From positions 496,001 through 560,000 of the forward strand of contig DS990592.1 in NCBI GenBank assembly GCA_000155695.1: a stretch of 64,000 bases of DNA, in the 5' to 3' direction. Both the position numbers and the translations under genes were made by a program. A model generated the notes under the pieces. It made no database searches and was not told the DNA's origin. It saw nothing but the letters and a program-made list of their open reading frames with translations. Source of the DNA: Verrucomicrobiia bacterium DG1235. GTDB taxonomy: Bacteria > Verrucomicrobiota > Verrucomicrobiia > Opitutales > Opitutaceae. This document shows, in pieces, positions 1 to 64,000 of the stretch (position 1 is its first letter; each line of letters begins with the position of its first letter).

Positions 1-203
1 AAGTGATCGGAGAAGCTACGGGTGTTATTTTATCTTTCAATATTCTGGATTGGTATCAGCCGAGAGTGAGTCGCTTCTTTACGAAGCTTCGCTAGTTTTG
101 TCTGTATGGCTTATGAGGGAGGTCTCACGTGAATGTCCGATGCGCTTCCTCGGTTTTATAACTAACGATTGGACATTGTATCAGAATCTTTTATCAGGGG
201 AGC

Positions 204-578
204 ATGAAACTTGGAACCTTCTCGATCAGTCTCGCGGTTAAAGATATAGTCGTTTCCCGAGCTTTTTATGAAAAGCTCGGTTTTGAAAAGGTAGGAGGCG
301 AGCTGGATCAGAAATGGCTGATCATGCGCAACGGGGAAACGACGATTGGGCTGTTTCAGGGAATGTTTGAAAACAACTGCCTAACCTTCAATCCGGGGTG
401 GGACAGCCAGGCCGAGCCGCTTGAGGAGTTCGAAGACGTGCGAGTCATTCAGCGGAAGCTCAAGGAAAAGGGCTTAACGCTTGCAACCGAAGCGGACGAG
501 TCGACGACGGGTCCTGCTAGTCTCATCCTAGTTGATCCGGACGGAAACCCGATTTTAATCGATCAGCATGTGCAATAA
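204..578 (+). CDS. VOC (glyoxalase/bleomycin resistance) family protein
   Basis: This 124-residue protein is a single VOC-fold unit. It opens with [21 protein letters not shown], the usual first beta-alpha unit of the family, and ends with the paired strand [13 protein letters not shown] that closes a glyoxalase module. VOC proteins use metal-assisted chemistry on small molecules or bind antibiotics; the substrate here cannot be read from sequence. The ATG at 204 is preceded by AGGGGAGC, a plausible ribosome binding site. It is cytoplasmic, with no signal peptide, and stands alone: the next gene is separated by about 170 bp and encodes an exported enzyme. The family call is firm, the function open. 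Confidence 0.85.
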
Positions 579-744
579 GTGATCCGTATTTTGGATACGG
601 TGTATGTGGGGTACGGATGTCGGCGTGGCTGCGAAGAGGAATTATGGAGAACATTCCTCAACTGTTAGATTGATTATGTCTTTTTCGAATAGAGAGTAGA
701 GTATACGCCGATTGGCGGACAATGTAAGCGATCTGCTTTTTTTG

Positions 745-2688
745 ATGAGATACTCACTATTTGTTTTCCTTATCACATGTTTCACAGCGTCGCTTTTTGG
801 CGACGTTCAACTTGCGAGTCCATTTGGCGAGCACATGGTCTTGCAGCGTGATCGCGCAGTTCCGATTTGGGGTAAGGCGGAGCCTGGCGAACGGGTGACG
901 GTTTCCTTCGCTAGCGAGGAAGTATCGACGACTGCGGCTGCTGACGGGAGTTGGAAAGTGGAGCTGAAGCCGATGGCGGCTTCGGCATCCCCGCGCGTTT
1001 TGACGGTGAGCGGGAGCCTTACGCCCGATCCTATTGAATTAAAGGATGTTCTGGTCGGCGAAGTATGGCTTTGCGGGGGTCAGTCGAATATGGAGCGACA
1101 GCTCGGACCGCGCCCGCCACAGAAACCAATTGTAGGCTGGAAGGAGGCCGCGGCCGGAGCGCACTTTCCGCTGATCCGCGAGCTTTACGTGAAGCAGACG
1201 CGTTCGGAGAAGCCGGAGCGTTCCGTGGCGGCCAGTTGGTCGATTTGCAGTCCGGAGACGGTGCGGGATTTTTCGGCGGTCGGCTACTTTTTCGCTCGCA
1301 ATCTTCACAAAACTCTTGGGGTGCCGGTGGGGATTATCCACAGCTCCTGGGGAGGGACGCCAGCGGAGGCTTGGACCAGTCACGAAGGATTGGATACGTT
1401 TCCGGAATTCCAATCGATTCTCGAAGGAATGGAGAGATTTGCGGGCGATCCGGAGGGAGCGAAGCAATTTCATGCAGAGGAGCTCGCCCGTTGGTATGGC
1501 GTCAATGATCCCGGAAGTTCGCAAGAAGACTGGAGCGCTGAGATTCTGGATACAAGCGATTGGGTTGAAATGGAGCTGCCGAATCTCTGGGAAGACGTGG
1601 GCTACGAGGGGGTCGACGGCGTGGCTTGGTTTCGAAAGACGTTTGACTTGCCTGCGAGCTGGGTAGGGAAAGAGGTCGAGCTCCGGCTGTGCGCGGTTGA
1701 CGACGCGGATACGACTTGGATTAACGGGGTACGCGTTGGGGCGACTGAGAGCTGGAATGCTCCACGTGTCTATCGCGTGCCAGCGAGCGTGTTGCGGGCA
1801 GGGGAAAACCTTATTTCAGTGCGGGTGCTCGATACTGGCGGAGGGGGCGGTATTTGGAATTTGGATCAGCCCTTTGAGTTGGCCTTGGCGGGGAGCCCGT
1901 CCGAGACAGTGCCGCTTGCGGGAAGGTGGCTCTCGCGTTTCAGCGTAAGGCTTGGTGGTGGGAATTGGCCGCCGGTGGACGTGAGTCAGAGCGCGGGAGC
2001 TCCGACTGTTTTGTACAATGCTATGATAGCTCCGCTCGTTCCGTTTGCATTGCGTGGAGTCGCATTCTATCAAGGTGAAGCGAATGCGGGGCAGCCCGAG
2101 CAATACCGGAGGCTATTGCCGGCGTTGATAGAGGATTGGCGGCGGCAGTGGAATCAGGGGGCGTTTCCGTTTCTCTTTGTGCAGATTGCTCCGTTTGAAG
2201 GCATGCCTCCGGAGATTCGAGAGGCGCAGCTATTCGCGAACGAGGAGACGGAGAACACGGCTATGATTGTGACGATCGACGTGGGAGACGCGGAGGATAT
2301 TCATCCGGCCGAGAAGGCTCCGGTGGGCGAGCGGCTTGCTATCGCCGCGAGGGCTTTGGCCTACGGAGAGTCGATCGAATATTCCGGTCCGGTCTTTGAT
2401 TCGATGGAAGTCGAGGGTTCGCAAGCGGTGTTGCAATTCACGCACTTGGGAGGCGGTCTTGTGGCGAAGGATGGTCCGCTCTACGGTTTCGTTTTGGCAG
2501 GCAAGGATGGCATCTTTTACAAGGCGGACGCGAAGATCGAGGGAGATTCGCTCCTGTTAACCAGTCCGTCTGTGTTAGCTCCCGTTGCGGCGCGTTACGC
2601 TTGGAAGAATGTAGCGAGCGGCAATTTGTTTAACGCGGCAGGCCTGCCGGCATCGCCGTTTCGTACTGACGCGAAAAAGCGTCTATAG
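745..2688 (+). CDS. Exported sialate O-acetylesterase family protein (SGNH hydrolase with inserted jelly roll)
   Basis: About 647 residues. I chose the ATG at 745 because it begins a signal peptide (MRYSLFVFLITCFTASLFG); the TTG frame opening at 712 would add an unlikely leader. The family removes O-acetyl groups from sialic acids or from xylan and other acetylated sugars. SGNH block I is visible as WLCGGQSNME with the nucleophile Ser, block II as the GIIHSSWGGTPAEAW segment, block III as FYQGEANAG, and the catalytic Asp/His pair as DIHP near the end. Between blocks II and III lies a GH2-type sugar-binding jelly roll (around WFRKTFDLP to VLDTGGGGG), a normal insertion in this family. A GH27 alpha-galactosidase follows 24 bp downstream, so both are probably cotranscribed and act on one acetylated galactose-bearing polysaccharide. 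That substrate is inferred. Confidence 0.9.
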   Translation: MRYSLFVFLITCFTASLFGDVQLASPFGEHMVLQRDRAVPIWGKAEPGERVTVSFASEEVSTTAAADGSWKVELKPMAASASPRVLTVSGSLTPDPIELKDVLVGEVWLCGGQSNMERQLGPRPPQKPIVGWKEAAAGAHFPLIRELYVKQTRSEKPERSVAASWSICSPETVRDFSAVGYFFARNLHKTLGVPVGIIHSSWGGTPAEAWTSHEGLDTFPEFQSILEGMERFAGDPEGAKQFHAEELARWYGVNDPGSSQEDWSAEILDTSDWVEMELPNLWEDVGYEGVDGVAWFRKTFDLPASWVGKEVELRLCAVDDADTTWINGVRVGATESWNAPRVYRVPASVLRAGENLISVRVLDTGGGGGIWNLDQPFELALAGSPSETVPLAGRWLSRFSVRLGGGNWPPVDVSQSAGAPTVLYNAMIAPLVPFALRGVAFYQGEANAGQPEQYRRLLPALIEDWRRQWNQGAFPFLFVQIAPFEGMPPEIREAQLFANEETENTAMIVTIDVGDAEDIHPAEKAPVGERLAIAARALAYGESIEYSGPVFDSMEVEGSQAVLQFTHLGGGLVAKDGPLYGFVLAGKDGIFYKADAKIEGDSLLLTSPSVLAPVAARYAWKNVASGNLFNAAGLPASPFRTDAKKRL

Positions 2689-2712
2689 TTTTCACTCAAA
2701 AATTTCCCCGAA

Positions 2713-4494
2713 ATGAAACGATACTCCAGATCAGCATTGGCGGTTTTGACCGCATCGGTTCTCGGCTTAGGAGCGGTAAATGCCGCAGACTATCATAATT
2801 GGGCGGATACGCCTCCCATGGGTTGGAATAGCTGGGATAATTTTGCCACGACGGTGACAGAGGCTCAGACCAAGGCTCAGGCCGACGTGATGGCTCGCGA
2901 CCTGAAGGCTCATGGCTGGGAGTACATCGTCGTCGATATCCAGTGGTATGAGCCCGGCGCTGAGAGTCATGCTTACCGCGATGATGCGGTGCTCGAGATG
3001 GACGGCTATGGGAGGCTTCAGCCTGCGCCGAATCGCTTTCCGTCCTCAGCGGATGGGCGCGGTTTTACGGAGCTAGCAGAGTACGTGCATGGGCAGGGAT
3101 TGAAGTTCGGAGTTCATTTGATGCGGGGGATTCCGCGTCAGGCGGTGAAGCAGAACTTGCCCGTCTTGGGAACGGAAGTTCGGGCGCAGGACATTGCGGA
3201 CACCAGTAGCTTTTGTCCTTGGAATCCGGATATGTACGGGGTGGATATGAGCAAGCCAGGTGCGCAGGCTTATTATGATTCGGTGTTCGACCTTTTTGCG
3301 TCATGGGGAGTCGACTACGTGAAGGTGGACGACATCTCGCGCCCGTATCACGATCATGAAGCGGAGATCGAAGCAATCCGAACGGCGATCGATCAGACGG
3401 GGCGGCCAATGGTGCTGAGCTTATCGCCCGGGGCGACCGCTCTCAGCGCGGGTGGGCACGTGAGCCAGCATGCGAATCTCTGGCGTATCAGCGACGACTT
3501 TTGGGATCGGTGGATTCCGGTGCACGAGCAGTTTGCGCGATTGGAGAAGTGGAACGAGTTTCGAATTCCAGGCGCTTGGCCGGATGCGGATATGTTGCCG
3601 TTTGGCGTTTTGGAGCTTGGGAAGCGACGGACCCGTTTCACTCAGGACGAGCAGCTGACGGTCATGACGCTTTGGAGCATTGCGCGTTCGCCGCTGATGT
3701 TTGGAGGAGATTTGACGAAGCTCGATCCGTTTACGCTGTCATTGCTGAACAATGACGAAGTTATAGCAGTAAATCAGTTGAGCTCAGGGAATCGTCCCTT
3801 GTTTGAAAGGGATGAGCTTATTGCCTGGATCGCAGACGCGCCTGATGGAGAGGGCAAGTATCTCGCCGTTTTCAACGCTCGCGATCAGGTACGCTCTACC
3901 GCGGAGCATTGTACATTTGCCAGTGAGGTTTTATCAAAAGAGGGCACCTCTGAAGCGGCAATAGACGTGGAACTGACTGGAGGCGACGAGTTGATTCTCT
4001 TCATCGATGCGATGCTCGACGGTCCGGCTGCGGACAGAGGGGTGTGGCAAAATCCGTTGATTCATTTCGCGGATGGAAGTAGCCGCTCCCTGACGCTTGA
4101 GCCTTGGAAGAAGGCAGATTCGCTTTGGGATAGCGCGGCAGTGCGAAGCGGCGATGACGGTGGCAAGGCGGGAATCGCAGCTCAGTTGCCGGCGAGGATT
4201 TCGTACGCATTGCCATCTGACGCGATTCGATTCACGGCCACGGGAGTTATCGAAAGCTGGGGACCAGGAACGGCTGGAACGGCTCAGTTCATCGTATCAG
4301 TCGGTGGCCGTGGCGAGGAAGCGAGTCCACTAGGCGTTGAGATTCCGGTAGAAATTGGCGAGCTAGGCTTCGATGGACCGGTTCATATTCGCGATTTGTG
4401 GACCGGACAGGAACTAGGCGAGCACAGTGATGTATTCGCCCCGCTGATACCGTTTCGTGGCTGCGGCCTGTATCGGATTCAGCCGAGCGAGTGA
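2713..4494 (+). CDS. Exported GH27 alpha-galactosidase-like glycosidase
   Basis: This 593-residue protein carries a signal peptide (first 25 residues, cut near NAADYHNW). The GH27 signature TPPMGWNSWDNF follows directly. The nucleophile Asp lies in GVDYVKVDDIS and the likely acid/base Asp in RISDDFWDRW; the conserved PDADML and SPLMFGGDL motifs of the family are present. The family hydrolyses terminal alpha-1,6-linked galactose, and a few members act on alpha-N-acetylgalactosamine or beta-L-arabinopyranose. The C-terminal part beyond residue 350 is an immunoglobulin-like domain followed by an NPCBM-like region (DGSSRSLTLEP), a probable carbohydrate-binding segment. It is 24 bp behind the esterase gene. 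The family call is secure; substrate is not proven. Confidence 0.92.
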   Translation: MKRYSRSALAVLTASVLGLGAVNAADYHNWADTPPMGWNSWDNFATTVTEAQTKAQADVMARDLKAHGWEYIVVDIQWYEPGAESHAYRDDAVLEMDGYGRLQPAPNRFPSSADGRGFTELAEYVHGQGLKFGVHLMRGIPRQAVKQNLPVLGTEVRAQDIADTSSFCPWNPDMYGVDMSKPGAQAYYDSVFDLFASWGVDYVKVDDISRPYHDHEAEIEAIRTAIDQTGRPMVLSLSPGATALSAGGHVSQHANLWRISDDFWDRWIPVHEQFARLEKWNEFRIPGAWPDADMLPFGVLELGKRRTRFTQDEQLTVMTLWSIARSPLMFGGDLTKLDPFTLSLLNNDEVIAVNQLSSGNRPLFERDELIAWIADAPDGEGKYLAVFNARDQVRSTAEHCTFASEVLSKEGTSEAAIDVELTGGDELILFIDAMLDGPAADRGVWQNPLIHFADGSSRSLTLEPWKKADSLWDSAAVRSGDDGGKAGIAAQLPARISYALPSDAIRFTATGVIESWGPGTAGTAQFIVSVGGRGEEASPLGVEIPVEIGELGFDGPVHIRDLWTGQELGEHSDVFAPLIPFRGCGLYRIQPSE

Positions 4495-4508
4495 TTGTAG
4501 CGAGGTTG

Positions 4509-4539
4509 GTCTCAGCTGCAATAACCCTGCAGCTGAGAC
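4509..4539. terminator. Perfect 12-bp hairpin between convergent genes
   Basis: GTCTCAGCTGCA and its exact complement are separated by a 7-base loop, placed between the stop of the GH27 gene and the stop of the convergent ABC gene. There is no T-run on either side, so it may act as a bidirectional processing or stabilising hairpin rather than a classical intrinsic terminator. Confidence 0.6.
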
Positions 4540-4555
4540 ATTACATAACTAGACC

Positions 4556-5281
4556 CTAAAGTGCTGCGAGGGTGGGTGCTCCGTTTCGGGAGCCAATGGA
4601 CTCGTCAATGATATTGCCGTCGAAAAGGTGGACGATGCGGCTCGCGATATCGCTGTAGCGTTCGTCGTGCGTGACCATACAAATGGTGGCTCCGCCTTCG
4701 TTGAGCTCTTGGAGCATTTCCATGACCTTGGACCCGTTTTTCGAGTCGAGGTTTCCGGTAGGCTCGTCGGCGAGTAGGATGCGAGGCGAACCGCCAAGGG
4801 CGCGGGCTACGGCGACGCGCTGTTGCTGGCCGCCTGAAAGTTGATGTGGGTAGTGGTCTTTGCGGTGCGACATTTGCACTTTTTCGAGGGCTTCGAGCAC
4901 GCGTTCTTTGCGTTCGCTCGTCTTGAGTCCTCGGTATACCAGTGGGAGCTCGACGTTTTCGTACACGGTGAGATCGCCTATCAAGTTGAAGCTCTGAAAG
5001 ATGAAACCGACATCCAGATTTCGGATACGTGAACGTTCGCTGTTGTTAAGGGTCGCGACCTCTCTTCCGGCGAGGTTGTAGGAGCCGGCTGACGGTGAGT
5101 CGAGCAGGCCGAGTATGGAGAGCAAGGTCGACTTGCCGCAGCCGGATGGGCCGCTGATGGAGAGGAATTCGCCTTCGTTTATGTCGAGGCTTATGTTCTC
5201 AAGGGCATGGGTTTCGATCTCATCGGTTAGAAAAACTTTCGAGATGCTATCGAGGTGAATGAGCGGAGATGGAGTTGTCAT
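4556..5281 (-). CDS. LolD/MacB-type ABC transporter ATP-binding protein
   Basis: A 241-residue nucleotide-binding domain of the LolD/MacB/FtsE type that energises lipoprotein or peptide extrusion, or cell-division permeases. Visible motifs are Walker [12 protein letters not shown]-loop FIFQSFNLI, signature LSGGQQQR, Walker [13 protein letters not shown] and the H-loop in MVTHDERYS. The reading frame stays open to 5509, but the ATG at 5281 starts a standard ABC N-terminus ([17 protein letters not shown]), and the upstream residues are not ABC-like, so the shorter form is annotated. No permease or membrane-fusion partner lies next to it: its neighbours are a convergent glycosidase and a long gene-free stretch. 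It is therefore an orphan ATPase, with its partner presumably elsewhere. Confidence 0.9.
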
Positions 5282-5875
5282 GGTCGTTGAAGAATCAAGT
5301 TTCGAACAGATTGAAGCTGTGAGAGTGGCGCGAATGATGTTCGCGTCAGTCTTGTTGTCAGAGTGATACCCAATGCTGAGTTGAGAGTTACAATATTTTT
5401 TCACGATTTTGAGAACCGTCGTCGAGCGTGGTGATAAGGGTCGCTTGCAAAAAGGAGTAGAGCCTCGACCCTTAGTGCGTTCCCCTTTGGAAACTGAACT
5501 CAAGTTCATGAGATTTTGAAATCGAGTAAGATACTTACGTCGACGATTAGGGAAGCTAACTCGGCGAGTTGGGCTATTCGACCGTATCCAAAATTTTCTA
5601 CACTGGTATCGGTGAGGATCCCAGGAATTTTAGTTCGGTGGGGGAGGGCTAGAGTTGAAGCGTTTGATAGCTGTCTCGTGTGTCATCGATTTGATCAATA
5701 GCAGAGAATTTTCGTTTTATTGATTATGTATTAGAATATCAACTACGGTTAGCAGAATTGAAGGAATGTCTTTCGATACCAAGAGCGAAGTATTTGCGGT
5801 GATCAAACTGTACAACTGGTCCAACTGTCAGATCGTCTCCTGTTCTGCTATAGCCTAAAGCTATGGATGGTAGTG
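5282..5875. other. Intergenic stretch without a supported gene
   Basis: Short open frames exist here (for example 5516-5701) but their composition is not protein-like and none has a convincing start. The stretch presumably contains the promoter of the leftward ABC gene. I see no tRNA, clear riboswitch or strong hairpin. Confidence 0.5.
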
Positions 5876-5894
5876 TTTATAAGTATTTCCGATT

Positions 5895-6113
5895 ATGGCT
5901 GAAATGCCGTATAGTGTGTTCAGTAATAGAAAGAAGACTAAGATGAACACGGAAAACAAGACACAGATAGTAGAAGCCACAGTCGCCACGGTAGCGGTCG
6001 TCGGACTCGCAGCAGTCGTGATCCCTACAATGGGAGTAATGACCGCGGTAGTGGTAGTGGCAGCAGGACTGGCCGCGATGGGCGTCCTGGAAACCAAGAA
6101 GCGCGCCTACTAA
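5895..6113 (+). CDS. Small Ala/Val-rich hydrophobic peptide, copy 1
   Basis: The frame encodes 72 residues from the ATG at 5895, or 56 from the internal ATG at 5943, which has a weak purine-rich sequence (GAAAGAAG) upstream. From the inner start: a short polar head (MNTENKTQIVEATV), about 34 very hydrophobic residues with a central Pro that could form a membrane hairpin, and a basic tail ETKKRAY. The reading frame is kept in the copy at 7463-7681, and the first 16 residues also resemble those of a short frame in the middle module, which favours 5895 as the real start. I do not recognise the family. A small membrane peptide on its own transcript, present in tandem copies, recalls type I toxins or stress peptides, but no antisense RNA is demonstrable from sequence. 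Confidence 0.6.
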   Translation: MAEMPYSVFSNRKKTKMNTENKTQIVEATVATVAVVGLAAVVIPTMGVMTAVVVVAAGLAAMGVLETKKRAY

Positions 6114-6168
6114 GGGCAGCGTTTCTTTTATCACTTTTCTTTGGGGTAACAACAAGAGATAGTGCCAT

Positions 6169-6186
6169 GGGAGTAGGGGTACTCCC
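6169..6186. promoter_or_regulatory. 7-4-7 palindrome GGGAGTA-GGGG-TACTCCC
   Basis: A perfect 7-bp inverted repeat with a 4-base centre lies between the peptide ORF and its terminator. The same layout with different outer bases occurs at 6629-6646 and 52696-52713, and an identical copy lies at 7737-7754. The symmetric changes in the outer positions fit either an operator bound by a dimeric regulator or an RNA stem. Confidence 0.65.
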
Positions 6187-6198
6187 GCTATCAATTTG

Positions 6199-6232
6199 GC
6201 CCGCTCAGAGCTTAGCTCGGGCGGGCTTTTTT
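6199..6232 (+). terminator. Rho-independent terminator of module copy 1
   Basis: GCCCGC pairs with GCGGGC, continued after an internal bulge by GAGC/GCTC, with a short TTA loop and a run of six T. It closes the small-peptide transcription unit. Confidence 0.85.
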
Positions 6233-6628
6233 GTGTCTGGAAACTCAATAGGCTCCATCTGTGCAGTACGATTTGGCTTCGCTTGGCTCTGAGCTAGGAG
6301 TTTATCTGCGGAGAAAGGTGCGTGTAATCACGCAGGCTAGCTTGATTTCGCTGAAATGGGTAAGCTCGAAAAAGAGATTTTCAAATTCCAGCAGCTAATT
6401 TTGGCGGCTATGCGAACTGAGAGGGATTCATAAGTAATTGATTATTAGATTTTAAATAGAGCTAGGTCTTCCTATAGGTATTTCCTATGACATCTAGAGG
6501 AATCAAGTATTTCCAATTATGGAAGGAATCGTGTATTCTCCTCCCATCAGCAGAAAAGGAAGCGAATCCGAAAGGAGTCAAACGAAGCTGACAGACAATT
6601 TTTGGGTATAAAACATAGATTGCGACAC

Positions 6629-6646
6629 ACGAGTAGGGGTACTCGT
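6629..6646. promoter_or_regulatory. 7-4-7 palindrome ACGAGTA-GGGG-TACTCGT
   Basis: It has the same architecture and core as the palindrome at 6169, but the outer two base pairs changed on both sides (GG/CC to AC/GT), so symmetry was kept by compensatory change. It lies 14 bp before the terminator of the shrunken module. Confidence 0.65.
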
Positions 6647-6660
6647 CGCTAATCGAATTA

Positions 6661-6693
6661 GCCCGCACTGAGATCATCTCGGGCGGGTTTTTT
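6661..6693 (+). terminator. Rho-independent terminator of module copy 2
   Basis: CCCGC/GCGGG and GAGA/TCTC stems are followed by six T. It resembles the terminators of the two intact modules, with several differences in the loop. Confidence 0.8.
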
Positions 6694-6914
6694 CGTGCCC
6701 GGATTTCGGGAAGATCGGTTCAATGGGTAAACACGTTGTGGTAGTGTGATAACGTTGAAGCGTAGATTGCTCGGAGGTCTACCTCTATTTGTGCTATCTA
6801 GCGTGAACACGTTATCTTTTGCCTGACCCCGATGGCGAGTGTGGGCGCTCTTTCTTGCCTATTGCTTGTTTCAAGTCTGGAGACTTCGTTTCCTGATTTT
6901 CACCGGATGGCCTT

Positions 6915-7283
6915 GTGGCGATCCAAGATCGCGATCAGGTGATGGAACAGTACGGAGTGTCGTTTGTTGAGCTTCCTCCTGTTGTGGAAGATCTGAACAG
7001 GCCTGCAAACGCATGGCCGCGCGATCCCGAGAATCCGAACGGGACGTGGAGCGATGCGGACGGCAATACGATCGTGCGTGGCGGGTTTGCCATATGGGTG
7101 ACTGACGGTGATGAAAACGTCGGCGATTATGGCCCAATCGATCTCCTTCAGATGAATGATAGCTCCCGTATATCGATAGTTGAGGAATGGTGGACGAAGC
7201 GCCGTACTGAGGCCTTTGGGGATGTGCACCGTTCGTTGTTTGGATACATGCCGGAGGATAGCCAGCTACCGTCGGTGGAGTAG
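6915..7283 (+). CDS. Hypothetical protein, possibly an N-terminally truncated fragment
   Basis: The frame gives 122 residues from a GTG at 6915; an in-frame stop lies at 6894 and there is no clear ribosome binding site. The product is acidic and Trp-rich in places (FAIWVTDGDENVGDYGPIDLL, VEEWWTKRRTEAFGD). The amino-acid composition is protein-like and the frame has host-like codon use. The abrupt start suggests the surviving part of a longer gene. The segment FAIWVTDGDENVG faintly recalls phrases in pilin-cassette proteins of Verrucomicrobia, but I would not assign it. It sits between copies of the small-peptide module, in a patch that has clearly been rearranged. Confidence 0.4.
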   Translation: MAIQDRDQVMEQYGVSFVELPPVVEDLNRPANAWPRDPENPNGTWSDADGNTIVRGGFAIWVTDGDENVGDYGPIDLLQMNDSSRISIVEEWWTKRRTEAFGDVHRSLFGYMPEDSQLPSVE

Positions 7284-7462
7284 TCGGTTGGCGAGTCGAA
7301 AGTCGGATTCAAAGCGTATCCGTTTATGATTTTTGGGCGACTTTTAAAAAATTGAGGTCCTAAGTATACACATAAGTTCATTTAAATCAGTTACTTATAA
7401 ATAAACAGGGTGTTATTATAGTCAAAAACTATAGGTTCTAGAATTTATAAGTATTTCCGATT

Positions 7463-7681
7463 ATGGCACAAATACCGTATAGTGTGTCCAGCAACAGAAA
7501 GAAGACTAAGATGAACACAGCAAACAAGACACAGATAGTAGAAGCCACAGTCGCCACGGTAGCGGTCGTCGGACTCGCAGCAGTCGTGATCCCAACAGTG
7601 GGAGTAATGACCGCGGTAGTGGTAGTGGCAGCAGGACTGGCCGCGATGGGCGTCCTGGAAACCAAGAAGCGCGCCTACTAA
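7463..7681 (+). CDS. Small Ala/Val-rich hydrophobic peptide, copy 2
   Basis: Paralogue of the product of 5895-6113. It is 72 residues from the ATG at 7463, or 56 from the inner ATG at 7511. Five residues differ: E/Q, M/I and F/S in the optional N-terminal extension, E/A in the polar head, and M/V beside the conserved Pro. The hydrophobic core and the tail ETKKRAY are otherwise unchanged. Conservation of frame and of the membrane segment argues that the peptide is expressed. Function unknown; see copy 1 for alternatives. Confidence 0.6.
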   Translation: MAQIPYSVSSNRKKTKMNTANKTQIVEATVATVAVVGLAAVVIPTVGVMTAVVVVAAGLAAMGVLETKKRAY

Positions 7682-7736
7682 GGGCAGCGTTTCTTTTATC
7701 ACTTTTCTTTGGGGTAACAACAAGAGATAGCGCCAT

Positions 7737-7754
7737 GGGAGTAGGGGTACTCCC
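7737..7754. promoter_or_regulatory. 7-4-7 palindrome GGGAGTA-GGGG-TACTCCC (second copy)
   Basis: Identical to 6169-6186 and placed the same way, 13 bp before the module's terminator. Confidence 0.65.
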
Positions 7755-7766
7755 GCTATCAATTTG

Positions 7767-7800
7767 GCCCGCTCAGAGCTTAGCTCGGGCGGGCTTTTTT
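7767..7800 (+). terminator. Rho-independent terminator of module copy 3
   Basis: Identical stem and six-T tail to 6199-6232. Confidence 0.85.
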
Positions 7801-7829
7801 GTGTCTGGAAACTGAGCGGTCGAAACGGG

Positions 7830-8231
7830 CTAGCTGGCGGCGGCTGTTTCCTTCATTATAAGGATGAGGGTATCTTCCACTTCTTTGGCTGTCTGTTCTG
7901 CGTTATCGATGTCGAAGAGCGTGAGCAGTGAAGTCGGCTTGATGGTGGCGAGGATCGTTTTTCCGTCTTCTTCGTAGACTGAGATGCGGCAGGGAAGAGC
8001 GGTGGAGACCTCCATGGCGGAACTGAGCACTTTTTGGGCTTGGTGCGGGTTGCAGACTTCGAAGACGCGACATTCGCGTTCGAAGGGCACTCCTTTGCTC
8101 ACCATCTTCTCCTTAAGGTCATGGGTGCCGAGGACTCCGAATTTATGATTCTGAGAAATCTCGGGCAATCGCTCGGACACTTGCTCTATTGAGGCATCGG
8201 TCGCGTACGTAATTAGGAATTCTTGCTTCAT
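7830..8231 (-). CDS. DUF302-type protein
   Basis: A 133-residue protein without signal peptide. The pattern ASIEQVSERLPEISQNHKFGVLGTHDLKEKMVSKGV, then EVCNPHQAQKVLSS and LPCRISVYEEDGKTIL, is the order of conserved blocks of the DUF302 family: an alpha/beta domain of unknown biochemical role, often near redox or metal-related genes. The start at 8231 gives the usual MKQEFLITYATDAS opening. It is convergent with the small-peptide module and 16 bp beyond that module's terminator; the next gene upstream is divergent. Family call is good, function unknown. Confidence 0.8.
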   Translation of the reverse strand: MKQEFLITYATDASIEQVSERLPEISQNHKFGVLGTHDLKEKMVSKGVPFERECRVFEVCNPHQAQKVLSSAMEVSTALPCRISVYEEDGKTILATIKPTSLLTLFDIDNAEQTAKEVEDTLILIMKETAAAS

Positions 8232-8537
8232 TCCATGGAGCTTAGTGAGCGAACGCCTCTTTGCAATGCCAGCGATGCGCGTGACTGCAGGGGCGTTCTC
8301 CTAAGATTTGCTAGTGGCTCGCTCTATTGAGATATCGGGGAGAAAGAAGAAGCCTTCTCTTGTCAAAAAAGCGTAAAGGCGCAAATTGAATGGTTATTCT
8401 AGACCGTGCACTAGTACGGCTGTCTGGAAGAAATCCCACTCCCGATGAGCCTTTTTTTGCCCTCCCAGCATTTAGGAAAATTAGTCTGCTGCTTTAGACT
8501 TTGGTGGCGATCGTCTACGCGCCTTTCAAGGATCTTT

Positions 8538-11450
8538 ATGAGCAAGACCCCAGTGTTCTTGGCCGCTTTTTCTGGATCGCTTCTGTCCGGTGCGTTATCG
8601 GCCGCCGAGTCGATTGGCGAGTCGCCTTCTTTCGCTTTGGATTTACGTCCCCCGGGGTCGAACGAGTTTGCCGAATCGATTGGCGAGTCGGCCTTCTTCG
8701 AGCTCGATTTGTTGCCTCCTTTTTCGAACCCAAGCGCGGAGTCGGTCGGCGAGTCTGCCGCGTTTGTGCTCAATTTGTCGGAGGCGAACGAGCAGACTCT
8801 TCTTCCCTCGACGGATTTTCCCGAGGCGTATGGAGGCGAGCTTGGCGGACCGAGCGGAATCTCGTTTAGCCTGCGAGTTATCTTTCCCGAAGTGGAGCTT
8901 GATCCGTCTGAGCGGTACTACGCTGAAATAACCTTGGATACCGCTTCCACGACGCTTCGTCCGAGATTTGGGAGCGGGGTGAAGAAGGATGGTTGGCGAA
9001 TCGAAGTGGACTCGTCAAAAAAGGAAATGCTGCTGGATGACGACACTGTGGTGGGTCTAAAGCGAGTTTCGGAAGCCGTTGGATCTGGTCTCGCGTGGCC
9101 AGATTCATCGGAGGACTACGAGACTGCCTGGGGTTTGTCTGATTGGCCGGCCGCGAAGTACGAGTACGTGGTCTTTCGAGAATCGGCAGGAGGGGAAGAT
9201 GTCGAGGTTGCAGAGGGCACTTTTCGGCTTGGTCAATTGAAGTCGCGCAACACGACCGCGTTTGATACGAAGCCCGTCGTCCTGCTGCACGGCTTGGGGT
9301 CCAACGCCTATTTCTTCGCGGACGATACGCTGATCGCGGATGAGGATCCGAGTAATGACTTTTCGGGCGACCTTTCGATCTCCGGGATCATGGTCGCGAG
9401 TCGGCCGACCTACACCTTGGAGTTTCCAAACATAGCCAGTGTTTCGGAGAATGCAGAATTGGTGGAAGATGCTCTCCGCGCGATCGCTGCGATCGAAGGA
9501 ACGGACAGCGTCGATATCATCGCTCATAACATGGGAGGCGTTCTCGTTCGCTACCTTCAGCAATTCGTTTTAGCCGAAAATGCGTCGTTGATTCACCGTT
9601 TTATCGCCTTGGGCGTTCCGTTCGAAGGTTCGATTCACAAAAGCGATGCGTCCGGTGGAGCACGGGAGATGGCGTATTTTTCGCTATTTGCGGGTTTGCT
9701 CGCTTCGGGGATTCCACGGGTAGATTTTTCGCAAAGCGCCGCAGCGGATTCTGTCGCCAGCATGGAGTTGGTTGACCCGCAGGCTTCGCTCGATTCGCTT
9801 TGGCTCAACTCGTCGGCGGAGGTTACGAGCGATGCTGACTATTTGGCTATCTTGGGAGTTAACCCTTTCGCCCTTGAGCTTGAGCCGGCTGCTTTGCTCG
9901 AAGGACTGAAGTCGACTTCGTTTGTTCGCTACCTCTCGGTTGGGTTGAGTTTGCAGGCTGAAGCGATGGAGAAGGGACTTCTGACAGGAGGTGGAAGTGA
10001 TGGACTCACCTCTTGGACTTCTGGAGGAAAGCACGCGGCGGAATCGCCAAACAGCTTTAAGAACGTCTACGTTCATTCGAATCAGGGAAGCTACAACAGC
10101 GATTTGAATGCGGATCGCTCGGCGATGATCACGGCGATTCTCGGTTTCTTGACTGTGGGTGACGGGAACGCTTTCAGCCACGGCAGCTACGTGACTCAGC
10201 CCGATATCGATGAGGATGCAGTGGTTCGTGTGACGGACGGTAGTCAGAAAATCGTGCAGATCAGAAGCGAGTTGGGGGAGCCGGTGTCCGATGCAGTCGT
10301 TGCGGTTTACAATGAAGAGCGCGGGGTCGCTACATTGATTAGTACCATGAGCGACGATGCCGGCGAATTGCGAATGCCGAGCGGATTGTTCATCCCTGAA
10401 GGCTCGTCTCGCCTGATCGCGTTAGCGGTAGGGTTTGAAATGGATGTTGATTTTTCCAGTGCCTCGCAGGTAGGGGCGGATTCAGGGCAAAGGAAGTTTG
10501 CGGAAGTGTCTGGCGAGGTGTCGATTCCGAATGTTTTTACTGTGTATCCGGATGACGACTACGATGGTCCTATAAAGCAGTCTGTCCTGATAGACAAAGG
10601 GGAGGTCACTACGAGCTCTTTGACGGTTGATCTGGAAATCTCGGCGAAAAACGCCTCTGAGATGAGTTTTATCGGAATTGGCGATACCCTCGAGTGGCTG
10701 CCTTATGCGACGAAAGCGACTTACTCTTTCATTGATGATTTGCCGGGTGAAAAATCAATCGGAGTGGCCTTTCGAAGCTCGAGCGAAACGGTTGGAGCAA
10801 CAGCGGTGGATACGATTTTTTATTCTCCAGATTTCGTAGAATCTGGCACCTTGGAAGTTTCAGACCATGTGGGTGGTTCTTCAATCGTGTTGAACGGAAG
10901 CGTGCTGGAAAAAAAGACGCCGTCTACGCTCCGCGGTCTTCCTCCGGGTGACTATACGGTGACCATTTATCAAAGCGGTGTATCATATGAGGCGGCGACG
11001 CAAACTGCGACTGTCACAGATAATGAAGCTTCGGAAGTTGTTTTTAGGCGTGCAGCGGAAACGGAGCAGGCTGAATTCTTAACTTGGCTTGCCCAATATT
11101 TCTCCGAGGAGGAGCTCGCGGATGCCTCTCTGGCCGGCGAAAGCGCGGATCCGGATATGGACGGACAGGCGAATCGTTATGAGTTCGTAGCCAGAGTCGA
11201 TCCGACTGATCGATCTTCGCTGGTCGAAGTGTACTATGTCGACGACTCTCGAGAGTTCATGCGCGTCTCACCCATCGTCTCGGGCCTTAACTATGATATA
11301 CAGTATACGGAAGGTTTTGATAATTGGTCTTCGGTCGGCTCCGAATTACAGGAAGTGATTGAGGATGAAATCCAGATAGACCTGCGGGGGATGCCAGAAG
11401 GCAGATATTATAGAGTCGTAATATCAAATGAAGCTTCCTCGGACCAGTAG
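8538..11450 (+). CDS. Large exported alpha/beta-hydrolase (lipase-like) with nucleophile Ser replaced by Asn
   Basis: About 970 residues from the ATG at 8538, chosen because it follows AAGG and starts a signal peptide (MSKTPVFLAAFSGSLLSGALSA). After the signal come three imperfect repeats of about 22 residues built on AES(I/V)GES..F.L(D/N)L. The hydrolase domain follows, with oxyanion-loop motif VVLLHGLGSNAYFF and the nucleophile-elbow strand VDIIAHNMGGVLVRY. The expected AHSMGG reads AHNMGG: the AAC codon is 9528-9530, one base from a Ser codon. The C-terminal half is beta-rich (carboxypeptidase-regulatory-like and Ig-like segments) and ends with DPDMDGQANRYEF, a calcium-binding-like linker common before C-terminal domains in Opitutae. 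It may be a binding protein rather than an enzyme. An FGE-like gene follows 48 bp downstream. Confidence 0.8.
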   Translation: MSKTPVFLAAFSGSLLSGALSAAESIGESPSFALDLRPPGSNEFAESIGESAFFELDLLPPFSNPSAESVGESAAFVLNLSEANEQTLLPSTDFPEAYGGELGGPSGISFSLRVIFPEVELDPSERYYAEITLDTASTTLRPRFGSGVKKDGWRIEVDSSKKEMLLDDDTVVGLKRVSEAVGSGLAWPDSSEDYETAWGLSDWPAAKYEYVVFRESAGGEDVEVAEGTFRLGQLKSRNTTAFDTKPVVLLHGLGSNAYFFADDTLIADEDPSNDFSGDLSISGIMVASRPTYTLEFPNIASVSENAELVEDALRAIAAIEGTDSVDIIAHNMGGVLVRYLQQFVLAENASLIHRFIALGVPFEGSIHKSDASGGAREMAYFSLFAGLLASGIPRVDFSQSAAADSVASMELVDPQASLDSLWLNSSAEVTSDADYLAILGVNPFALELEPAALLEGLKSTSFVRYLSVGLSLQAEAMEKGLLTGGGSDGLTSWTSGGKHAAESPNSFKNVYVHSNQGSYNSDLNADRSAMITAILGFLTVGDGNAFSHGSYVTQPDIDEDAVVRVTDGSQKIVQIRSELGEPVSDAVVAVYNEERGVATLISTMSDDAGELRMPSGLFIPEGSSRLIALAVGFEMDVDFSSASQVGADSGQRKFAEVSGEVSIPNVFTVYPDDDYDGPIKQSVLIDKGEVTTSSLTVDLEISAKNASEMSFIGIGDTLEWLPYATKATYSFIDDLPGEKSIGVAFRSSSETVGATAVDTIFYSPDFVESGTLEVSDHVGGSSIVLNGSVLEKKTPSTLRGLPPGDYTVTIYQSGVSYEAATQTATVTDNEASEVVFRRAAETEQAEFLTWLAQYFSEEELADASLAGESADPDMDGQANRYEFVARVDPTDRSSLVEVYYVDDSREFMRVSPIVSGLNYDIQYTEGFDNWSSVGSELQEVIEDEIQIDLRGMPEGRYYRVVISNEASSDQ

Positions 11451-11498
11451 CTGTTTGCAGATAATGATACGCCCCTTTTTATAAACCACCTTTGAGTC

Positions 11499-12734
11499 AT
11501 GAAAATTGTAACTATATCACTAAGCCATTTTTCTCGAATCGTCCAATCATCGCTTCTAACCGGCGTTTTCGTTCTGACTTCGCAAGTGTTCGCTGCGGGA
11601 CCGACGGTCTCAAACGTGACTGCTCAGCAACGGCCGAATACGAAGCTAGTAGACATCACCTACGACCTTGAGCACGACGAGGATTTGGCGAGCACGGTGA
11701 CGATAGAGGCGACGGCTGACGGCGAGAATTGGACGCTTCTGACTAATTTGACGAGCTCGTCCGCTCATGGTTTCGGAGTGGTCGAAGGCACAGGCAAAAG
11801 TGTCGTTTGGGCGGCGGAAGATGAATGGCCGGCTCAGCTGTTTCCAGCGGTCAAGGTTCGTGTACGGGCAAACGATGGCACTGGTGGTGGTGTGGATCCG
11901 GCGAATTTCTCGTTGGTTCCCGGCGGTGTTTTCGCGATGGGCTCACCAAATGGAGAAGTGGGGCGAGATGCTGTATCCGAGGTTTTGCATGACGTCACGC
12001 TGAACAAGTCGTTTTACATGGCGAAAACGGAAGTGACCTGGAGCGATTGGTCGGCTGTACGTGCGTTTGCGACTGCGAATGGGTATTCGGATATTGGAGT
12101 TGGCGCAAACGGTTCGATGGATGCTCCAGAGGGAGACCACCCTGTATCGAACGTTTCTTGGTGGGATGCCGTAAAATACTGCAATGCTCGCAGTGAACAA
12201 GAAGGGAAGACGCCGGTTTATTATACAGAAGAGTCACTCGGAGCGGGAAATGTGCTGCGCACAGGTACTGCAGCAGCTTTCGCTGATTTAAATGCTAACG
12301 GCTACCGATTGCCGACTGATGCGGAGTGGGAGTACGCGTGTCGCGCTGGAACTGAAACTGGGTTTTATACAGGGGAAGTCACACAATCAAATGCAGCGGA
12401 TCCGAATCTTGATTCAGCAGGTTGGTATGCGGAAAACAGCGGAGACAATACTCATGCCGCGGCTGGGAAGGCTGCGAACGCTTGGGGACTCTATGATACG
12501 CATGGAAATGTCTGGGAATGGTGCTGGGATTGGTATTCTCAAGATTTGAGCGTCGGCGAATTGGTCGACCCTACGGGGGCTGCCGAACCGAACGGAAATC
12601 AGCAAAGAGTAATTCGCGGCGGAGGGTATCTCGATCCCGCTGAAAACTGCCGCTCCGCGAGACGATTCAGGTTTCGGAATACGAGTAAGGACGTGACTCT
12701 AGGCTTCCGCGTTGCGGTGACATCGGTGCAGTAA
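11499..12734 (+). CDS. Exported formylglycine-generating-enzyme-like (SUMF1 domain) protein
   Basis: The protein has 411 residues and a signal peptide ending near SQVFAAG. Residues 35-130 form an Ig-like domain (VSNVTAQQRPNTKLVDITYDL), and the rest is an FGE-sulfatase fold: FSLVPGGVFAMGSP, KTEVTW, HPVSNVSWWDAVKYCN, YRLPTDAEWEYACRAGT, GNVWEWCWDW and VIRGGGY. True formylglycine-generating enzymes use two Cys near the end; here only the ENCRSARR Cys remains, the position of the first one being Asp/Pro-like. It is therefore better read as a C-type-lectin-fold or structural paralogue than as a sulfatase activator; no sulfatase gene is nearby. It is 48 bp downstream of the hydrolase-like gene, so they may share a message. 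Confidence 0.85.
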   Translation: MKIVTISLSHFSRIVQSSLLTGVFVLTSQVFAAGPTVSNVTAQQRPNTKLVDITYDLEHDEDLASTVTIEATADGENWTLLTNLTSSSAHGFGVVEGTGKSVVWAAEDEWPAQLFPAVKVRVRANDGTGGGVDPANFSLVPGGVFAMGSPNGEVGRDAVSEVLHDVTLNKSFYMAKTEVTWSDWSAVRAFATANGYSDIGVGANGSMDAPEGDHPVSNVSWWDAVKYCNARSEQEGKTPVYYTEESLGAGNVLRTGTAAAFADLNANGYRLPTDAEWEYACRAGTETGFYTGEVTQSNAADPNLDSAGWYAENSGDNTHAAAGKAANAWGLYDTHGNVWEWCWDWYSQDLSVGELVDPTGAAEPNGNQQRVIRGGGYLDPAENCRSARRFRFRNTSKDVTLGFRVAVTSVQ

Positions 12735-12805
12735 ATTTCGCCTAAGTTATTCGGCGTAGAAAACGGGCGAGCTCAGTTAGATGGTGTAATGCTCCGTGTC
12801 CATGT

Positions 12806-13243
12806 TTAGGATACAGGGCGTTCGTAGTAGGTGTCCCATTCTTCTTCAGAACTCACCTTGAAGCCGTGTCTACGATAGAATTCGTTTGATCGGCTTTGTT
12901 TAAGAGCTCCCAGTCTGATGGGAAGCTTGTCGATTTTCGATTCAGCTATTATCCGGTTCATCACCTCAGTCCCTATGCCTCGACTTTGGCGCCCCGGATG
13001 GATATAGAGGTGATCGATGCGGAGGTGATCGTCGTCTTTCGTTGTCGCATAGAACCCAAGCAGCTCTTTGCCAGAGTTTATTTTATAAGTCTGGTTGGGG
13101 CTAAAGTTTGAGCGGAAGCGTTGAATGCTTCGCTCTCTGTCGAAGCGACCTATCGCTTGAAGGCTTTCGCGCATCGCCTCGAGGCGTAGCTCGGCCAAGG
13201 CGGAAAAGTCATCTTCAGAGGCGAGCGTATATTGGACGCGCAT
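12806..13243 (-). CDS. GNAT family N-acetyltransferase
   Basis: A 145-residue single-domain GNAT. Motif A is complete: LRIDHLYIHPGRQSRGIGTEVM, with the R-x-x-G-x-G acetyl-CoA loop, followed by the motif B segment FYRRHGFKVSSEEEWDTYYER. The ATG at 13243 is preferred to a TTG two codons upstream. The family transfers acetyl groups to amines; the acceptor is unknown. It faces the FGE-like gene convergently, and lies 27 bp downstream of the 13271-14227 gene on the same strand, so it may be the second gene of a short operon. Confidence 0.85.
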   Translation of the reverse strand: MRVQYTLASEDDFSALAELRLEAMRESLQAIGRFDRERSIQRFRSNFSPNQTYKINSGKELLGFYATTKDDDHLRIDHLYIHPGRQSRGIGTEVMNRIIAESKIDKLPIRLGALKQSRSNEFYRRHGFKVSSEEEWDTYYERPVS

Positions 13244-13270
13244 CTTCAAGGTGTAAGGTATTGGTCAGGC

Positions 13271-14227
13271 CTATTCTTCGGGCTTTGGGGCAAACATGTT
13301 GGCGGCCATTCGGAGCTGGGACAGTTGCATGTTTCGCATGCCTTCGAGGCTTTGCACGAGGGCGGCGAGCTGTTCGGGATCGAGTAAAGCCTGAGCTTCT
13401 TCGGCAATGATGTTGTGCAGCTCGCTGAGGTCGTTCTCGAATGCTTGAATGTTTTCGTCGCTGAAACGGCTGGCCCCCATATCGTAGTTTTGGTCGTCGG
13501 CCAGGTCGCTCTTGAAACTAAAGCTATCCTTTTGGTCGGCCATGATTTCGAGAAGCTGGCGTTCGGTGGCGGGCTCGATTGGTTTGCCGGCTTGAGCCAT
13601 GCTGGACTTGAAACCGGAGAGGGACATGCGCTCGGCGATTGTTTTCTCGAAGAATTCGAACTCGCCGGAGTCTTCCTTGTTATTGAGGAAAGTATCGATT
13701 TCGGCCTTCACCTGTTGGTCGTACTCTTTCATTTCGTCGCCAAGGAGTTTCATTTCCTCGGGAGAGCTGCCACCACCCATCATTTTCATGCTGGTCTCGA
13801 CGCGGAACATCTGACGGGCCATGAGCAAGTCCATGAAATGGGATCGCTCTTCGGGGGTGAAATCGTAGGCGTCGAGCAGGTCCTTGTACATGACCTCGAG
13901 GGTCGCCTTCTGGCTCGCCTGCATGATTTCGTTCATCTGGGGATTCTCCATCATGGAGGAGAGGTCTCGCATGACACGCTCCCGATCTCGTTCGGGGCGT
14001 GCGGGCTCCGCTTCCATGACGGCGTCGATTGTTGGTTCAGTCAATTCGGCTGGAGGGGTGGACGCTAGTTTGGAGGCATCGGGGATATCGCTCTCGGATG
14101 GCGGGGCGACTGGCTTCAAAGCAAGGGTTTCTCGCAGTTCGGCAATTTCGATGCGCTGGCGGAAGGCGAACACGCCAAGTATAAAAACGATAACGACGAG
14201 CGCGAAGTTTAGGGTTTTTGGATTCAT
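13271..14227 (-). CDS. Hypothetical membrane-anchored helical protein
   Basis: This 318-residue protein has one N-terminal transmembrane helix (LNFALVVIVFILGVFAF) followed by a short coiled-coil start (RQRIEIAELRETLALK) and a long soluble, Met-, Glu- and Lys-rich helical domain, presumably periplasmic. A Pro/Ser-rich linker (residues 40-75) separates the anchor from the helical part. I recognise no enzymatic motif. The composition, with repeated DLLMARQ, MMGGGSS and EMKEYDQQVK segments, suggests an alpha-helical scaffold. GC-rich antisense open frames across it are shadows. It precedes the GNAT gene on the same strand. Function unknown. Confidence 0.65.
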   Translation of the reverse strand: MNPKTLNFALVVIVFILGVFAFRQRIEIAELRETLALKPVAPPSESDIPDASKLASTPPAELTEPTIDAVMEAEPARPERDRERVMRDLSSMMENPQMNEIMQASQKATLEVMYKDLLDAYDFTPEERSHFMDLLMARQMFRVETSMKMMGGGSSPEEMKLLGDEMKEYDQQVKAEIDTFLNNKEDSGEFEFFEKTIAERMSLSGFKSSMAQAGKPIEPATERQLLEIMADQKDSFSFKSDLADDQNYDMGASRFSDENIQAFENDLSELHNIIAEEAQALLDPEQLAALVQSLEGMRNMQLSQLRMAANMFAPKPEE

Positions 14228-14504
14228 AGTGACGGGCGTATCAAAGGCTTAGCGCGAAGGCAACGCTAGCCGGTGACTTTGAAGATGAGTCGCTTATGCC
14301 ATTGAGTGGAGCTAATGCATTTGCGCAAGTGAAAGGTATGTGCTTTCTAGCGTATGGGGATATTGGGTACGCATCTTCGAACGGTCTTCGATAAGGGGCG
14401 GTGAGTTAGATTCTTTACGTTGGCGTTATACAAGGGGTGGTTTGACGAAACGCAGCTTTTGCTACTTTCTATCCGTTTTGGAGATTTAGCCCATTTATTG
14501 AATT

Positions 14505-14753
14505 ATGAAAGAAGAAGCGATTGTTTACGTAAAAGCCGGTTGCCCGTGGTGCATCGAGGTTGAGGATTATCTCGGAAAAAAGAAGATTCCCTATACGCGT
14601 CGCGAGGTGCGTTCGGATCCTGCGGCGATGCAGGAGATGGTGAAGCTTTCGGGGCAGACGAAGGCGCCGACAATGAAGCTCGGCTCGGCGGTTTTGGCGG
14701 ATTTCGGAGTCGAGGAACTGGTCCCGTTTCTGGCGAAGCAGGGGATTCGATAG
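14505..14753 (+). CDS. Glutaredoxin-like protein (CPWC)
   Basis: The 82-residue protein is a small thioredoxin-fold protein. It has the strand IVYVKAGCPWCIEVEDYL with a CPWC redox pair, the cis-Pro segment TKAPTMKLG and the final helix GVEELVPFL. Length and motif spacing match class I-like glutaredoxins or NrdH-like reductants. It would use glutathione or thioredoxin reductase to reduce disulfides in the cytoplasm. The start at 14505 follows a region rich in TTTAT rather than a strong SD. It stands alone, with about 100 bp to the next gene. The family is clear; the electron donor and targets are not. Confidence 0.88.
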   Translation: MKEEAIVYVKAGCPWCIEVEDYLGKKKIPYTRREVRSDPAAMQEMVKLSGQTKAPTMKLGSAVLADFGVEELVPFLAKQGIR

Positions 14754-14855
14754 AAGCGTTTAGGGCGGGAGGCGTGGTAATAATGAATTAGGTACTGAGC
14801 TGGATGAGCGACGCTCGAAGGGCGCGGTTTAGGTTTTGTGGCTTGGGCTTGAGCG

Positions 14856-16046
14856 ATGGGGGGATTTCTGCGCAATCTCGTTCAAGTGATGAGCGAGTTT
14901 GAAGATATTTTTTCGGAGGAGATAGACGGGTTAGAACGCGCGATTTCCGAGGTTCCATCCGAGCGGAAGCATATTCGGCGGTGTATGGAGCTGGTGGGGG
15001 TTGTCGAGTGGGATGGTAGCAACGCCGGTAACGAGATTGGCGCGTTGCTGGGGAGGCGGGGCTGTCGTTTGTTCGATGAGATGACGCGGCGAATCGCCTC
15101 GGCTTTAGAAGGCGAGGCTGCCGCGGAGCTGCAGGATGCGGGACAGTTTTTGCATTGGCTCATGTTGGTTCACGATATCGGTAAGTACGATTTGGAGACG
15201 CAGTCCTACAATGGAAGCGGGCATGAGGAGCGGTCGGGGGACTATGTGTTGAGGAAGTGTAGGGACTTACAAGCGGAGCTGCATTGGGAGAGGGGAAATG
15301 CGGAGCTGCTTGTTCATCTGACTCGGTTTCACAGTCAGCTTGGAATTGCGCGCTTGGGTGAGGTTTCGAATGTATTTCTGGAACCAATACTCGCTGCACT
15401 GCTCAATTTGGATTCAAAACGGAAGCGTTTGTTTCTCGATTTTCTAGTTGTCATGACCTGCTGCGACGCGGGTGCGAGCGGTAATTTTGAGACGAATGCT
15501 TTCTATTTGGATGAGAGCCGTATTACGCTTTATGGGCAGGTCGCGGACGAGTTGTTTGCTATCGCGGAAAAATTTGGTCCGCAGGAACATGCAGCGGCTG
15601 CGAAGGCATTGGTAGCTCACGCGTCGAGCACTATCAATACGACAAAACGTATTAAGAGAATGGTTACGAGCGAGAATTTGATGGATGCTGCTGAGCGTGA
15701 TATTGAGTTGGCTCTCGGGGTTGTTGTTTCGGGCGGTTTGTTTGATCTAAAACGTTTTGCCTTAACTCAGTTTGATCATGGCGCTTACGTGTTCGCTCCT
15801 TTGCTTATGCGGCTCTCCGGCGAGGCTGAAAGCTTGTCGGTGAATCTTTTGCAGAAGTTTCTCGTCTTTCTCGGCGTGCTCTGTGCGGCAAGCGAAGGCA
15901 AGAGGGTGATTCAGTTTCGTCGCAGTTTCTCGATGAAGGCGGATCTGCAGGCTGCGAATGGAAATCGCTTCGAGGCACTGGTGGAAGCGGTGAAGAGCGG
16001 GGATCCTCGTTTGATTGGCGAGCTGGTCACGAGTGGTGAAGAGTGA
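14856..16046 (+). CDS. HD-superfamily-like hydrolase
   Basis: The gene encodes 396 residues from ATG 14856, or 385 from ATG 14889; neither has a strong ribosome binding site. The middle contains WLMLVHDIGK, an HD-type metal site, with downstream His residues (LLVHLTRFHSQLG) and a VVMTCCDAG Asp that fits the final ligand of an HD domain. HD proteins hydrolyse nucleotides or phosphoesters, for example cyclic dinucleotides or ppGpp. The N-terminal 90 residues and C-terminal helical part are not recognised. No signal peptide or membrane helix is apparent. The gene downstream is interrupted country: repetitive non-coding sequence and an IS element follow. Confidence in the HD assignment is moderate. 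Confidence 0.6.
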   Translation: MGGFLRNLVQVMSEFEDIFSEEIDGLERAISEVPSERKHIRRCMELVGVVEWDGSNAGNEIGALLGRRGCRLFDEMTRRIASALEGEAAAELQDAGQFLHWLMLVHDIGKYDLETQSYNGSGHEERSGDYVLRKCRDLQAELHWERGNAELLVHLTRFHSQLGIARLGEVSNVFLEPILAALLNLDSKRKRLFLDFLVVMTCCDAGASGNFETNAFYLDESRITLYGQVADELFAIAEKFGPQEHAAAAKALVAHASSTINTTKRIKRMVTSENLMDAAERDIELALGVVVSGGLFDLKRFALTQFDHGAYVFAPLLMRLSGEAESLSVNLLQKFLVFLGVLCAASEGKRVIQFRRSFSMKADLQAANGNRFEALVEAVKSGDPRLIGELVTSGEE

Positions 16047-16321
16047 GTGGCAAGTTGGGTAGACGGAACAAGTGGCGTACTCAGTATTGAGCAAACAAGA
16101 GGCGTGAAGGGATCGGGTAGGCGCGGCTCAGGTTGTGTGTTTTTTAGCCACGAAGAGGCGCGAAAAGTCACGAAGAGATTGGGTGGCGCTAATTAACTGA
16201 TAAGGTTGGGGAGGGTTCTCGTGAGCGGAGCGAACGGTGTTAAATGGATTTTTTTTAGGGATTGAGATGGGCTTTCTTACCGCTAATGGCCACGGATGTG
16301 CTCAATAGGTGGATACGCATT
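16047..16321. other. Repetitive non-coding stretch before the IS element
   Basis: No gene is visible. Around 16144-16178 lies TTAGCCACGAAGAGGCGCGA and a following repeat of the CACGAAG unit, and around 16285 GCTAATGGCCACGGATG. Such CCACGAAG-rich words are typical short dispersed remnants in Verrucomicrobia and Planctomycetes. Matching text (TTTTTTACCACAGATTGC) continues beyond the IS at about 17680, so the IS landed inside this non-coding patch. Confidence 0.5.
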
Positions 16322-16346
16322 TGACCTGCTCCCCCTTTCAGTACCG

Positions 16347-17261
16347 TCAGCAGTGAGAGGCTTCCGTAGTTGTTTTGTGGTTATTGTTTCTGGATTGGTC
16401 AACTGTATCATTCCTACCCAAGCCCCCTAGGGGGCTCGCCGCCAGTTTGGCTGCGTAGCGCCTCGGCGTCAGGTTACCCAGACTGGAGTGCGGACGCACC
16501 TCGTTGTAGTCCTCCCACCAGCTCTCGACGACGCCTCGAGCGTGGACGACGCTGTCGAACCAATGCTCGTTGAGGCACTCGTCGCGAAGCTTCCCGTTGA
16601 AGCTCTCCGCGTAGCAGTTCTGCTGCGGCTTGCCGGGCTGGATAAAGGTGTGCTCGACGCCGTTCTCGTAGCACCACCGGTCCAGCGCCATGCCGGCGAA
16701 CTCCGGGCCGTTGTCGCTGTGTATCCTCCCGGGCTTGCCCCGCAGCTCGGACAGGTGGCCGAGGATCTGCGACACCCGGCTTCCCGGGATCGAGGTGGCG
16801 ACCTCGATCCATAGGCACTCCTTGGTGCAGTCGTCCACGACAGTGAGCATCCTCATCGTCCGCCCCTTCCATGTGGAGTCGTGCACGAAGTCCATGCTCC
16901 ACCGCTGGTTGGGTTCGGTGGAGACGAACGGCTCGAAGGTCCTGGCCACGCGATGGCGCTTCCTCTTGCGGCGCCTCACCTGCAGCCCCTCGTCGCGGTA
17001 CACGCGGTAGGTCCGCTTGAGGTTGACCTCCATGCCTTCGCGCCTGACCAGCACGTGCAGCCGGCGGTAGCCCCATCGCTTGCGCTCGAGGGCCTTCTCC
17101 CTGAGCAGCCCCGCCAGCTCGGAGTCGTCGCGGGACGGCTCGTAGGCGTAGCTGCTTCTCGACATGGACATAAGCCCGCAGGATCGCCGCAGGGAAAAGC
17201 CGCGGCTCTCGCGAAGGTGGTCGACGGCTCGACGCTTCTCTACGGGCTTGACCAGTTTTTT
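16347..17261 (-). CDS. IS3-family transposase OrfB (DDE integrase domain)
   Basis: This is the catalytic half of the transposase, made as an OrfAB fusion by -1 frameshifting at 17255-17261. After the slip the product reads KKLVKPVEKRRAVDHLRE. The HTH_21-like segment (GYRRLHVLVRREG) precedes a full rve integrase core with the DDE triad: RWSMDFVHD, RIHSDNGPEF and the Glu of NGKLRDECLNE. The end has the family's RPHSSLGNLTP motif. The frame also remains open upstream as far as 17549, but that part overlaps OrfA in the wrong frame and is not protein-like. The length is normal and no catalytic residue is missing. Confidence 0.93.
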   Translation of the reverse strand, partial: KKLVKPVEKRRAVDHLRESRGFSLRRSCGLMSMSRSSYAYEPSRDDSELAGLLREKALERKRWGYRRLHVLVRREGMEVNLKRTYRVYRDEGLQVRRRKRKRHRVARTFEPFVSTEPNQRWSMDFVHDSTWKGRTMRMLTVVDDCTKECLWIEVATSIPGSRVSQILGHLSELRGKPGRIHSDNGPEFAGMALDRWCYENGVEHTFIQPGKPQQNCYAESFNGKLRDECLNEHWFDSVVHARGVVESWWEDYNEVRPHSSLGNLTPRRYAAKLAASPLGGLGRNDTVDQSRNNNHKTTTEASHC

Positions 17262-17524
17262 GAGTTGATCTCCTTGAGCGCCTCGATGTCGAGCATGCGC
17301 TCGGCCACCATCCTCTTGAGCTTGGCGTTCTCGGCCTCCAGCTCCTTCAGCCTTCGCAGGTGGACCGCGTCCATCCCCGCGTACTGGTTGCGCCAGCGGT
17401 AGAAGGTGCCGGCGGATATGTTGTGCTTGCGAAGGATCTCCGCCACGGGCGTACCGCCCTCGGCGTCGCGCAGGATGCGCACGATCTCCTCCTCCTTGTA
17501 TCGTTTGCCTTTTCCTCGGCTCAT
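17240..17524 (-). CDS. IS3-family transposase OrfA (HTH, leucine zipper)
   Basis: A 94-residue DNA-binding protein. Residues 10-50 form the HTH that recognises the IS ends (EEIVRILRDAEGGTPVAEIL, then FYRWRNQYAG), and residues 57-85 form a leucine-zipper-like coiled coil (LKELEAENAKLKRMVAE) for multimerisation. The ATG at 17524 follows AGGAAG, a good ribosome binding site. The gene stops at 17240 shortly after the slippery A-run, as expected for frameshift-controlled IS3 elements. Confidence 0.93.
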   Translation of the reverse strand: MSRGKGKRYKEEEIVRILRDAEGGTPVAEILRKHNISAGTFYRWRNQYAGMDAVHLRRLKELEAENAKLKRMVAERMLDIEALKEINSKNWSSP

Positions 17525-17768
17525 ATGGTCTTCCTTTCATGTTGATCACGGGAAGACTCTCAACTCAAATGGCTCTGTTTACGGGGAGCAGGTCACATTT
17601 TATACCGCATTGAAGTGGATCTGGATGAAAGGTTTGGATTTTTTTGATCGTACTGGCGAAGGTTCCGATTGTTTGGATGGTCAGTTTTTTACCACAGATT
17701 GCTCAAATCTCTTTGGTGGATCTTGTGGGATAAAAATGGGCTTTAGGAAGCGTTATTCTTTTTTCGGG

Positions 17769-18311
17769 TTACTCGTAGTTTTCTAGGAGTTCTATGATTA
17801 CTCCGAGTGCTTCCATGCTGTCTGCGTATGCGTATTCGCCGGATTCCCAGCCGCCACTTTGGACGATAGGCAGACCCGCTTTTTGGTAGTTTTCTTTGTA
17901 GCCTTCACCGATGCCTTTGACTTCGAACGCGAGGTGGTGAACACCTTCGCCTTTCGTATCCAGAAAGTCATGCCAGTGGCTTTTGTCGTCGCCGAGTGGC
18001 TGAATGAGCTCGATCTGCAGGTTTTCGAGATTGAAAAAGGCCAGCTTGGCTTGAGCTCCTGACAGGTGGCCTTGGTATTGGGTAGGGTTCTTGGAATCGC
18101 CTGCCGCGAGGATTGAGTTCGGTTTTTCGTCGAGTCCGAGGAATGCGGTCCAATGCTCGATAGAGGCGTCGATGTCTTCGACGACGATTCCGACGTGTAG
18201 CATTTTCTTGTCGTGGATCATTCCTTTTTCGGGGAAATCGCTTTCGGTGTTTTGAGCGAAGAGTGTGAAGGGCGCGAATGCTGCGATGAGAATAGCGTAG
18301 AGGTGTTTCAT
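17769..18311 (-). CDS. Exported VOC-family protein (methylmalonyl-CoA-epimerase-like)
   Basis: The 180-residue protein starts with a signal peptide (MKHLYAILIAAFAPFTLFA) and then a VOC domain. HVGIVVEDIDASIEHW opens the first half and GVHHLAFEVKGIGE the second. The final strand (IELLENYE) ends with the Glu that is commonly a metal ligand. The pattern is of the methylmalonyl-CoA epimerase/glyoxalase branch, but export makes a CoA substrate unlikely. It is the last host gene before the island; a gap of about 170 bp separates it from the IS. Family secure, substrate unknown. Confidence 0.85.
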   Translation of the reverse strand: MKHLYAILIAAFAPFTLFAQNTESDFPEKGMIHDKKMLHVGIVVEDIDASIEHWTAFLGLDEKPNSILAAGDSKNPTQYQGHLSGAQAKLAFFNLENLQIELIQPLGDDKSHWHDFLDTKGEGVHHLAFEVKGIGEGYKENYQKAGLPIVQSGGWESGEYAYADSMEALGVIIELLENYE

Positions 18312-18468
18312 GAGGTTCAGATTGTTGATTTGGTCTTTAGGAGTTTATTTGGGCTGTGCGAAGAGGAGGTATTCGAAATCCTAGTTTAGGAATCTTTCGC
18401 GTCGGTGGAAGCCTTGGAGTGGAGAGATTTAGCGTAAGTCGTCAGGGCTCGGCTTGCTACTATGACAC

Positions 18469-18492
18469 AAAAAAACCGCTTGGGAGAAGCGG
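18469..18492 (-). terminator. Intrinsic terminator left of the island
   Basis: Read leftward, CCGCTT and AAGCGG arms surround a five-base loop and are followed by seven T. It would end leftward transcription and may be the original terminator of the tRNA-Ala transcript before the island separated them, because the intact tRNA also reads leftward. Confidence 0.65.
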
Positions 18493-18702
18493 TGGGATTG
18501 AGATTGGACGCGGTGGCGTGGCGGTCTTCGTCTTTCGGAGAGAGGAAAGGTTCTAGAAGTGCCTTCTGGCGAATTCTCGGCTGAATCAACGTAGTAGTGG
18601 AGGCAGTCTTTTGAAGTGAGGATGTGGACGAAGTGGGATGGGGAAGCTGGCATACTCGGGCTACGTGGGGCCCGCCTTCGCCCTTCGGGACTACGGCGTG
18701 AC

Positions 18703-18723
18703 AATTTTGACGCAGTCAAAATT
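18703..18723. repeat. Perfect 9-bp inverted repeat at the left island junction
   Basis: AATTTTGAC-GCA-GTCAAAATT abuts, and by one base overlaps, the 17-bp tRNA-end copy. It may be the flanking terminator of the former tRNA locus or a recombination-associated feature. Confidence 0.55.
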
Positions 18724-18739
18724 GGTGGAGCCGACCGGG
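18723..18739. other. attL: 17-bp copy of the tRNA-Ala 3' end
   Basis: TGGTGGAGCCGACCGGG is identical to 38867-38883, the 3' end (with CCA) of the intact tRNA-Ala gene. The sequences diverge directly outside these 17 bases. This is the expected left scar of integrase-mediated insertion into the tRNA. Confidence 0.85.
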
Positions 18740-18779
18740 CTTTGACGTTCTAGAGGGTAATTGGTCTTTATGGAAATCT

Positions 18780-18799
18780 GGTTTAGGCAAAGTTTAGGC
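18780..18799. promoter_or_regulatory. Left-end arm-type repeats
   Basis: GGTTTAGGCAAAGTTTAGGC holds two direct copies of GTTTAGGC 11 bp apart, 41 bp inside attL. The same words occur at the right end at 38701-38743. They are candidates for integrase or excisionase arm-binding sites. Confidence 0.6.
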
Positions 18800-19058
18800 G
18801 CAGCTATTCTGTCTAATTTATAGGAGGTGATGTTCAGGCTAGGTGTAGTGAGAGGGTTTTAGTGGCGAATAGCTTCATCGCTTGCGCCGCTGATTGTAGG
18901 TTGAAATGAATAGGTATTCTATCCAAACGGTTCAATTACATCGGGAAACTGTTGCTCAGAGATTGAAAATGAGAGAAAACACTTAGAAGAATGTTGCTTA
19001 AGGCCGTTTCGATCAGAATAATACCTACAACTCCTTGAGTAACTTGTTCTCAAAAAAG

Positions 19059-19223
19059 ATGATCCCACTTCTTTTCCTGCTATCTTCAGCTATCCTCTCA
19101 TTCTGGTCGAAATCAAAGGGTTGCTCTCCAGTAGCTTGGACGTTTGCGAGCGGATTTATTGGAGTAGCTGTACTAGCATTCCTTCCAAACGTAGCACCAT
19201 TGTTGGTAAGAAATAAGGAATGA
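19059..19223 (+). CDS. Small membrane protein, 54 residues
   Basis: The ATG at 19059 opens a frame with two hydrophobic helices (IPLLFLLSSAILSFW and TFASGFIGVAVLAFLP), a Lys-rich turn between them and a charged tail LLVRNKE. A TTG 24 bases upstream is a weaker alternative. The next small gene begins one base after the stop, suggesting translational coupling. I do not recognise it. It is the first coding unit of the left-end tract, and the lack of a longer frame on the other strand supports it weakly. Confidence 0.45.
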   Translation: MIPLLFLLSSAILSFWSKSKGCSPVAWTFASGFIGVAVLAFLPNVAPLLVRNKE

Positions 19224-19224
19224 A

Positions 19225-19344
19225 ATGAAAAAAAGAGGAAATACAATAGGCTGGATTCTGACTGCCGTAGTTCCCCCGATAATACTTCTATGGATTTGTG
19301 GAGCCTTCTTGTTCACCGTATCTAGCTCGAGCAGAAGTTATTAA
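19225..19344 (+). CDS. Small membrane protein, 39 residues, coupled to the previous gene
   Basis: ATG at 19225 to TAA at 19344. The product has a basic start (MKKRGNTIGW), one hydrophobic span (ILTAVVPPIILLWICGAFLF) and a Ser-rich end. It starts directly behind the stop of the 54-residue protein; GGAATGAA precedes it. Two tiny coupled membrane proteins could form a two-component peptide or holin-like pair, but this is a guess. Confidence 0.4.
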   Translation: MKKRGNTIGWILTAVVPPIILLWICGAFLFTVSSSSRSY

Positions 19345-19476
19345 AAGTGAGAACCGGGCAGCACGCGTAATGCCGGTGATCGCTCGCCACTTTCACCACG
19401 TCCCGATGAAATTCAAACAACCTAGAAACCTCAACCACGGCTAAGGCCTTGTCGTCTGGGCTCTGCGTTAGCAAAA
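19345..19476. repeat. Structured spacer with attC-like end (first)
   Basis: A hairpin is visible: AAAGTG with CACTTT, and ACCGG with CCGGT inside it (about 19347-19393). The spacer ends with CTCTGCGTTAGC, resembling the CGTTRRR core of integron cassette junctions. The next gene starts 23 bases later. The match is suggestive only. Confidence 0.35.
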
Positions 19477-19492
19477 TAAAACCGATCTCCAA

Positions 19493-20089
19493 ATGAATGT
19501 TCTCTACATAGATGACGAAAAAGAAGCGGCAAAAAAATTTGCGTCAGACTTTGCACTCTTTGAAGACGTCTCAGTCTCATTAATGACTAAAGCGAATGAC
19601 GTCTCAAGAAAATTAATACAAAGAAAGAAAACAGACCTCCCCGATATCATCGTAATCGATCTCTACGCAAAGACAGATCCATCAATAACAGAGGATAGAG
19701 TAGATGAATTAATAGAAGAAATAGAAAAAAAGCGTTTGGAATTAAAAGAGGAGGTTAAGAAAATGAGAACCCCAGTTGGGGTCGCAGCACTCAAGCAACT
19801 TAAAATAACGCATAAAACCAAAAAGATTCCCGTTATACTCCGAACGAGAGAGGGCTTAGCTCTTCTTCAAGATAGCGTACTAAGTGAAACGAACAAACTC
19901 GGAGCACAATGGACACTGAAAGGCAGAGGTGCAGAGTTTGAATTAAACTTAATGCAGAAGGTTTTTGATGACAGTGAAGAGGATAAAAACAAAGCATCGA
20001 GAGAAGTAAAACTCACTGCATGGGGTGCTTTAGGTGGTGCTGTTGTTGGATTCGCTTTAACACTCGTTACCGCATTTTTGACTAAATAA
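19493..20089 (+). CDS. Orphan response-regulator receiver domain with C-terminal membrane anchor
   Basis: A 198-residue protein. The N-terminus MNVLYIDDEKEAAKKF supplies the acidic pair of a receiver domain, DIIVIDLYAK the phospho-acceptor Asp, VILRTREG the Thr position and WTLKGRG the Lys. Between the acceptor strand and the Thr there is an unusual charged helical insertion of about 45 residues (VDELIEEIEKKRLELKEEVKK). There is no DNA-binding output; instead the last 25 residues are a hydrophobic helix (WGALGGAVVGFALTLVTAFL). A membrane-tethered receiver without output is odd and could act as a sensor part of a defence or signalling cassette. The gene is AT-rich compared with the host. No kinase is adjacent within the island. 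Confidence 0.65.
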   Translation: MNVLYIDDEKEAAKKFASDFALFEDVSVSLMTKANDVSRKLIQRKKTDLPDIIVIDLYAKTDPSITEDRVDELIEEIEKKRLELKEEVKKMRTPVGVAALKQLKITHKTKKIPVILRTREGLALLQDSVLSETNKLGAQWTLKGRGAEFELNLMQKVFDDSEEDKNKASREVKLTAWGALGGAVVGFALTLVTAFLTK

Positions 20090-20158
20090 ATCAAAGCGAA
20101 TAAGCGCCGAAAACAATGAAAACAAGCGCTCGTCGCCTGAGTTCGACGTTAAGTGGCT
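20090..20158. repeat. attC-like spacer (second)
   Basis: The 63-bp spacer contains AGCGC/GCGCT inverted arms and ends with GAGTTCGACGTTAAGT, matching the GTTRRRY core pattern of integron junctions. The GTG start of the next gene lies inside this core, as often in cassettes. The left-end R'' box is not clearly matched, so the assignment is tentative. Confidence 0.4.
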
Positions 20159-20827
20159 AGAGAATACAAAGGACGAAACGCTAGCGACATTGCGCTAGAA
20201 GCGCCAGCTGACTCCTACGCTTGGCACATTTTTCAAGCGCGCAGCTGGATAGACCTTCTGCATCGCGAGCAGAACGCATCAGGAATTCATTATGCAGCAA
20301 TCCATTTAAGATACGGCATAGAATACCTAATGTTCGAGCTACTCGTAATTACAGGAAAATTAGTCAACCGCAGCGAATATGAAAAATGTATCGGTCGAAA
20401 GGTCGCTCTCGAAAGATTATTAAAAAAGAACGAACCTAATTATGAAAAGCTCATAGAATTCTCGAAAGCCTTGAACTCAATTCAGCAATTAGGAGTTAGA
20501 CTTATCTACTGGCCACTGTCTGATTTAATGAGGTACTGGGGAGTTGCCTCAGAGTTTTTGCATTTCTTCGGTTCACATGAGGAGACCTACAAAAACGAGC
20601 GATGGTTGCTAGCTTCTTCCGCGCGACTCGAATCTGTTATTTCCGAAATATGGAAAGAGCTAGAAGAGAATGACGCAATAGGCGTGTTCGATATTGATCG
20701 CCTGCAACCTGAAGCTAAACGTTCTTGGGAAGACTATTCGACTGGGAAAATTGACATTGAAAATGTAAAACTCCGAATGAAGATAGCTCATCCAATCATT
20801 AGAAATAGAAAACTTAACAAGTCGTGA
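20153..20827 (+). CDS. Hypothetical helical protein
   Basis: The frame is 224 residues from a GTG at 20153 (MAREYKGRNASDIALEAP). The protein is mainly helical, with a hydrophobic bundle (AAIHLRYGIEYLMFELLVITGKL) and aromatic-rich segments (VRLIYWPLSDLMRYWGVASEFLHFF). The layout is reminiscent of HEPN-like helical proteins common in defence and toxin loci, but I cannot point to a definite R-x4-6-H motif. No signal peptide. It lies in the same-direction tract with spacers of similar kind on both sides. Function unknown. Confidence 0.6.
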   Translation: MAREYKGRNASDIALEAPADSYAWHIFQARSWIDLLHREQNASGIHYAAIHLRYGIEYLMFELLVITGKLVNRSEYEKCIGRKVALERLLKKNEPNYEKLIEFSKALNSIQQLGVRLIYWPLSDLMRYWGVASEFLHFFGSHEETYKNERWLLASSARLESVISEIWKELEENDAIGVFDIDRLQPEAKRSWEDYSTGKIDIENVKLRMKIAHPIIRNRKLNKS

Positions 20828-20884
20828 GATACAATTCCGTGGGCTTTTCCCTCTCCGCATATGCACTTCAACGTTGGCAGAAAG
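20828..20884. repeat. attC-like spacer (third)
   Basis: A short spacer ending in CACTTCAACGTTGGCAG, again a CGTTRG word a few bases before the next start codon. Weak match taken alone; listed because it is the third such junction in a row. Confidence 0.3.
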
Positions 20885-21031
20885 ATGAGATATTTACAAA
20901 TCAGTGCGGGACCTTGGCCTGATGAGGCTCTTCCTCTTTGGGCTCGGGCACTCAAGAAGTTATCCCCAGCCAATCCAGACCTAGACAAGCTTTACCCCAA
21001 AACCTACAAATGGTGGCTGGAAAGCGAATAG
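20885..21031 (+). CDS. Small hypothetical protein, 48 residues
   Basis: ATG 20885 to TAG 21031. The product (MRYLQISAGPWPDEALPLWA, then a basic stretch, ending YPKTYKWWLESE) is Trp- and Pro-rich with a protein-like composition and no membrane segment. It directly follows an attC-like junction. I do not recognise it, but the length and position fit a cassette-borne small gene. Confidence 0.45.
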   Translation: MRYLQISAGPWPDEALPLWARALKKLSPANPDLDKLYPKTYKWWLESE

Positions 21032-21187
21032 GGGAGGTTCGCCTTTTTCTTTGGTACAACTAGGTAATTGATGGTCTACTCGACCGATACTATCGAAGCA
21101 TCGGACGTGTTCCACCAGAACGAGATGAAGAGGCGGCGAAAGTGGTGTTTTGAACTGCGGTCTTTGCGATTGACTGTGCCTAGGTTG

Positions 21188-21898
21188 TTATCGGAGCTGA
21201 AAGTTCTCGAGCGTACCGTCGTTTTTTGTAGGTGCTATCCGCCCTTTGCTCGCACCTTTGAGATTTGCCGTTTTACTGAGGATCCGGAGTACTGCCATGT
21301 CTTTGTGGAATTCTCGGAAATCCTTTGATAGTTCTTCATCGGCTAGGATTTCCATCCCGTCTTTGTCGGTCATGAAGACGACACCGCCGGTGTCTAGTTT
21401 CCTTGCCTGAATGAATGCTTTTACAATGACAGAAAATGTGAGTGGTGGCTTGTGGTCTACTTGAGCGTCTTCGAAGTCCACTAAAGTGCCGGATTCAACA
21501 CATCTAAGCATGCTTTCGCTTTTAGGTTCGATGATTTGTTTTACCTTCCATCGATGCAGATCTTTGTGAACGATTAGGCGGCAAACCGCTATGAATTTCT
21601 TTCTACTGTCTGGTTTCCCATCGAGACAGGTCGTGTAGCTAATGGCTACTTCTGCCCCATCCTGTTGAACCACCACAAAGCGATGTGAATTTCCCCATTT
21701 GGTTTTCTTGACCAAGATCTTGGCTATACCAGGGCCGATCTTTTCAGCCGCGTTGTGGTGGTTTTCGATGAGGCTCCTAACATGTATAAAATCATCGCCC
21801 GAGAGTTCGCTCCCGATTTCGTTGCGGTTAAGGATTCCCGAGAAGAACCTCTTCGCTTCCGTTTTACTCTTAAAGCAGAGCCGACCTATTTGAACCAT
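21188..21898 (-). CDS. DCL-family (DUF3223) protein
   Basis: A 236-residue protein whose first 115 residues match the DCL/DUF3223 pattern: FKSKTEAKRFFSGILNRNEIG, LSGDDFIHVRSLIENHH, AAEKIGPGIAKILVKKTKWG and FVVVQQDGAEVAISYTTCLDG. This module occurs in plant chloroplast rRNA-processing proteins and in many bacterial defence loci, sometimes fused to nucleases; nucleic-acid binding is likely. The C-terminal 120 residues are unassigned. It is the last of three leftward genes (after the PIN fusion and the ASCH protein), 34 bp downstream of the ASCH gene, so one transcript is likely. The rightward frame 21068-21328 on the other strand is not credible. Confidence 0.72.
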   Translation of the reverse strand: MVQIGRLCFKSKTEAKRFFSGILNRNEIGSELSGDDFIHVRSLIENHHNAAEKIGPGIAKILVKKTKWGNSHRFVVVQQDGAEVAISYTTCLDGKPDSRKKFIAVCRLIVHKDLHRWKVKQIIEPKSESMLRCVESGTLVDFEDAQVDHKPPLTFSVIVKAFIQARKLDTGGVVFMTDKDGMEILADEELSKDFREFHKDMAVLRILSKTANLKGASKGRIAPTKNDGTLENFQLR

Positions 21899-21932
21899 AA
21901 CAGTGGGAAGTAGCTAAACAATTGAGAAAGCT

Positions 21933-22388
21933 CTAAGCAGGAGAACAAAGTTCTAGACCCCGTTTGAATTCACGATTCCCGACAAAGGCATTTAAGTCGT
22001 CTTGCTGGAGATACCGAAACCCTTGGGGTGGTTGAATGTTTCGTTTTCTCATAGCAGAAAGGCTGGTTGGGCGCGGTAATTTGAAGACTTCGTCGATGAC
22101 GATTCCGTAGCCATTATCTAGCCCCTCGAAATAGTCTTTGAAATCATGGTAGTCGACCTGGGAGTGATTTCCTACCTTTTTCCAGAGACCGTCGATGTTG
22201 CCGGATTCGAGGCTATCGACCGTGAAGACACCTTGGATTTCGCAGACTGGAGACGTGACGTAAACAATTACCAAATCCCCAGCTTGCAGACTTGGAATTC
22301 TCCGCCTGAGTTCGACTGTTTTGGTCCCTTCGAAGATCGCGTTCGCGTATCTGGGGTGGATTGAAAGTAGTACTGCTTTTTGGCTCAT
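21933..22388 (-). CDS. ASCH-domain (PUA-like) RNA-binding protein
   Basis: A 151-residue protein starting at the ATG at 22388 (MSQKAVLLSIHPRYANAIFEG); the nine residues further upstream are not family-like. The opening LLSIHPRYANAIFEGTKTVELRRR is the classic ASCH signature, with the conserved GxKxxExR RNA-binding line, followed by VYVTSPVCEIQGVFTVDS. ASCH proteins bind RNA or hydrolyse modified cytidines. It begins 7 bp after the stop of the PIN fusion gene, so the two are cotranscribed and possibly partners. Confidence 0.8.
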   Translation of the reverse strand: MSQKAVLLSIHPRYANAIFEGTKTVELRRRIPSLQAGDLVIVYVTSPVCEIQGVFTVDSLESGNIDGLWKKVGNHSQVDYHDFKDYFEGLDNGYGIVIDEVFKLPRPTSLSAMRKRNIQPPQGFRYLQQDDLNAFVGNREFKRGLELCSPA

Positions 22389-22395
22389 GCGTTGA

Positions 22396-24474
22396 TTAAA
22401 GGATATTGAATCCACGTTTGTAGACTTCGAGAAATTGCGATTCGGTCAAAAGTGATGGTCCAGCGATCATGCCTCCGATTCCCAGGGCACGTGCCTCTTC
22501 GAGGGTCAGCGGGTGATCGAAGATCTCTGTGTCCGCAAAATGGTAGGCCGTAACAATAGCGTCGGGATCTCCACTGGCTTTTGCAAGAAGGTCCTTCCAA
22601 TCGTATACTCCGAGTCGGTTGAAGCTTTTGAACGCTTCTTTCACCTTCACGCGGTGACTTCGGATTAATCGAGAGCAACCGCAGATTTTTCCAGATCCTT
22701 CGACTTTCTTGTCGTAGGTGGTGTACCAGAGCACTCTTGCTTGGTAGTCCAGAGGAGCAGAGACCGACTTGCTGTAGAAAACGTTTTCGCGATTGAGAGC
22801 GAGGATTGGACTCGGGGGAAACAACTCTTGCTCGGCGATTGGCGAGTGGAAGAGTTTACCCGCCCAATGAGGTTTAATTGGGATCAATACGGCTTTAAGT
22901 CCTGATCCTGTCGTCTTTACGGGCCATCGCGTTTTCTCAATATGTTGGGCAAGCTCAATGGGGTTTTCTCCGTCAACAATACCTTTCGGGTACGGGCCAA
23001 GTTCAAGTAGCTCAGGATTAGCGACATCTTGTATATCGAAAACTCCGTATCCAACTTTCCGTATGTATGTTCCATTGTCCCATGAGAAATCCAGCTCGAT
23101 GAGTGCCTCGCGAACTTCGGTTGTATAGTTTGTATCTGAGATTACAATACGCTTTGCCCTTAAGGATGCAGCTTCATTGATAAGATTCAGAACTACGCAT
23201 CGAGTTACAGTCGGAGCGAATCGTGAGGCGACAGATCTTAGAAACTCTACCTGTATTGCGTGTCCGTTGAGCCTGCGGGTGTAGAATAGAATCGGTTTAC
23301 CCGAATCGTCCTCCACAACTTTGTTGATACCCTGTTCCTCTGACCTAACGTGAGAAACCTCGACCAGAAGCCTTTCCCTAAACTGGTTCTTCCTTTCTCC
23401 ATTCTTAAAGGAGAGGAAAACATCTGCGACTCCTTCTATTTCGGACGCACTGATAAGACGGTCAGAAATTGTTGTACCAGCAAGAGACGCCGGGGAGTAA
23501 GATGCGGTTCTCTCGCTTTGATCTAGCTGCGAAATCAGTTCAACAGGCCTTTGGACCATTAGACTACAGGCCTCGAGAATCTCTTCCGCCTTATCTAGAA
23601 TTTCACGATCCCTAGTAACGAATACACCGCAATCTGATGCGGCGGCACGTGAGACTTGGTGAATATCCGACTCGCGAGGCGGCGTAAGCTCATCCCAGTT
23701 CAGAATAGCTCTAACGATTGGAAAAAAATGCTTGGCCTTGGCCTCGTCGTGTTGTCGCTCATCAACAGATCGGGCTTTGTGAGTAAGAGTGATCCTGTCT
23801 GAATCGTTTTCAATTCGATTAATTTCATTGAAGACTTCGTTGACTATCGAAAGAGAGATTGAGTCCGAAAGCCATGGCTCGTCGAGAGCTCTTGATTCTT
23901 CCGATGCGATTTGCTCTCCATCTCCAAAAATATCAATGAAGATGTTTGTATCCATCACGACAGACAGTCGTTTTTCTTCGTCTTCGATCGCCCCCGAAAA
24001 GAGGTCTGGAACGTCTGATTCCCAGATGTATAGCGTTAGCGCTTTCCTCTTCTTACCCCTACCTTCAGATTCGTTTCGTGCGGTGAATCCTATTTTGGGC
24101 CAGAATTGGTGTATGTCGTAATCTCGCCTGCATTTGAGAGCTATTCCGAAGCAATCCCGTTTCGTCGTGATCTCCTTTAAGTCTTCAATTAGCCCCCTTG
24201 CTAGCCCTGTACCTCGGGAACTTGGGTCTACACAAAGATGTGCCAGACGTATCCAGTTTTTTGTTTCGCGAAACGCTGCGTATCCAAGAATCCGACCTGA
24301 TTCATCTCTTGCGACGCGGATATTCCCATTGTCCGCGTAGGCTTCGAACGCCCCGAGCGGGAAGAACCCTAACGTTTTTCGATCGGGCTTCCAAAGCTCG
24401 ACGACTTGATCCAATTCTTCGGTAGTAACAGTACCGAATTGTATTTGGTTCGTAATTTTGAGTGAGGATTCCAT
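22396..24474 (-). CDS. GNAT-PIN-GNAT'-PUA/ASCH multidomain protein
   Basis: A 692-residue protein starting at ATG 24474 (MESSLKITNQIQFGTV); an upstream ATG at 24540 is less likely. Residues 1-150 are a GNAT domain with the acetyl-CoA loop SSRGTGLARGL. Residues 170-330 are a PIN ribonuclease domain with all acidic positions: VVMDTNIFID, NEVFNEINR, SDCGVFVTRDREI. Residues 340-500 look like a second, degenerate GNAT (REALIELDFSW). The C-terminus, from about 550, is a PUA/ASCH-like domain with AVLIPIKPHWAGKLFHS. PIN domains cut RNA, GNATs of toxin loci acetylate tRNA; the combination in one chain next to a stand-alone ASCH protein is unusual. Walker motifs are absent. Domain calls are good, the function is inference. 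Confidence 0.78.
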   Translation of the reverse strand: MESSLKITNQIQFGTVTTEELDQVVELWKPDRKTLGFFPLGAFEAYADNGNIRVARDESGRILGYAAFRETKNWIRLAHLCVDPSSRGTGLARGLIEDLKEITTKRDCFGIALKCRRDYDIHQFWPKIGFTARNESEGRGKKRKALTLYIWESDVPDLFSGAIEDEEKRLSVVMDTNIFIDIFGDGEQIASEESRALDEPWLSDSISLSIVNEVFNEINRIENDSDRITLTHKARSVDERQHDEAKAKHFFPIVRAILNWDELTPPRESDIHQVSRAAASDCGVFVTRDREILDKAEEILEACSLMVQRPVELISQLDQSERTASYSPASLAGTTISDRLISASEIEGVADVFLSFKNGERKNQFRERLLVEVSHVRSEEQGINKVVEDDSGKPILFYTRRLNGHAIQVEFLRSVASRFAPTVTRCVVLNLINEAASLRAKRIVISDTNYTTEVREALIELDFSWDNGTYIRKVGYGVFDIQDVANPELLELGPYPKGIVDGENPIELAQHIEKTRWPVKTTGSGLKAVLIPIKPHWAGKLFHSPIAEQELFPPSPILALNRENVFYSKSVSAPLDYQARVLWYTTYDKKVEGSGKICGCSRLIRSHRVKVKEAFKSFNRLGVYDWKDLLAKASGDPDAIVTAYHFADTEIFDHPLTLEEARALGIGGMIAGPSLLTESQFLEVYKRGFNIL

Positions 24475-24645
24475 GAGTTGTTGGCTGCAGTTCGCAGAAA
24501 GAACGTTCAATCTAGTGCAGAAAACACTCCGCAACATCAATGTGTTCGAAGTCTTGTTTGTTTTCTAGTATCCACTTGTTACTGACATGCACTAGATGTA
24601 TGTACCAGGAATGCCTATCTTTTCCTGTCGATGTATTGAAGAGGT

Positions 24646-26325
24646 TCATATTCCGCTCCGATATTTCAAGATTCCAAGAAACATTTCACGCAGGACAACT
24701 GGACCTACACTCTTCATAGCGATGGCATTGTGGACTGCTTGCTCTAGGTCGTTGATTGCAAAGATGGCGTCTTCAATTTCTGGTCGATACCGATCTACGC
24801 TTTGAGAGTGGCTGAGAGGATTCATTACCCAGCTTAAGGCATGAATGATCTCGCTTTTAAGAAGCTCTGGAACAACGGGATTCTGGATAGGTCTAGGTTG
24901 GATCCAAATTTGTGCTCCTTTTGAATCGGAATGGCGACGTACTGGTGGAATCTGTTCCCATTTTGCACCTGCGAGAGCAGCCCAGAAATCTGATGCTGGA
25001 ATCTTTTTAGGATCGGAATGGTATTTTACTGGAAGACTGAGTTGATGACATGCCCACTTCAGTACCAATTCAAATTTCGTTCGTACATGCACTGCTGCTG
25101 CTTTTACATGACCGTCATGTAGGAAGTCTATTGCTTGTATCAAGTGATCTCGATCTTCACGTAGAATTGGCTGGTCGTAATTACCAACACGTTGAGTGAA
25201 AAGCTCCTGGTGGGCCCAGTCTCCGAGTTGTTGTTTGGCAATTTCGTACCACACTCGGTCATGCGTCAGTAGTAGGGTTTGCCAGTCTTTGAAGCCATCT
25301 GTTTTAAGAAGTTTCAGAAGTGGGAGGCGGTTTACCATGTCTAGGCTCAGTAGAACATCGTCGAGAACAAGTAGACGTGGATACGTGGAACCGTCTGCAC
25401 GTTTAGGCGGTATACTTTGCGACATACCAGCCATATATAGGCAGAGGCCTATTGCGGTAAGGCGGGCCTCGTTGAAAAACTCGGATGGATTGTCCAGTGA
25501 TTCGCCATCGCGATCTCTCATTCGTAGCTGAATACTGCCAAGGCTGAACTTGTTATGGTGTGAACTGGAGTTGTAATTTGCTCCGTGAGTCCACTTGATT
25601 TCTATACTCGTCCAAGGGTCGAATTCACGAAGGAAAGCATTCGCTTGAGCTTCAAGTTGCGGCAGGAAGCCTTCAAGCGAGGTGTTAAAGCTTTCGATTG
25701 AAGTAATGAGATTAGTAACAGCCTGATACCCATGTTGGTTTCTAATCGGCTTTTTATCTGCAGCATCGATGATCTTGGCCCATGCTTGACCGAAGGTTTC
25801 TGTTCCTGTGCCTCTCAGGCACCCTGGGATGATTTCTTCGACTAATGGCTTGAAGATTGGAACATAGTCACCCCAACGCACTTCGCTTGCTCGCCAGACT
25901 ACACGATAGTCGAGCCAACCGCGCGATCGCGCCATATCCGTGAAATGAGGGTGTCCCCGATTTCTCTCCTTGAAGTTAGCATCGTCTTGTTTTCGTTCTT
26001 TTGGTATCCAGAAGAGTGGGTCAACAGTCGGGTCGTCGAAGACCAGTTTCATTTCGCGGTCGTCGCGTGGTGGTTCGATGTGTCGGTATTTGAATTCATC
26101 AAAGCCAATAGCACTTTTCCGAAAGTCGAGAAAGTCACGGAGCGATTTGCCCAAGGAGGATTTACCACTGCCATTCTCTCCGTAGAGCAGGAGGTTTTTC
26201 CCTTTGCCAGTAACTTGACCGTCGTTGTTGTGTTGAGCCAATCGGATTGTTATCGGATTCGGGAAGGCTCGATAGCCGCAGAGATGAATTGCAGCCAGCC
26301 TAAGAGTTGGAACCTTAGTACTCAT
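24646..26325 (-). CDS. SMC/RecF-like ATPase of the defence operon
   Basis: The 559-residue protein has Walker A GENGSGKSSL near residue 50, the family's ABC-type signature region (NEARLTAIGLCLYMAG), Walker B RLLVLDDVLLSLD and an H-loop LLLTHDRVWYE. Coiled coil between them is short, unlike true SMC proteins. The last 170 residues are a helical domain containing AAAVHVRTKFELVLKWAC and WVMNPLSHS, perhaps a nucleic-acid or nuclease-associated unit. The start overlaps the methyltransferase stop as ATGA (26322-26325), indicating coupling. Such ATPases often sense or load on DNA in restriction-like systems. Its role here is inferred from the operon. Confidence 0.82.
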   Translation of the reverse strand: MSTKVPTLRLAAIHLCGYRAFPNPITIRLAQHNNDGQVTGKGKNLLLYGENGSGKSSLGKSLRDFLDFRKSAIGFDEFKYRHIEPPRDDREMKLVFDDPTVDPLFWIPKERKQDDANFKERNRGHPHFTDMARSRGWLDYRVVWRASEVRWGDYVPIFKPLVEEIIPGCLRGTGTETFGQAWAKIIDAADKKPIRNQHGYQAVTNLITSIESFNTSLEGFLPQLEAQANAFLREFDPWTSIEIKWTHGANYNSSSHHNKFSLGSIQLRMRDRDGESLDNPSEFFNEARLTAIGLCLYMAGMSQSIPPKRADGSTYPRLLVLDDVLLSLDMVNRLPLLKLLKTDGFKDWQTLLLTHDRVWYEIAKQQLGDWAHQELFTQRVGNYDQPILREDRDHLIQAIDFLHDGHVKAAAVHVRTKFELVLKWACHQLSLPVKYHSDPKKIPASDFWAALAGAKWEQIPPVRRHSDSKGAQIWIQPRPIQNPVVPELLKSEIIHALSWVMNPLSHSQSVDRYRPEIEDAIFAINDLEQAVHNAIAMKSVGPVVLREMFLGILKYRSGI

Positions 26326-29300
26326 ACGTCAGCGGCGTCTTCATCTGTAATTGACAGGGAACCAAGATCGAAGAGTGCGGCACGCAAGCGACTCTTTATA
26401 TTATAGGCTGATTCCAAGATTGAGCGTATCTCTTGAAGATGATGAGAGTCGCGGATCGCTGTAATCGAGGGCAGTTGCGTTTCAATAACGAGGCGGCCGA
26501 AGTAAAGATTGTGGTTGTGGAGTTCTTCGGGCGTGTAAAGTTCACGAACCAAGGCATCGTTAACGCTTTCAAGAAACTCTATAAGTACTGAGTCTCGGGC
26601 GGTAGCGAGTTCAGATTGCTCTTGGAATAAACGCTGGAGGGCAATTACTAGATTAACAATATTTACAATTGGCCGTTGCTGTTCTACGGAGACGTCTGGG
26701 ATCTGCAGTTTTTTCCAATCGTCGGGGTAGAAATCGGTATTGCTTCGACGATTGGCACGGAGCAAATTACCAGCAAAATTTGAGTTCATAACACCGAGAA
26801 GATATTTAACTTCAAACCTTTCACTGGTAAACTCCAATTCCTCACGCTTTGGCAGATCTGGGCGTACTTTTTCGCTTATATACCGTGTTGTTTTCTTTAA
26901 CGAATTGTTCCGGACTCCGCTGAGGAAATGCCAAGGAACGAAGGAGATCAGAGTATGGTTGTGGAAAATTTGACGATCATCGTAATACGCTCGGTTGTTT
27001 CCACCTGCTACTCGTGCTGCAACAAGCTTCTGCGGTACTTCAAAGAGTTCTTCGAAAGTCGGCCTAGCAAGAAGTGCTGGTGAGCGTTCTGTACCCCATT
27101 CTAACCAATTATTGTGGGTTAAAACCCAACCTTTCGCTTCCTTTGCCTCCACATAGGGTTTGGGGTGTGATGAGTCCTTTCTGCTTGATACCAGATCGGA
27201 GGCTACAAAAAGACCCTTCGCTTTTTTTTCGTTACTATTGGGTCTACATCCATAGCTCACGTAACACACGTGTCCTATAGGCAAAGTGTCCACAGTGAAT
27301 TCGAGATTGTTACTGCTATCTGGGTAGAATAATTGATTTGTTCGGTTTCCTTGAAAAGAACTAGAGAGCTCTGTTGTGTTCCCAAAGACTTCATCATGAA
27401 TGCGGCGCTCTGGTTTCCATTTAGTACCCTCAGCACGTTGGAAGAAATAGATTATATTGTGAACAGCAGCGTCGAAGATTTTAACCTCGCCACAAAAATC
27501 AAGGCGGAGAATGCGTGCATGCTTGAGGAACCAGTTTTGAGGTTTTTGGGCATATTTAGACCGGCAGAAAGCGTCGGAAACGATCATTGTGCTAATACCC
27601 TCCGCTCGTAATAATTTGAAGCTCCGCTCCATAAAAGGGACGTACAAATCCCATTTCTCCCATAGTGTTTCATACTGTCCGCTTGCAAGGATTTGTTCGC
27701 GCTGGAAGCGATTCCAAGCACTCTGTTCGTCGGCACGAACATACGGCGGGTTGCCAATCGTAATATCGAATCCGTCTGCTACCGAGATACCAAACATCCA
27801 ATGTGGATCGAAGAATTCGGCGGTTAGCTGTGGATCGAAGGGGTCCCACTCTGCAAGATGATGGGCCTTTTTAGATATATCGGAATTCTCACTTGCGCCT
27901 AGACCATTAACGATCGTGTCTGATAACGTTAGCCGCAGGTTTTTGATTTTTTTCTGCAGGGCTAACTTTTGGTCGCGTCGTTGGATCGCAAAATGGCTGT
28001 GGTAGGCTTTCTCGATTTCTCGTTCGATTGGTTCGATCGAACTTTTGATGAAAAGGTCTGGTTCAGGAATTGGTAGGCCGATCAGGGAATTGGCTGCGAC
28101 AAATTTTGTTTCTAGGTTAGGCAGTGGCCGAATGCCGTGGTTGTCCTTTTTATTTCGGTTCGTCTTCTGGTCGCAGACGAGGGAGATGAAGAATCGAAGT
28201 TTTGTTATTTGGATGGCAATGGGCTGGATGTCCACGCCGTACAGGCAATTTTCGATGAGGTAGAGCTTTCGGCCATAGTCGTCGTTATTCTCTTCAAACG
28301 CTGCTTCGAGCGCTTCTCGCATAGGAGCGGAATCAAGCTTCGCAAGTTGAGTTTGTTTCCAGCCCTCGTTATCGCGGTCCAGTTTGCCGAGGATATACAC
28401 GAGCTTGTGGAGCACACCCATCGGGAAAGCTCCCGAACCGCAAGCGGGGTCGAGAATCTTTACCTGATCGATGGCCGCTATGAGTGTGTTTACTTGAGAA
28501 GTAGTGAATGTTGGCTCTTCGTCGGTATAAGAAAAAAGGTTATCCAGCCCCTTCTTTGCTTTTGATTCTAGCATGTCTGCTTTTTCAACGAGAACTCTGG
28601 CCAGATGAGCCTTGAGCGACTCATTCACCATGTAGTCTACGATCGTGCGAGGAGTGTAGAAGGAACCGGTTTGTTTTCGAGCAGTGGTCTTGGTTTCCTC
28701 GTTGTATGAAGCGAGAAGGTTTTCGAAGACCTTGCCGAGGAGTTCGGGATCGAGTGCGATTTCCTGATCAATAGGGGTGTTCTCGACAATAGTGAACTTG
28801 TAGCTGTTCAGAATAGTAATGAGGCCGGTGACTTGCTCGGTTTTACGCTTCTTGTCACCATAGGCCGAGGAAAGGTCGGCAGTCTCACCGCTATCGAAAA
28901 AGAGATGGTCGGGAACGTGGGGGCGCTTTTTGGCATTGCGCGAAAAACCATCGAGGTAGCGTTTCTTTTCGGAATCTCCCTCGGTGCGGTCAAGGCACTC
29001 GAAGAGACCGCCATTTAGAAACGGAATATCAGCGAAATGGGCGAGAGCTTCCTCGGTGCTTTCTAGGAAAAGCGACTCGTAGCGGTAGAGGTTATTGACG
29101 TCGTACGTTGCCTTGTTTTTCAAGAACCCTTCGTCCTTGGCGAATACGCGATAGGGCTTGCCCTTGCTGTCCTTCCCCATGCGCTGGTTGAGCGTGGCGA
29201 AGAAGAGGTTTTGAAGGATGCCCTGGTAGTAGGTTGAACTGGTTTCGCTCTCGGGATCGAAGCCTTTGAGGATTTTGTCGAGATCAGCTGTGTGAAAGAG

Positions 29301-30176
29301 TTTTTCTGGTATGAGGCCCTTTTCCTTAAGAAACCAGCAGAAGATGAGGCGTGTGAGCAGGCGTATGAGTCCGGTGGCTCGGCGTTTTTCATCGTCTGGT
29401 TCGAGGTCGGCGGGGAACTCAACTTGAGGGAGTGCCCAGAAATACCAATTGGAGAGTTCCTTGTAAAAGCGGTTGTTGAGCAGCTCGACGTTGAAAATTT
29501 GCTCCCACGCAGCGTGGATAGAATCGAAGTCATGGATTGGGAGTTTCTTCGGATGCTCGAGGTTATCGAAGGCGAAGGATTTGAGAATATCGAGGTGCCC
29601 GTGGTGGGGGTCCGTGAGTGAAATGTCGCGGATGATCGTGACCTTGCCAAGAACGTCCTTGAAAGTGTCACGATTGTTCTGACGGCGATTAATCACGGCA
29701 ATGGAAAGGACTGGCTGCTTTTCCTTGGAGTGCTTGATCAGGACCATGACCGGCATCGGGAACACGCGGTTGATTTGGCGGGCAATGTCTGTGAGCTTTC
29801 CGCGAGCGTAGCTGCCATTGACTGAAGACTTTCCATTTAGCTCGATTGCGAAAAAGAGATAGGAGCGAAGAAGACCAGACTTGATACCAGTCTGAGGGAA
29901 AGGCGATTTTTTGGCCGATAGTTCCTCATCAGTAAGTTGGAATAAAAGTTCGGCTGAGGTCCAATCGTCGAAGAGTGCCTTCTTCTTATCGAACTGTGCA
30001 TCCGGATTGCTTTGAGCGAGAAGATCGAGAAAGGCTTGAGGCTTGGAACCTTCGAGTTCTACGGTCTTGTCGCTACTGTAACCAAGGGTGGCTAGCAGGT
30101 CGAGTGCAGATTGTCTCAGTTTTTTGGGTACAAAGTTATTCAGACATGTCTGAATGTTCGTTTTTAGGTCGGGCAT
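26322..30176 (-). CDS. Eco57I/PglX-type N6-adenine DNA methyltransferase
   Basis: A 1284-residue protein with the gamma-class order: GSFYTPRTIVDYMV, AdoMet motif I KILDPACGSGAFPMG, LYGVDIQPIAIQITKLRF and catalytic motif IV GNPPYVRADEQS, followed by a TaqI-like specificity region. It would methylate adenine in a specific DNA sequence, as the modification arm of a restriction or exclusion system. The N-terminal 450 residues (LLRSYLFFAIELNGK, NWYFWALPQVEFP) match the BREX/PglX-like and type IIG companion region, but I see no clear PD-(D/E)XK catalytic motif. It starts 17 bp after the helicase gene and its stop overlaps the ATPase gene. Host defence methylation is the likely use. Confidence 0.88.
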   Translation of the reverse strand: MPDLKTNIQTCLNNFVPKKLRQSALDLLATLGYSSDKTVELEGSKPQAFLDLLAQSNPDAQFDKKKALFDDWTSAELLFQLTDEELSAKKSPFPQTGIKSGLLRSYLFFAIELNGKSSVNGSYARGKLTDIARQINRVFPMPVMVLIKHSKEKQPVLSIAVINRRQNNRDTFKDVLGKVTIIRDISLTDPHHGHLDILKSFAFDNLEHPKKLPIHDFDSIHAAWEQIFNVELLNNRFYKELSNWYFWALPQVEFPADLEPDDEKRRATGLIRLLTRLIFCWFLKEKGLIPEKLFHTADLDKILKGFDPESETSSTYYQGILQNLFFATLNQRMGKDSKGKPYRVFAKDEGFLKNKATYDVNNLYRYESLFLESTEEALAHFADIPFLNGGLFECLDRTEGDSEKKRYLDGFSRNAKKRPHVPDHLFFDSGETADLSSAYGDKKRKTEQVTGLITILNSYKFTIVENTPIDQEIALDPELLGKVFENLLASYNEETKTTARKQTGSFYTPRTIVDYMVNESLKAHLARVLVEKADMLESKAKKGLDNLFSYTDEEPTFTTSQVNTLIAAIDQVKILDPACGSGAFPMGVLHKLVYILGKLDRDNEGWKQTQLAKLDSAPMREALEAAFEENNDDYGRKLYLIENCLYGVDIQPIAIQITKLRFFISLVCDQKTNRNKKDNHGIRPLPNLETKFVAANSLIGLPIPEPDLFIKSSIEPIEREIEKAYHSHFAIQRRDQKLALQKKIKNLRLTLSDTIVNGLGASENSDISKKAHHLAEWDPFDPQLTAEFFDPHWMFGISVADGFDITIGNPPYVRADEQSAWNRFQREQILASGQYETLWEKWDLYVPFMERSFKLLRAEGISTMIVSDAFCRSKYAQKPQNWFLKHARILRLDFCGEVKIFDAAVHNIIYFFQRAEGTKWKPERRIHDEVFGNTTELSSSFQGNRTNQLFYPDSSNNLEFTVDTLPIGHVCYVSYGCRPNSNEKKAKGLFVASDLVSSRKDSSHPKPYVEAKEAKGWVLTHNNWLEWGTERSPALLARPTFEELFEVPQKLVAARVAGGNNRAYYDDRQIFHNHTLISFVPWHFLSGVRNNSLKKTTRYISEKVRPDLPKREELEFTSERFEVKYLLGVMNSNFAGNLLRANRRSNTDFYPDDWKKLQIPDVSVEQQRPIVNIVNLVIALQRLFQEQSELATARDSVLIEFLESVNDALVRELYTPEELHNHNLYFGRLVIETQLPSITAIRDSHHLQEIRSILESAYNIKSRLRAALFDLGSLSITDEDAADV

Positions 30177-30193
30177 GGGAAGATGAGTTTCGG

Positions 30194-33100
30194 CTAATTA
30201 TTGGCGATAACGAGCCAAGTGACTAATTCAAGGTCAGCGCTAGATGAAGGTGTGTCCTTAGAGGAAGGTAGTTTGCCGTCTCGACTAGAGAATAAAGTGC
30301 TTGCGGCTCGTTTGCCAAAGGTGGCTTTGATCGATTCGACCGCTCGTTCGAGGAGCAGGTTCTCGTGTTTCATGGTGGTTCCGTCGCCGGTGCGATCATC
30401 GAAGAGGTCACAGAGGCCATCGAGAGCGGTGCTTTGGCTGGCTGCCAGTGCTCGAAATACTTCCAGTGACTGCTTGGGTTGAGCGAATGTGAGGCGAACG
30501 TTTCCATCGTCGAGTACGTACACGAGGTAGTGTGGAGCGAGTGGGTTTACCTCTGTCGGTCGGCGGTCGTTTCGCTGGCGGAAACAGAATAGGATACCGG
30601 GTTGGGCTGCTGGGATCTTCGGATCAGGCGGGACAACTGCATAGAGGCCGAGTGGCGCCGTTTCGAGTGCTTCACGGTTCGATTCTAAGAAACGAAGGAG
30701 ATCGAGGCGGAAGTCAGCTAGTGAAAAGTCGGCGAGAGAGATCGTTTCCTCGTCGAGATCCTCAAGGTCGAGGATTTCGTTTTGGAGACGCTTGAGCTGT
30801 TTGTTTCGGTAATGGAGATCAGCCTCGATAAGGTCTTGGAACTGCTCGGAGTTGAGCAGGTTGTCTTCGCCGGATGCAGTCAGGTCAACAAGGGCCATGC
30901 GCGCCTCGACGCGGTGTTTTACGTTGAGGTAGGAATCGAGGTCTTTGGTCGGCCAGAAGTTTACGAGAGAGACACGTTTGTTACGGGAACCAATACGGTC
31001 GATTCTGCCGAAACGCTGGATGATTCGTACAGGATTCCAGTGGATGTCGTAGTTTATGAGCAGATCACAGTCTTGGAGGTTTTGTCCCTCGGATATGCAG
31101 TCTGTTGCGATGAGGAGATCAATTTCTTGGTCTTGGGGTAACTCTGGCTGGCGATCTCGACCTTTGGAACGCGGCGAAAAATTTGTAAGGATGTGCTCGA
31201 AATCGGATTTGCCTAAGGTCGTTCGATTTGCACCACCTCCAGATATCAGAGCGGCATGCGTGCCGTGCTTCTGGTGTAGCGGCTCGGCCAGGTTGTCCCA
31301 AAGATAGCGTGCTGTGTCGGAGAAAGCTGTGAAGACGATAACTTTACGAATGGATTCACCTTCTTTGTTTATTGATGGGTTCTCTAGCTTTTTGGATACA
31401 CGGTCTTTTAATCGCAGAAGCTTCGCGTCTCGATTTGGCGTAATGGGCTCAGCGTGATCTAAAAGGTACTGGAGCTGGTCACGGTCCTTGCTGATTGCGA
31501 GTTTCCAATCGGGAAGGTTTAGGTGCTCGAGGTTGATCTTGTGCTTCCCGCCGATTTTCAGATCTTCTGGATCGAAGTCTAGGTCGTCGAAATCCTCATC
31601 GCTCAGATTGGCGAAATCAAAAGCGGGGTTTTGGATTTTCGCTTTTTGGAAATTCTCGATCTTAGCTTTGAGATCGTCAATTTTCTGGATTGTGCGGGCC
31701 AAAGTGCTGCGAAAGGAATCAATAGAGCTTTCCAGCCGCTTGAGGAAGTTGACCTTCATCATTGAAATCAGGATACGCTCACGACCTTCTTGGGTGAAGT
31801 TGCCGATTCGTTGCGCGTATTGATCGAGTACTGACTGCGGTAGGTTTTTGCGAAGGTAAGAGCTTGGGTGGTACAGGCTCAGCGTGAGGCTGCTAATTTG
31901 GTCATCGAGCTGTTGGAAATTTAAGAACTGATTTTGAGCATCGATCTCTGGATACTCTGCTTGTGGTTTATCTCGATCGGGGAAACCGCCGAGTGTTGCT
32001 AGTTCCTTAGCGTAGTAACGCTTGATCTGAGCTCGAGAGCGAGCGATGGAGAGGCCATCAAGGAGCTTGAAGAAATCGCTGCCGAGTTGGTGGATAAGGT
32101 CACGGGTCTTGCGCTGCTCAGGCGGACGTTTCGTCCATGTGGTGAATTTGCTTTGAGCTTGGCGAGTAGTTTCTTTGACGCTCGGAACCCCAAGCTTATC
32201 CTGAAATGCTGCGTCGAATGCGGGGTTGCTTGATCGTGCGACATCGCCACCTGCAATGAGTGAAATCTGGTTTCGGATGTCAGCTATTTGATTGTTTACG
32301 GGTGTAGCTGAAAGGAGGAGGACTTTGGTTTTCAGTCCTGACTGAATGACGTCTTCCATGAGTCGCTCGTAGCGGCTTCGGCGACGTGATCCATCTTCCT
32401 TTTCTTTGCCTACGGCGTTGTTGCGGAAGTTGTGAGATTCATCGATGACGATGAGGCCGTAGTTTCCCCAGTTTTGGGTGGCGAGATTGATGTCCCCGGA
32501 CATGCCTCCTTCACGAGACAGATCGGTGTGGGAGAGAACGTCGAAGGCGAGGCTGTCGTCGAGTAGCGGGTTCAGTCGGCTGTTTGAGCGATAGACAGTC
32601 CAGTTTTGCCGCAGCTTCTTGGGACAGATCACGAGTACTCGTTCGTTACGTAGCTCGAAGTACTTGATCACTGCGAGTGCTTCGAATGTTTTTCCGAGAC
32701 CGACGCTATCGGCTAGGATACACCCGTTGTATTCGAGAATCTTATTGATTGCTCCTTTGACCCCGTCCTTCTGAAAGGAAAAGAGCATTTTCCAAATATT
32801 CGATTCGAGAAGAGTGGTTCTCTTGAGCGAATCATCGATACCTACCGTCCCCTCTAGTTCTTCACGGAAGACGTGGTAGAGGGTGAGATAGTAGATAAAC
32901 TCGGGAGAGTGGTTTGCGTAAAGGCGTTCGAGATACCGGAGAACCTCCGACTTAACATCCTTGGAAAGGGAGTCGTCATCCCAGACCTCTTCGAACCAGG
33001 CTCGCAGGTCATTTCGGTCGCGATCAGAGTCGACCACCAGATTTAACTCTATGTTGTTTCCTGACTGTCGTAGGCCGAGCCCGGGGACGGTGAAGTTCGA

Positions 33101-33511
33101 GCTGCCTAGGATCGCACTTGATGCGTTGAGGTTTTGGATATGATAGGCTTTTCCGTGAAGAAAGCCGGATTGGCGAATCGATCTAATTTCGACCATCCGT
33201 CGGATCCATTCCGCACAGGCCTTCGCAGCGGGGCGTTGCTTAAGTGAATGAGCTAGCTCTAGGCCATCCTCGGTGAGTTTGAAGTTTTTCTTGGAGTCTT
33301 TTTCCGAATCGATCTCAGAAATGAATGAAGGCTCACCAAATAGGAATCGGAGGCTTTCAGCTGACTCCAACTCCGATTTCAGAGCATCGTACGCGTTAAC
33401 GGTGAAATATGCAGAAACAAATGAAAGCTGCGTGCCTGGGACGATTTGTTCTCTGAGATATTCACCTACAGAGCCACGGCTGGGGCGGTTATCTCTCAGG
33501 CTACTGGACAT
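30194..33511 (-). CDS. PLD-nuclease/SNF2-helicase fusion
   Basis: The 1105-residue protein begins with a phospholipase-D-like nuclease module (residues 10-190) containing LHGKAYHI and GSSNFTVPGL, an HxK-type catalytic line. It continues as an SF2/SNF2 helicase: motif I ILADSVGLGKTFEALAVI, motif II VIDESHNF, motif III LLSATPVNN, motif V LLIATDCISEGQNLQ and motif VI IIQRFGRIDRIGS. It translocates on DNA and may cut it; it is the likely restriction effector since the methyltransferase lacks an evident nuclease. It is the first gene of the three-gene leftward operon. Family calls are firm. Only one HxK half-site is visible, so dimerisation would be required for PLD activity. Confidence 0.88.
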   Translation of the reverse strand: MSSSLRDNRPSRGSVGEYLREQIVPGTQLSFVSAYFTVNAYDALKSELESAESLRFLFGEPSFISEIDSEKDSKKNFKLTEDGLELAHSLKQRPAAKACAEWIRRMVEIRSIRQSGFLHGKAYHIQNLNASSAILGSSNFTVPGLGLRQSGNNIELNLVVDSDRDRNDLRAWFEEVWDDDSLSKDVKSEVLRYLERLYANHSPEFIYYLTLYHVFREELEGTVGIDDSLKRTTLLESNIWKMLFSFQKDGVKGAINKILEYNGCILADSVGLGKTFEALAVIKYFELRNERVLVICPKKLRQNWTVYRSNSRLNPLLDDSLAFDVLSHTDLSREGGMSGDINLATQNWGNYGLIVIDESHNFRNNAVGKEKEDGSRRRSRYERLMEDVIQSGLKTKVLLLSATPVNNQIADIRNQISLIAGGDVARSSNPAFDAAFQDKLGVPSVKETTRQAQSKFTTWTKRPPEQRKTRDLIHQLGSDFFKLLDGLSIARSRAQIKRYYAKELATLGGFPDRDKPQAEYPEIDAQNQFLNFQQLDDQISSLTLSLYHPSSYLRKNLPQSVLDQYAQRIGNFTQEGRERILISMMKVNFLKRLESSIDSFRSTLARTIQKIDDLKAKIENFQKAKIQNPAFDFANLSDEDFDDLDFDPEDLKIGGKHKINLEHLNLPDWKLAISKDRDQLQYLLDHAEPITPNRDAKLLRLKDRVSKKLENPSINKEGESIRKVIVFTAFSDTARYLWDNLAEPLHQKHGTHAALISGGGANRTTLGKSDFEHILTNFSPRSKGRDRQPELPQDQEIDLLIATDCISEGQNLQDCDLLINYDIHWNPVRIIQRFGRIDRIGSRNKRVSLVNFWPTKDLDSYLNVKHRVEARMALVDLTASGEDNLLNSEQFQDLIEADLHYRNKQLKRLQNEILDLEDLDEETISLADFSLADFRLDLLRFLESNREALETAPLGLYAVVPPDPKIPAAQPGILFCFRQRNDRRPTEVNPLAPHYLVYVLDDGNVRLTFAQPKQSLEVFRALAASQSTALDGLCDLFDDRTGDGTTMKHENLLLERAVESIKATFGKRAASTLFSSRDGKLPSSKDTPSSSADLELVTWLVIANN

Positions 33512-34077
33512 CGCTCGGGGTGGGGGAAATAGATGTTTGCTGTTTCACGCTCTGATTCACGCAATTATCTGTGTGGTAATTGTTTAAGGTATTCAAGAGA
33601 AGGCATACGAAGTCTTTCAAGTTGGTACAGCGGCGAACGCGTGGCGAGCTAAAGGTTTTTACTTAGGCGGGTTTTTCAATTAGTGAACGACGGGATTACT
33701 TCATCCAACCACTATTGGAGTGACCTTAGGGTGGAAACAGGAATCCGATCAATTTTTGTTGCCTCGATTTATCTCCCGAACCCTCGATCTATTTCACTTA
33801 TGAACCAATTTTCGAGTTCTAGTACTTCGATTCCAATGGAAGAGCCCCCCCTATGGGTCCTTCTTGGAGGGGGACGGATGCGGGGGGTGCTCACCCTCTG
33901 TTTCTCTCTTCATGGGGGTGACAAAATCACCTGTTACGTTTTGTCTTATGGCGTGGTCTATTGTAGTTTGTTGTTGATGGCAAAGGATAGGGAGTAGGAG
34001 CCAAAGATGTGGTCAGTTTTTTGAGAAGATTGTTGACGCTTGGTTGAATTATGTATTCAAGGACGTAGGACAGTGAC
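33512..34077. other. Intergenic stretch upstream of the defence operon
   Basis: I see no supported gene. The open frame 33683-33997 is not protein-like. The stretch should contain the promoter of the leftward helicase operon. A C/G-rich patch around 33845-33895 has no clear RNA fold. Confidence 0.5.
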
Positions 34078-34110
34078 AATAAAGCGGCGCCTCAGTCGCC
34101 GCGCTTTATG
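34078..34110. terminator. Terminator hairpin after the replication module
   Basis: AAAGCGGCG and CGCCGCGCTTT face each other across a short loop, with A/T-rich tails on both sides. It lies just beyond the stop of the leftward 34124-34462 gene and separates the replication operon from the defence operon. Confidence 0.7.
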
Positions 34111-34123
34111 TGTCACACTACTG

Positions 34124-34462
34124 TCATTTCGGTTTTGTCAGTTTTGTCATAGGTTTTGGCTCGAAGAGCGATAGCTGGTTTGGGTCTGACTTAGAGTTTC
34201 GCTTGGTACGCTTTTCAGCGCGGGGCTTGGTTAACTCCCACCCTTGGTGATCTACTCCTTTCCAAAGGCGTTTCTTTTTATCGAAATGAATAATTCCCAG
34301 CCTTGCTGCATAGTCGATCAATCGCCTAACGAATTCATCGTCATGAGCGATGAAACATGCGAACCCTGAGTTTTTAACGTCGTATTTCTTAGTTCCTCGA
34401 AAAGGGTGGTGACTACAAGGCGGCATTCTTCGCAGTGGATCGAGAACTTTAGTTCTTCTCAT
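34124..34462 (-). CDS. Small hypothetical protein linked to the replication gene
   Basis: A 112-residue, basic protein: MRRTKVLDPLRRMPPC, a central segment FIAHDDEFVRRLIDYAARLGIIHF with a winged-helix feel (DKKKRLWKGVDHQGWEL), and a Lys-rich tail. Its ATG overlaps the end of the prim-pol gene by 14 bp, so it is translated from the same message and may be an accessory DNA-binding factor. No known family is recognised. Confidence 0.6.
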   Translation of the reverse strand: MRRTKVLDPLRRMPPCSHHPFRGTKKYDVKNSGFACFIAHDDEFVRRLIDYAARLGIIHFDKKKRLWKGVDHQGWELTKPRAEKRTKRNSKSDPNQLSLFEPKPMTKLTKPK

Positions 34463-36551
34463 AGTCCACCTCCGATTCTATCTCTTTCCAGTAGCGCCAA
34501 ACGGTACGTTCACTGACGTTCATTGCTTCGGCAAAGAGGTGCTTGTTTTCGCTTGTCACTTTGCCACCAAAGCGTGGCAGTAGCTCTTGAAGCTTGTGTT
34601 TCGACGACTTTCTAGGCCGTCCACCTTTGTTCGTATTTGAGTTTTCTTTGAACGCTTCAGGGTCAAGCGTCAGATCGTGTTGCCATGTTGGATACACCCA
34701 TCGAATGGCTACAGGCTCTGGAGCTTTGAAGTTCCTCAAGTTTGCCTCGAGGATCATGCAATCATCTTCATTGTGTGGAGTCATGGTCAGAAGGGCGTCG
34801 GGGTCTCTAGCGAACACCCCGGAACCGCTTGCCCGATCCATTGACTCCTTGCTTGCCGCGTTGCCTTTCGCGAAGTGGTGACAAAACGCGATTGCCGCTT
34901 TTGTCTCTTGGCAAAGGGCTTCGATTTCGTTGAGCATTCTACCAACGTCTTCAGCCTTGTTCTCTTCACCAGCCAATTGCATGAGCTTGTAAATTGGATC
35001 GATGATGATGAGCCCAACGCCCTCGGCTTCAGCGAAGTCCCGAACTCGTTCCACAATGCGACTGTATACTAGTTGGGGAGGGATGCCTCTTTTCGACATT
35101 TGTCCACGAAGATGCCAAAAGAAAAGCAAGGGGTCATCAAAGCCACTTTGAAACTTTGCTTTGCGTATTGCATTTATGCGATTGCGTGAAGCGAAGTCCT
35201 GCAGCTCAAAGTTGAGGTAAAGAACCGGGGCTTCCGTAGTTGGAAACCCAAGCCATGGAGTGCCGGTCGCAACGCACAACGCGAGGTCTGCTAGCAGAAA
35301 TGTTTTCCGGGCTTTCGATGGGCCTGCAATCATCATTTTAGCTCCTTGATAAAGGATGTTTTTGATTACTTGCGGGGGAGTAGGCCAACCCTGCTCGCGC
35401 TCCTCATTAATGGTGAGGATTGGCGGTAAATCGATATTAGAAGCCTTCCTTTGAGTTGAGTTTACTGCATCTTCCGCCATCGCTTGAGCAATTTCCATTG
35501 GAGCGCGTTTTTTCTCCTCGGGCTCAGGGAGGGCTGTTTCATGTCGTATAGGTTCGGCAATCGGGCCAACTTCCCTGTCGCGTCGCGATTCGCCGAAGCT
35601 TTGCCGGGCGAGTTCCCTTGCCGCTGCTTCGAAATCCCCACCGTGAACGAGGATTGAGTAGACGTGCCAAGGGCGATATGCCTTCTCTGTCTGAAATGAG
35701 GTTGAGCTTGAGAAAACCCAAAACCTTGGCTCTCCGTCTATTTTAACTCGTCCCCAAGTTGCCGATACGCCGCGATCCTTGTCGGGGCGTCGCCAATAGA
35801 ATTCGTCTGCCTGAGTCCAGCCATGTGCTTTTAAAAGCTCTGGCAAATGAATATCGGCTTTCGCATCATATTCATCTCCAGGCCTTGTCCCGTGATTTTC
35901 TGATCCCCGCGTCTCACTGGGACGATTGAAAGCTTCCACGGGCTCTGGTTCATCAAATGAACAGGCAACCTCTAGTAGTTCGTCTCGTTCTTCAGGTGTA
36001 AGCTCGGGAATGTTCTGAAAGTCGCCGCGCTTGATTTCGTAACCTGGGCTAGGCCACACGAGAAAGTAGCCTCCGCTTGCCTTGAAATCGAAGAGACCTT
36101 TGCGGTTTCCATTGGAGTCCTTTCTCGTTTTCGCAATGCCATTGGCGCTTTGTCTATGCTCATTGCACTTGAAAATCAGATGATAACCATTGTTTACCGT
36201 CTTTTGCAGTATCGGCTTTTCAATTACTTCTCCAAGGCCGACGTCATTGCAGCGTTTTTTGAAATCCTCCCAAAGGCCTTTTCTCACTTTCTCATCGATA
36301 TCGAGGCATTGCAAATTACCCCCGATGCTCGCGATGTGTGTGGCTGTAGAGAACCACTCTTTAAGGAGAGCTACCTCAGGATTTTCTTCCTGGTATCTTT
36401 TCCACTCCCTGATTTTTGGGGTTTTATTGCAAGAAACTGGAATCGTAGCAAATCCTTGCTTTCTGAGGCGTAGTGCTTGAATCAATATTTTCTTCGATTG
36501 ATTGGAAAGTGCCGTGCCGTTTTTCTTCAAAGAATATGGTTTCTGAGTCAC
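34449..36551 (-). CDS. Prim-pol/RepA-like replication protein
   Basis: A 700-residue protein from a GTG at 36551 that overlaps the stop of the HTH gene by 4 bp. Residues 25-200 fit a bifunctional prim-pol domain (GFATIPVSCNKTPKIREW, SIGGNLQCLDID and NNGYHLIFKC). Residues 330-600 form a RepA/AAA_25 RecA-like helicase with Walker A-like MIAGPSKARKTFL and Walker B LIIIDPIYKL; the usual Gly before the Lys is Arg (ARKT), an unusual substitution. The last 60 residues hold an HTH (FAEAMNVSERTVWRYWKEIE). It would prime and unwind the excised element for replication, as in phage satellites. Enzyme activity is inferred. Confidence 0.82.
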   Translation of the reverse strand: MTQKPYSLKKNGTALSNQSKKILIQALRLRKQGFATIPVSCNKTPKIREWKRYQEENPEVALLKEWFSTATHIASIGGNLQCLDIDEKVRKGLWEDFKKRCNDVGLGEVIEKPILQKTVNNGYHLIFKCNEHRQSANGIAKTRKDSNGNRKGLFDFKASGGYFLVWPSPGYEIKRGDFQNIPELTPEERDELLEVACSFDEPEPVEAFNRPSETRGSENHGTRPGDEYDAKADIHLPELLKAHGWTQADEFYWRRPDKDRGVSATWGRVKIDGEPRFWVFSSSTSFQTEKAYRPWHVYSILVHGGDFEAAARELARQSFGESRRDREVGPIAEPIRHETALPEPEEKKRAPMEIAQAMAEDAVNSTQRKASNIDLPPILTINEEREQGWPTPPQVIKNILYQGAKMMIAGPSKARKTFLLADLALCVATGTPWLGFPTTEAPVLYLNFELQDFASRNRINAIRKAKFQSGFDDPLLFFWHLRGQMSKRGIPPQLVYSRIVERVRDFAEAEGVGLIIIDPIYKLMQLAGEENKAEDVGRMLNEIEALCQETKAAIAFCHHFAKGNAASKESMDRASGSGVFARDPDALLTMTPHNEDDCMILEANLRNFKAPEPVAIRWVYPTWQHDLTLDPEAFKENSNTNKGGRPRKSSKHKLQELLPRFGGKVTSENKHLFAEAMNVSERTVWRYWKEIESEVDYEKN

Positions 36552-36784
36552 TTGCAGCCCTCCGCTAGAAACCGATTCAGTTCGACCGCTGAAATGCGGA
36601 TGTGCCTTAGTGGAAGCCTCCTAATGTGCCCTCGGGCAATGAGTTGCCGTACTGTTTCCCCTGTCACGCCCAATGCTATCGCTGCTTCTTGGAGGGTAAA
36701 GGTGAGTTTTAATGGAGCCTTACCGTCAAATGGTATGACGGAAAGGGCGGTTGATTTGTTTTGGTATGAAATGCTTTGTCGCAT
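36548..36784 (-). CDS. Excisionase-type HTH protein
   Basis: The 78-residue protein has a MerR/HTH_17-type winged helix: TFTLQEAAIALGVTGETVRQL then IARGHIRRLPLRHIRISAVELNRFL. Such proteins bend DNA in excision of integrated elements or regulate their genes. Its stop overlaps the GTG start of the prim-pol gene (GTGA), so the two are coupled. It likely controls excision or the replication operon; both roles are common. Confidence 0.78.
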   Translation of the reverse strand: MRQSISYQNKSTALSVIPFDGKAPLKLTFTLQEAAIALGVTGETVRQLIARGHIRRLPLRHIRISAVELNRFLAEGCK

Positions 36785-36861
36785 CCATGTCTAACAGCGA
36801 AAGCAGACTTGATCGAAAAGAAAACAGGGTGTAACTCTAGGGTTACGGGAATTGTAAAAGC

Positions 36862-37497
36862 CTAAACTAAGCCTTTGTTCATCAACTGGTTGAATGCTGC
36901 GTCAAGGCGTTTGAGGTTTTTTCGACTGAAGGCTTGACGGTCCGTGTCGGCTTTAACTCTGCTTCCATCTGGATACACCGTATAGCCAATCTTGTTTTCT
37001 TCAACGGTTTTGACCCCAGGTTGCTTGGATACCCTTTCCGCGAGTACGTAGCTATGCCCGATTAAGCTTTTGTCCTTTTCTCCTAACTCTTTTCGTACCG
37101 AAATGTAGGCCTTAAGTCGTATTAGCCATTTGGTGACATCCTTTTTGGAAAGTTCTTCTCCGAGTAGTCTCCAGGCCTTCCAGTATTCATTTGCCAATAT
37201 GAAGCCTTCGCAAAAGGCATCGGATTTGTCTCCCTCTTCTAATCTCTCTTGGTAGTTCTTCCGTGTAGATTTTAATTGCTCTATGGAATCGCCGAGTTCG
37301 GAAGCTTTGATGACAGAAATCTCTTCTCCAAACGCATCATCAACCCTTATAAATTCTTTCTCGCCCGACAGGGCAGCGAAGCATGCCGCGTCGTATTCGA
37401 GAGCGTCGATATCAAGACTATCAACAAGACATTTAGGATTCGGAAAACGCCATGAGTTCTCTTCATTCGTTGTCGGAAGGGTGCCGTCGGTTTGCAT
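36862..37497 (-). CDS. Hypothetical protein next to the integrase
   Basis: A 211-residue soluble protein with a charged helical middle (SIEQLKSTRKNYQERLEEG), a segment EYWKAWRLLGEELSKKDVTKWL, and a basic C-terminus (AFSRKNLKRLDAAFNQLMNKG). No signal peptide, membrane helix or known motif. The reading frame is island-like in base composition. It sits 36 bp downstream of the integrase gene on the same strand and 77 bp upstream of the HTH gene, so it may be part of the integration module. Function unknown. Confidence 0.6.
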   Translation of the reverse strand: MQTDGTLPTTNEENSWRFPNPKCLVDSLDIDALEYDAACFAALSGEKEFIRVDDAFGEEISVIKASELGDSIEQLKSTRKNYQERLEEGDKSDAFCEGFILANEYWKAWRLLGEELSKKDVTKWLIRLKAYISVRKELGEKDKSLIGHSYVLAERVSKQPGVKTVEENKIGYTVYPDGSRVKADTDRQAFSRKNLKRLDAAFNQLMNKGLV

Positions 37498-37533
37498 GTA
37501 TGGGAGGAGATGTTGAGATATAGTTGTCAGAAG

Positions 37534-38679
37534 CTAATTTTCCTTGGTTGGTGTTATACCGAAGTATTTTTCTCCATCTGATTCGGTGGCACGTCCCTTG
37601 TAGTGGTCCCAGAGCTTCTTTTCTGAGTTGTGGCAAAGGATTGTGGCAGTCGCGCTAGGGGACTTGTTGAGGGCAACATGGTAGCTCGCAAAGGAGTGTC
37701 TCAATGCGTTCTTGGGGTGAGGAACTTCACCTTGGCCTCCGTTTTCTTGTCGAAATAGCAAAGTGGCTTTTTCGAAGGCGGTCGACTTGTGGTACAGGTA
37801 GTTTCTTTCCTCGATTCTCCAGTCTTCGGATTGGGCGCGACAAAACTCCAACCAACGCCAGAGGTTGTCCGGTAGTCCGTCAATGAAGTGACGCCGCTTT
37901 GTTTTTATCTTAGCGGCTGGAAGTTCGATGCCTTTGAGCTCCCACTTAATATCCACAAAATCGATACGACATGCAGAGGAGTAGCGAAGTCCCGCGAAGG
38001 CCTCTAAGGCGAACCGCGCCAATACGGGAGCGGGAGCGTCATGGTTCGCTCTGAAAAGGTAATTCGCTTCGATTGGAGTCAGGACTCCGATTTCGGTTGG
38101 AATAACCTCTGGGGGCTCCACGCCACGTATAGGATTGTTTTGTATCCAGTCTTGCCTCACGCAATACCCGAAGAATGCGTTCAGTCGTTTGCGGTAGTTT
38201 TGCTTCGTCTGGGGATCGTATGGGAGTCCATTGAGCCAATCAGCGATATCGGAGGATGCGATGGCTACCGTTTCGCTGAATGTGGTCTGAAAGAAGTCGA
38301 GAGTTCGCTTTATCTGTCGGTAATGAGGCTGAGAGACTGCTCTCTCTTTCACCTCCAAGTACTCGCTAATTGCCTCGGAAAGGTCCTTCAGGCTCTCGTC
38401 GGAAGGTTTTAGCTCGAGGTATTTCTCGACTGCTTCAAGGACAGTGAGCTCGCTGCCTTCGAGCTTCTTGCGAGCTTTCAGATAGTCTCGTACCTCCCAA
38501 GCCTTGAGTAGCGTAGACTGCGAACCCTCTCTCTTGGCCTGCGACTCGAGTTTCTTGCGGTGAGTCTTTCTCGCATTCTTGGTTTCGAAGAATAGGTGTT
38601 TGGCTTTTCTGTTAACGTACCAGCGCAGCCCATAGGGGCTCTTTGGACGGTCGGGGCGGTCAATGTCTACGATCTTCAT
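37534..38679 (-). CDS. Tyrosine recombinase (integrase) of the island
   Basis: A 381-residue integrase beginning MKIVDIDRPDRPKSPYGLRW. It has an N-terminal SAM-like core-binding domain (YLEVKERAVSQPHYRQIKRT) and the catalytic domain: Arg I in AFAGLRYSSACRI, Lys in KIKTKRRHF, the HxxR box as NALRHSFASYH (His position occupied by Asn/Lys, Arg present), the ILCHNSEKKLWDHYKG box with His and the final Tyr. The non-canonical HxxR is the only oddity. The gene starts 187 bp from the tRNA-Ala 3' end and reads away from it. It would catalyse recombination between the 17-bp att repeats. Confidence 0.9.
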   Translation of the reverse strand: MKIVDIDRPDRPKSPYGLRWYVNRKAKHLFFETKNARKTHRKKLESQAKREGSQSTLLKAWEVRDYLKARKKLEGSELTVLEAVEKYLELKPSDESLKDLSEAISEYLEVKERAVSQPHYRQIKRTLDFFQTTFSETVAIASSDIADWLNGLPYDPQTKQNYRKRLNAFFGYCVRQDWIQNNPIRGVEPPEVIPTEIGVLTPIEANYLFRANHDAPAPVLARFALEAFAGLRYSSACRIDFVDIKWELKGIELPAAKIKTKRRHFIDGLPDNLWRWLEFCRAQSEDWRIEERNYLYHKSTAFEKATLLFRQENGGQGEVPHPKNALRHSFASYHVALNKSPSATATILCHNSEKKLWDHYKGRATESDGEKYFGITPTKEN

Positions 38680-38700
38680 AAAGAGGGTATTGAGTCCTTG

Positions 38701-38743
38701 GTTTAGACAAATGCCTAAACCGTGGTTTAGGCAAAGTAAAGGC
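38701..38743. promoter_or_regulatory. Right-end arm-type repeats with 20-bp palindrome
   Basis: Copies of GTTTAGGC occur here: GTTTAGAC at 38701, GCCTAAACCGTGGTTTAGGC (perfect palindrome) at 38713-38732 and GTAAAGGC at 38736. They lie between the integrase start and attR, and match the direct copies at 18780-18799, 41 bp inside attL. They are likely integrase or excisionase binding sites and may also control the integrase promoter. Confidence 0.65.
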
Positions 38744-38829
38744 GTAATGAACCGCTATGGCTTCGATTGATTCCGTTTGGCTGTTTCGGGACAATCTCTG
38801 TAAGTGTTTAATATGCAGGTAAAAGGCAC

Positions 38830-38855
38830 AAAAAAAGCCACTTACGAGAAGTGGC
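38830..38855 (-). terminator. Intrinsic terminator downstream of tRNA-Ala
   Basis: Read leftward, GCCACTT and AAGTGGC arms around a five-base loop are followed by seven T. It lies 12 bp beyond the tRNA 3' end on the island side, so the island supplies a terminator that replaces the displaced chromosomal one. Confidence 0.8.
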
Positions 38856-38866
38856 GAAATTTGAAA

Positions 38867-38883
38867 TGGTGGAGCCGACCGGG
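38867..38883. other. attR: 17-bp repeat inside tRNA-Ala
   Basis: Identical to 18723-18739. It is the 3' part of the tRNA (T-stem/acceptor/CCA), so integration restores an intact tRNA. Confidence 0.85.
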
Positions 38884-38942
38884 ATCGAACCGACGACCTC
38901 CTGCATGCCATGCAGGCGCTCTTCCAACTGAGCTACGGCCCC
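38867..38942 (-). tRNA. tRNA-Ala (anticodon GGC)
   Basis: The 76-base gene, CCA included, folds with acceptor GGGGCCG/CGGCTCC, including the G3-T70 pair that is the alanine identity element. The anticodon arm is CCTGC-ATGGCAT-GCAGG with GGC in the loop centre, and the T-arm is GTCGGTTCGATCCCGGT-like. It is the integration target of the island on its left. Confidence 0.97.
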
Positions 38943-39023
38943 AAAACAGAGTCGCTAAAACGGCAATCATTTTGGCGGTTGGCAAGAGAAAAGTTGCCTG
39001 AATTGGGGGAGAACTTGAGCGCC

Positions 39024-41141
39024 CTAGGGCATGGGGGAGAGGTTTTCCCATTTGACGGTCCAGGTGCCGTCTTGGGGGAAGCCGGGGGCGTGGATGTCTG
39101 GCGCTTCGTCCCAGCCGGCGGCCATCATGGCGATGGCGATGAGAACTCCGCCGTTTCCGGGGAGATAGAGGCGGAGGCGGTCGTCTTGGTAGTTGTGGCC
39201 GTTGGGGAGGTAAGTGTTCTTGGGGACGTCGAGGAGAAGGGCTTGGATGGCGAGCTCGGGTTCGCCGAGGCGGGCGGCGGTCATGGCGATCATGGGATAG
39301 TCCCAACCCCAGGTGTGTTGCCAGTCGTAGGTTTCGAGAACGTGGACGAGGGTTTGTCTGAGGCGCTGGTCGTCGACTTCGGGGCCTGGGAGCATGCCTT
39401 TGATTCCGAGGACGATGGGGTGGTCCCTTGGATTCCAGACGCCTTGGGCGGTGGCGTACATGTCTTCGTAGTGGGGCAAGGGGGCGAGTTTGCTGAGGAC
39501 TTCGTCCCAGTCGGCTCGGCGTTCCTGTCCTTGGCGGACGCGCCATTGCTGGGCGATTTCGAGTCCCCAGCGCCAATAGGAGAGCTCGAAGGGGGGATTG
39601 CTGGTGACGCGGTAGTCGTAGCTTTCTTGGGCGGGTATGACGGGGGGACCGAGGTCGTAGTGGCCTGTCTCTTCGTTGAGGTGCGGGAAGGCTGCCATGA
39701 ACGTGGCGGTGCTTTGTACGATCTGGTCGTATTTTTGCAGGGTGGCTTGGTCGGGGTGGGCTCGGTAGCTGAGCTCCGCGTAATAGATGGGGTGTGGCTG
39801 CTGCCAGAGGAGAAGTGGCGAGATGGAGGAGGCAACTTGGTTGCCGGCGGTATCTACGTTTTTTGGCCAGCGTATGCCGGGGTAGCCTTGGGTTTCTGCG
39901 ATGGCTTTGGCTTTGGGGATGATTTGCTGGTACCAGGGCAGGGTGTCTTCGAGGAAGGGCAGGCGATTCCAGAGGGCGAAGTGGACGCCGTGCCACCAGT
40001 GCATTTCGAGGTGGGGCTTGCCGTACCAGCTATTGACGGTGAGGCCGGTCTCTTGAGGGGGATATTTGCCGCCGCATTGGATGGCGGTGAGGTATTGGGA
40101 GAGGACTACGCGTCGCTCTATTTCGCGGGCGCGGGGATCGGAGCTGCCTGAGAGGTCGACGGCTCCGCCTGATTGCCAGAATTGTTTCCAGTGGGCTTGG
40201 CTTCGGGCGAGGGTTTCCGGGAAAGCGGGGGTTGGAATGGTGGGGAGCTTGGGGTCGGGATGGAAGCTGGCTGTAAATTCGAAGCGGGTACCGGCGCCTT
40301 TCTGGGGCGAGATTTGAAAGTGGTGTCTTTCGACTTCTTCGATCGTTGCGGATTCGGAGTAGGCGAGTTGGGTTTGGTAGTTGTCTGCGTCGAGGACGCG
40401 GTGGATTTTTGCCTGTCCGTTTTTCAGGATTTTTAGAGTGGAGCTGTGGCGTTCGGGTTTCGTCCAATCTTCCGGCTGGAGGCCCCAACCGGGATTTCCG
40501 TAGGGGAACCGGATTCCGGCTTGTAGTTGGCCTGAGGATACGAGCTCTGATTCGACGGAGATGCTGATGGAATCTGAGCTTGGGTGGCAAACGGTGACGA
40601 CTTTCACCGGGATGCCGTCTATCGAGTATTCGCTCTCGAGCGTGCCGGTATACAGGTCGAGCGTTTGCTGGATGTCTTGTAGTTGGTCTAGCCCTACCTT
40701 TGATCCATCTCTATGTTGAAATGTGAAGCCGATGTTTGCGAGTCCGAGGCGATGTGGATTGGACCGGCCGAATTGCCCGGCGGGGCTGGATTGGTCGATG
40801 GGGTAGGGAACTTGGCGTCCTTGGGTGTCGACGAGCTGGTAGGTATCCTCGATTGTATGGCCTTCGGTGTTGGGTAGGCTGTGCCAGCCCCATTCAGACT
40901 GGGTGGATAGAGGGATGCCGGTTTCGGCGTATTCGGCGGGGAAGCTTTGCAGTCCGGTGACGTCGGCGGTGAATGCGAAGGCGCCGTTGCCGACTGAGAA
41001 TGGAGAAAGCAGGATGGCTTCGCTCAGGGAGGGATTGTGCCGGGTGACGAGGGCTTGCCGGTCAATGGGGTCGCCGACTTCGGCCTGTAGGGAAGAGGTG
41101 AATACGGCGGCGGCGAGGAGTAGGGTGGTGGGGAGGTTCAA
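39024..41141 (-). CDS. Exported six-hairpin glycosidase-like protein (GH65/GH95-like)
   Basis: A 705-residue protein with signal peptide MNLPTTLLLAAAVFTSSLQA. An N-terminal super-beta-sandwich (residues 25-310, SVGNGAFAFTADVTGLQSF) is followed by a helical (alpha/alpha)6 part: NSWYGKPHLEMHWWHGVHFALW, then DYRVTSNPPFELSYWRWGLEIAQQW and HTWGWDYPMIAMTAARLGEP. This architecture is that of clan GH-L-type six-hairpin enzymes such as GH65 and GH95; I cannot choose the family. It would cleave or phosphorolyse an alpha-linked sugar in the periplasm. GC-rich open frames run opposite to it throughout but are shadows. The GH31 gene lies 302 bp upstream on the same strand. Confidence 0.75.
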   Translation of the reverse strand: MNLPTTLLLAAAVFTSSLQAEVGDPIDRQALVTRHNPSLSEAILLSPFSVGNGAFAFTADVTGLQSFPAEYAETGIPLSTQSEWGWHSLPNTEGHTIEDTYQLVDTQGRQVPYPIDQSSPAGQFGRSNPHRLGLANIGFTFQHRDGSKVGLDQLQDIQQTLDLYTGTLESEYSIDGIPVKVVTVCHPSSDSISISVESELVSSGQLQAGIRFPYGNPGWGLQPEDWTKPERHSSTLKILKNGQAKIHRVLDADNYQTQLAYSESATIEEVERHHFQISPQKGAGTRFEFTASFHPDPKLPTIPTPAFPETLARSQAHWKQFWQSGGAVDLSGSSDPRAREIERRVVLSQYLTAIQCGGKYPPQETGLTVNSWYGKPHLEMHWWHGVHFALWNRLPFLEDTLPWYQQIIPKAKAIAETQGYPGIRWPKNVDTAGNQVASSISPLLLWQQPHPIYYAELSYRAHPDQATLQKYDQIVQSTATFMAAFPHLNEETGHYDLGPPVIPAQESYDYRVTSNPPFELSYWRWGLEIAQQWRVRQGQERRADWDEVLSKLAPLPHYEDMYATAQGVWNPRDHPIVLGIKGMLPGPEVDDQRLRQTLVHVLETYDWQHTWGWDYPMIAMTAARLGEPELAIQALLLDVPKNTYLPNGHNYQDDRLRLYLPGNGGVLIAIAMMAAGWDEAPDIHAPGFPQDGTWTVKWENLSPMP

Positions 41142-41443
41142 GTTGTTAATTAGGAATTAGGATTTGGTTGGGTGATTGGGTGGTGATTTGGGGTGGAACT
41201 GGTTAAACAGAGATCTGGCCTTTGGCCGGAACTGGGTGGCCTGCGGCCAGCAGGATTCGAATGGGCTTGTGTGTTTGCGGCTGGATTGTGTGGTCTGGAT
41301 AGCGGATCTGCCTCTTTTGGCAGGATACGAGATGGCGAGAGTGGCTCCTTCCGGGTTGGATCTAATTTCCACTGTGTTTGGTGATGAACCTTTTTTTGGG
41401 GGGCGGGGAAAGCGAGCCGGGACGTCTCGCTCCACCTGGGTGC
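41142..41443. other. Intergenic stretch between the two glycosidase genes
   Basis: No gene is seen. It contains small GC-rich inverted repeats (for example GCGAG...CTCGC near 41410 and GGCCTGCGGCC near 41228) but no T-run. It likely carries the promoter of the six-hairpin gene. Confidence 0.45.
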
Positions 41444-43657
41444 TTATAGCTGGATGATTTCGGCTATGTGGGTGTTGGGGGCGTAGGTTTTGACGATGGG
41501 GGATTGGTCGGCGACGTGGATTTCGAGGGTGACTTGGCAGGGAATTGGGGGCGCGGCGAAGCGGATTGTATTTTCGTCGCGGGCGAGCTTGAGGGTCTTG
41601 ACTTGGTTTTGGTCGAGGGGATCGACGTAGTCGAAGGTGGCGCTTTCTCCGGACTGGCCGGGGAAGGCTTTAAGGGTGAGCTCGATGGGGGCGTCGCTCC
41701 AGAGCTTGGAGTTGGCTGGGTGGATGTTTCCGGTGGGGAGGATGCTGTTGGCCTTGATCCAGCGGGGGAGTTTGGCGAGAGGGGCAGCGACGGGGCGCCA
41801 TTCGCCTTTGGCGCTGATGATGCGTTGGGTGGGATCGTCGTAGTCGATCCATTCTCCGATGGGGAAGTAAACGGCTCTTTTAGTGTCTGGTTTGAGTACG
41901 GGGGCGACGAGGAGGTTTGGGCCGAAGTAGTATTGGTCCCAGATTTCGTGAGTCTCGGAATCGGCGGGATGGCGGTAGGCCATGGGCTGCATGAGGGCGC
42001 CGGTCTGATGAGCGGTATGGGAAAGTGAATACAGGTAGGGGAGGAGCTGCATGCGGTCTTCGCAGATGGCGCGGAAGGCGTTCTGTAGCTCGGGGCCGTA
42101 GTTCCAGGGCATGCGGTCTTCTCCGGCGCCGCCTGCTCCGTCGAGCTTGATTTCGAAGAGGCCGGTCATGGAGCCGGCTTGCATCCAGCGGATGTAGAGT
42201 TCTTCGTCGATGCGTCCGTCGCCGATGTAGCCGCCGACGTCGGTGCCCCAGGTGGGGAAGCCCATGTAGCTGGCGCGGATGCCGTTGGCCATGTTTGCTT
42301 GGAGGCCGGCCCAGTTTGAGCGGGGATCGCCTCCCCAGATGGCGGAGACGTAGGGTTGCGTGCGGTGAATGGCGGCTCGGGCGAAGTTAACGTGGTCGTC
42401 GCCCCAAGCGGCTTGGAGGGCGTCGTGGTGGACTTTGGAGAAGAGGTAGACGTAGTGGTTTCGGCGTTCAGCGTAGGGGATGGTGTTGTTGTGCCAGTCT
42501 TCGTAGACGGGGAAAACTTCGTCGGCGCGGTCCATCTTGTGGCCTTTGACGCCGACTTGGTATTGTTTTTCGGTGAGTTCGGATTTGAATTGGGCGGCGG
42601 TTTCCGGGTGGCTGAGGTCGAGATAGGTGAACTTGCCTTCGAGGTGTTTTGGGAAGCGTTTGCTGCCGAACATGGCGGTGGCGGTCCAGGTCATGAATTC
42701 GAGCCCATAGTCTTCGCGTATGGACTTGATCCAGATTTCGGGATCGGAGAATTTTTGGCTGAAGTTCATCTCGGACCACGCGTGGTTGCCGTCTGAATAC
42801 GGGCGATCGACGAACCATGAGGTGACGGGAATTCGGAGCTCGGACATGCGTCCGATGTCTTCCATGATTTCGGCGGCTCCTTCGTTGTGGTCGCGCCATG
42901 CGACGGGGCCGAGACCCCAGAGCGGGCTGGCTTTGGGCTTGCCGATTAGCTTGAAGTAGGAGGCGTGGATTTCAGCTCCGTCGTCTCCAAAAAACAGATA
43001 CCAGTCGAGGTGGCCGGTTTCGTGGTGGATCTGGCTCTTGCCGTTGACGGCGATCTGGTATCGCCCGCGGGCGAAGGTGTCGAAGAAGGAGCCGTAGCCG
43101 AGGCTGCTGAGGTAGAATGAGGAGAACCCGGAGGCGTAGTTTTCGGTGATGTTTTCGCCTTCGGAAGCGACTTCGACGGTGACGGTTGCTCCGCGTAGGT
43201 TTGGGGTGAGGCGGTTGTCGGGCTGGAGGGGCTCGGTGAGACCGAATGTGGCGTCGCCGAGATCGGAAAGCTGGATGGTGGTTTGGTCGGCCCACTCTGG
43301 GTGGGAGCTGAGGCGGAAACCGCCGTCTACGCTGGAGATTTCGAGTGTGGCTTGGCGTGGTTCGCTGTCGGTGGGAAGGCTATAGTAATCGACGGTAGCG
43401 GGATAGGTGAGGAGAATTTGGATACTGTTGTTCGATTGCTCGGCGACTTCAAAGTTGAGGGGAGCGTGGTAGTCGAAATCGATGGAGTCGACGTGGATAC
43501 GGGTTTGTCCTTTTCGCTCGACGGTGATTGCTCCGTCTTGGAAGTGGAGGGTGGCGTCGCCGCTTTGCAGGGTGGCGGTCTGGGCGATGGCGCTGTTTGA
43601 CGGGTTGACGGTAGTTAGGGCGGAAAGCAGGAGGAGAAGCTGGGTGATGCGTTTCAT
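41444..43657 (-). CDS. Exported GH31 alpha-glycosidase
   Basis: A 737-residue protein with a signal peptide ending at NSAIAQ. An N-terminal beta-sandwich precedes the barrel; the family features are IPVTSWFVDRPYSDG, the nucleophile Asp in GVKGHKMDRADEVFP, the acid/base Asp in AIWGGDPRSNWAG and the GTDVGGYIGD loop. GH31 enzymes include alpha-glucosidases, alpha-xylosidases and sulfoquinovosidases; the KMDRADE variant leaves the specificity open. It starts 2 bp after the stop of a sensor kinase gene (43660), so it is cotranscribed with two sensor genes. It acts in the periplasm or at the surface. Confidence 0.9.
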   Translation of the reverse strand: MKRITQLLLLLSALTTVNPSNSAIAQTATLQSGDATLHFQDGAITVERKGQTRIHVDSIDFDYHAPLNFEVAEQSNNSIQILLTYPATVDYYSLPTDSEPRQATLEISSVDGGFRLSSHPEWADQTTIQLSDLGDATFGLTEPLQPDNRLTPNLRGATVTVEVASEGENITENYASGFSSFYLSSLGYGSFFDTFARGRYQIAVNGKSQIHHETGHLDWYLFFGDDGAEIHASYFKLIGKPKASPLWGLGPVAWRDHNEGAAEIMEDIGRMSELRIPVTSWFVDRPYSDGNHAWSEMNFSQKFSDPEIWIKSIREDYGLEFMTWTATAMFGSKRFPKHLEGKFTYLDLSHPETAAQFKSELTEKQYQVGVKGHKMDRADEVFPVYEDWHNNTIPYAERRNHYVYLFSKVHHDALQAAWGDDHVNFARAAIHRTQPYVSAIWGGDPRSNWAGLQANMANGIRASYMGFPTWGTDVGGYIGDGRIDEELYIRWMQAGSMTGLFEIKLDGAGGAGEDRMPWNYGPELQNAFRAICEDRMQLLPYLYSLSHTAHQTGALMQPMAYRHPADSETHEIWDQYYFGPNLLVAPVLKPDTKRAVYFPIGEWIDYDDPTQRIISAKGEWRPVAAPLAKLPRWIKANSILPTGNIHPANSKLWSDAPIELTLKAFPGQSGESATFDYVDPLDQNQVKTLKLARDENTIRFAAPPIPCQVTLEIHVADQSPIVKTYAPNTHIAEIIQL

Positions 43658-43659
43658 TT

Positions 43660-45108
43660 TCAGGATATGATTGGGAAAGTGAGCGTGAGTTGCACGCCTT
43701 TGGCGACGGGGCAGTTTTCGATCTTACAGGTGCCTCCGGCGGTCCAGACGTTGGTAGCAATGAGTGAGAGTCCGAGGCCCATGCCGGGGATTTCGCCGGT
43801 GACGTAGCGGTCGGCTTGCCAGTAGGGTTTCCAGGCGTTGGAGAGCTCGTCGTCGGAGAGGGGATGGGAGTTGTTTTGGAAGATGTATTCGACGCTCGTG
43901 GCGTTGGGCGTCTTCCTGATAATGCTGGTGATTTTGACTGAGTCGCCGTGGTGGAACTTGATGGCGTTTTCTACGATTTCGCGAAGGCAGGCGTCGAAGG
44001 CGTGGCTGGAGATGTTGATTTTGGAGCCGGGTGGGAATTCGTCTTCGCGGGAGAGGGAGAAGGAGAATGGCGACGAGTCGGCGATGTGCTTGATTTGCGA
44101 TTCGGTGTCGCAGATCGTGGTGGTGGTGAATGGGGTTCGCTCGCTTTCGAGAAAGTTGAGTATGGAGTGGACGTCGTATTCGAGGCGGGCGATTCCCTTC
44201 TTTTGGATTTGGGAGATTTGGGCGAGGCGTTCGGGGCTCGAATCGTTTTTGTTGATCATCTGGTGGGCTGCCTTGATCGCGTTTAGCGGAGTGAGGAGCT
44301 TGTGTGAGATCATGCGGGAGAAGGTGTGCTTCTCCTGGAATGAGACGATGCGATCTGTGATGTCTTCGAGTCGGAGCAGTTGCTGGGATCCTTGGTTGAG
44401 TCCGAGCTCTTGGAAAGCGACGCGAATCCAGCGGGCTTTTTTGTCGTGCTCGCTGGAGCGGACGAGGATGAAGGGGTCGAGCTCGGTCTTGCGATCGGCG
44501 TTTTCGACGATGCTCTCTATGTCGTTTGGCTGAACGAAAAAGCGTTCGTGCGCGATGTCGAAGAAGGGCGTTTCCGCGTCTTGATTCGAATCGATCTCGA
44601 GCATCTTTTTTGCAGTCGTATTCGCGAAAATGATACGGTTTGATTCGTTTAGGACGACGTACCCAAGGTGGGATTGGGCGACGACGAGTTCGAATTTTTG
44701 GCGTTCGTCGCAGAGCTTGCGGAATCGATTCAGTCTGAGGATGCTTCGTATGCGGGACCTGAGTTCGATTTTGCTGATAGGTTTTGAGAGAAAATCGTCG
44801 GCCCCGGCGTCAATGCCCTGGATCATGGACTCCTCGTCGTCGAGGGCTGTGATCATGATAATGGGTATTTCTGATACGCGGGAATTGGCCCGGATCTTTT
44901 GGCAGGTTTCGAATCCGCTCATTCCCGGCATCATGACGTCGAGGAGGATGACGTCTGGAGTGTGTTCTTCAAGGAGTTCGAGAGCGACGACTCCGCTGTC
45001 TGCGAGAAGGAAGCGGTAGGATTCTTGAGTGAGGAGAGCTTCGATTGAGCGTCGAGCTCCGAGGTTGTCGTCGACTACGAGGATCGTGCTAAGTGGGTTT
45101 TTTGGCAT
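43660..45108 (-). CDS. Hybrid receiver-PAS-histidine kinase with altered H-box
   Basis: A 482-residue cytosolic protein. Residues 8-125 are a receiver domain with LVVDDN, phospho-acceptor Asp in VILLDVMMPGMSG and the Lys in LSKPI. A PAS-like region follows (GYVVLNESNRIIFANTTAKKM). The kinase part has MISHKLLTPLNAIK as H-box and an ATPase domain with GMGLGLSLIATNVW. The usual HELRTP reads HKLLTP: the Glu that normally helps autophosphorylation is Lys. It has no membrane helix. It sits between another kinase gene (26 bp upstream) and the GH31 gene. It may be a phosphate acceptor or a degenerate kinase. Confidence 0.85.
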   Translation of the reverse strand: MPKNPLSTILVVDDNLGARRSIEALLTQESYRFLLADSGVVALELLEEHTPDVILLDVMMPGMSGFETCQKIRANSRVSEIPIIMITALDDEESMIQGIDAGADDFLSKPISKIELRSRIRSILRLNRFRKLCDERQKFELVVAQSHLGYVVLNESNRIIFANTTAKKMLEIDSNQDAETPFFDIAHERFFVQPNDIESIVENADRKTELDPFILVRSSEHDKKARWIRVAFQELGLNQGSQQLLRLEDITDRIVSFQEKHTFSRMISHKLLTPLNAIKAAHQMINKNDSSPERLAQISQIQKKGIARLEYDVHSILNFLESERTPFTTTTICDTESQIKHIADSSPFSFSLSREDEFPPGSKINISSHAFDACLREIVENAIKFHHGDSVKITSIIRKTPNATSVEYIFQNNSHPLSDDELSNAWKPYWQADRYVTGEIPGMGLGLSLIATNVWTAGGTCKIENCPVAKGVQLTLTFPIIS

Positions 45109-45134
45109 CGATGCGGGGGCTGGAGGGGTGGAGC

Positions 45135-47327
45135 TTATCTGAGGAATTTGGCGAGCAGGATATTCGAGATGGGCTTGCAGCTACAGGCGTTAAATCCGAG
45201 TCGGGCGGCAGCGGAATGGTTTTCGGGCAGATCGAGGGATCCGATCGCTATCCATTTGGTCTTTTTCCATGCTGGCAAGCGTTTGGCTTGGAGAATCCAC
45301 TCGGTGCCGTGGGCGTTCATTATGTTCACGTCGACGAAGATAGCTTTCGGGGCTATCTGGTCGTGGTAGGCGGAGATTTCGTTGGGGAGGGTGATGACGG
45401 GGGAGAGTCTAGATATGCGACTGACTTGGCTTTTTATACGGAGGGCGGAGCGCTCGTTTTCATCGAGGATAAGAATGAGGCGCTGGGAAGCCTTTGGGTT
45501 GAGGGCTATCTCCGCGAGGTTGCTTTTGAGCTCTGGTTCCTCCTCGTCTTTCGTTTGTTCTATGGGGAGTGAAATGGTGAAGGTAGACCCGAGGTCCGGC
45601 GTGCTCGCAACGCGAAGGCCTCCGCCGTGCAGCTCGACGAATTTGGAGGCGATGGCTAGTCCGAGCCCAGTGCCTTCGTAGTGGCGGGAGAGGGAGTCGT
45701 CGAGCTGGGTGAAGGGTGAGAATATTTTGGAGAAGTCGTTTTGGTCGATGCCGATGCCGTGGTCGATGACATTGAAGACGACGGATTCGTTCTCGCTGTT
45801 TTCCTCGATTTGCAGTGTGACGTCGGTGTTTGACTTGGTGAATTTGACGGCGTTTACGAGGAGGTTGAGAAGGATTTGCCTGAGTCGCTTGGCGTCGACT
45901 TCTATGTTCTCTAGCTCTGTATTTATTTCTAGGATACAGCGGACGTTTTTCAGCGAGGCTTCTTGTTCGATCATGCGTATTGATGAGCGAGCGATGTCGC
46001 CGATGCCTGCCTGAGCGAATTTGAGGGTCATCTTGCCGAGTTCGATTTTCGACAGGTCGAGTATATCGTTGATGAGGGATTGCAGGTGTTTGCTGCTTTC
46101 GGAGACGATCTCGAGGTTTTCGTGTTGCTTGGCGTTGAGATCGCCGAAGGTGCCTTCGAGCAGGGCTTGGGTGAGGCTGACGATGGAGTTGAGCGGCGTG
46201 CGAAGCTCGTGGCTGATGTTGGAGAGGAAGTAGGACTTCGCCTTGTTTGAGGACTGGGCGACCACGGCTAGCTTTTTGGCTTTTTCGATGCCTTTTCTAA
46301 TCTCGAGGTTGCTCTGCTCCAGTTTTTCTTTCGATGTCTCGAGTTCGTTGAAGGCTGCGATGAGGCGATTCTCCGAATGAATTCGGTTGGTTACGTCCTG
46401 TATGATGCCGACGATGGCGCTTTGCTGGCCGTTTATCCCGTGGAGCTGGGTCTTGGAGATGTCTGCTATGAAGTTGCTGCGACTCAGTCCTTTGCTAGGG
46501 AATATGGCTCGGTTTTGGCTAAAGTCGGTCGAAAGATCGCGGAAAACTCCGCAGACGAGGGGATCGTTGAAAAGCTCGTGGATTTGTTTGCCAATAACTT
46601 CGTTTTTTCCGATTTGGAAGAGGCGTTCCATCTCGCTGTTCCAAACGGATATCTCGCCATTTTGGGATTCGTCGATGACGTAGACTCCGATATCGAGCAT
46701 TTCAACGGCGGCGGCTAGATACTTCAGTCCGGCGTCGCTTTTTTTCAGCGTGATGGGTGGCTGCTTAGCGTTGGGGGGGCGGATAGCTGCTGTAGCTCCG
46801 ATGACTAGCGAGTCTTTCGCGGCTTGTTTTGCGTAGGCGCAGAGAATTCTCGCGGCGTCGTGGATGCTCTCGCTCTCGAGGTCGATGACGGCAGTAAAGC
46901 CGGAGGCGACGAGCTCTGCTTTTCGGACTCCGTCGAAATTCCGTCCAATTGCGATGACGATACCGGCGAAGGAAGGCTCTAGGAAGGGACCGGTAGGATT
47001 GAGCCACAGGCAGCGCACAAGTGACTCGCCGAGCAGCATGTCGGGGGCGAGTTTTTCTTCGCGAAACCGAAGGCAATCGTGACCGAGGGAATCCTTGATG
47101 ATGTGGCGTAGATCGTCACCGACCTTGTCGGGGAATGCGACGAGCTCCACCCTCTGAGTTTGAGGCAGCATAGTCTGGGGCTCTGTCGTATTTTTGCCGG
47201 GCACTTCGTGGGGTATGTCCTTTAGCTTATGGATTCGGAAGGTGATGCTAGCGAGCTGCTTATTGCTCTTCGAGGCTGACTTGAGAAGAAGAGCTGTGTC
47301 GGGAGTCAGGTCAAAGCCTTTTAGCAC
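45135..47327 (-). CDS. PAS-histidine kinase with C-terminal receiver domain
   Basis: A 730-residue protein from a GTG at 47327. Residues 1-200 are an unrecognised sensor region; a PAS domain follows (LDIGVYVIDESQNGEISVWN). The HisKA box is canonical, FLSNISHELRTPLNSIVSLT, followed by an ATP-binding domain with GTGLGLAIASKFVELHGG. The last 115 residues are a receiver (LILILDENERS, acceptor Asp in AIFVDVNIMNAHG, Lys in SCKPI). It is a soluble hybrid kinase and probably phosphorylates the neighbouring receiver protein. It is the first gene of the kinase-kinase-GH31 string. Confidence 0.88.
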   Translation of the reverse strand: MLKGFDLTPDTALLLKSASKSNKQLASITFRIHKLKDIPHEVPGKNTTEPQTMLPQTQRVELVAFPDKVGDDLRHIIKDSLGHDCLRFREEKLAPDMLLGESLVRCLWLNPTGPFLEPSFAGIVIAIGRNFDGVRKAELVASGFTAVIDLESESIHDAARILCAYAKQAAKDSLVIGATAAIRPPNAKQPPITLKKSDAGLKYLAAAVEMLDIGVYVIDESQNGEISVWNSEMERLFQIGKNEVIGKQIHELFNDPLVCGVFRDLSTDFSQNRAIFPSKGLSRSNFIADISKTQLHGINGQQSAIVGIIQDVTNRIHSENRLIAAFNELETSKEKLEQSNLEIRKGIEKAKKLAVVAQSSNKAKSYFLSNISHELRTPLNSIVSLTQALLEGTFGDLNAKQHENLEIVSESSKHLQSLINDILDLSKIELGKMTLKFAQAGIGDIARSSIRMIEQEASLKNVRCILEINTELENIEVDAKRLRQILLNLLVNAVKFTKSNTDVTLQIEENSENESVVFNVIDHGIGIDQNDFSKIFSPFTQLDDSLSRHYEGTGLGLAIASKFVELHGGGLRVASTPDLGSTFTISLPIEQTKDEEEPELKSNLAEIALNPKASQRLILILDENERSALRIKSQVSRISRLSPVITLPNEISAYHDQIAPKAIFVDVNIMNAHGTEWILQAKRLPAWKKTKWIAIGSLDLPENHSAAARLGFNACSCKPISNILLAKFLR

Positions 47328-47558
47328 CCTTGTTGATTGAAGTGAAATGCTGTTGGGGGAGGCTGGTTTTGTATTTTATAGCCACTATTCGAAAGGAGTG
47401 AGGACGGTGGAGTGAAATAGGTTTGGTGGGCGGTATCGCTGGCTTTGGTAAGGATTTTTCGCGCCACTTTATTCGCAAGATCCCCAATTTTTATGAAAAA
47501 CTGGGTTTACTCGGAATATTGGGACACTAGAACGACTCCATAATAGAATCCCTTTTAG

Positions 47559-48065
47559 ATGAACCTGCTCCGAGCAAACTGCGAACTCTTGCGGCAAGGA
47601 ATACAACTGCTGTCTCGACACGACCAACGTACTTTCACCGCTAGTGATCCTGCGAGCTACGGTTCAGGAATTGGGGCTCATTTGCGTCATGTCCTCGATC
47701 ACTACCGTTCTTTTCTGGACGGGATGGAGAAAGGAATGATCGACTACGACGATCGTGATCGCGATACGGCTGAAGAGAAGGACAGGGATGTGGCCCTTGC
47801 TTCGTTGTCGGAAATAGCGGGTCGTCTAGAGTCCACTGAGCTGGATGTGGGAGCGTCGGTCCGGGTGAAGGTCTGCGCGTCGACGGTGGGCGAGGATCTG
47901 AAATCGATATCCAGTTTCGGCCGAGAGCTGCAATTTCTGGTGAGTCACACGGTGCATCACTACGCTCTGATAGCGATTGCGAGTCGTATGCAAGGGATCC
48001 ATCCGGACGAGTCGTTTGGCGTGGCGCCCTCTACGCTAAAGTATTTGAACACGGTCCGCGGCTGA
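47559..48065 (+). CDS. DinB-family protein
   Basis: A 168-residue four-helix protein. Metal-binding His residues are visible: IGAHLRHVLDHYRSFLDG and LVSHTVHHYALIAI, the arrangement seen in DinB/YfiT proteins. The family includes thiol-dependent transferases and damage-inducible proteins of unclear chemistry. The stop overlaps the ATG of the next gene by one base (TGATG), so translation is coupled to the NRDE protein. No signal peptide. Confidence 0.82.
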   Translation: MNLLRANCELLRQGIQLLSRHDQRTFTASDPASYGSGIGAHLRHVLDHYRSFLDGMEKGMIDYDDRDRDTAEEKDRDVALASLSEIAGRLESTELDVGASVRVKVCASTVGEDLKSISSFGRELQFLVSHTVHHYALIAIASRMQGIHPDESFGVAPSTLKYLNTVRG

Positions 48066-48796
48066 TGTGTACGGCCTCATGGAGCGCGGGGCACGGGCGC
48101 CTTTCGCTCTGCTTTAACCGCGATGAGCGGAAAGACCGCGCTGCGGCGAGCCCTCCAGACTGTCGGAAAATCGATGGGGTTCGCTATCTGAGCCCTCTCG
48201 ATCCGGTAGGTGGTGGAACTTGGCTGAGCGTGAATGAGTATGGTCTTTGCGTTTTCTTGCTCAACAACTACGAAGCGCAAGCTCAGCGAACAAGAGGAGC
48301 AATCAAAGCTCGCAGCCGCGGTGCGATTCCAAAGCGGTTGGCGGCTTGTCCCGATCGTAGCAGCGCGGTTTCGGCTTTGCGTGATATAGGACTAGAGGAG
48401 TTTAATCCGTTTCATGTGGGCTTGGCGGACTGCGATGGGGTGACGGTATTTTCGTGGAACGGCGTCGCTCTTGCTGAATCGAAATTGGAGCGGGGTTTTC
48501 TGACGACATCTTCTTGTCGCACGAAAGAGGTGGAAGCGTATCGAGCGATTCGATACGCTGAGCTAAATGCAAAAGGGAGGGGCTTGAGCTCGGAGACGAG
48601 ACGGTTGTTTCATCTGGAAACAAAGAATGCGGATCCAGCATTTAATCCGATGATGCTTCGAGACGAGTCGCGAACGCATAGCGTGGCGTTTATTGAGGTG
48701 GACGGGGATAAGGCCACGCTGAGATACGCGGCTACGATTGACGACACGAGAACCTTGGCCCCTGCGTCGGAGAAAGTTTTGCCGGTTTTGAAGTAG
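48065..48796 (+). CDS. NRDE-family protein
   Basis: The 243-residue protein begins MCTASWSAGHGRLSLCFNRDERK, with the NRDE motif that names the family (human relative: TANGO2). The N-terminal Cys after Met could act as nucleophile after Met removal, as in Ntn-type hydrolases, and GGGTWLSVNEYGL is the second conserved block. Family function is unsettled: haem or lipid handling have been proposed for TANGO2. It is coupled by a 1-bp overlap to the DinB gene. Confidence 0.85.
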   Translation: MCTASWSAGHGRLSLCFNRDERKDRAAASPPDCRKIDGVRYLSPLDPVGGGTWLSVNEYGLCVFLLNNYEAQAQRTRGAIKARSRGAIPKRLAACPDRSSAVSALRDIGLEEFNPFHVGLADCDGVTVFSWNGVALAESKLERGFLTTSSCRTKEVEAYRAIRYAELNAKGRGLSSETRRLFHLETKNADPAFNPMMLRDESRTHSVAFIEVDGDKATLRYAATIDDTRTLAPASEKVLPVLK

Positions 48797-48817
48797 AGCG
48801 TTTGCGAATCGAATTTT

Positions 48818-51271
48818 ATGAAGTCCAAGACGAAGCTAGCTGTTTTTTATGTGGTGGCATTATTTGCGTCGCATCTTTGGTTGGCGTTTTCGGGCGATCA
48901 AGCAGCGGATTCAGGGAAGGAGGTTGAGCTTGGGGAGAGCGATCGACTTTTCGTTTTGCTGGGAGAGGCCGGTGGTTTTGACAATGCGCTCGAGCCACTT
49001 TCGAATGAGCTCGGGAGGATTGAGAATACTGACGTTTGGGTACCGGACTTTGGGGCTGGGGCGTTTGAGTTGGATGACGTCGAAGGTTTTTTAGCCATGA
49101 ATGCGTCACCTTCGATCCAACTTGTTGGAAATCGCTACGGTTGCGTGGAAGCTTTGCTTTTGGCGGATCGCCTAGGAGAGAGGATTTCGAGCGTGACTTT
49201 GGTAGCGCCTGTCATTTCGACCCGTTTCGAGTTGCTTGGCGACGAGCGACTCAATGGAGCGCTGAAGGCTTTTCAGCTGGCGTGGTTTTGGGCTTTGGAG
49301 AATGGGGTGCCGCATTTCGGTCTAACGGATTTGTTGCCGTATAATTTGCGAAGCTCTCGGAGGGTTTTCGATGCGGACCAGGACGCGGCCTCTCAAGTGT
49401 TCGAAAGTTTGGATACGCGGGTATTCGTCGCGTATGGGGCGGATGGGGGTATTGCTGCGAATGGAGCGCTTGAGGCTTTCAGAGCGGTTCGCCCTCGCGT
49501 TGGTGATATTCGGTATCCAGGAACTGACGACGAAGTGCTGAGCGAGCATTCCGCTGAATTGGCGAAATCGCTCCTGTCCTTATCTCAGGTGGGTAGAGTC
49601 GTGGGAACGGGTCGCGTGGCGGAGAGTCCGCGCTTCGAGGACTTTTCGGGAATAAGGCTCAGCGCTTGGTGGGCGGGCTTTCTGCTTGCTGTAGCGACTT
49701 TTGCCAGTGAGGACTTCGCTTGTATTGGCGGGGGCTTGCTCGCGGCGAGCGGTTCAGTTGGCCTGACTCCGGCGATTCTAGGATGTATGCTTGGGATCTT
49801 CTTCGGCGATTTAGGGATTTATTTCATTGGTCGGATTTTTGGAACGGCGGCTGTGGATTTGCCGGTTTTGCGTCGCATCGTGTCGCCGAAGGCTCTGCGG
49901 AGGAGTTCGGATTGGTTTGCGAAGCGCGGGGTGGCCTTGGTGGTGCTGACGCGCTTTTTTCCCGGAAGTCGGGTGCCGACATATTTTGCGGCGGGAGTGG
50001 TAAAGGTAGATTGGATACGCTTTACTTTGGCTCTGCTTTTGGCATCCGCCATCTGGACGCCGATTCTCGTTCTCTGTTCGTTTTTTCTGGGAGAGGTCTT
50101 TCTCGAGCTTTTCGAATCGCTGGGGGCGGGAGGTTGGCTCGGGATTGTGGCGTTTATCCTTTGCTTCGCGTTTGGGGTGCGCCTGTTCGCGAAATTGGCG
50201 AGCTGGAAGGGGCGTCGACTTCTATATTCGAGCTGGCGAAGGCTGACAGGCTGGGAGTTTTGGCCGATTTGGGCGGTCTATGCTCCTGTCGTTTTCCAGA
50301 TACTTTGGCTAGCGATTCGGCATCGTTCGGTGTCGCTCCCTTTTTCTGTCAACTCTTGCATGCCGGCGAGTGGACTGGTCTATGAATCGAAAATTCAGAT
50401 TCTTGAGCATTTGGAAAGGGCGGGGGTGCCGATTGCTCGATTCGAGGCGATTCGGCTCGAACTCTCGAGTGAGGAAAAATTGGCCAGACTGGAGGCGTTT
50501 ATGGAGCGGGTGAACTTGTCGTATCCGGTGGCTCTAAAACCGGATGTTGGGCAACGTGGGCAAGGTGTGGTGATTGCGAAGACTGTGGAGGAGGCGAAGG
50601 CGTTTTTTGAGAAGCAGGAGGAGGATACGATTGCTCAGGAGTACATTGGCGGATCCGAGTATGGAGTTTTCTACCATCGTTTCCTTTCAGAGGAGTCTGG
50701 GGTGGTGTCGTCGATTACGGATAAGAGAACGGTTTTTGTGATCGGCGATGGCAGGTCCAATTTGGAGACTTTGATTTTGAGGGACGAGAGGGCGGTCTGT
50801 ATGGCGGCGTATTTTCTTAGCGAATACGAGTCGGAGCTGGAGCGAGTGTTGAGCGACGGGGAAAAGTTTATGCTGGCGTCAATTGGCACGCACAGTCGCG
50901 GAGCGGTTTTTTTGGATGGGGCGGAGTTGATAACGCCGGAGTTGAGCGAGGCGGTGGACAGGTTTTCCCGCGACGTGGAGGGGTTTCACTTTGGGCGTTA
51001 TGATCTCCGGGTGCCGAGCCCTGAGCACTTGAAGCGAGGGGAGGGCATTCGGGTGATCGAGCTTAACGGGATCACCTCGGAACCGACAAACATGTACGAT
51101 CCGAAGCATGGTCCGTTTTTCGGCTGGGCGAGTCTGATGCGGCAGTGGAGGCTGATTTTCGCCTTGGCAAAAGAAAACCGGCTCTCAGGACACGAGCCGG
51201 TTTCGAAAAGGTATGTTCTGAGGCTGGCGATCAGCTATCTCCGAGGCGTTCCTTCGCGAGACCTTTTTTGA
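48818..51271 (+). CDS. Three-part fusion: alpha/beta-hydrolase-like, DedA membrane domain, ATP-grasp
   Basis: The 817-residue protein has an N-terminal anchor and an alpha/beta-hydrolase-like domain (residues 35-260) whose elbow reads LVGNRYGCVEALLLA, so the usual Ser is Arg. Residues 283-480 form a DedA/SNARE-associated membrane unit with FASEDFACIGGGLLAASG, GIFFGDLGIYFIGRIFG and LTRFFPGSRVPTYFAAGVV. Residues 500-800 form an ATP-grasp ligase domain (YPVALKPDVGQRGQGVVIA, QEYIGGSEYGVF, RVIELNGITSEPTN). DedA proteins move phospholipids across membranes; ATP-grasp enzymes ligate carboxylates to amines. The fusion suggests lipid or polymer modification coupled to transport. Its last 41 bp overlap the convergent lipoprotein gene. 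Confidence 0.82.
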   Translation: MKSKTKLAVFYVVALFASHLWLAFSGDQAADSGKEVELGESDRLFVLLGEAGGFDNALEPLSNELGRIENTDVWVPDFGAGAFELDDVEGFLAMNASPSIQLVGNRYGCVEALLLADRLGERISSVTLVAPVISTRFELLGDERLNGALKAFQLAWFWALENGVPHFGLTDLLPYNLRSSRRVFDADQDAASQVFESLDTRVFVAYGADGGIAANGALEAFRAVRPRVGDIRYPGTDDEVLSEHSAELAKSLLSLSQVGRVVGTGRVAESPRFEDFSGIRLSAWWAGFLLAVATFASEDFACIGGGLLAASGSVGLTPAILGCMLGIFFGDLGIYFIGRIFGTAAVDLPVLRRIVSPKALRRSSDWFAKRGVALVVLTRFFPGSRVPTYFAAGVVKVDWIRFTLALLLASAIWTPILVLCSFFLGEVFLELFESLGAGGWLGIVAFILCFAFGVRLFAKLASWKGRRLLYSSWRRLTGWEFWPIWAVYAPVVFQILWLAIRHRSVSLPFSVNSCMPASGLVYESKIQILEHLERAGVPIARFEAIRLELSSEEKLARLEAFMERVNLSYPVALKPDVGQRGQGVVIAKTVEEAKAFFEKQEEDTIAQEYIGGSEYGVFYHRFLSEESGVVSSITDKRTVFVIGDGRSNLETLILRDERAVCMAAYFLSEYESELERVLSDGEKFMLASIGTHSRGAVFLDGAELITPELSEAVDRFSRDVEGFHFGRYDLRVPSPEHLKRGEGIRVIELNGITSEPTNMYDPKHGPFFGWASLMRQWRLIFALAKENRLSGHEPVSKRYVLRLAISYLRGVPSRDLF

Positions 51272-51992
51272 CGAATACGACCACTTCGTCGTCGCTTTTG
51301 AGCTTAACTGTGGTGGATGTTTCGGTGTCTTCGCCGATGTAGTCGGTCGCGGCGGATGCCATGATCGGCAGGTATTCACGAAGGTCGTTGCTTTCGTCTT
51401 CGTTGGTGACGGTGACGCTCCAGAGCTCTTCGGCAGGGGCGTCGCCCGATTCGGAAAGTTTGTTCTGTTTAGCGGTAAGGACCATGTATTTTTCGTTTAT
51501 GATAATGGTCCGGGCCTGCTGCGAGTAGCCGATGAGCTCGGTCGACCTGCGTCCGGGGACGTAGATTCGAATGGTACGAATCTTTCCAGTGGCGGGATCG
51601 CGAACCTGCTGTATTTGGTAGTGACCTGGCCCTTGGACAGTCCGGTACTCGGGGATCTCGATGACGCGAACCTCTTGGCGGGGCGGCTCCATGCCGTAGT
51701 CGACTTCGATAACCATGTCGGCCTCCAGCGGATCAAGGGCCTCATACATGCCTTTGGCGGAAAGAGCGGTTTTGATCCAGCTAACTGTTTCCTTGTAGCG
51801 AAGATCAGTAGTGTCCGTAGCGGGATCGCGCGGAACGAGGACGTATGAGTCGGCGTCTGGATCTATCGGCTGGGGATTTTTAATTGCGTCGACCTGCATC
51901 TCGTAAGTCGTGTTGCAGGCTTGCATGAGCAAGGCGATGACCAGGCCGACCGCGGCGTTGCGGATGTTTTTGGCGTGGTGTAGAATTTTCAT
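51231..51992 (-). CDS. Lipoprotein with DUF4136-like body
   Basis: A 253-residue protein with a lipoprotein signal: hydrophobic stretch GLVIALLMQACN with lipobox Cys. The mature part (DADSYVLVPRDP, SWIKTALSAKGMYEALDPLEADMVIEVDYGM) has the order of blocks seen in the DUF4136-type outer-membrane lipoproteins: a domain with a helix and mixed sheet. It would sit on the periplasmic face of the outer or inner membrane. It follows the glycine-zipper lipoprotein gene by 35 bp in the same direction, and its 3' end overlaps the convergent fusion gene by 41 bp. Confidence 0.75.
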   Translation of the reverse strand: MKILHHAKNIRNAAVGLVIALLMQACNTTYEMQVDAIKNPQPIDPDADSYVLVPRDPATDTTDLRYKETVSWIKTALSAKGMYEALDPLEADMVIEVDYGMEPPRQEVRVIEIPEYRTVQGPGHYQIQQVRDPATGKIRTIRIYVPGRRSTELIGYSQQARTIIINEKYMVLTAKQNKLSESGDAPAEELWSVTVTNEDESNDLREYLPIMASAATDYIGEDTETSTTVKLKSDDEVVVFVKKGLAKERLGDS

Positions 51993-52027
51993 TTCCTGTG
52001 GTGTAACTGTCTTGGTGCCTAATCGCC

Positions 52028-52642
52028 TTAGAGTTGTGGGGCGGAGGGCTCCTCAGTAGTCTTTTTGTAGGCGGTAGTTGTTCCCCCTTCGAGCTCTGCG
52101 AGTTCTTTTTCGAGACGTGTTGCTTCCGCGAGGGCCTCCTTTTCTCGTTCTTCGAGTTCGTCTAGCTGACGTTTGCGCTCGATGGCGTCGTCTCTTCGTT
52201 TTTGGAGGATGGCCAGCTGTTCTTCTGCTGTTTCGGCGCGGCTGGTCATTTCATCGAGTTCCTCCTCCGTGATGCGGAATCCTTCAGCGATTTCCAGTTC
52301 TTCGTGGAGTTGGGCCTTTTCTTTCTCCTGAGCCCGTTTTTGCATGGCGATGGCCTGGTTGTAGGCTCGTTGCTGGGCGAGAGTGTCTTGACGTTTGTTT
52401 TCGCGGCCTTGGGCGACTGCTCCGATGACGGTTCCGATAGCGGCGCCGGCAACACCTGCGGTGGCAATTCCGCCCGCGTCTTCACCGGCGATGAGTCCGC
52501 CTACGGCACCCACGGCACCCCCCATGGTGGCCCCTTTCACGGTTTTCGAGGCGGCGGGTCCGGCGCATCCGGATTGAAAGAGTAGAGCAACCACGGCCAT
52601 GATTGCGATCGGTGTTGAGATTAGGGCATTCTTCCGGTTCAT
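52028..52642 (-). CDS. Glycine-zipper lipoprotein with coiled-coil tail
   Basis: A 204-residue protein. A signal peptide ends in the lipobox LFQSGCAG. Residues 38-85 contain a glycine-zipper (GGAVGAVGGLIAGEDAGGIA, then GAAIGTVIGAV), a membrane-inserting or oligomerising motif. The remainder is a strongly charged coiled coil (RKRQLDELEEREKEALAEAT). It is probably an envelope protein that spans or tethers membranes. It is cotranscribed with the next lipoprotein and divergent from the channel/VWA operon, whose upstream palindrome lies 54 bp from its start. Confidence 0.75.
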   Translation of the reverse strand: MNRKNALISTPIAIMAVVALLFQSGCAGPAASKTVKGATMGGAVGAVGGLIAGEDAGGIATAGVAGAAIGTVIGAVAQGRENKRQDTLAQQRAYNQAIAMQKRAQEKEKAQLHEELEIAEGFRITEEELDEMTSRAETAEEQLAILQKRRDDAIERKRQLDELEEREKEALAEATRLEKELAELEGGTTTAYKKTTEEPSAPQL

Positions 52643-52695
52643 ATTGAATAAACTACGTTTGGGAACGTTTGATTGGATTCGCGTAAATTATTTTT

Positions 52696-52713
52696 AGGAG
52701 TATGTGTACTCCT
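52696..52713. promoter_or_regulatory. 7-4-7 palindrome AGGAGTA-TGTG-TACTCCT
   Basis: Same architecture and core as the palindromes in the small-peptide modules. Here it lies between the divergent lipoprotein and channel operons, where an operator is expected. Its central four bases differ (TGTG rather than GGGG), so the core is GAGTA-N4-TACTC. Confidence 0.65.
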
Positions 52714-52870
52714 TCCAGCGTATTAGATAGAGCTATTGGTCCTAAATTTCAATGAAACTATGTTGATTCATAGATCGTATACAGATTCGTAGGCGAGACT
52801 GGAATTTGCGACCTGTTTAGCTAAATTGAACTAATCCTACCCCAGTAACAACAAGACCACTTAGCAATTT

Positions 52871-53719
52871 ATGAAGAGGAACAGCTTTCTGTCCCGCGAG
52901 TTTTTAATACTAACACTTGGCCTCGTATTTTCCGTCCTCGTCGTTTTCTCGACCTATAGGCTGTACGTATGGCCGATTGCCCAGGACATCGAGATCGCTA
53001 GCCTCGTCGAGGCCAATCAGAATCCGGACAAGCCGATGGTCGCCAATCGCTCGATCATCATCATTTTGAAGGACAAGGAGCAGATGGTTTGTCTGATGCT
53101 GATGCTTTGGGCGCTCATCATCATCGCCTACAAGACGATTCGGGTGGTGGGAGAGCGTTCGATTGTGAGCTATCCCTTTCTCGGAATCTCTAAGGGGGAG
53201 CGAATCATACCTGAGGAGGCTCTTAGCCACTACAAGGATTTGAAGAGTGACGTTAACCGAAGCGCCAGTCTGAAGGACAAGATTTTGCCGGACATCATAT
53301 TGGCGGCTTTGCATCGATTTGATTCTACTCATTCGATTCAGGACGCGTCTCTCGCGGTGCACGAGCGCTCTGAAATGGCGTACGACCAGCTGGATTCGGA
53401 CTTGGGGCTTCTTCGTTACATCGCTTGGGCGATTCCTTCGGTAGGATTCATCGGAACGGTTCGCGGTATCGGCGAGGCGCTTGCCTTGGCGGATGAGGCG
53501 ATTCGCGGAGACATCTCCGGAGTGACGGCGGCGCTTGGGTTGGCTTTTAATTCCACTTTGATTGCCCTGTTGCTCAGTATCGCGTTGATGTTCTTCCTGC
53601 ACTTGCTGCAGTCGAAGCAGGAGAAGCTTTTGATTGATTTGAAGGATTTTGCCTCTAAGCGCGTGATTGCCTTGATGAAGACTCCCGAGCACGAAGAAAC
53701 GCATATCAGCTTCACCTGA
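52871..53719 (+). CDS. MotA/TolQ/ExbB-type channel protein
   Basis: The 282-residue membrane protein has four hydrophobic spans: LILTLGLVFSVLVVFSTYRLY, VCLMLMLWALIIIAYKTI, LLRYIAWAIPSVGFIGTVRG and GVTAALGLAFNSTLIALLLS. The third and fourth carry the family signature IPSVGFIGTVRGIGEALA and LGLAFNSTLIAL. TolQ/ExbB/MotA subunits pass protons or sodium ions to power a partner. Here no classic ExbD, TolR or MotB follows; instead an Hsp70-like gene and two VWA proteins do, which carry an ExbD-like membrane helix. It is the first gene of the four-gene operon, with 35 bp to the next. Confidence 0.85.
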   Translation: MKRNSFLSREFLILTLGLVFSVLVVFSTYRLYVWPIAQDIEIASLVEANQNPDKPMVANRSIIIILKDKEQMVCLMLMLWALIIIAYKTIRVVGERSIVSYPFLGISKGERIIPEEALSHYKDLKSDVNRSASLKDKILPDIILAALHRFDSTHSIQDASLAVHERSEMAYDQLDSDLGLLRYIAWAIPSVGFIGTVRGIGEALALADEAIRGDISGVTAALGLAFNSTLIALLLSIALMFFLHLLQSKQEKLLIDLKDFASKRVIALMKTPEHEETHISFT

Positions 53720-53754
53720 TTCGCACGCGGCAACCCTGAAATTTAAGATCAAGT

Positions 53755-55236
53755 ATGGCGACACTAGGAATTGAACTGAGTGATGTAGGCGTGCATGGAG
53801 TGGTGATTGAGGACGACGGGTCTTCTCGCACGATACAGCTAGGCAGCGACACGGAGCGACTTCCGGCATACGCTTATGCCGGTTCAAACGCAGGCACGCT
53901 CGTGTTTGGCGCGGAAGCGCAGGAGCTGGGGCAGGTTTTTCCGCGGCGGGTGAATTCGTCCTTTATAGATGAGCTCTCTCTGCAGTCGACCAACTTTGAA
54001 GGGCGTCAGTCACGGATTGCGTATTCGCAGATTGCATACAAGTTTCTCAGAGAATTAGTTGACCGAATAGGGAAGGAGGTTTCCTCGGTAGATCGAGTTG
54101 TGATCGCGGTTCCAGGGCATTACCTCGAGCAAAACGAGCTGTCCGAGCAGCGGATCGGAATCCTGCTGGGAATTCTGAGTGACTTGAAGGTGCCGGTTGT
54201 GGGAGTTGTCGATATGGCAGCGGCTTCGTTGTACAGCGAAGGTCTGTGGGGAGTGGCGGAAGGCGAGCGCTTGTTTCATTTGGATCTCTTGCTCCACGCC
54301 ACGCATATCACGGTCTTTAACAAGAGGTACGGTTTGGAGCGGGTTTATTTCTCCCGACAGCCGCAAAGCGGGTTTCATTCGATGCAGGAGCGTTTTGCGA
54401 ACGCGTTGGCAAACCGCTTTCTGAAGCAGACTTCTTTTGACATTACGGAAGATCGCAAGATCGAGCAGGCTTTTCATGCTCAGACTCGCGAGATGCTCTT
54501 TCATCTAGGGAAGGTTGGCGAGGCGAGCTTGGAGGTTTCGACCAAGGAAAAGTCTCGCCAGATGACCGTCACGCGCGATCTCGCGGCTCTGGACCTCGCT
54601 CCTTATGTCAAAGTGCTCACTCAGGTATTGCTAAGGGCGGTGAACGATTTCGGCGCTGGGGATCTTCCTGTGCAGGTAATTCTTTCGGAGAGAGCTGCGG
54701 CGATTCAAGGCTTGAAAGAGTCGATCATCGCTCAAGGCGTGGGCGTCGTGAAGCAGCTGCCGGCGGAAAGCGCTGCGTTTGGCGCGGCAAACCTGGGGAA
54801 GACTTGGGAACTGCCAGAAACGATTGAGGAGGTCCGGGTGGAGACGGGGATCAATCTCGACGTGCCTCAGGAGGGCGAGGGTGGCTCGGTGCAGGCTCGC
54901 GTTCCCGTGGGAGCGATACGTTTGCTGAAGCATGGCAAGTCTCTGAACCCGACGCATATCGTTTGCGACGGGCTTGCCTATGAGCTTGGCACGGGCGACT
55001 TCATTATCGGATTTGGCGACTCAGAGGACTTTGACCTTGTCGTGGAGCGTGACCTAACGCCATCTCCCGCGGAGCTGTTCCGGTTGAAATTTGACGATGA
55101 CCGTTGGATTTTGGCGGAATCGAAAAGCACGATTATCGAATCGGTATCCACTACGAGCCTACGAGCAGGCGACTCCTTTGAAGTGGCTTTACCCGGACGT
55201 CGTAAGCAGCTGCTCCTCATACATTGTATTCAGTAA
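53755..55236 (+). CDS. Hsp70-like ATPase with FHA-like tail
   Basis: A 493-residue soluble protein. The start MATLGIELSDVGVHGVVIED and the segments VDRVVIAVPGHYLEQNELSEQRIGI and VGVVDMAAASLYSEG place it in the actin/Hsp70 fold, with the Hsp70-like order of phosphate loops; it lacks the peptide-binding domain. The final 95 residues (LGTGDFIIGFGDSEDFDLVV, a SPAELFRLKF segment, LRAGDSFEV) read like a degenerate FHA domain. A role as ATP-driven switch binding phosphorylated partners is plausible. It sits between the channel gene and the VWA genes, 22 bp before the next. Confidence 0.75.
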   Translation: MATLGIELSDVGVHGVVIEDDGSSRTIQLGSDTERLPAYAYAGSNAGTLVFGAEAQELGQVFPRRVNSSFIDELSLQSTNFEGRQSRIAYSQIAYKFLRELVDRIGKEVSSVDRVVIAVPGHYLEQNELSEQRIGILLGILSDLKVPVVGVVDMAAASLYSEGLWGVAEGERLFHLDLLLHATHITVFNKRYGLERVYFSRQPQSGFHSMQERFANALANRFLKQTSFDITEDRKIEQAFHAQTREMLFHLGKVGEASLEVSTKEKSRQMTVTRDLAALDLAPYVKVLTQVLLRAVNDFGAGDLPVQVILSERAAAIQGLKESIIAQGVGVVKQLPAESAAFGAANLGKTWELPETIEEVRVETGINLDVPQEGEGGSVQARVPVGAIRLLKHGKSLNPTHIVCDGLAYELGTGDFIIGFGDSEDFDLVVERDLTPSPAELFRLKFDDDRWILAESKSTIIESVSTTSLRAGDSFEVALPGRRKQLLLIHCIQ

Positions 55237-55258
55237 TGCCTGACGAGGTGATCAATAA

Positions 55259-56323
55259 ATGAGTCGAAAGCGTAAAGAAACCGAAGTTTTTAGCCTCTCC
55301 TTCCTCGACTGTATCTGTTGTGGATTTGGAGCGGTTCTGCTGTTGTTCGTGCTAACCGCTAGTCGCAAGGCTGAAACGATGGACGATCTGCAGTCGAAGA
55401 TCATGGAAGTGATCGGAGAGATGGAGAACGAGATCGCCCTTAAGGATAAGACGATTGAGGATCTGAATCTCAGCCTGGCTTACGAAACGCAACGGAAGGA
55501 CGAAAGCGGCGCTCGTCTAACGGACGTGAAGAAACGCCACACGGAGCTCGACGAGATGTTGAAGCTTTTGTTGATGCAGTTGGCCGCGATCGAGGAAGAG
55601 CTCGGCAAACTGATAGACGATAAGGAGAACATGCCCAAGCAGGAGGAGAAGGTTCCTATCCCAATTCCGAATCCCGACCGACGTCAGTATTTGACTGGAT
55701 TCGATATTCTGGGGAATCAGGTTTTGTTTCTGGTAGAGGCGTCCGGCGGTATGACTGCGGATACGATCGTGGAGGCAACGGAGTTTGCGGACAAGACGGA
55801 GAAAGAGCGCCGTGAGTCGCCGAAGTGGAAGCGCGTGAAGCTCGCGTTGCGTTGGTTGATCGCCAACATGAAGGAAGGCGCGAACTACAAGATCATCTTC
55901 TTCAATAACGAGTTGGTTCCCCTCGAAGTTGGCTTTGGCCGCGACTGGTTCGATCCGATGGATAATAATTTGACGGTAGATGTCCTCAACGCGATCGATG
56001 ATATCACGCCCGGTGGAGGGGCGAACTTGGAAAAGGCGTTCGGCATCGTCAACGAGCTCCCGATTGAGCCGGATCGCCTGGTTTTGATATGCGACGGGTT
56101 GCCGACGCTTTCCGATTCTTACAGCGGTGGAAATCAGGTAGGTTACGACGATCGTGTCGCGATGCTTCGGGCAGCTCAGAACGCCCTTAAACTAAATCTT
56201 CCCGTGAATACGATTATGTATCCGTTAATGCCTGACACGGGCTCGGCGGTGCATTTTTGGCGATTGGCGAATGCGACCGATGGTTCGATGATCTGTCCTT
56301 CTGAAGGGTGGCCTAACATATGA
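55259..56323 (+). CDS. Membrane-anchored VWA protein, degenerate MIDAS (ExbD-like N-terminus)
   Basis: A 354-residue protein preceded by GAGGTGATC, a good ribosome binding site. Residues 9-26 are TEVFSLSFLDCICCGFGA, beginning a membrane helix with Asp17 in the same position as the ion-coupling Asp of ExbD/MotB helices. A coiled coil follows (residues 45-130). The C-terminal 200 residues are VWA-like, but the MIDAS start reads LFLVEASGGM instead of DxSxS; the rest (GADLEKAFGIV, RLVLICDGLP) is closer to normal. Its stop overlaps the next gene's ATG. It may be a stator subunit of the channel. Paralogous to the next protein. Confidence 0.8.
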   Translation: MSRKRKETEVFSLSFLDCICCGFGAVLLLFVLTASRKAETMDDLQSKIMEVIGEMENEIALKDKTIEDLNLSLAYETQRKDESGARLTDVKKRHTELDEMLKLLLMQLAAIEEELGKLIDDKENMPKQEEKVPIPIPNPDRRQYLTGFDILGNQVLFLVEASGGMTADTIVEATEFADKTEKERRESPKWKRVKLALRWLIANMKEGANYKIIFFNNELVPLEVGFGRDWFDPMDNNLTVDVLNAIDDITPGGGANLEKAFGIVNELPIEPDRLVLICDGLPTLSDSYSGGNQVGYDDRVAMLRAAQNALKLNLPVNTIMYPLMPDTGSAVHFWRLANATDGSMICPSEGWPNI

Positions 56324-57417
56324 GCCAACGCCGCAGAAAGACCGAGGTGTTTAGCCTCTCTTTTCTCGACTGTATCTGCTGTGGGTTCGGAGCGATCATC
56401 TTGTTGTTCATCGTTTCTATGGGGGTGCAGGCCACGGAGATCGTGAAGTTGCAGCGTATCCTCGAGAATGTGGTGATGCAGCGTCAATTGAAGTTGGCCG
56501 ATTATCAGATCAAAATCGACGAGTTGAACGTTAAGCTCGATTTGGAGAAAACTAAGCGCAAGCGACTTGATACGGAGCGCAACAAGCTGGACGCCTTAAT
56601 CGCGAAGCTTAAGCAGCAGATCAGCGATAAGGACAAGGCGAAGGAGTTGTTCATCACTGATCTCGAATCGATCAAGGAAGAGCTGGCTGCACTGCAGACT
56701 GAGCCTGATGTGGAGCAGAAGGTGATCGAGCCTGTGCCGATTGGGGTGCCTGTGGAGAGTAATGTGATCGCCTTTGTTATCGACACGTCAGGCAGTATGC
56801 GTGAGCACAGTACAAACCTTATCCATGCTCACGTGGTGCGTAAGTTCGAGGAGGTAATTCTTTCTTATCCGGAAGTAAAAGGTATCCAACTTCTGGATGC
56901 GTCTGGGCATTTTATCATGGGATCGCGAATGGGCGGGAAGTGGTTGCCCGATTCGCTGGAAATGCGCGAGGCGATGGTGCGTGCGGTGCGTCTCTACCCG
57001 TACGAGAGCGAGAGTAATCCTGTACCGGGCATCAAGCGGGCGATTCGCCAGCTTTATGATCCCAACGCGGAGGATTTGAAGTTTGGGATTTACGTCTTTG
57101 GCGACGAGTTCACGGGCAAGCCGGAGCCGGTGTTGCTGGAGATCCGTAAATTAAACAGAAACAAGGATGGGGATCGGATCGCGCGTATCAATGCGATCGG
57201 TTTTCCGAACGTGATACAGAGCGGCGCGATGCTGCTTGGGCAATCTGGGCTGAAGTTCGCCAAGCTGATGCACGACCTGACCTACGAGCACGGTGGGGCG
57301 TTTATCGGGCTGAATCGTGACAATCTCGATACGATCGATAGAAACGAACGCGAGCGCTATCCGACTCCAGTGCCGCCGCCGTCTAGAGGCGGTGGAGTGA
57401 TAATACGTTTTCCGTAG
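56320..57417 (+). CDS. Membrane-anchored VWA protein with intact MIDAS (ExbD-like N-terminus)
   Basis: A 365-residue paralogue with the identical TEVFSLSFLDCICCGFGA block and Asp17, followed by a helix, a coiled coil (LDLEKTKRKRLDTERNKLDA) and a VWA domain. Here the MIDAS motif is canonical: VIAFVIDTSGSM at about residue 147. It would bind a divalent metal and a protein ligand in the periplasm. ATG overlap (56320-56323) with the previous gene means coupled synthesis. It is the last gene of the operon; a strong terminator lies 7 bp past its stop. Confidence 0.85.
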   Translation: MSQRRRKTEVFSLSFLDCICCGFGAIILLFIVSMGVQATEIVKLQRILENVVMQRQLKLADYQIKIDELNVKLDLEKTKRKRLDTERNKLDALIAKLKQQISDKDKAKELFITDLESIKEELAALQTEPDVEQKVIEPVPIGVPVESNVIAFVIDTSGSMREHSTNLIHAHVVRKFEEVILSYPEVKGIQLLDASGHFIMGSRMGGKWLPDSLEMREAMVRAVRLYPYESESNPVPGIKRAIRQLYDPNAEDLKFGIYVFGDEFTGKPEPVLLEIRKLNRNKDGDRIARINAIGFPNVIQSGAMLLGQSGLKFAKLMHDLTYEHGGAFIGLNRDNLDTIDRNERERYPTPVPPPSRGGGVIIRFP

Positions 57418-57423
57418 TGACAG

Positions 57424-57452
57424 AAAAGGCCCGACATGTAGTCGGGCCTTTT
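57424..57452. terminator. Bidirectional terminator after the channel/VWA operon
   Basis: AAAAGGCCCGAC and GTCGGGCCTTTT form a perfect 12-bp stem with a five-base loop. A and T runs on the two sides allow it to end both the rightward operon and the leftward pyrE transcript. Confidence 0.88.
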
Positions 57453-57481
57453 GTATTCGAAATAATGGTACGGACTGAATT

Positions 57482-58051
57482 CTAGCTTCCCGGCTTTATT
57501 GCTGGCGTGCCTTTTAGGTGTTCGGGAAGTTTTTCTGGATCGTAGGTGGGGAAGCCAAGCTCGAGCAGGGAAAGGAGCGGCGCTTCGAAGTTCGCTTTTC
57601 CTTCGCTGCGATCGACGAGCACTCCGATACCGGCGACGACGCCTCCGTTTTGCTTGACGATCTCGATGGCTTCGTTGACGCGGCCGCCGCGAGTGACGAC
57701 GTCCTCGACGATGAGGATTCTTTCGCCTTCCGCTATTTTGAAGCCGCGACGGAGTTCCAGCTTGTCGTTGACCTTTTCGACGAAGATGTAGCGCTTGTCG
57801 AATTGGCGCGCGACTTCCTGGCCGACGACGAGTCCGCCCATGGCGGGAGCGAGGACGGTGTCGAATTCCACGGTTTCCAGCTTAGGCTTGAGCAGTTCGA
57901 TGAGACGTCCGACTTCTCCGATGTGCTGGCACACTTGGGCGCATTGGAAAAAGTATTCGCTGCGGAGTCCGGAGCGGAGAATGAAGTGTCCCTGAAGGAG
58001 CGCTTTGGTGCGTTTGAAAATGTCTAGAACTTCGTCCTGAGTCGATTGCAT
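57482..58051 (-). CDS. pyrE: Orotate phosphoribosyltransferase
   Basis: A 189-residue type I PRTase. The ATG at 58051 starts MQSTQDEVLDIFKRTKALLQ; the frame upstream to 58138 is not needed. The PRPP-binding motif is ILIVEDVVTRGGRVNEAIE, preceded by LAPAMGGLVVGQEVA and the flexible loop FVEKVNDKLELRRG, the pattern of the PyrE group. It adds orotate to PRPP, giving OMP, in pyrimidine synthesis. Monocistronic, with the bidirectional terminator after it. Confidence 0.92.
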   Translation of the reverse strand: MQSTQDEVLDIFKRTKALLQGHFILRSGLRSEYFFQCAQVCQHIGEVGRLIELLKPKLETVEFDTVLAPAMGGLVVGQEVARQFDKRYIFVEKVNDKLELRRGFKIAEGERILIVEDVVTRGGRVNEAIEIVKQNGGVVAGIGVLVDRSEGKANFEAPLLSLLELGFPTYDPEKLPEHLKGTPAIKPGS

Positions 58052-58232
58052 GGCGGGAAAATAGGGGCGCGCTGGGAAAGCAATCCAGCAAAAAAGGCCG
58101 ACTACTAGCCGAGCGCTTGATCGTGGCCTGCGGAACAAAGCTACAAGCTCAGGTTCTTAGGTTTTAAGCCGATCTATTGAACCAGTTGGCGGCAATCGGG
58201 AAACCGACTGCCAATCAAACTACTTATCAAAC

Positions 58233-58604
58233 ATGAACGAAACGAACGAATTGACTGAATCGAGCTGGATGTGGGGAGCTGTTTGGGTTTTCTACGCGCT
58301 GTTCTACGGTCGTTATTTCACGCACGTGGCGAAACGGCTGAAACCGAAATTAGAACTAGTGGAGGTGCAGGGCTCGCCGGAGCGTCTGGCTCGCAAGAGC
58401 CTATGGTGTAAGCGCTTCGCGTTTTTTCTGACGATCCCAACCGTGCTTGAGCTGATTCGTCCGACGGATTTTACAGGAGGTCTAATAACAATGGCTCCTT
58501 GCGTGTTCGGCATTTGGGTAATGCACGCGGTTTGGAGCGAAGTCTTCCGTTCGAAGATTCCCAAAGCGGAATCGGAAGCGGCTAAGTTTCGGGAACGCTC
58601 TTGA
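58233..58604 (+). CDS. Hypothetical small membrane protein
   Basis: A 123-residue protein with two or three hydrophobic spans (SWMWGAVWVFYALFYGRYF, FAFFLTIPTVLELI and MAPCVFGIWVMHAVW) and a Lys/Glu-rich loop. No known family is recognised. Two ORFs point away from each other upstream (pyrE leftward), and a terminator lies just after its stop. Confidence 0.6.
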   Translation: MNETNELTESSWMWGAVWVFYALFYGRYFTHVAKRLKPKLELVEVQGSPERLARKSLWCKRFAFFLTIPTVLELIRPTDFTGGLITMAPCVFGIWVMHAVWSEVFRSKIPKAESEAAKFRERS

Positions 58605-58620
58605 TTGAATTTCAAAGCAA

Positions 58621-58653
58621 AACGGCTGCCATTTTCGGCAGCCGTTTTTTTTG
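58621..58653. terminator. Intrinsic terminator between convergent genes
   Basis: AAACGGCTGCC and GGCAGCCGTTT form an 11-bp stem with a six-base loop, followed by T-rich sequence on the right. It serves the small membrane protein gene, and also, in reverse, the leftward guaB transcript. Confidence 0.9.
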
Positions 58654-58662
58654 TTTCTGAAA

Positions 58663-60231
58663 CTAACCTCGCTTGGAAACTTCGATCACGTCGTGAGGCG
58701 CGGATTCCTTCATGCCTGCTGAAGAAATCTTCACGAAGCGCGCCTTGGCTTTTAGCTCTGGGATCGTGGCGGCTCCCAGGTAGCCCATCCCCGCTTGTAT
58801 GCCGCCTGCCATTTGGGCGAGCGTTTCGGCGACGGTGCCTTGGACTTCTTTCATGCCTTCGATGCCTTCGGCGGTGAGCTTGCGAGTGGTGTCCTTCTTG
58901 TCCTGGCCGTAGCGGGAGGCGGAGCCTTTCTCCATGGCGCTGAGGCTCCCCATGCCGCGGTACTGCTTGTAGAGCTTGCCGTTGATCTCGATTATTTCTC
59001 CTGGGGCTTCGCGGCAGCCGGCGAGCATGCCGCCGAGGATGACGGCGTCGGAAAGGGTGAGGGCTTTGACCATATCTCCTGATTTGGTAATGCCGCCGTC
59101 GGCGATGATGCGGACTCCTTTTTTCTTGGCGCCTTGAGCGGCCACGTAGAGGGCGGTGAGTTGGGGAATGCCGACTCCGGCGACGATGCGGGTGGTGCAA
59201 ATGGATCCGGGACCTTGGCCGATCTTGATGGCGCTGGCTCCGCAGTCGGCGAGGTACTCGACGCCGCTGGCGGAGGTGACGTTTCCGGCGATGATGGTGA
59301 GATCTGGAAATTGTTCGCGAACGAATTTGACGGTTTCGCCGACGCCCGAGCTGTGTCCGTGGGCGGTGGATACGGCGACGGCATCGACTTTCTCGGCGAC
59401 GAGGTTTCCGACGTGTTCCGCGATGGCGTCGTGGTCGAGAGTGCCGTCCTGCTTGCGAATGGCGGAGATTGCGGCGCCGACCGCGAGGCGGAAGTCCGAA
59501 TCTCGAGCCGGCTTGAGCACGGACTGGGATTCGGAGGTAATGCGTTCGATGTCGGAGAGCGAGACGAGCCCCTTCAGGTACATGTCGTCGTCGACCACGA
59601 GAAGCTTGTTGATGCCGATGTGCTTGCTGAAGAACTTGTCTGCCACCGTGATGGGGTCGTGCAGGACATCCTTCTGGTTCATGGTGTGGACGGTGTCGGC
59701 CGGATCCATGGCTTCCTTCAGGGTGAGATGACGGTAGCGGTCCTTGACGACGCGGCTGCTGAGGAGGCCTGCTAGGCGGCCGTTTTCGTCGACTACGGGG
59801 AAGGTGCGGAACTTGTAGCCCTTTTCCTCGATGAGCTCGAGCACGTCTCCGATGCAGAGGTGATTGGGGATGGTGATCGGGTTGGGCAGGAGGCCATTTA
59901 TGTGGTACTTGACGCGAGTGACCTGGGAGACTTGCTCCTTGTAGGGCATGTTGTAGTGGATGATTCCCATGCCGCCGGAGAGGGCCATATGGATCGCCAT
60001 CTCGTACTCGGTGACCGTGTCCATATCCGAGGAGAGGATTGGCAGGTTGAGCTTGAGTTCGTCAGAGAGACTTGTACCTAGCGATGCGTTGCGCGGGAGG
60101 ATCTCGGTGTAGTTGGTCGCCAACGACACGTCGTCGTAGGTAAGCGCGTTATCTCTCTGGGCGGTGAAGAACTCATCGCTGCCGAGATAGTAGTTGTTCT
60201 CGTTGAAGTCGTTTGAACTCAGGCTGGCCAT
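58663..60231 (-). CDS. guaB: Inosine-5'-monophosphate dehydrogenase
   Basis: A 522-residue protein with the normal domain order: N-terminal barrel start ([15 protein letters not shown]), two CBS domains (about residues 110-245, for example [21 protein letters not shown]), and the catalytic barrel with [19 protein letters not shown] holding the catalytic Cys, and the flap containing [20 protein letters not shown]. It converts IMP to XMP with NAD, the committed step to guanine nucleotides. ATG at 60231. The divergent menC gene starts about 100 bp upstream. Confidence 0.95.
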
Positions 60232-60332
60232 AGTCCGGATTAGGGAGACATTTCGGACGAATCAAGAATTTTGGGAAACTTGACTGAAAAATTTTGCTCT
60301 GCTCGAGGGGAAGCACCCTAATCCGGCACACG

Positions 60333-61331
60333 ATGCATCGCTTCCAGTACAAGGCTTATCGGCGCTCTTTCGCCGGCACTTTCGCCAACGCTCGAGAGAG
60401 CTTCGCCAAGAGGGAGGGATTGATGATCCGGCTTGAGGACAGGGATGGGCGCGTGGGCTTTGGCGAGGTGGCTCCCATTGTGAGCTTTGGCTCGGAGAGT
60501 TTTGCGTCTGCGTTTTCGGTGGCGGAATCGCTTGGCGAGCAGGTCGCGTTTGAGCGGGTCTTGCCGGAATTGGCAGGGTACCCATGCCTTCGGTGGGCTT
60601 GTGAGTCGGCGCTCGATATGATCGCGAGGGAAGGGGTGTGGGAGGAGCTTGAGAAGCCGTGGCCGATTTGCGGCTTGGTGGCTGATCTGGGGGATTTGGC
60701 GTCGGTTGAGGAAAAGTTGGGCATGCACTATCAGTGCCTTAAGTTTAAGATCGGAAAGAAGAGCTTGATCGAAGAATTGAAGGCTCTCGATCGGGTGATC
60801 GAATTGAGCGAAGGAAAAGTCCAGATCCGTCTCGACGCGAACGGGACGCTCGACATGCGGACGGCGATCGGTTGGCTGGAGCGAGTTGCGGGGCTTCCGG
60901 TGGAGTTCATCGAGCAGCCTTTGCCCGTTGGGGCGGAGGTAGAGATGAGGCGGTTGAGCGCGGATTTTCCGACTCTTTTGGCTTTGGACGAGTCGGTGGA
61001 TTCCGTTGACGATCTCAAGCGCTGGCGCGATCAGCAGTGGCCAGGCTTGTACGTGATCAAGCCTTCGCTTTCTGGGAGTCTCTTGGCGCTTGGCGAGGAG
61101 TTGAGCGGCGGGGCGGGTGACTGTGTTTTTTCCTCGTCGCTCGAAACGAAGATCGGCGAGTCGAACGCAATTGGCTTCGCAATTCGACAGTCTGGACATG
61201 GGCGAGCGCTTGGTTTTGGCGTGGAGCGCCTTTTTGCCGACAGGAATGTAGGGCTGGAGCTAGGTCCTTTCTTGCAGAAGGGTGGCTTAGCGAGTAGCGA
61301 TGATCTCGAAAGCTTGTGGAACCTGACTTAG
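60333..61331 (+). CDS. menC: o-Succinylbenzoate synthase
   Basis: A 332-residue enolase-superfamily protein starting at the ATG at 60333 (MHRFQYKAYRRSFAGTFANA). The catalytic residues are in order: CLKFKIGKK (Lys base), IRLDANGTLD (metal Asp), VEFIEQPLP (metal Glu), LALDESVD (metal Asp) and VIKPSLSGS (second Lys). It dehydrates SHCHC to o-succinylbenzoate in menaquinone synthesis. The next gene, menE-like, begins inside its last 16 bp, so the pair is coupled. Confidence 0.88.
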   Translation: MHRFQYKAYRRSFAGTFANARESFAKREGLMIRLEDRDGRVGFGEVAPIVSFGSESFASAFSVAESLGEQVAFERVLPELAGYPCLRWACESALDMIAREGVWEELEKPWPICGLVADLGDLASVEEKLGMHYQCLKFKIGKKSLIEELKALDRVIELSEGKVQIRLDANGTLDMRTAIGWLERVAGLPVEFIEQPLPVGAEVEMRRLSADFPTLLALDESVDSVDDLKRWRDQQWPGLYVIKPSLSGSLLALGEELSGGAGDCVFSSSLETKIGESNAIGFAIRQSGHGRALGFGVERLFADRNVGLELGPFLQKGGLASSDDLESLWNLT

Positions 61332-62719
61332 ATAGACTTTTTGACTTTGAATCGCACGGCGGGCTGTTTCCCCAATTTGGGGGCGTCTGGGATTCGGTTT
61401 ATGACGCTGCTCATGAAATTGCCGACCTCGTAAGAGCAAGCGGCTCGGGCCGAAAGCGCGTGGCAATCGTAACGACGCATTCATTGAGTTTTGCGGCTTT
61501 GTTTCTGGCGTTCTCGCGAGAGGAGGTAGACCTCTTTCTTTTCAATCCGACATGGGGTAGGACGGAAATGGATACGGGACGACGTTTGGCGGACTGTCAT
61601 TTCGAGATTCAGGATAAGGGCCCGGGAGAGTTTTTCCATGTCCGAAATCCGTCCGCCCCTGCTGGGAAGAGTGTGGAGATGCGAGTGAACAAGCTGCGGG
61701 TGATGATCCCGACTGGAGGGAGCTCGGGACGTATCCGGTTTGCTATCCATGATTGGAGTACGCTTGCGGCGGCGACTTATGGATTTCAGCAACATTTGTC
61801 TTGCGAACGCATGGCAGGTCACTGCGTGCTGCCCTTGTATCATGTTAGTGGATTCATGCAGTTAGTGCGGGCTTTGTTGACAATGGGCAGCGTCGTTTTT
61901 GGGCGAATTGATACCTTTGCTCAAGGGCATGACCTGTTGGGGGCTGAGAAGAAGGAGGTTCGGTTTTTATCGCTTGTGGCCACGCAGTTGGAGCGCTTGC
62001 TTCAGGACGAAGCGAATGTCGAGCGCTTGCGGGAGTATCGGGCAGTGTTTATAGGTGGCGGTCCGGCATCGGTGGGATTGCTGGAGAAGGCTCGGATACT
62101 ACGGCTGCCGCTGGCGCCTACTTATGGAATGACGGAGACGGGGGCTCAGGTGGCGACGCTTTCTCCAGATCAATTTCTAGCGGGCGAAACTCATTTTGGC
62201 AGAGCCTTGCCTCACGTCCGGATAGATATTGTTGATGAAGAGGCGAGCAGTGAGTTGTTGCCTACGGGACAGGTGGGCCTGATAAGGATTTTAGGAACGT
62301 CCTTGTTTCGCGGATACTATGATGACGGAGATTCGAAGCCAAGCCAATCTATCTTGACCTCGGATCTGGGGCATCTCGACGATGCAGGGCATCTCTCGGT
62401 TTTAGGGAGAGCGGATCGCGTGGTTATCACCGGCGGCGAGAAGGTGAATCTTCGCGAAATCGAGTTCGTTTTCGAGGGAAGCGGCATGGTGCGAGATGTA
62501 TTCGCCTTTGGCGTTGCGGATCGCGAGTGGGGAGAGCTGCTGTCGATCGCCTATGTTCCGCAAGACTCGGGAATCGGCGAGGGAGCTCTTAAGGAGTTGA
62601 TCGGAAAGGAACTATCCAACTATAAGATGCCCAAGAAATGGATACGATTAGATCGGATTCCTAGAAATGAGGCAGGCAAGCCATTGTTGCGGGAAATCGA
62701 GTCTAGCGTGAATGTGTAA
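61316..62719 (+). CDS. menE: o-Succinylbenzoate-CoA ligase-like AMP-binding enzyme
   Basis: A 467-residue adenylate-forming enzyme from a GTG at 61316 that overlaps menC. Visible motifs are the P-loop-like VMIPTGGSSGR, GGGPASVGLL, the A5-type segment APTYGMTETGAQVA, and the C-terminal LGRADRVVITGGEKVNLREIE hinge with the catalytic Lys at the end (NEAGKPLLRE). It activates o-succinylbenzoate with ATP and CoA. The assignment rests on family plus coupling to menC; the N-terminus is shorter than in well-known MenE proteins. Confidence 0.82.
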   Translation: MEPDLDRLFDFESHGGLFPQFGGVWDSVYDAAHEIADLVRASGSGRKRVAIVTTHSLSFAALFLAFSREEVDLFLFNPTWGRTEMDTGRRLADCHFEIQDKGPGEFFHVRNPSAPAGKSVEMRVNKLRVMIPTGGSSGRIRFAIHDWSTLAAATYGFQQHLSCERMAGHCVLPLYHVSGFMQLVRALLTMGSVVFGRIDTFAQGHDLLGAEKKEVRFLSLVATQLERLLQDEANVERLREYRAVFIGGGPASVGLLEKARILRLPLAPTYGMTETGAQVATLSPDQFLAGETHFGRALPHVRIDIVDEEASSELLPTGQVGLIRILGTSLFRGYYDDGDSKPSQSILTSDLGHLDDAGHLSVLGRADRVVITGGEKVNLREIEFVFEGSGMVRDVFAFGVADREWGELLSIAYVPQDSGIGEGALKELIGKELSNYKMPKKWIRLDRIPRNEAGKPLLREIESSVNV

Positions 62720-62728
62720 ATAATTTTG

Positions 62729-64000
62729 ATGAATAAGAGCGATATTGCGGATGTATTGAATGAGATAGCGACGCTTCTCGAAATCAAAGGTGAGAATCCT
62801 TTTAAAATTCGAGCCTATCAGAATGGCGCTCGCAAGCTGGAGACCTTGGAAGAGGATCTAGGTCAACTCGTTAGCGAGGGAAAGCTCAAGGAGGTCGCTG
62901 GGTTTGGGGATGCTTTGGTGCAGAAGATCACCGAGTTGCACGAAACGGGGAAGCTGGAGTTTTTCGAGAAACTGAAAGCTTCGGTTGAGCCTGGTCTTGT
63001 ATCCATGCTTGAGATACCGGGCCTCGGCGCGAAGAAGATCAAGGCGATGCATAAGGAGTTGGGAGTTGACTCGATCGATGCCCTCAAGGCGGCTTGCGAG
63101 CGTGGCGATGTGGCGGGTCTGAAAGGGTTTGGGAAAAAGACGGAGGAGAAGATCCTGCTTGGCATCGAAAATCGGGCTGCGTATGGAAAGCGTCACCTTT
63201 GGTGGGACGCGTACGAAGTGGCCAAGCCGATTTTAGCGGGTTTGCAGGCTTTGCCGCAGGTCGTTTCGGCGTCTCATGCTGGGAGCTTGCGGAGAAAGCG
63301 CGAGACGGTGGGGGATTTGGACTTTATCGTTGGTTCGGACGACCCGAAGCCGATTATGGATTGGTTCGTTGCTCAGGAGGGAGTGAAGGAGGTCACCGCT
63401 CAGGGAGAGACGAAGTCGAGCGTACGCTTTGAGAGTGGTCTGCAGGCTGATCTTCGTGTGGTGCCGCCGGGGCAGTTTACCTTTGCTCAGCATCATTTTA
63501 CGGGCTCGAAGGATCATAACGTTTCGATGCGGCAGAGGGCTTTGGCTCGCGGACTGAGCTTGAGCGAATGGGGTCTGAAGCCGGTGGACGACGAAGATTT
63601 TTCGAATAGCAAGGTCGCCTCTAACGAGGAGGAGTTGTTCGCGCTGTTAGATCTTGAATACATTCCCCCGGAACTGCGCGAGGGTGCGGGAGAGTTGGAG
63701 GCGGCGGAAAAGCGAAAAATGCCGAACTTGCTCGAGGAGTCGTCGATTCGCGGCGTATTTCATAATCATACGACAGCTTCGGACGGTCGTTGCTCACTTG
63801 AGGAGATGACAGAGGCTGCTCAGTCTAAAGGATGGGAATACTGGGGAACGGCTGACCACTCAAAAGCAAGTTTTCAGGCGAATGGCTTGGATGACGAACG
63901 GGTACTGCGACAAATCGAAGCGATAGAGGCTTTGAATGCCTCGAAGCAATTTTCCACTTATGTTTTCGCAGGTGTCGAATGCGATATTTTGGGAGATGGA
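62729..64000 (+). CDS. polX: DNA polymerase/3'-5' exonuclease PolX (5' part, runs off the window)
   Basis: The ATG at 62729 opens a frame that remains open to the window end (about 424 codons). Its order is typical of bacterial PolX: an N-terminal helical 8-kDa-like domain with HhH motifs ([19 protein letters not shown], then [16 protein letters not shown]), the nucleotidyltransferase core with [20 protein letters not shown] holding the GS and D-x-D residues, and the start of the PHP domain ([20 protein letters not shown], then [10 protein letters not shown]). It fills gaps in DNA repair. The stop lies past 64000. Confidence 0.93.

Follow-up and report, generated by a model that had tools for sequence, protein, structure and literature searches.

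An operon with a TolQ/ExbB-type channel, an Hsp70-fold protein and a VWA protein pair: a putative ion-driven envelope motor of Verrucomicrobiota and other phyla

What does a channel of the MotA/TolQ/ExbB type drive when its gene is followed by those of an Hsp70-fold protein and two von Willebrand factor A (VWA) proteins? The question is raised by four genes in a 64,000-nucleotide stretch of Verrucomicrobiia bacterium DG1235 (contig DS990592.1), hereafter the window. We favor an ion-driven 5:2 inner-membrane motor with VWA1 and VWA2 as its heads and the Hsp70-fold protein as a cytosolic regulatory adaptor, a reading to which we assign a probability of roughly 0.6.

Operon layout and the channel

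An initial annotation of this DNA described an unbroken four-gene operon headed by a MotA/TolQ/ExbB channel, and that description stands. Same-strand ORFs at 52871-57417, with script-chosen starts, make up one operon encoding the channel (282 aa, 52871..53719), the Hsp70-fold protein (493 aa, 53755..55236), VWA1 (354 aa, 55259..56323) and VWA2 (365 aa, 56320..57417), all on the + strand. The VWA1 and VWA2 ORFs share 4 bp, and the remaining intergenic gaps in the operon are 35 and 22 bp. Directly 3' of VWA2 on the same strand, a direct check of the sequence located a terminator-like hairpin (57424..57452) with a perfect 12-bp stem, a 5-base loop and a T run; the output of a simple terminator scan does not include it. 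Divergent to the operon, on the - strand, lies a gene for a glycine-zipper envelope lipoprotein-like protein (204 aa, 52028..52642; PF13441, E 0.0073, below the family cut-off), adjoined on that strand by one for a DUF4136-like lipoprotein (253 aa, 51231..51992; PF13590, E 1.6e-4, also below cut-off). Homologues of these two proteins are encoded upstream of the operon at 22 and 21 loci, respectively, the window included in both counts. Both are possible partners of the motor, the glycine-zipper protein as a candidate periplasmic one.

The channel matched Pfam family PF01618 with 49.9 bits against a cut-off of 22.9 (E 3.4e-13). Hydropathy places an extra N-terminal hydrophobic segment at residues 11-29 and a second at 72-90, followed by the conserved pore helices, whereas TolQ and ExbB have a three-helix layout. 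T196, R198 and T229 are invariant in 84/84 aligned channels, all of which carry a GTVRG signature that holds T196 and R198 and reads GTVWG in TolQ. Channel residues T196 and T229 align to TolQ T145 and T178 in a weak chain match (E 0.037, PDB chains searched at a threshold of E 10), and no PDB chain matched at E 1e-5. The channel also matches a PADLOC ZorA2 model (E 2.2e-6), which brings to mind an anti-phage defence motor like Zorya, composed of ZorAB and cytosolic effectors. However, the ZorA2 models have lengths of 461 and 505, and the stronger of the matches covers 88 residues in the common channel core, while ZorB, ZorC and ZorD are unmatched among the four operon proteins. Zorya is itself a 5:2 type motor with cytosolic partners, but its head is OmpA-like where the present one is a VWA domain, and we regard a Zorya-like role as very unlikely.

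A conserved pair of Asp-helix VWA proteins

VWA1 and VWA2 start, as first noted from the DNA alone, with one identical block of 18 residues, TEVFSLSFLDCICCGFGA, which places Asp17 in both. Between the two DNA copies of the block 7/18 codons differ, all synonymously; its identity is thus maintained by selection and does not stem from a recent duplication. Asp17 was expected to be conserved in homologues, and it proved invariant in all 94 VWA1 proteins with an N-terminus (three partial sequences were set aside) and, together with DxSxS, in 98/98 VWA2 proteins, a count that is partly circular for loci found by VWA2 patterns, because those patterns contain Asp17 or the metal-ion site (MIDAS). Neither VWA gene is among the 15 matches of the genome to the ExbD/TolR family PF02472. 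In the best hhalign alignment of each helix to ExbD, Asp pairs with Asp as had been supposed, but the alignment is otherwise weak, its score being equalled by 1/100 column shuffles for VWA1 and 9/100 for VWA2. At the sequence level, the kinship of this helix with ExbD is suggestive only.

The VWA fold of both proteins could be substantiated. Within the window, VWA2 matched PF13519 at E 0.045 and VWA1 matched no Pfam VWA model; 10 of 18 aligned VWA1 proteins, the window protein not among them, matched PF13519 with E values of 0.1 or lower (best 1.6e-9). The profiles of VWA1 and VWA2 can be aligned over almost their full length (hhalign E 8e-39). AlphaFold2 (AF2) predicts VWA2 as a continuous helix over residues 13-123 followed by a VWA domain, and Foldseek matched the model to PDB VWA domains at E 1.6e-6; VWA1 likewise has the predicted transpore helix, then a coiled coil and the VWA domain. 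The description of one degenerate and one intact MIDAS holds for the window, where VWA1 has EASGG and VWA2 DTSGS, but does not generalize. Asp occupies the VWA1 position in 57/95 proteins, and the 38/95 with Arg or Glu all come from Verrucomicrobiota loci; the degenerate site is a lineage feature.

Channel and VWA genes travel together. Among 288 genomes of the host phylum, searched at the protein level without a residue pattern, the channel subfamily and VWA2 occur in an identical set of 18, separated from the rest by a drop in score from 336.8 to 124.6 bits; the channel was not found there without VWA genes. VWA1 at those loci was identified by profile. The other loci, the best 80 of at least 280 confirmed, were found with the patterns D[CS][ILV][CS]CGFGA or F[VI][IF]DTSGSM, which makes VWA2 counts partly circular there. 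The resulting 99 loci represent slightly fewer genomes, since one genome is split over two contigs (L045 and L046) and the contig of L106 equals that of L045 in length. The order channel, VWA1, VWA2 was kept in 83/83 loci holding all three genes, and the four-gene order in 70/70 loci holding all four, from Verrucomicrobiota, Kiritimatiellota, Pseudomonadota and Desulfobacterota. The genome G157 has VWA2 at a distance from the other operon genes, which we count against our preferred reading. The 15 ExbD genes of this genome might suggest mere adjacency, an ExbB paralogue beside unrelated VWA genes with its true ExbD encoded elsewhere. None of the 15 lies within 34 kb of the operon (nearest at G000:C6:484151-484504 and from 588443, operon 548871-553417, contig coordinates), and the 70/70 constant order in several phyla and the 18/18 co-occurrence contradict this explanation, the probability of which we consider negligible. 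The results support the earlier view of an Asp-bearing helix and of the VWA proteins as likely stator-like channel partners.

Do the two proteins share one complex? A single channel gene could serve two homodimeric motors, with VWA1 dimers and VWA2 dimers in separate complexes that have different tasks, and the near-identical helices could each self-pair. Yet 96/99 loci have both VWA1 and VWA2, although separate motors would be expected to lose one of them at times, and in 48 of 96 pairs the two reading frames share 4 bp. Moreover, in a tree of 28 of the 99 loci, from several phyla, VWA1 and VWA2 each formed one clade with support of 100/100. The pair is therefore old, its separate clades across phyla make a heteromeric shaft likely, as had been proposed, and we consider separate homodimers unlikely.

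The Hsp70-fold protein and signalling genes of relatives

The second gene product had been called an Hsp70-like ATPase with an FHA-like tail. Its fold is well supported: the AF2 model (pLDDT 91.3) matched DnaK at a Foldseek E of 1.4e-20 with a TM of 0.79 over the nucleotide-binding domain, and the family profile matched Hsp70 chains at E 2.2e-10. PF00012 (Hsp70) matched 0/65 family members at E 0.01, none of 15 at E 0.1, and not the window protein. The ATPase label fared less well. The nucleotide-binding fold is common to Hsp70/DnaK and the window protein, but the aligned family has not retained the glycine loops for phosphate-2 and adenosine, as judged from the profile against Hsp70 chains, the 65-member columns and hhalign columns against one DnaK (probability 9.6%). 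A GG pair occurs in 1/65 proteins at the phosphate-2 place and in 1/65 at the adenosine place, and G[TS][TS] at the phosphate-1 place in 0/65. ATPase function is doubtful because the phosphate loops are missing. A comparable Hsp70 is Ssz1, which is not known to hydrolyse ATP. The alignment comprises 65 of 78 proteins; incomplete or very short sequences and some near-duplicates were omitted.

We read the protein as cytosolic: no signal peptide was seen, and the sole hydrophobic stretch (residues 134-152) lies inside the predicted fold core. Where Hsp70 has a substrate-binding domain after the nucleotide-binding fold, the window protein has a beta-rich tail (54898-55236, + strand). The FHA family PF00498 has no Pfam match in the window protein, but clearly matches 16/65 relatives at this tail (best 2.2e-14), the signature being absent from 49/65; the window tail appears to be a degenerate FHA-derived domain. 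The alignment of tails covers 34 of 50 that are at least 95 aa long. The Hsp70-fold gene is present at 71/84 loci and thus, being absent at 13/84, not essential to the motor.

Outside Verrucomicrobiota, TPR and PEGA-FGE genes lie upstream of the operon in 39/39 loci with enough sequence; the profiles for both came from six loci each, which are included in these counts. Of 13 upstream TPR proteins scanned, 4 have a Ser/Thr kinase domain that scores above its cut-off, and 6 lack the kinase signature. The window itself has neither kinase nor FHA signatures, and the PEGA-FGE profile matched its genome twice, both times in the FGE part only. At nine Verrucomicrobiota loci the TPR matches fall 8-10 kb away on the downstream side of the channel and look generic; we did not accept them as partners.

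The FHA, kinase, TPR, PEGA and FGE parts that accompany the operon elsewhere resemble signalling or scaffold components, and would suit a sensor that is no motor. In it, binding of a ligand in the periplasm or of some feature of the cell wall by the VWA heads would gate the channel or move the helices, and the Hsp70-like/FHA protein would relay the state to the cell. However, kinase and PEGA-FGE genes are missing beside the operon in the lineage of the window, yet the core persists there, and the channels show no variation at the pore positions typical of energy-coupled motors. A sensor strikes us as improbable. The window operon is best read as a reduced version of the motor system.

Relation to known systems and proposed mechanism

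Part of this reading has a precedent. As far as the main text of PMC12204202 (Williams-Jones et al. 2025) describes it, the TPH-vWA family of Proteobacteria and Verrucomicrobia joins a TolQ-like channel to a heterologous vWA pair with an ExbD-like Asp helix, without TolR/ExbD, and AF3 models of this complex type are presented. The window operon, with its TolQ-like gene, heterologous vWA pair, conserved Asp helix and no adjacent tolR/exbD, is like that published description, and the core reading of channel and Asp-helix vWA pair as a motor is already predicted there. The other family in that text, the SHLS type, for which a TPR gene is mentioned, is recognized by an SHLS motif with a His in the TM helix and tolR-like genes alongside. 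Here His is absent from the helix segment in 92/94 VWA1 and 98/98 VWA2 proteins and present in 2 VWA1, and no tolR-like gene lies near the window operon. Hsp70, PEGA, formylglycine and chaperone do not occur in the main text of PMC12204202, and its account of TPH-vWA is extended here by the gene for the Hsp70-fold/FHA protein, by those for kinase-TPR and PEGA-FGE, by the descent of the pair as two clades and by GTVRG. None of the papers found by literature searches treats the Hsp70-like, PEGA-FGE or kinase genes together with such a motor, and we found no function for it in print; the Hsp70-fold part and the possible link to phosphorylation signalling look new.

Other comparisons are more distant. 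The PF01618 channel with equivalents of TolQ T145/T178 and the Asp helix recall TolQR, ExbBD and MotAB, whereas the shaft proteins here have VWA heads on a long helix and no PF02472 match. According to the account in PMC11090510, the TerY-P triad and CoCoNuT type III-A combine VWA proteins with a kinase, some with Hsp70-like domains, and CoCoNuT type III-A has duplicated VWA domains, one with an incomplete MIDAS. Compared with those systems as described, the present VWA proteins carry a membrane helix at the N-terminus and are encoded beside a motor channel; PP2C phosphatase, a TerY-P part, had no match among the neighbours scanned with Pfam.

In the motor that we propose, five channel subunits would surround two transmembrane helices, one each from VWA1 and VWA2, that replace ExbD/TolR/MotB. 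Ions, most likely protons, would pass between Asp17 of this shaft and the threonine ring of the channel, so that the shaft is turned or shifted, and the long coiled-coil stalk would transmit the motion to a periplasmic VWA1/VWA2 head pair. This pair may take hold of a partner located near either the cell wall or the outer membrane, for which the glycine-zipper lipoproteins are candidates. On the cytosolic side the Hsp70-fold protein would serve as regulatory adaptor, its ATP hydrolysis probably lost. Adaptors of relatives are probably phospho-regulated, the FHA tail reading threonine phosphate set, for example, by the kinase that some of these relatives encode upstream. More tentatively, we envisage a membrane-anchored Ser/Thr kinase that marks the complex; the FHA-bearing Hsp70-fold pseudo-ATPase would bind the mark and engage or stall the pentameric channel, which would drive an obligate VWA heterodimer on PEGA/FGE/TPR or glycine-zipper envelope proteins. 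The window would then hold a reduced form, a motor with a vestigial adaptor.

The 5:2 motors known so far help to keep the outer membrane stable, drive the uptake of nutrients, gliding and the rotation of flagella, and power defence against phages. The system described here, spread over at least four phyla, would be distinct from these in a shaft with two different VWA heads on a long stalk and in a cytosolic Hsp70-fold partner, to our knowledge the first Hsp70-fold protein to serve a 5:2 ion-driven motor as a dedicated subunit, if the reading is true. The gene set offers a way to test how an ion-driven motor of the envelope is turned on and off by the cell, and the parts found in some lineages suggest phosphorylation read by an FHA domain.

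Operon layout and the paired VWA proteins

Reading of open reading frames placed four genes at the positions assigned to them by the initial annotation: a MotA/TolQ/ExbB-type channel (window 52871-53719), an Hsp70-like gene (53755-55236), VWA1 (55259-56323) and VWA2 (56320-57417), the last two overlapping by 4 bp, with a terminator-like hairpin directly 3' of VWA2 (57424-57452). Elsewhere in the window, 48818-51271 (+) encodes an unusual 817-aa fusion, in which VTT (DedA-type) and RimK-like ATP-grasp domains exceed their cut-offs and the N-terminus weakly matches alpha/beta-hydrolases.

The channel matches PF01618 (E 3.4e-13), a family with 19 matches across this genome, and has an extra hydrophobic segment at its N-terminus. 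Comparison of the channel profile with TolQ, in a weak alignment (E 0.037), placed T196 and T229 on TolQ T145 and T178. Both threonines were invariant in 84/84 channels among the loci listed, as was R198 of the GTVRG motif, where TolQ instead has Trp beside the pore threonine. Arg occupied this position in 0 of 12 GTV motifs read from eight further channel loci in this genome, one locus having given none. R198 may mark the subfamily or take part in ion coupling.

VWA1 and VWA2 share, as originally described, the block TEVFSLSFLDCICCGFGA with no residue difference. Between its two DNA copies, 7 of the 18 codons have changed, all synonymously, so the block is kept by selection. Asp17 of the N-terminal membrane helix, which had been likened in position to the proton-coupling Asp of ExbD, TolR and MotB, proved invariant among the loci listed in 94/94 VWA1 with an N-terminus (three partial VWA1 excluded) and 98/98 VWA2, and in 18/18 of each in a pattern-free Verrucomicrobiota set. 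A helix profile aligned this Asp with the Asp of eight ExbD of the same genome, but the score was equalled by 1/100 shuffles for VWA1 and 9/100 for VWA2. PF02472 has 15 matches in this genome, none of them <34 kb from the operon. The case for the ExbD link comes from co-occurrence, conservation and the missing local ExbD more than from sequence homology.

The predicted structure of VWA2 (mean pLDDT 81.6, pTM 0.58, with residues 126-142 and both ends modelled at low confidence) has a single helix at 13-123 followed by a VWA domain, and Foldseek matched it to known VWA domains (E 1.6e-6). At 0.15 nm per residue the modelled helix would measure about 16.6 nm, membrane part counted. Profile comparison aligned VWA1 with VWA2 over most of the VWA1 length. 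In a tree of 28 VWA1 and 28 VWA2, each formed one clade (support 100/100) containing several phyla, indicating that the pair is old and has been retained together. The metal site (MIDAS) was reported to be degenerate in one partner and intact in the other. DxSxS was intact in 98/98 VWA2 among the loci listed, while the first MIDAS residue of VWA1 was Asp in 57/95, Arg in 21 and Glu in 17, all 38 substituted proteins belonging to Verrucomicrobiota loci. By this comparison the pair is unequal in every case, but loss of one metal site is not general, since the VWA1 Asp is kept in 57/95.

Distribution and gene order

VWA2 occurred in 18/288 Verrucomicrobiota genomes and the channel subfamily, delimited by a drop in score from 336.8 to 124.6 bits, in exactly the same 18; in these genomes the channel is not regularly found without VWA2. 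In the class of a Halieaceae genome (that of locus L098), the VWA2 profile matched 22/229 genomes at E 0.001. In 14 of these the match was strong and spanned the full length, and each of the 14 had another match of lower score no more than ~2 kb away, which would fit VWA1. The genome scan covered the best 80 of 280 confirmed loci, with labels including Opitutales, Puniceicoccaceae, Kiritimatiellia, Gammaproteobacteria, Desulfobacterota groups and others. Among the loci listed, a neighbourhood of all four families was present in 70, in the same order in 70/70, and channel-VWA1-VWA2 order was kept in 83/83. In genome G157, represented by L046 and L045 on two contigs, VWA2 lies well inside a separate contig, away from the channel, Hsp70-like gene and VWA1.

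The Hsp70-fold component

Pfam gave no match to the Hsp70-like protein of the window, nor an HSP70 match in any of 65 family members. Its AlphaFold2 model was good (pLDDT 91.3, pTM 0.80), with DnaK and other Hsp70s as top Foldseek matches (E 1.4e-20) and a TM of 0.79 to the nucleotide-binding domain of 6w6e chain I; at the sequence level, too, the family profile matched Hsp70 chains (best E 2.2e-10). In two alignments inspected, the Hsp70 DLGGGT and GGST loops aligned to glycine-less stretches. G[TS][TS] occurred at the phosphate-1 place in 0/65 members, and a GG pair at the phosphate-2 and adenosine places in 1/65 each. Because these loop glycines are not kept in the family, the protein is read as having an Hsp70 fold but probably not hydrolysing ATP; the fold first proposed is borne out, and the designation ATPase is doubtful.

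The suggested FHA-like tail was clear in other lineages (13/34 tails, best 4.3e-15; 16/65 whole proteins), and S-R-x-H and G-T-F-L-N-G patterns were seen in several tail alignment rows, but these residues are absent from the tail encoded in the window. The Hsp70-like gene was present in 71/84 loci with channel and VWA1 and absent in 13, where 14-64 bp separate channel and VWA1. Thus, the gene is common yet dispensable.

Neighbouring genes and a proposed motor

Outside Verrucomicrobiota, a PEGA-FGE gene lay 5' of the channel on the same strand in 39/39 loci listed, ending 210-1149 bp before it, and was itself preceded on that strand by a TPR gene in 39/39 (L098:897-4490, L101:3-4318, L097:515-4812 and 36 more loci). 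These 39 are the loci with >2.5 kb upstream, counting six seed loci and placing Kiritimatiellia L097 outside the Verrucomicrobiota set. A strongly hydrophobic segment was found in 39/39 PEGA-FGE and 36/39 TPR proteins. The L098 upstream protein matched PEGA (E 1.3e-54) and FGE-sulfatase (E 7e-42). Among 13 TPR proteins, several incomplete at the locus edge, a Ser/Thr kinase domain exceeded the Pfam cut-off in four (L099, E 1e-25; L116, L113, L105), was weak in three (L097, L101, L128) and was absent in six (L078, L085, L098, L118, L119, L120). Both PEGA-FGE proteins tried had an FHA-like N-terminus below the Pfam cut-off (L122, E 0.0033; L101, E 0.0089). From these domains, the TPR/kinase and PEGA-FGE genes form an apparent phospho-signalling module. 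An upstream FGE match was found in 2/37 Verrucomicrobiota-set loci (L051, L040), and a search of the window's own genome found no PEGA-FGE protein. An FGE-domain match at window 11928-12713 (+) (G000:C6:507928-508713, 412-aa frame) comprises the FGE part only and is far from the operon.

In their place, a glycine-zipper lipoprotein is encoded divergently in 22 loci of Opitutales type and a DUF4136-like lipoprotein in 21. A different glycine-zipper lipoprotein occurs in 7 Puniceicoccaceae-type loci, and eight gammaproteobacterial loci have a glycine-zipper protein downstream of the motor, with an OmpA domain in the Pfam-scanned L088. Thus, a glycine-zipper envelope protein adjoins the motor in three lineages, in different arrangements. 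Downstream of the motor, Halieaceae/Microbulbifer-type loci (L098:8956-11726) also encode two lipoprotein-like products that Pfam does not recognise and a Peptidase M48; the gene clusters comprise 22, 21 and 28 loci, and the largest also takes in loci from Opitutales. In L038 (8449-9612) and 13 more Opitutales-type loci, a gene for a secreted-looking protein, without Pfam match in L038, lies downstream of VWA2 on the opposite strand; no homologue was seen downstream of the window's operon.

From the observed gene content, folds, invariant residues, co-occurrence and pair history, we infer the stoichiometry, ion, topology, direction of force, heterodimer and regulation of a putative 5:2 ion motor, in which VWA1/VWA2 would be the shaft and the Hsp70-fold protein a cytosolic regulator. 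The core of this idea, a channel with VWA shaft partners, has been published as a prediction: Williams-Jones et al. 2025 (PMC12204202) describe tolQ-like genes co-occurring with heterologous vWA gene pairs, mainly in Proteobacteria and Verrucomicrobia, with a conserved Asp in the vWA helix, no tolR/exbD alongside, and AF3 models. Its main text mentions a TPR gene for the other vWA family of that study, and does not mention Hsp70, PEGA, chaperone or formylglycine; the text of a survey of MotAB relatives (PMC12505986) does not mention vWA or von Willebrand. Literature searches found no paper on Hsp70-like, kinase-TPR or PEGA-FGE genes with the motor. Collectively, the operon is real, widespread, of motor type and, as far as found, uncharacterised. 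To the kind of channel and vWA-pair motor already predicted in 2025, the present analysis adds an Hsp70-fold/FHA component, together with the kinase-TPR and PEGA-FGE genes of other lineages.
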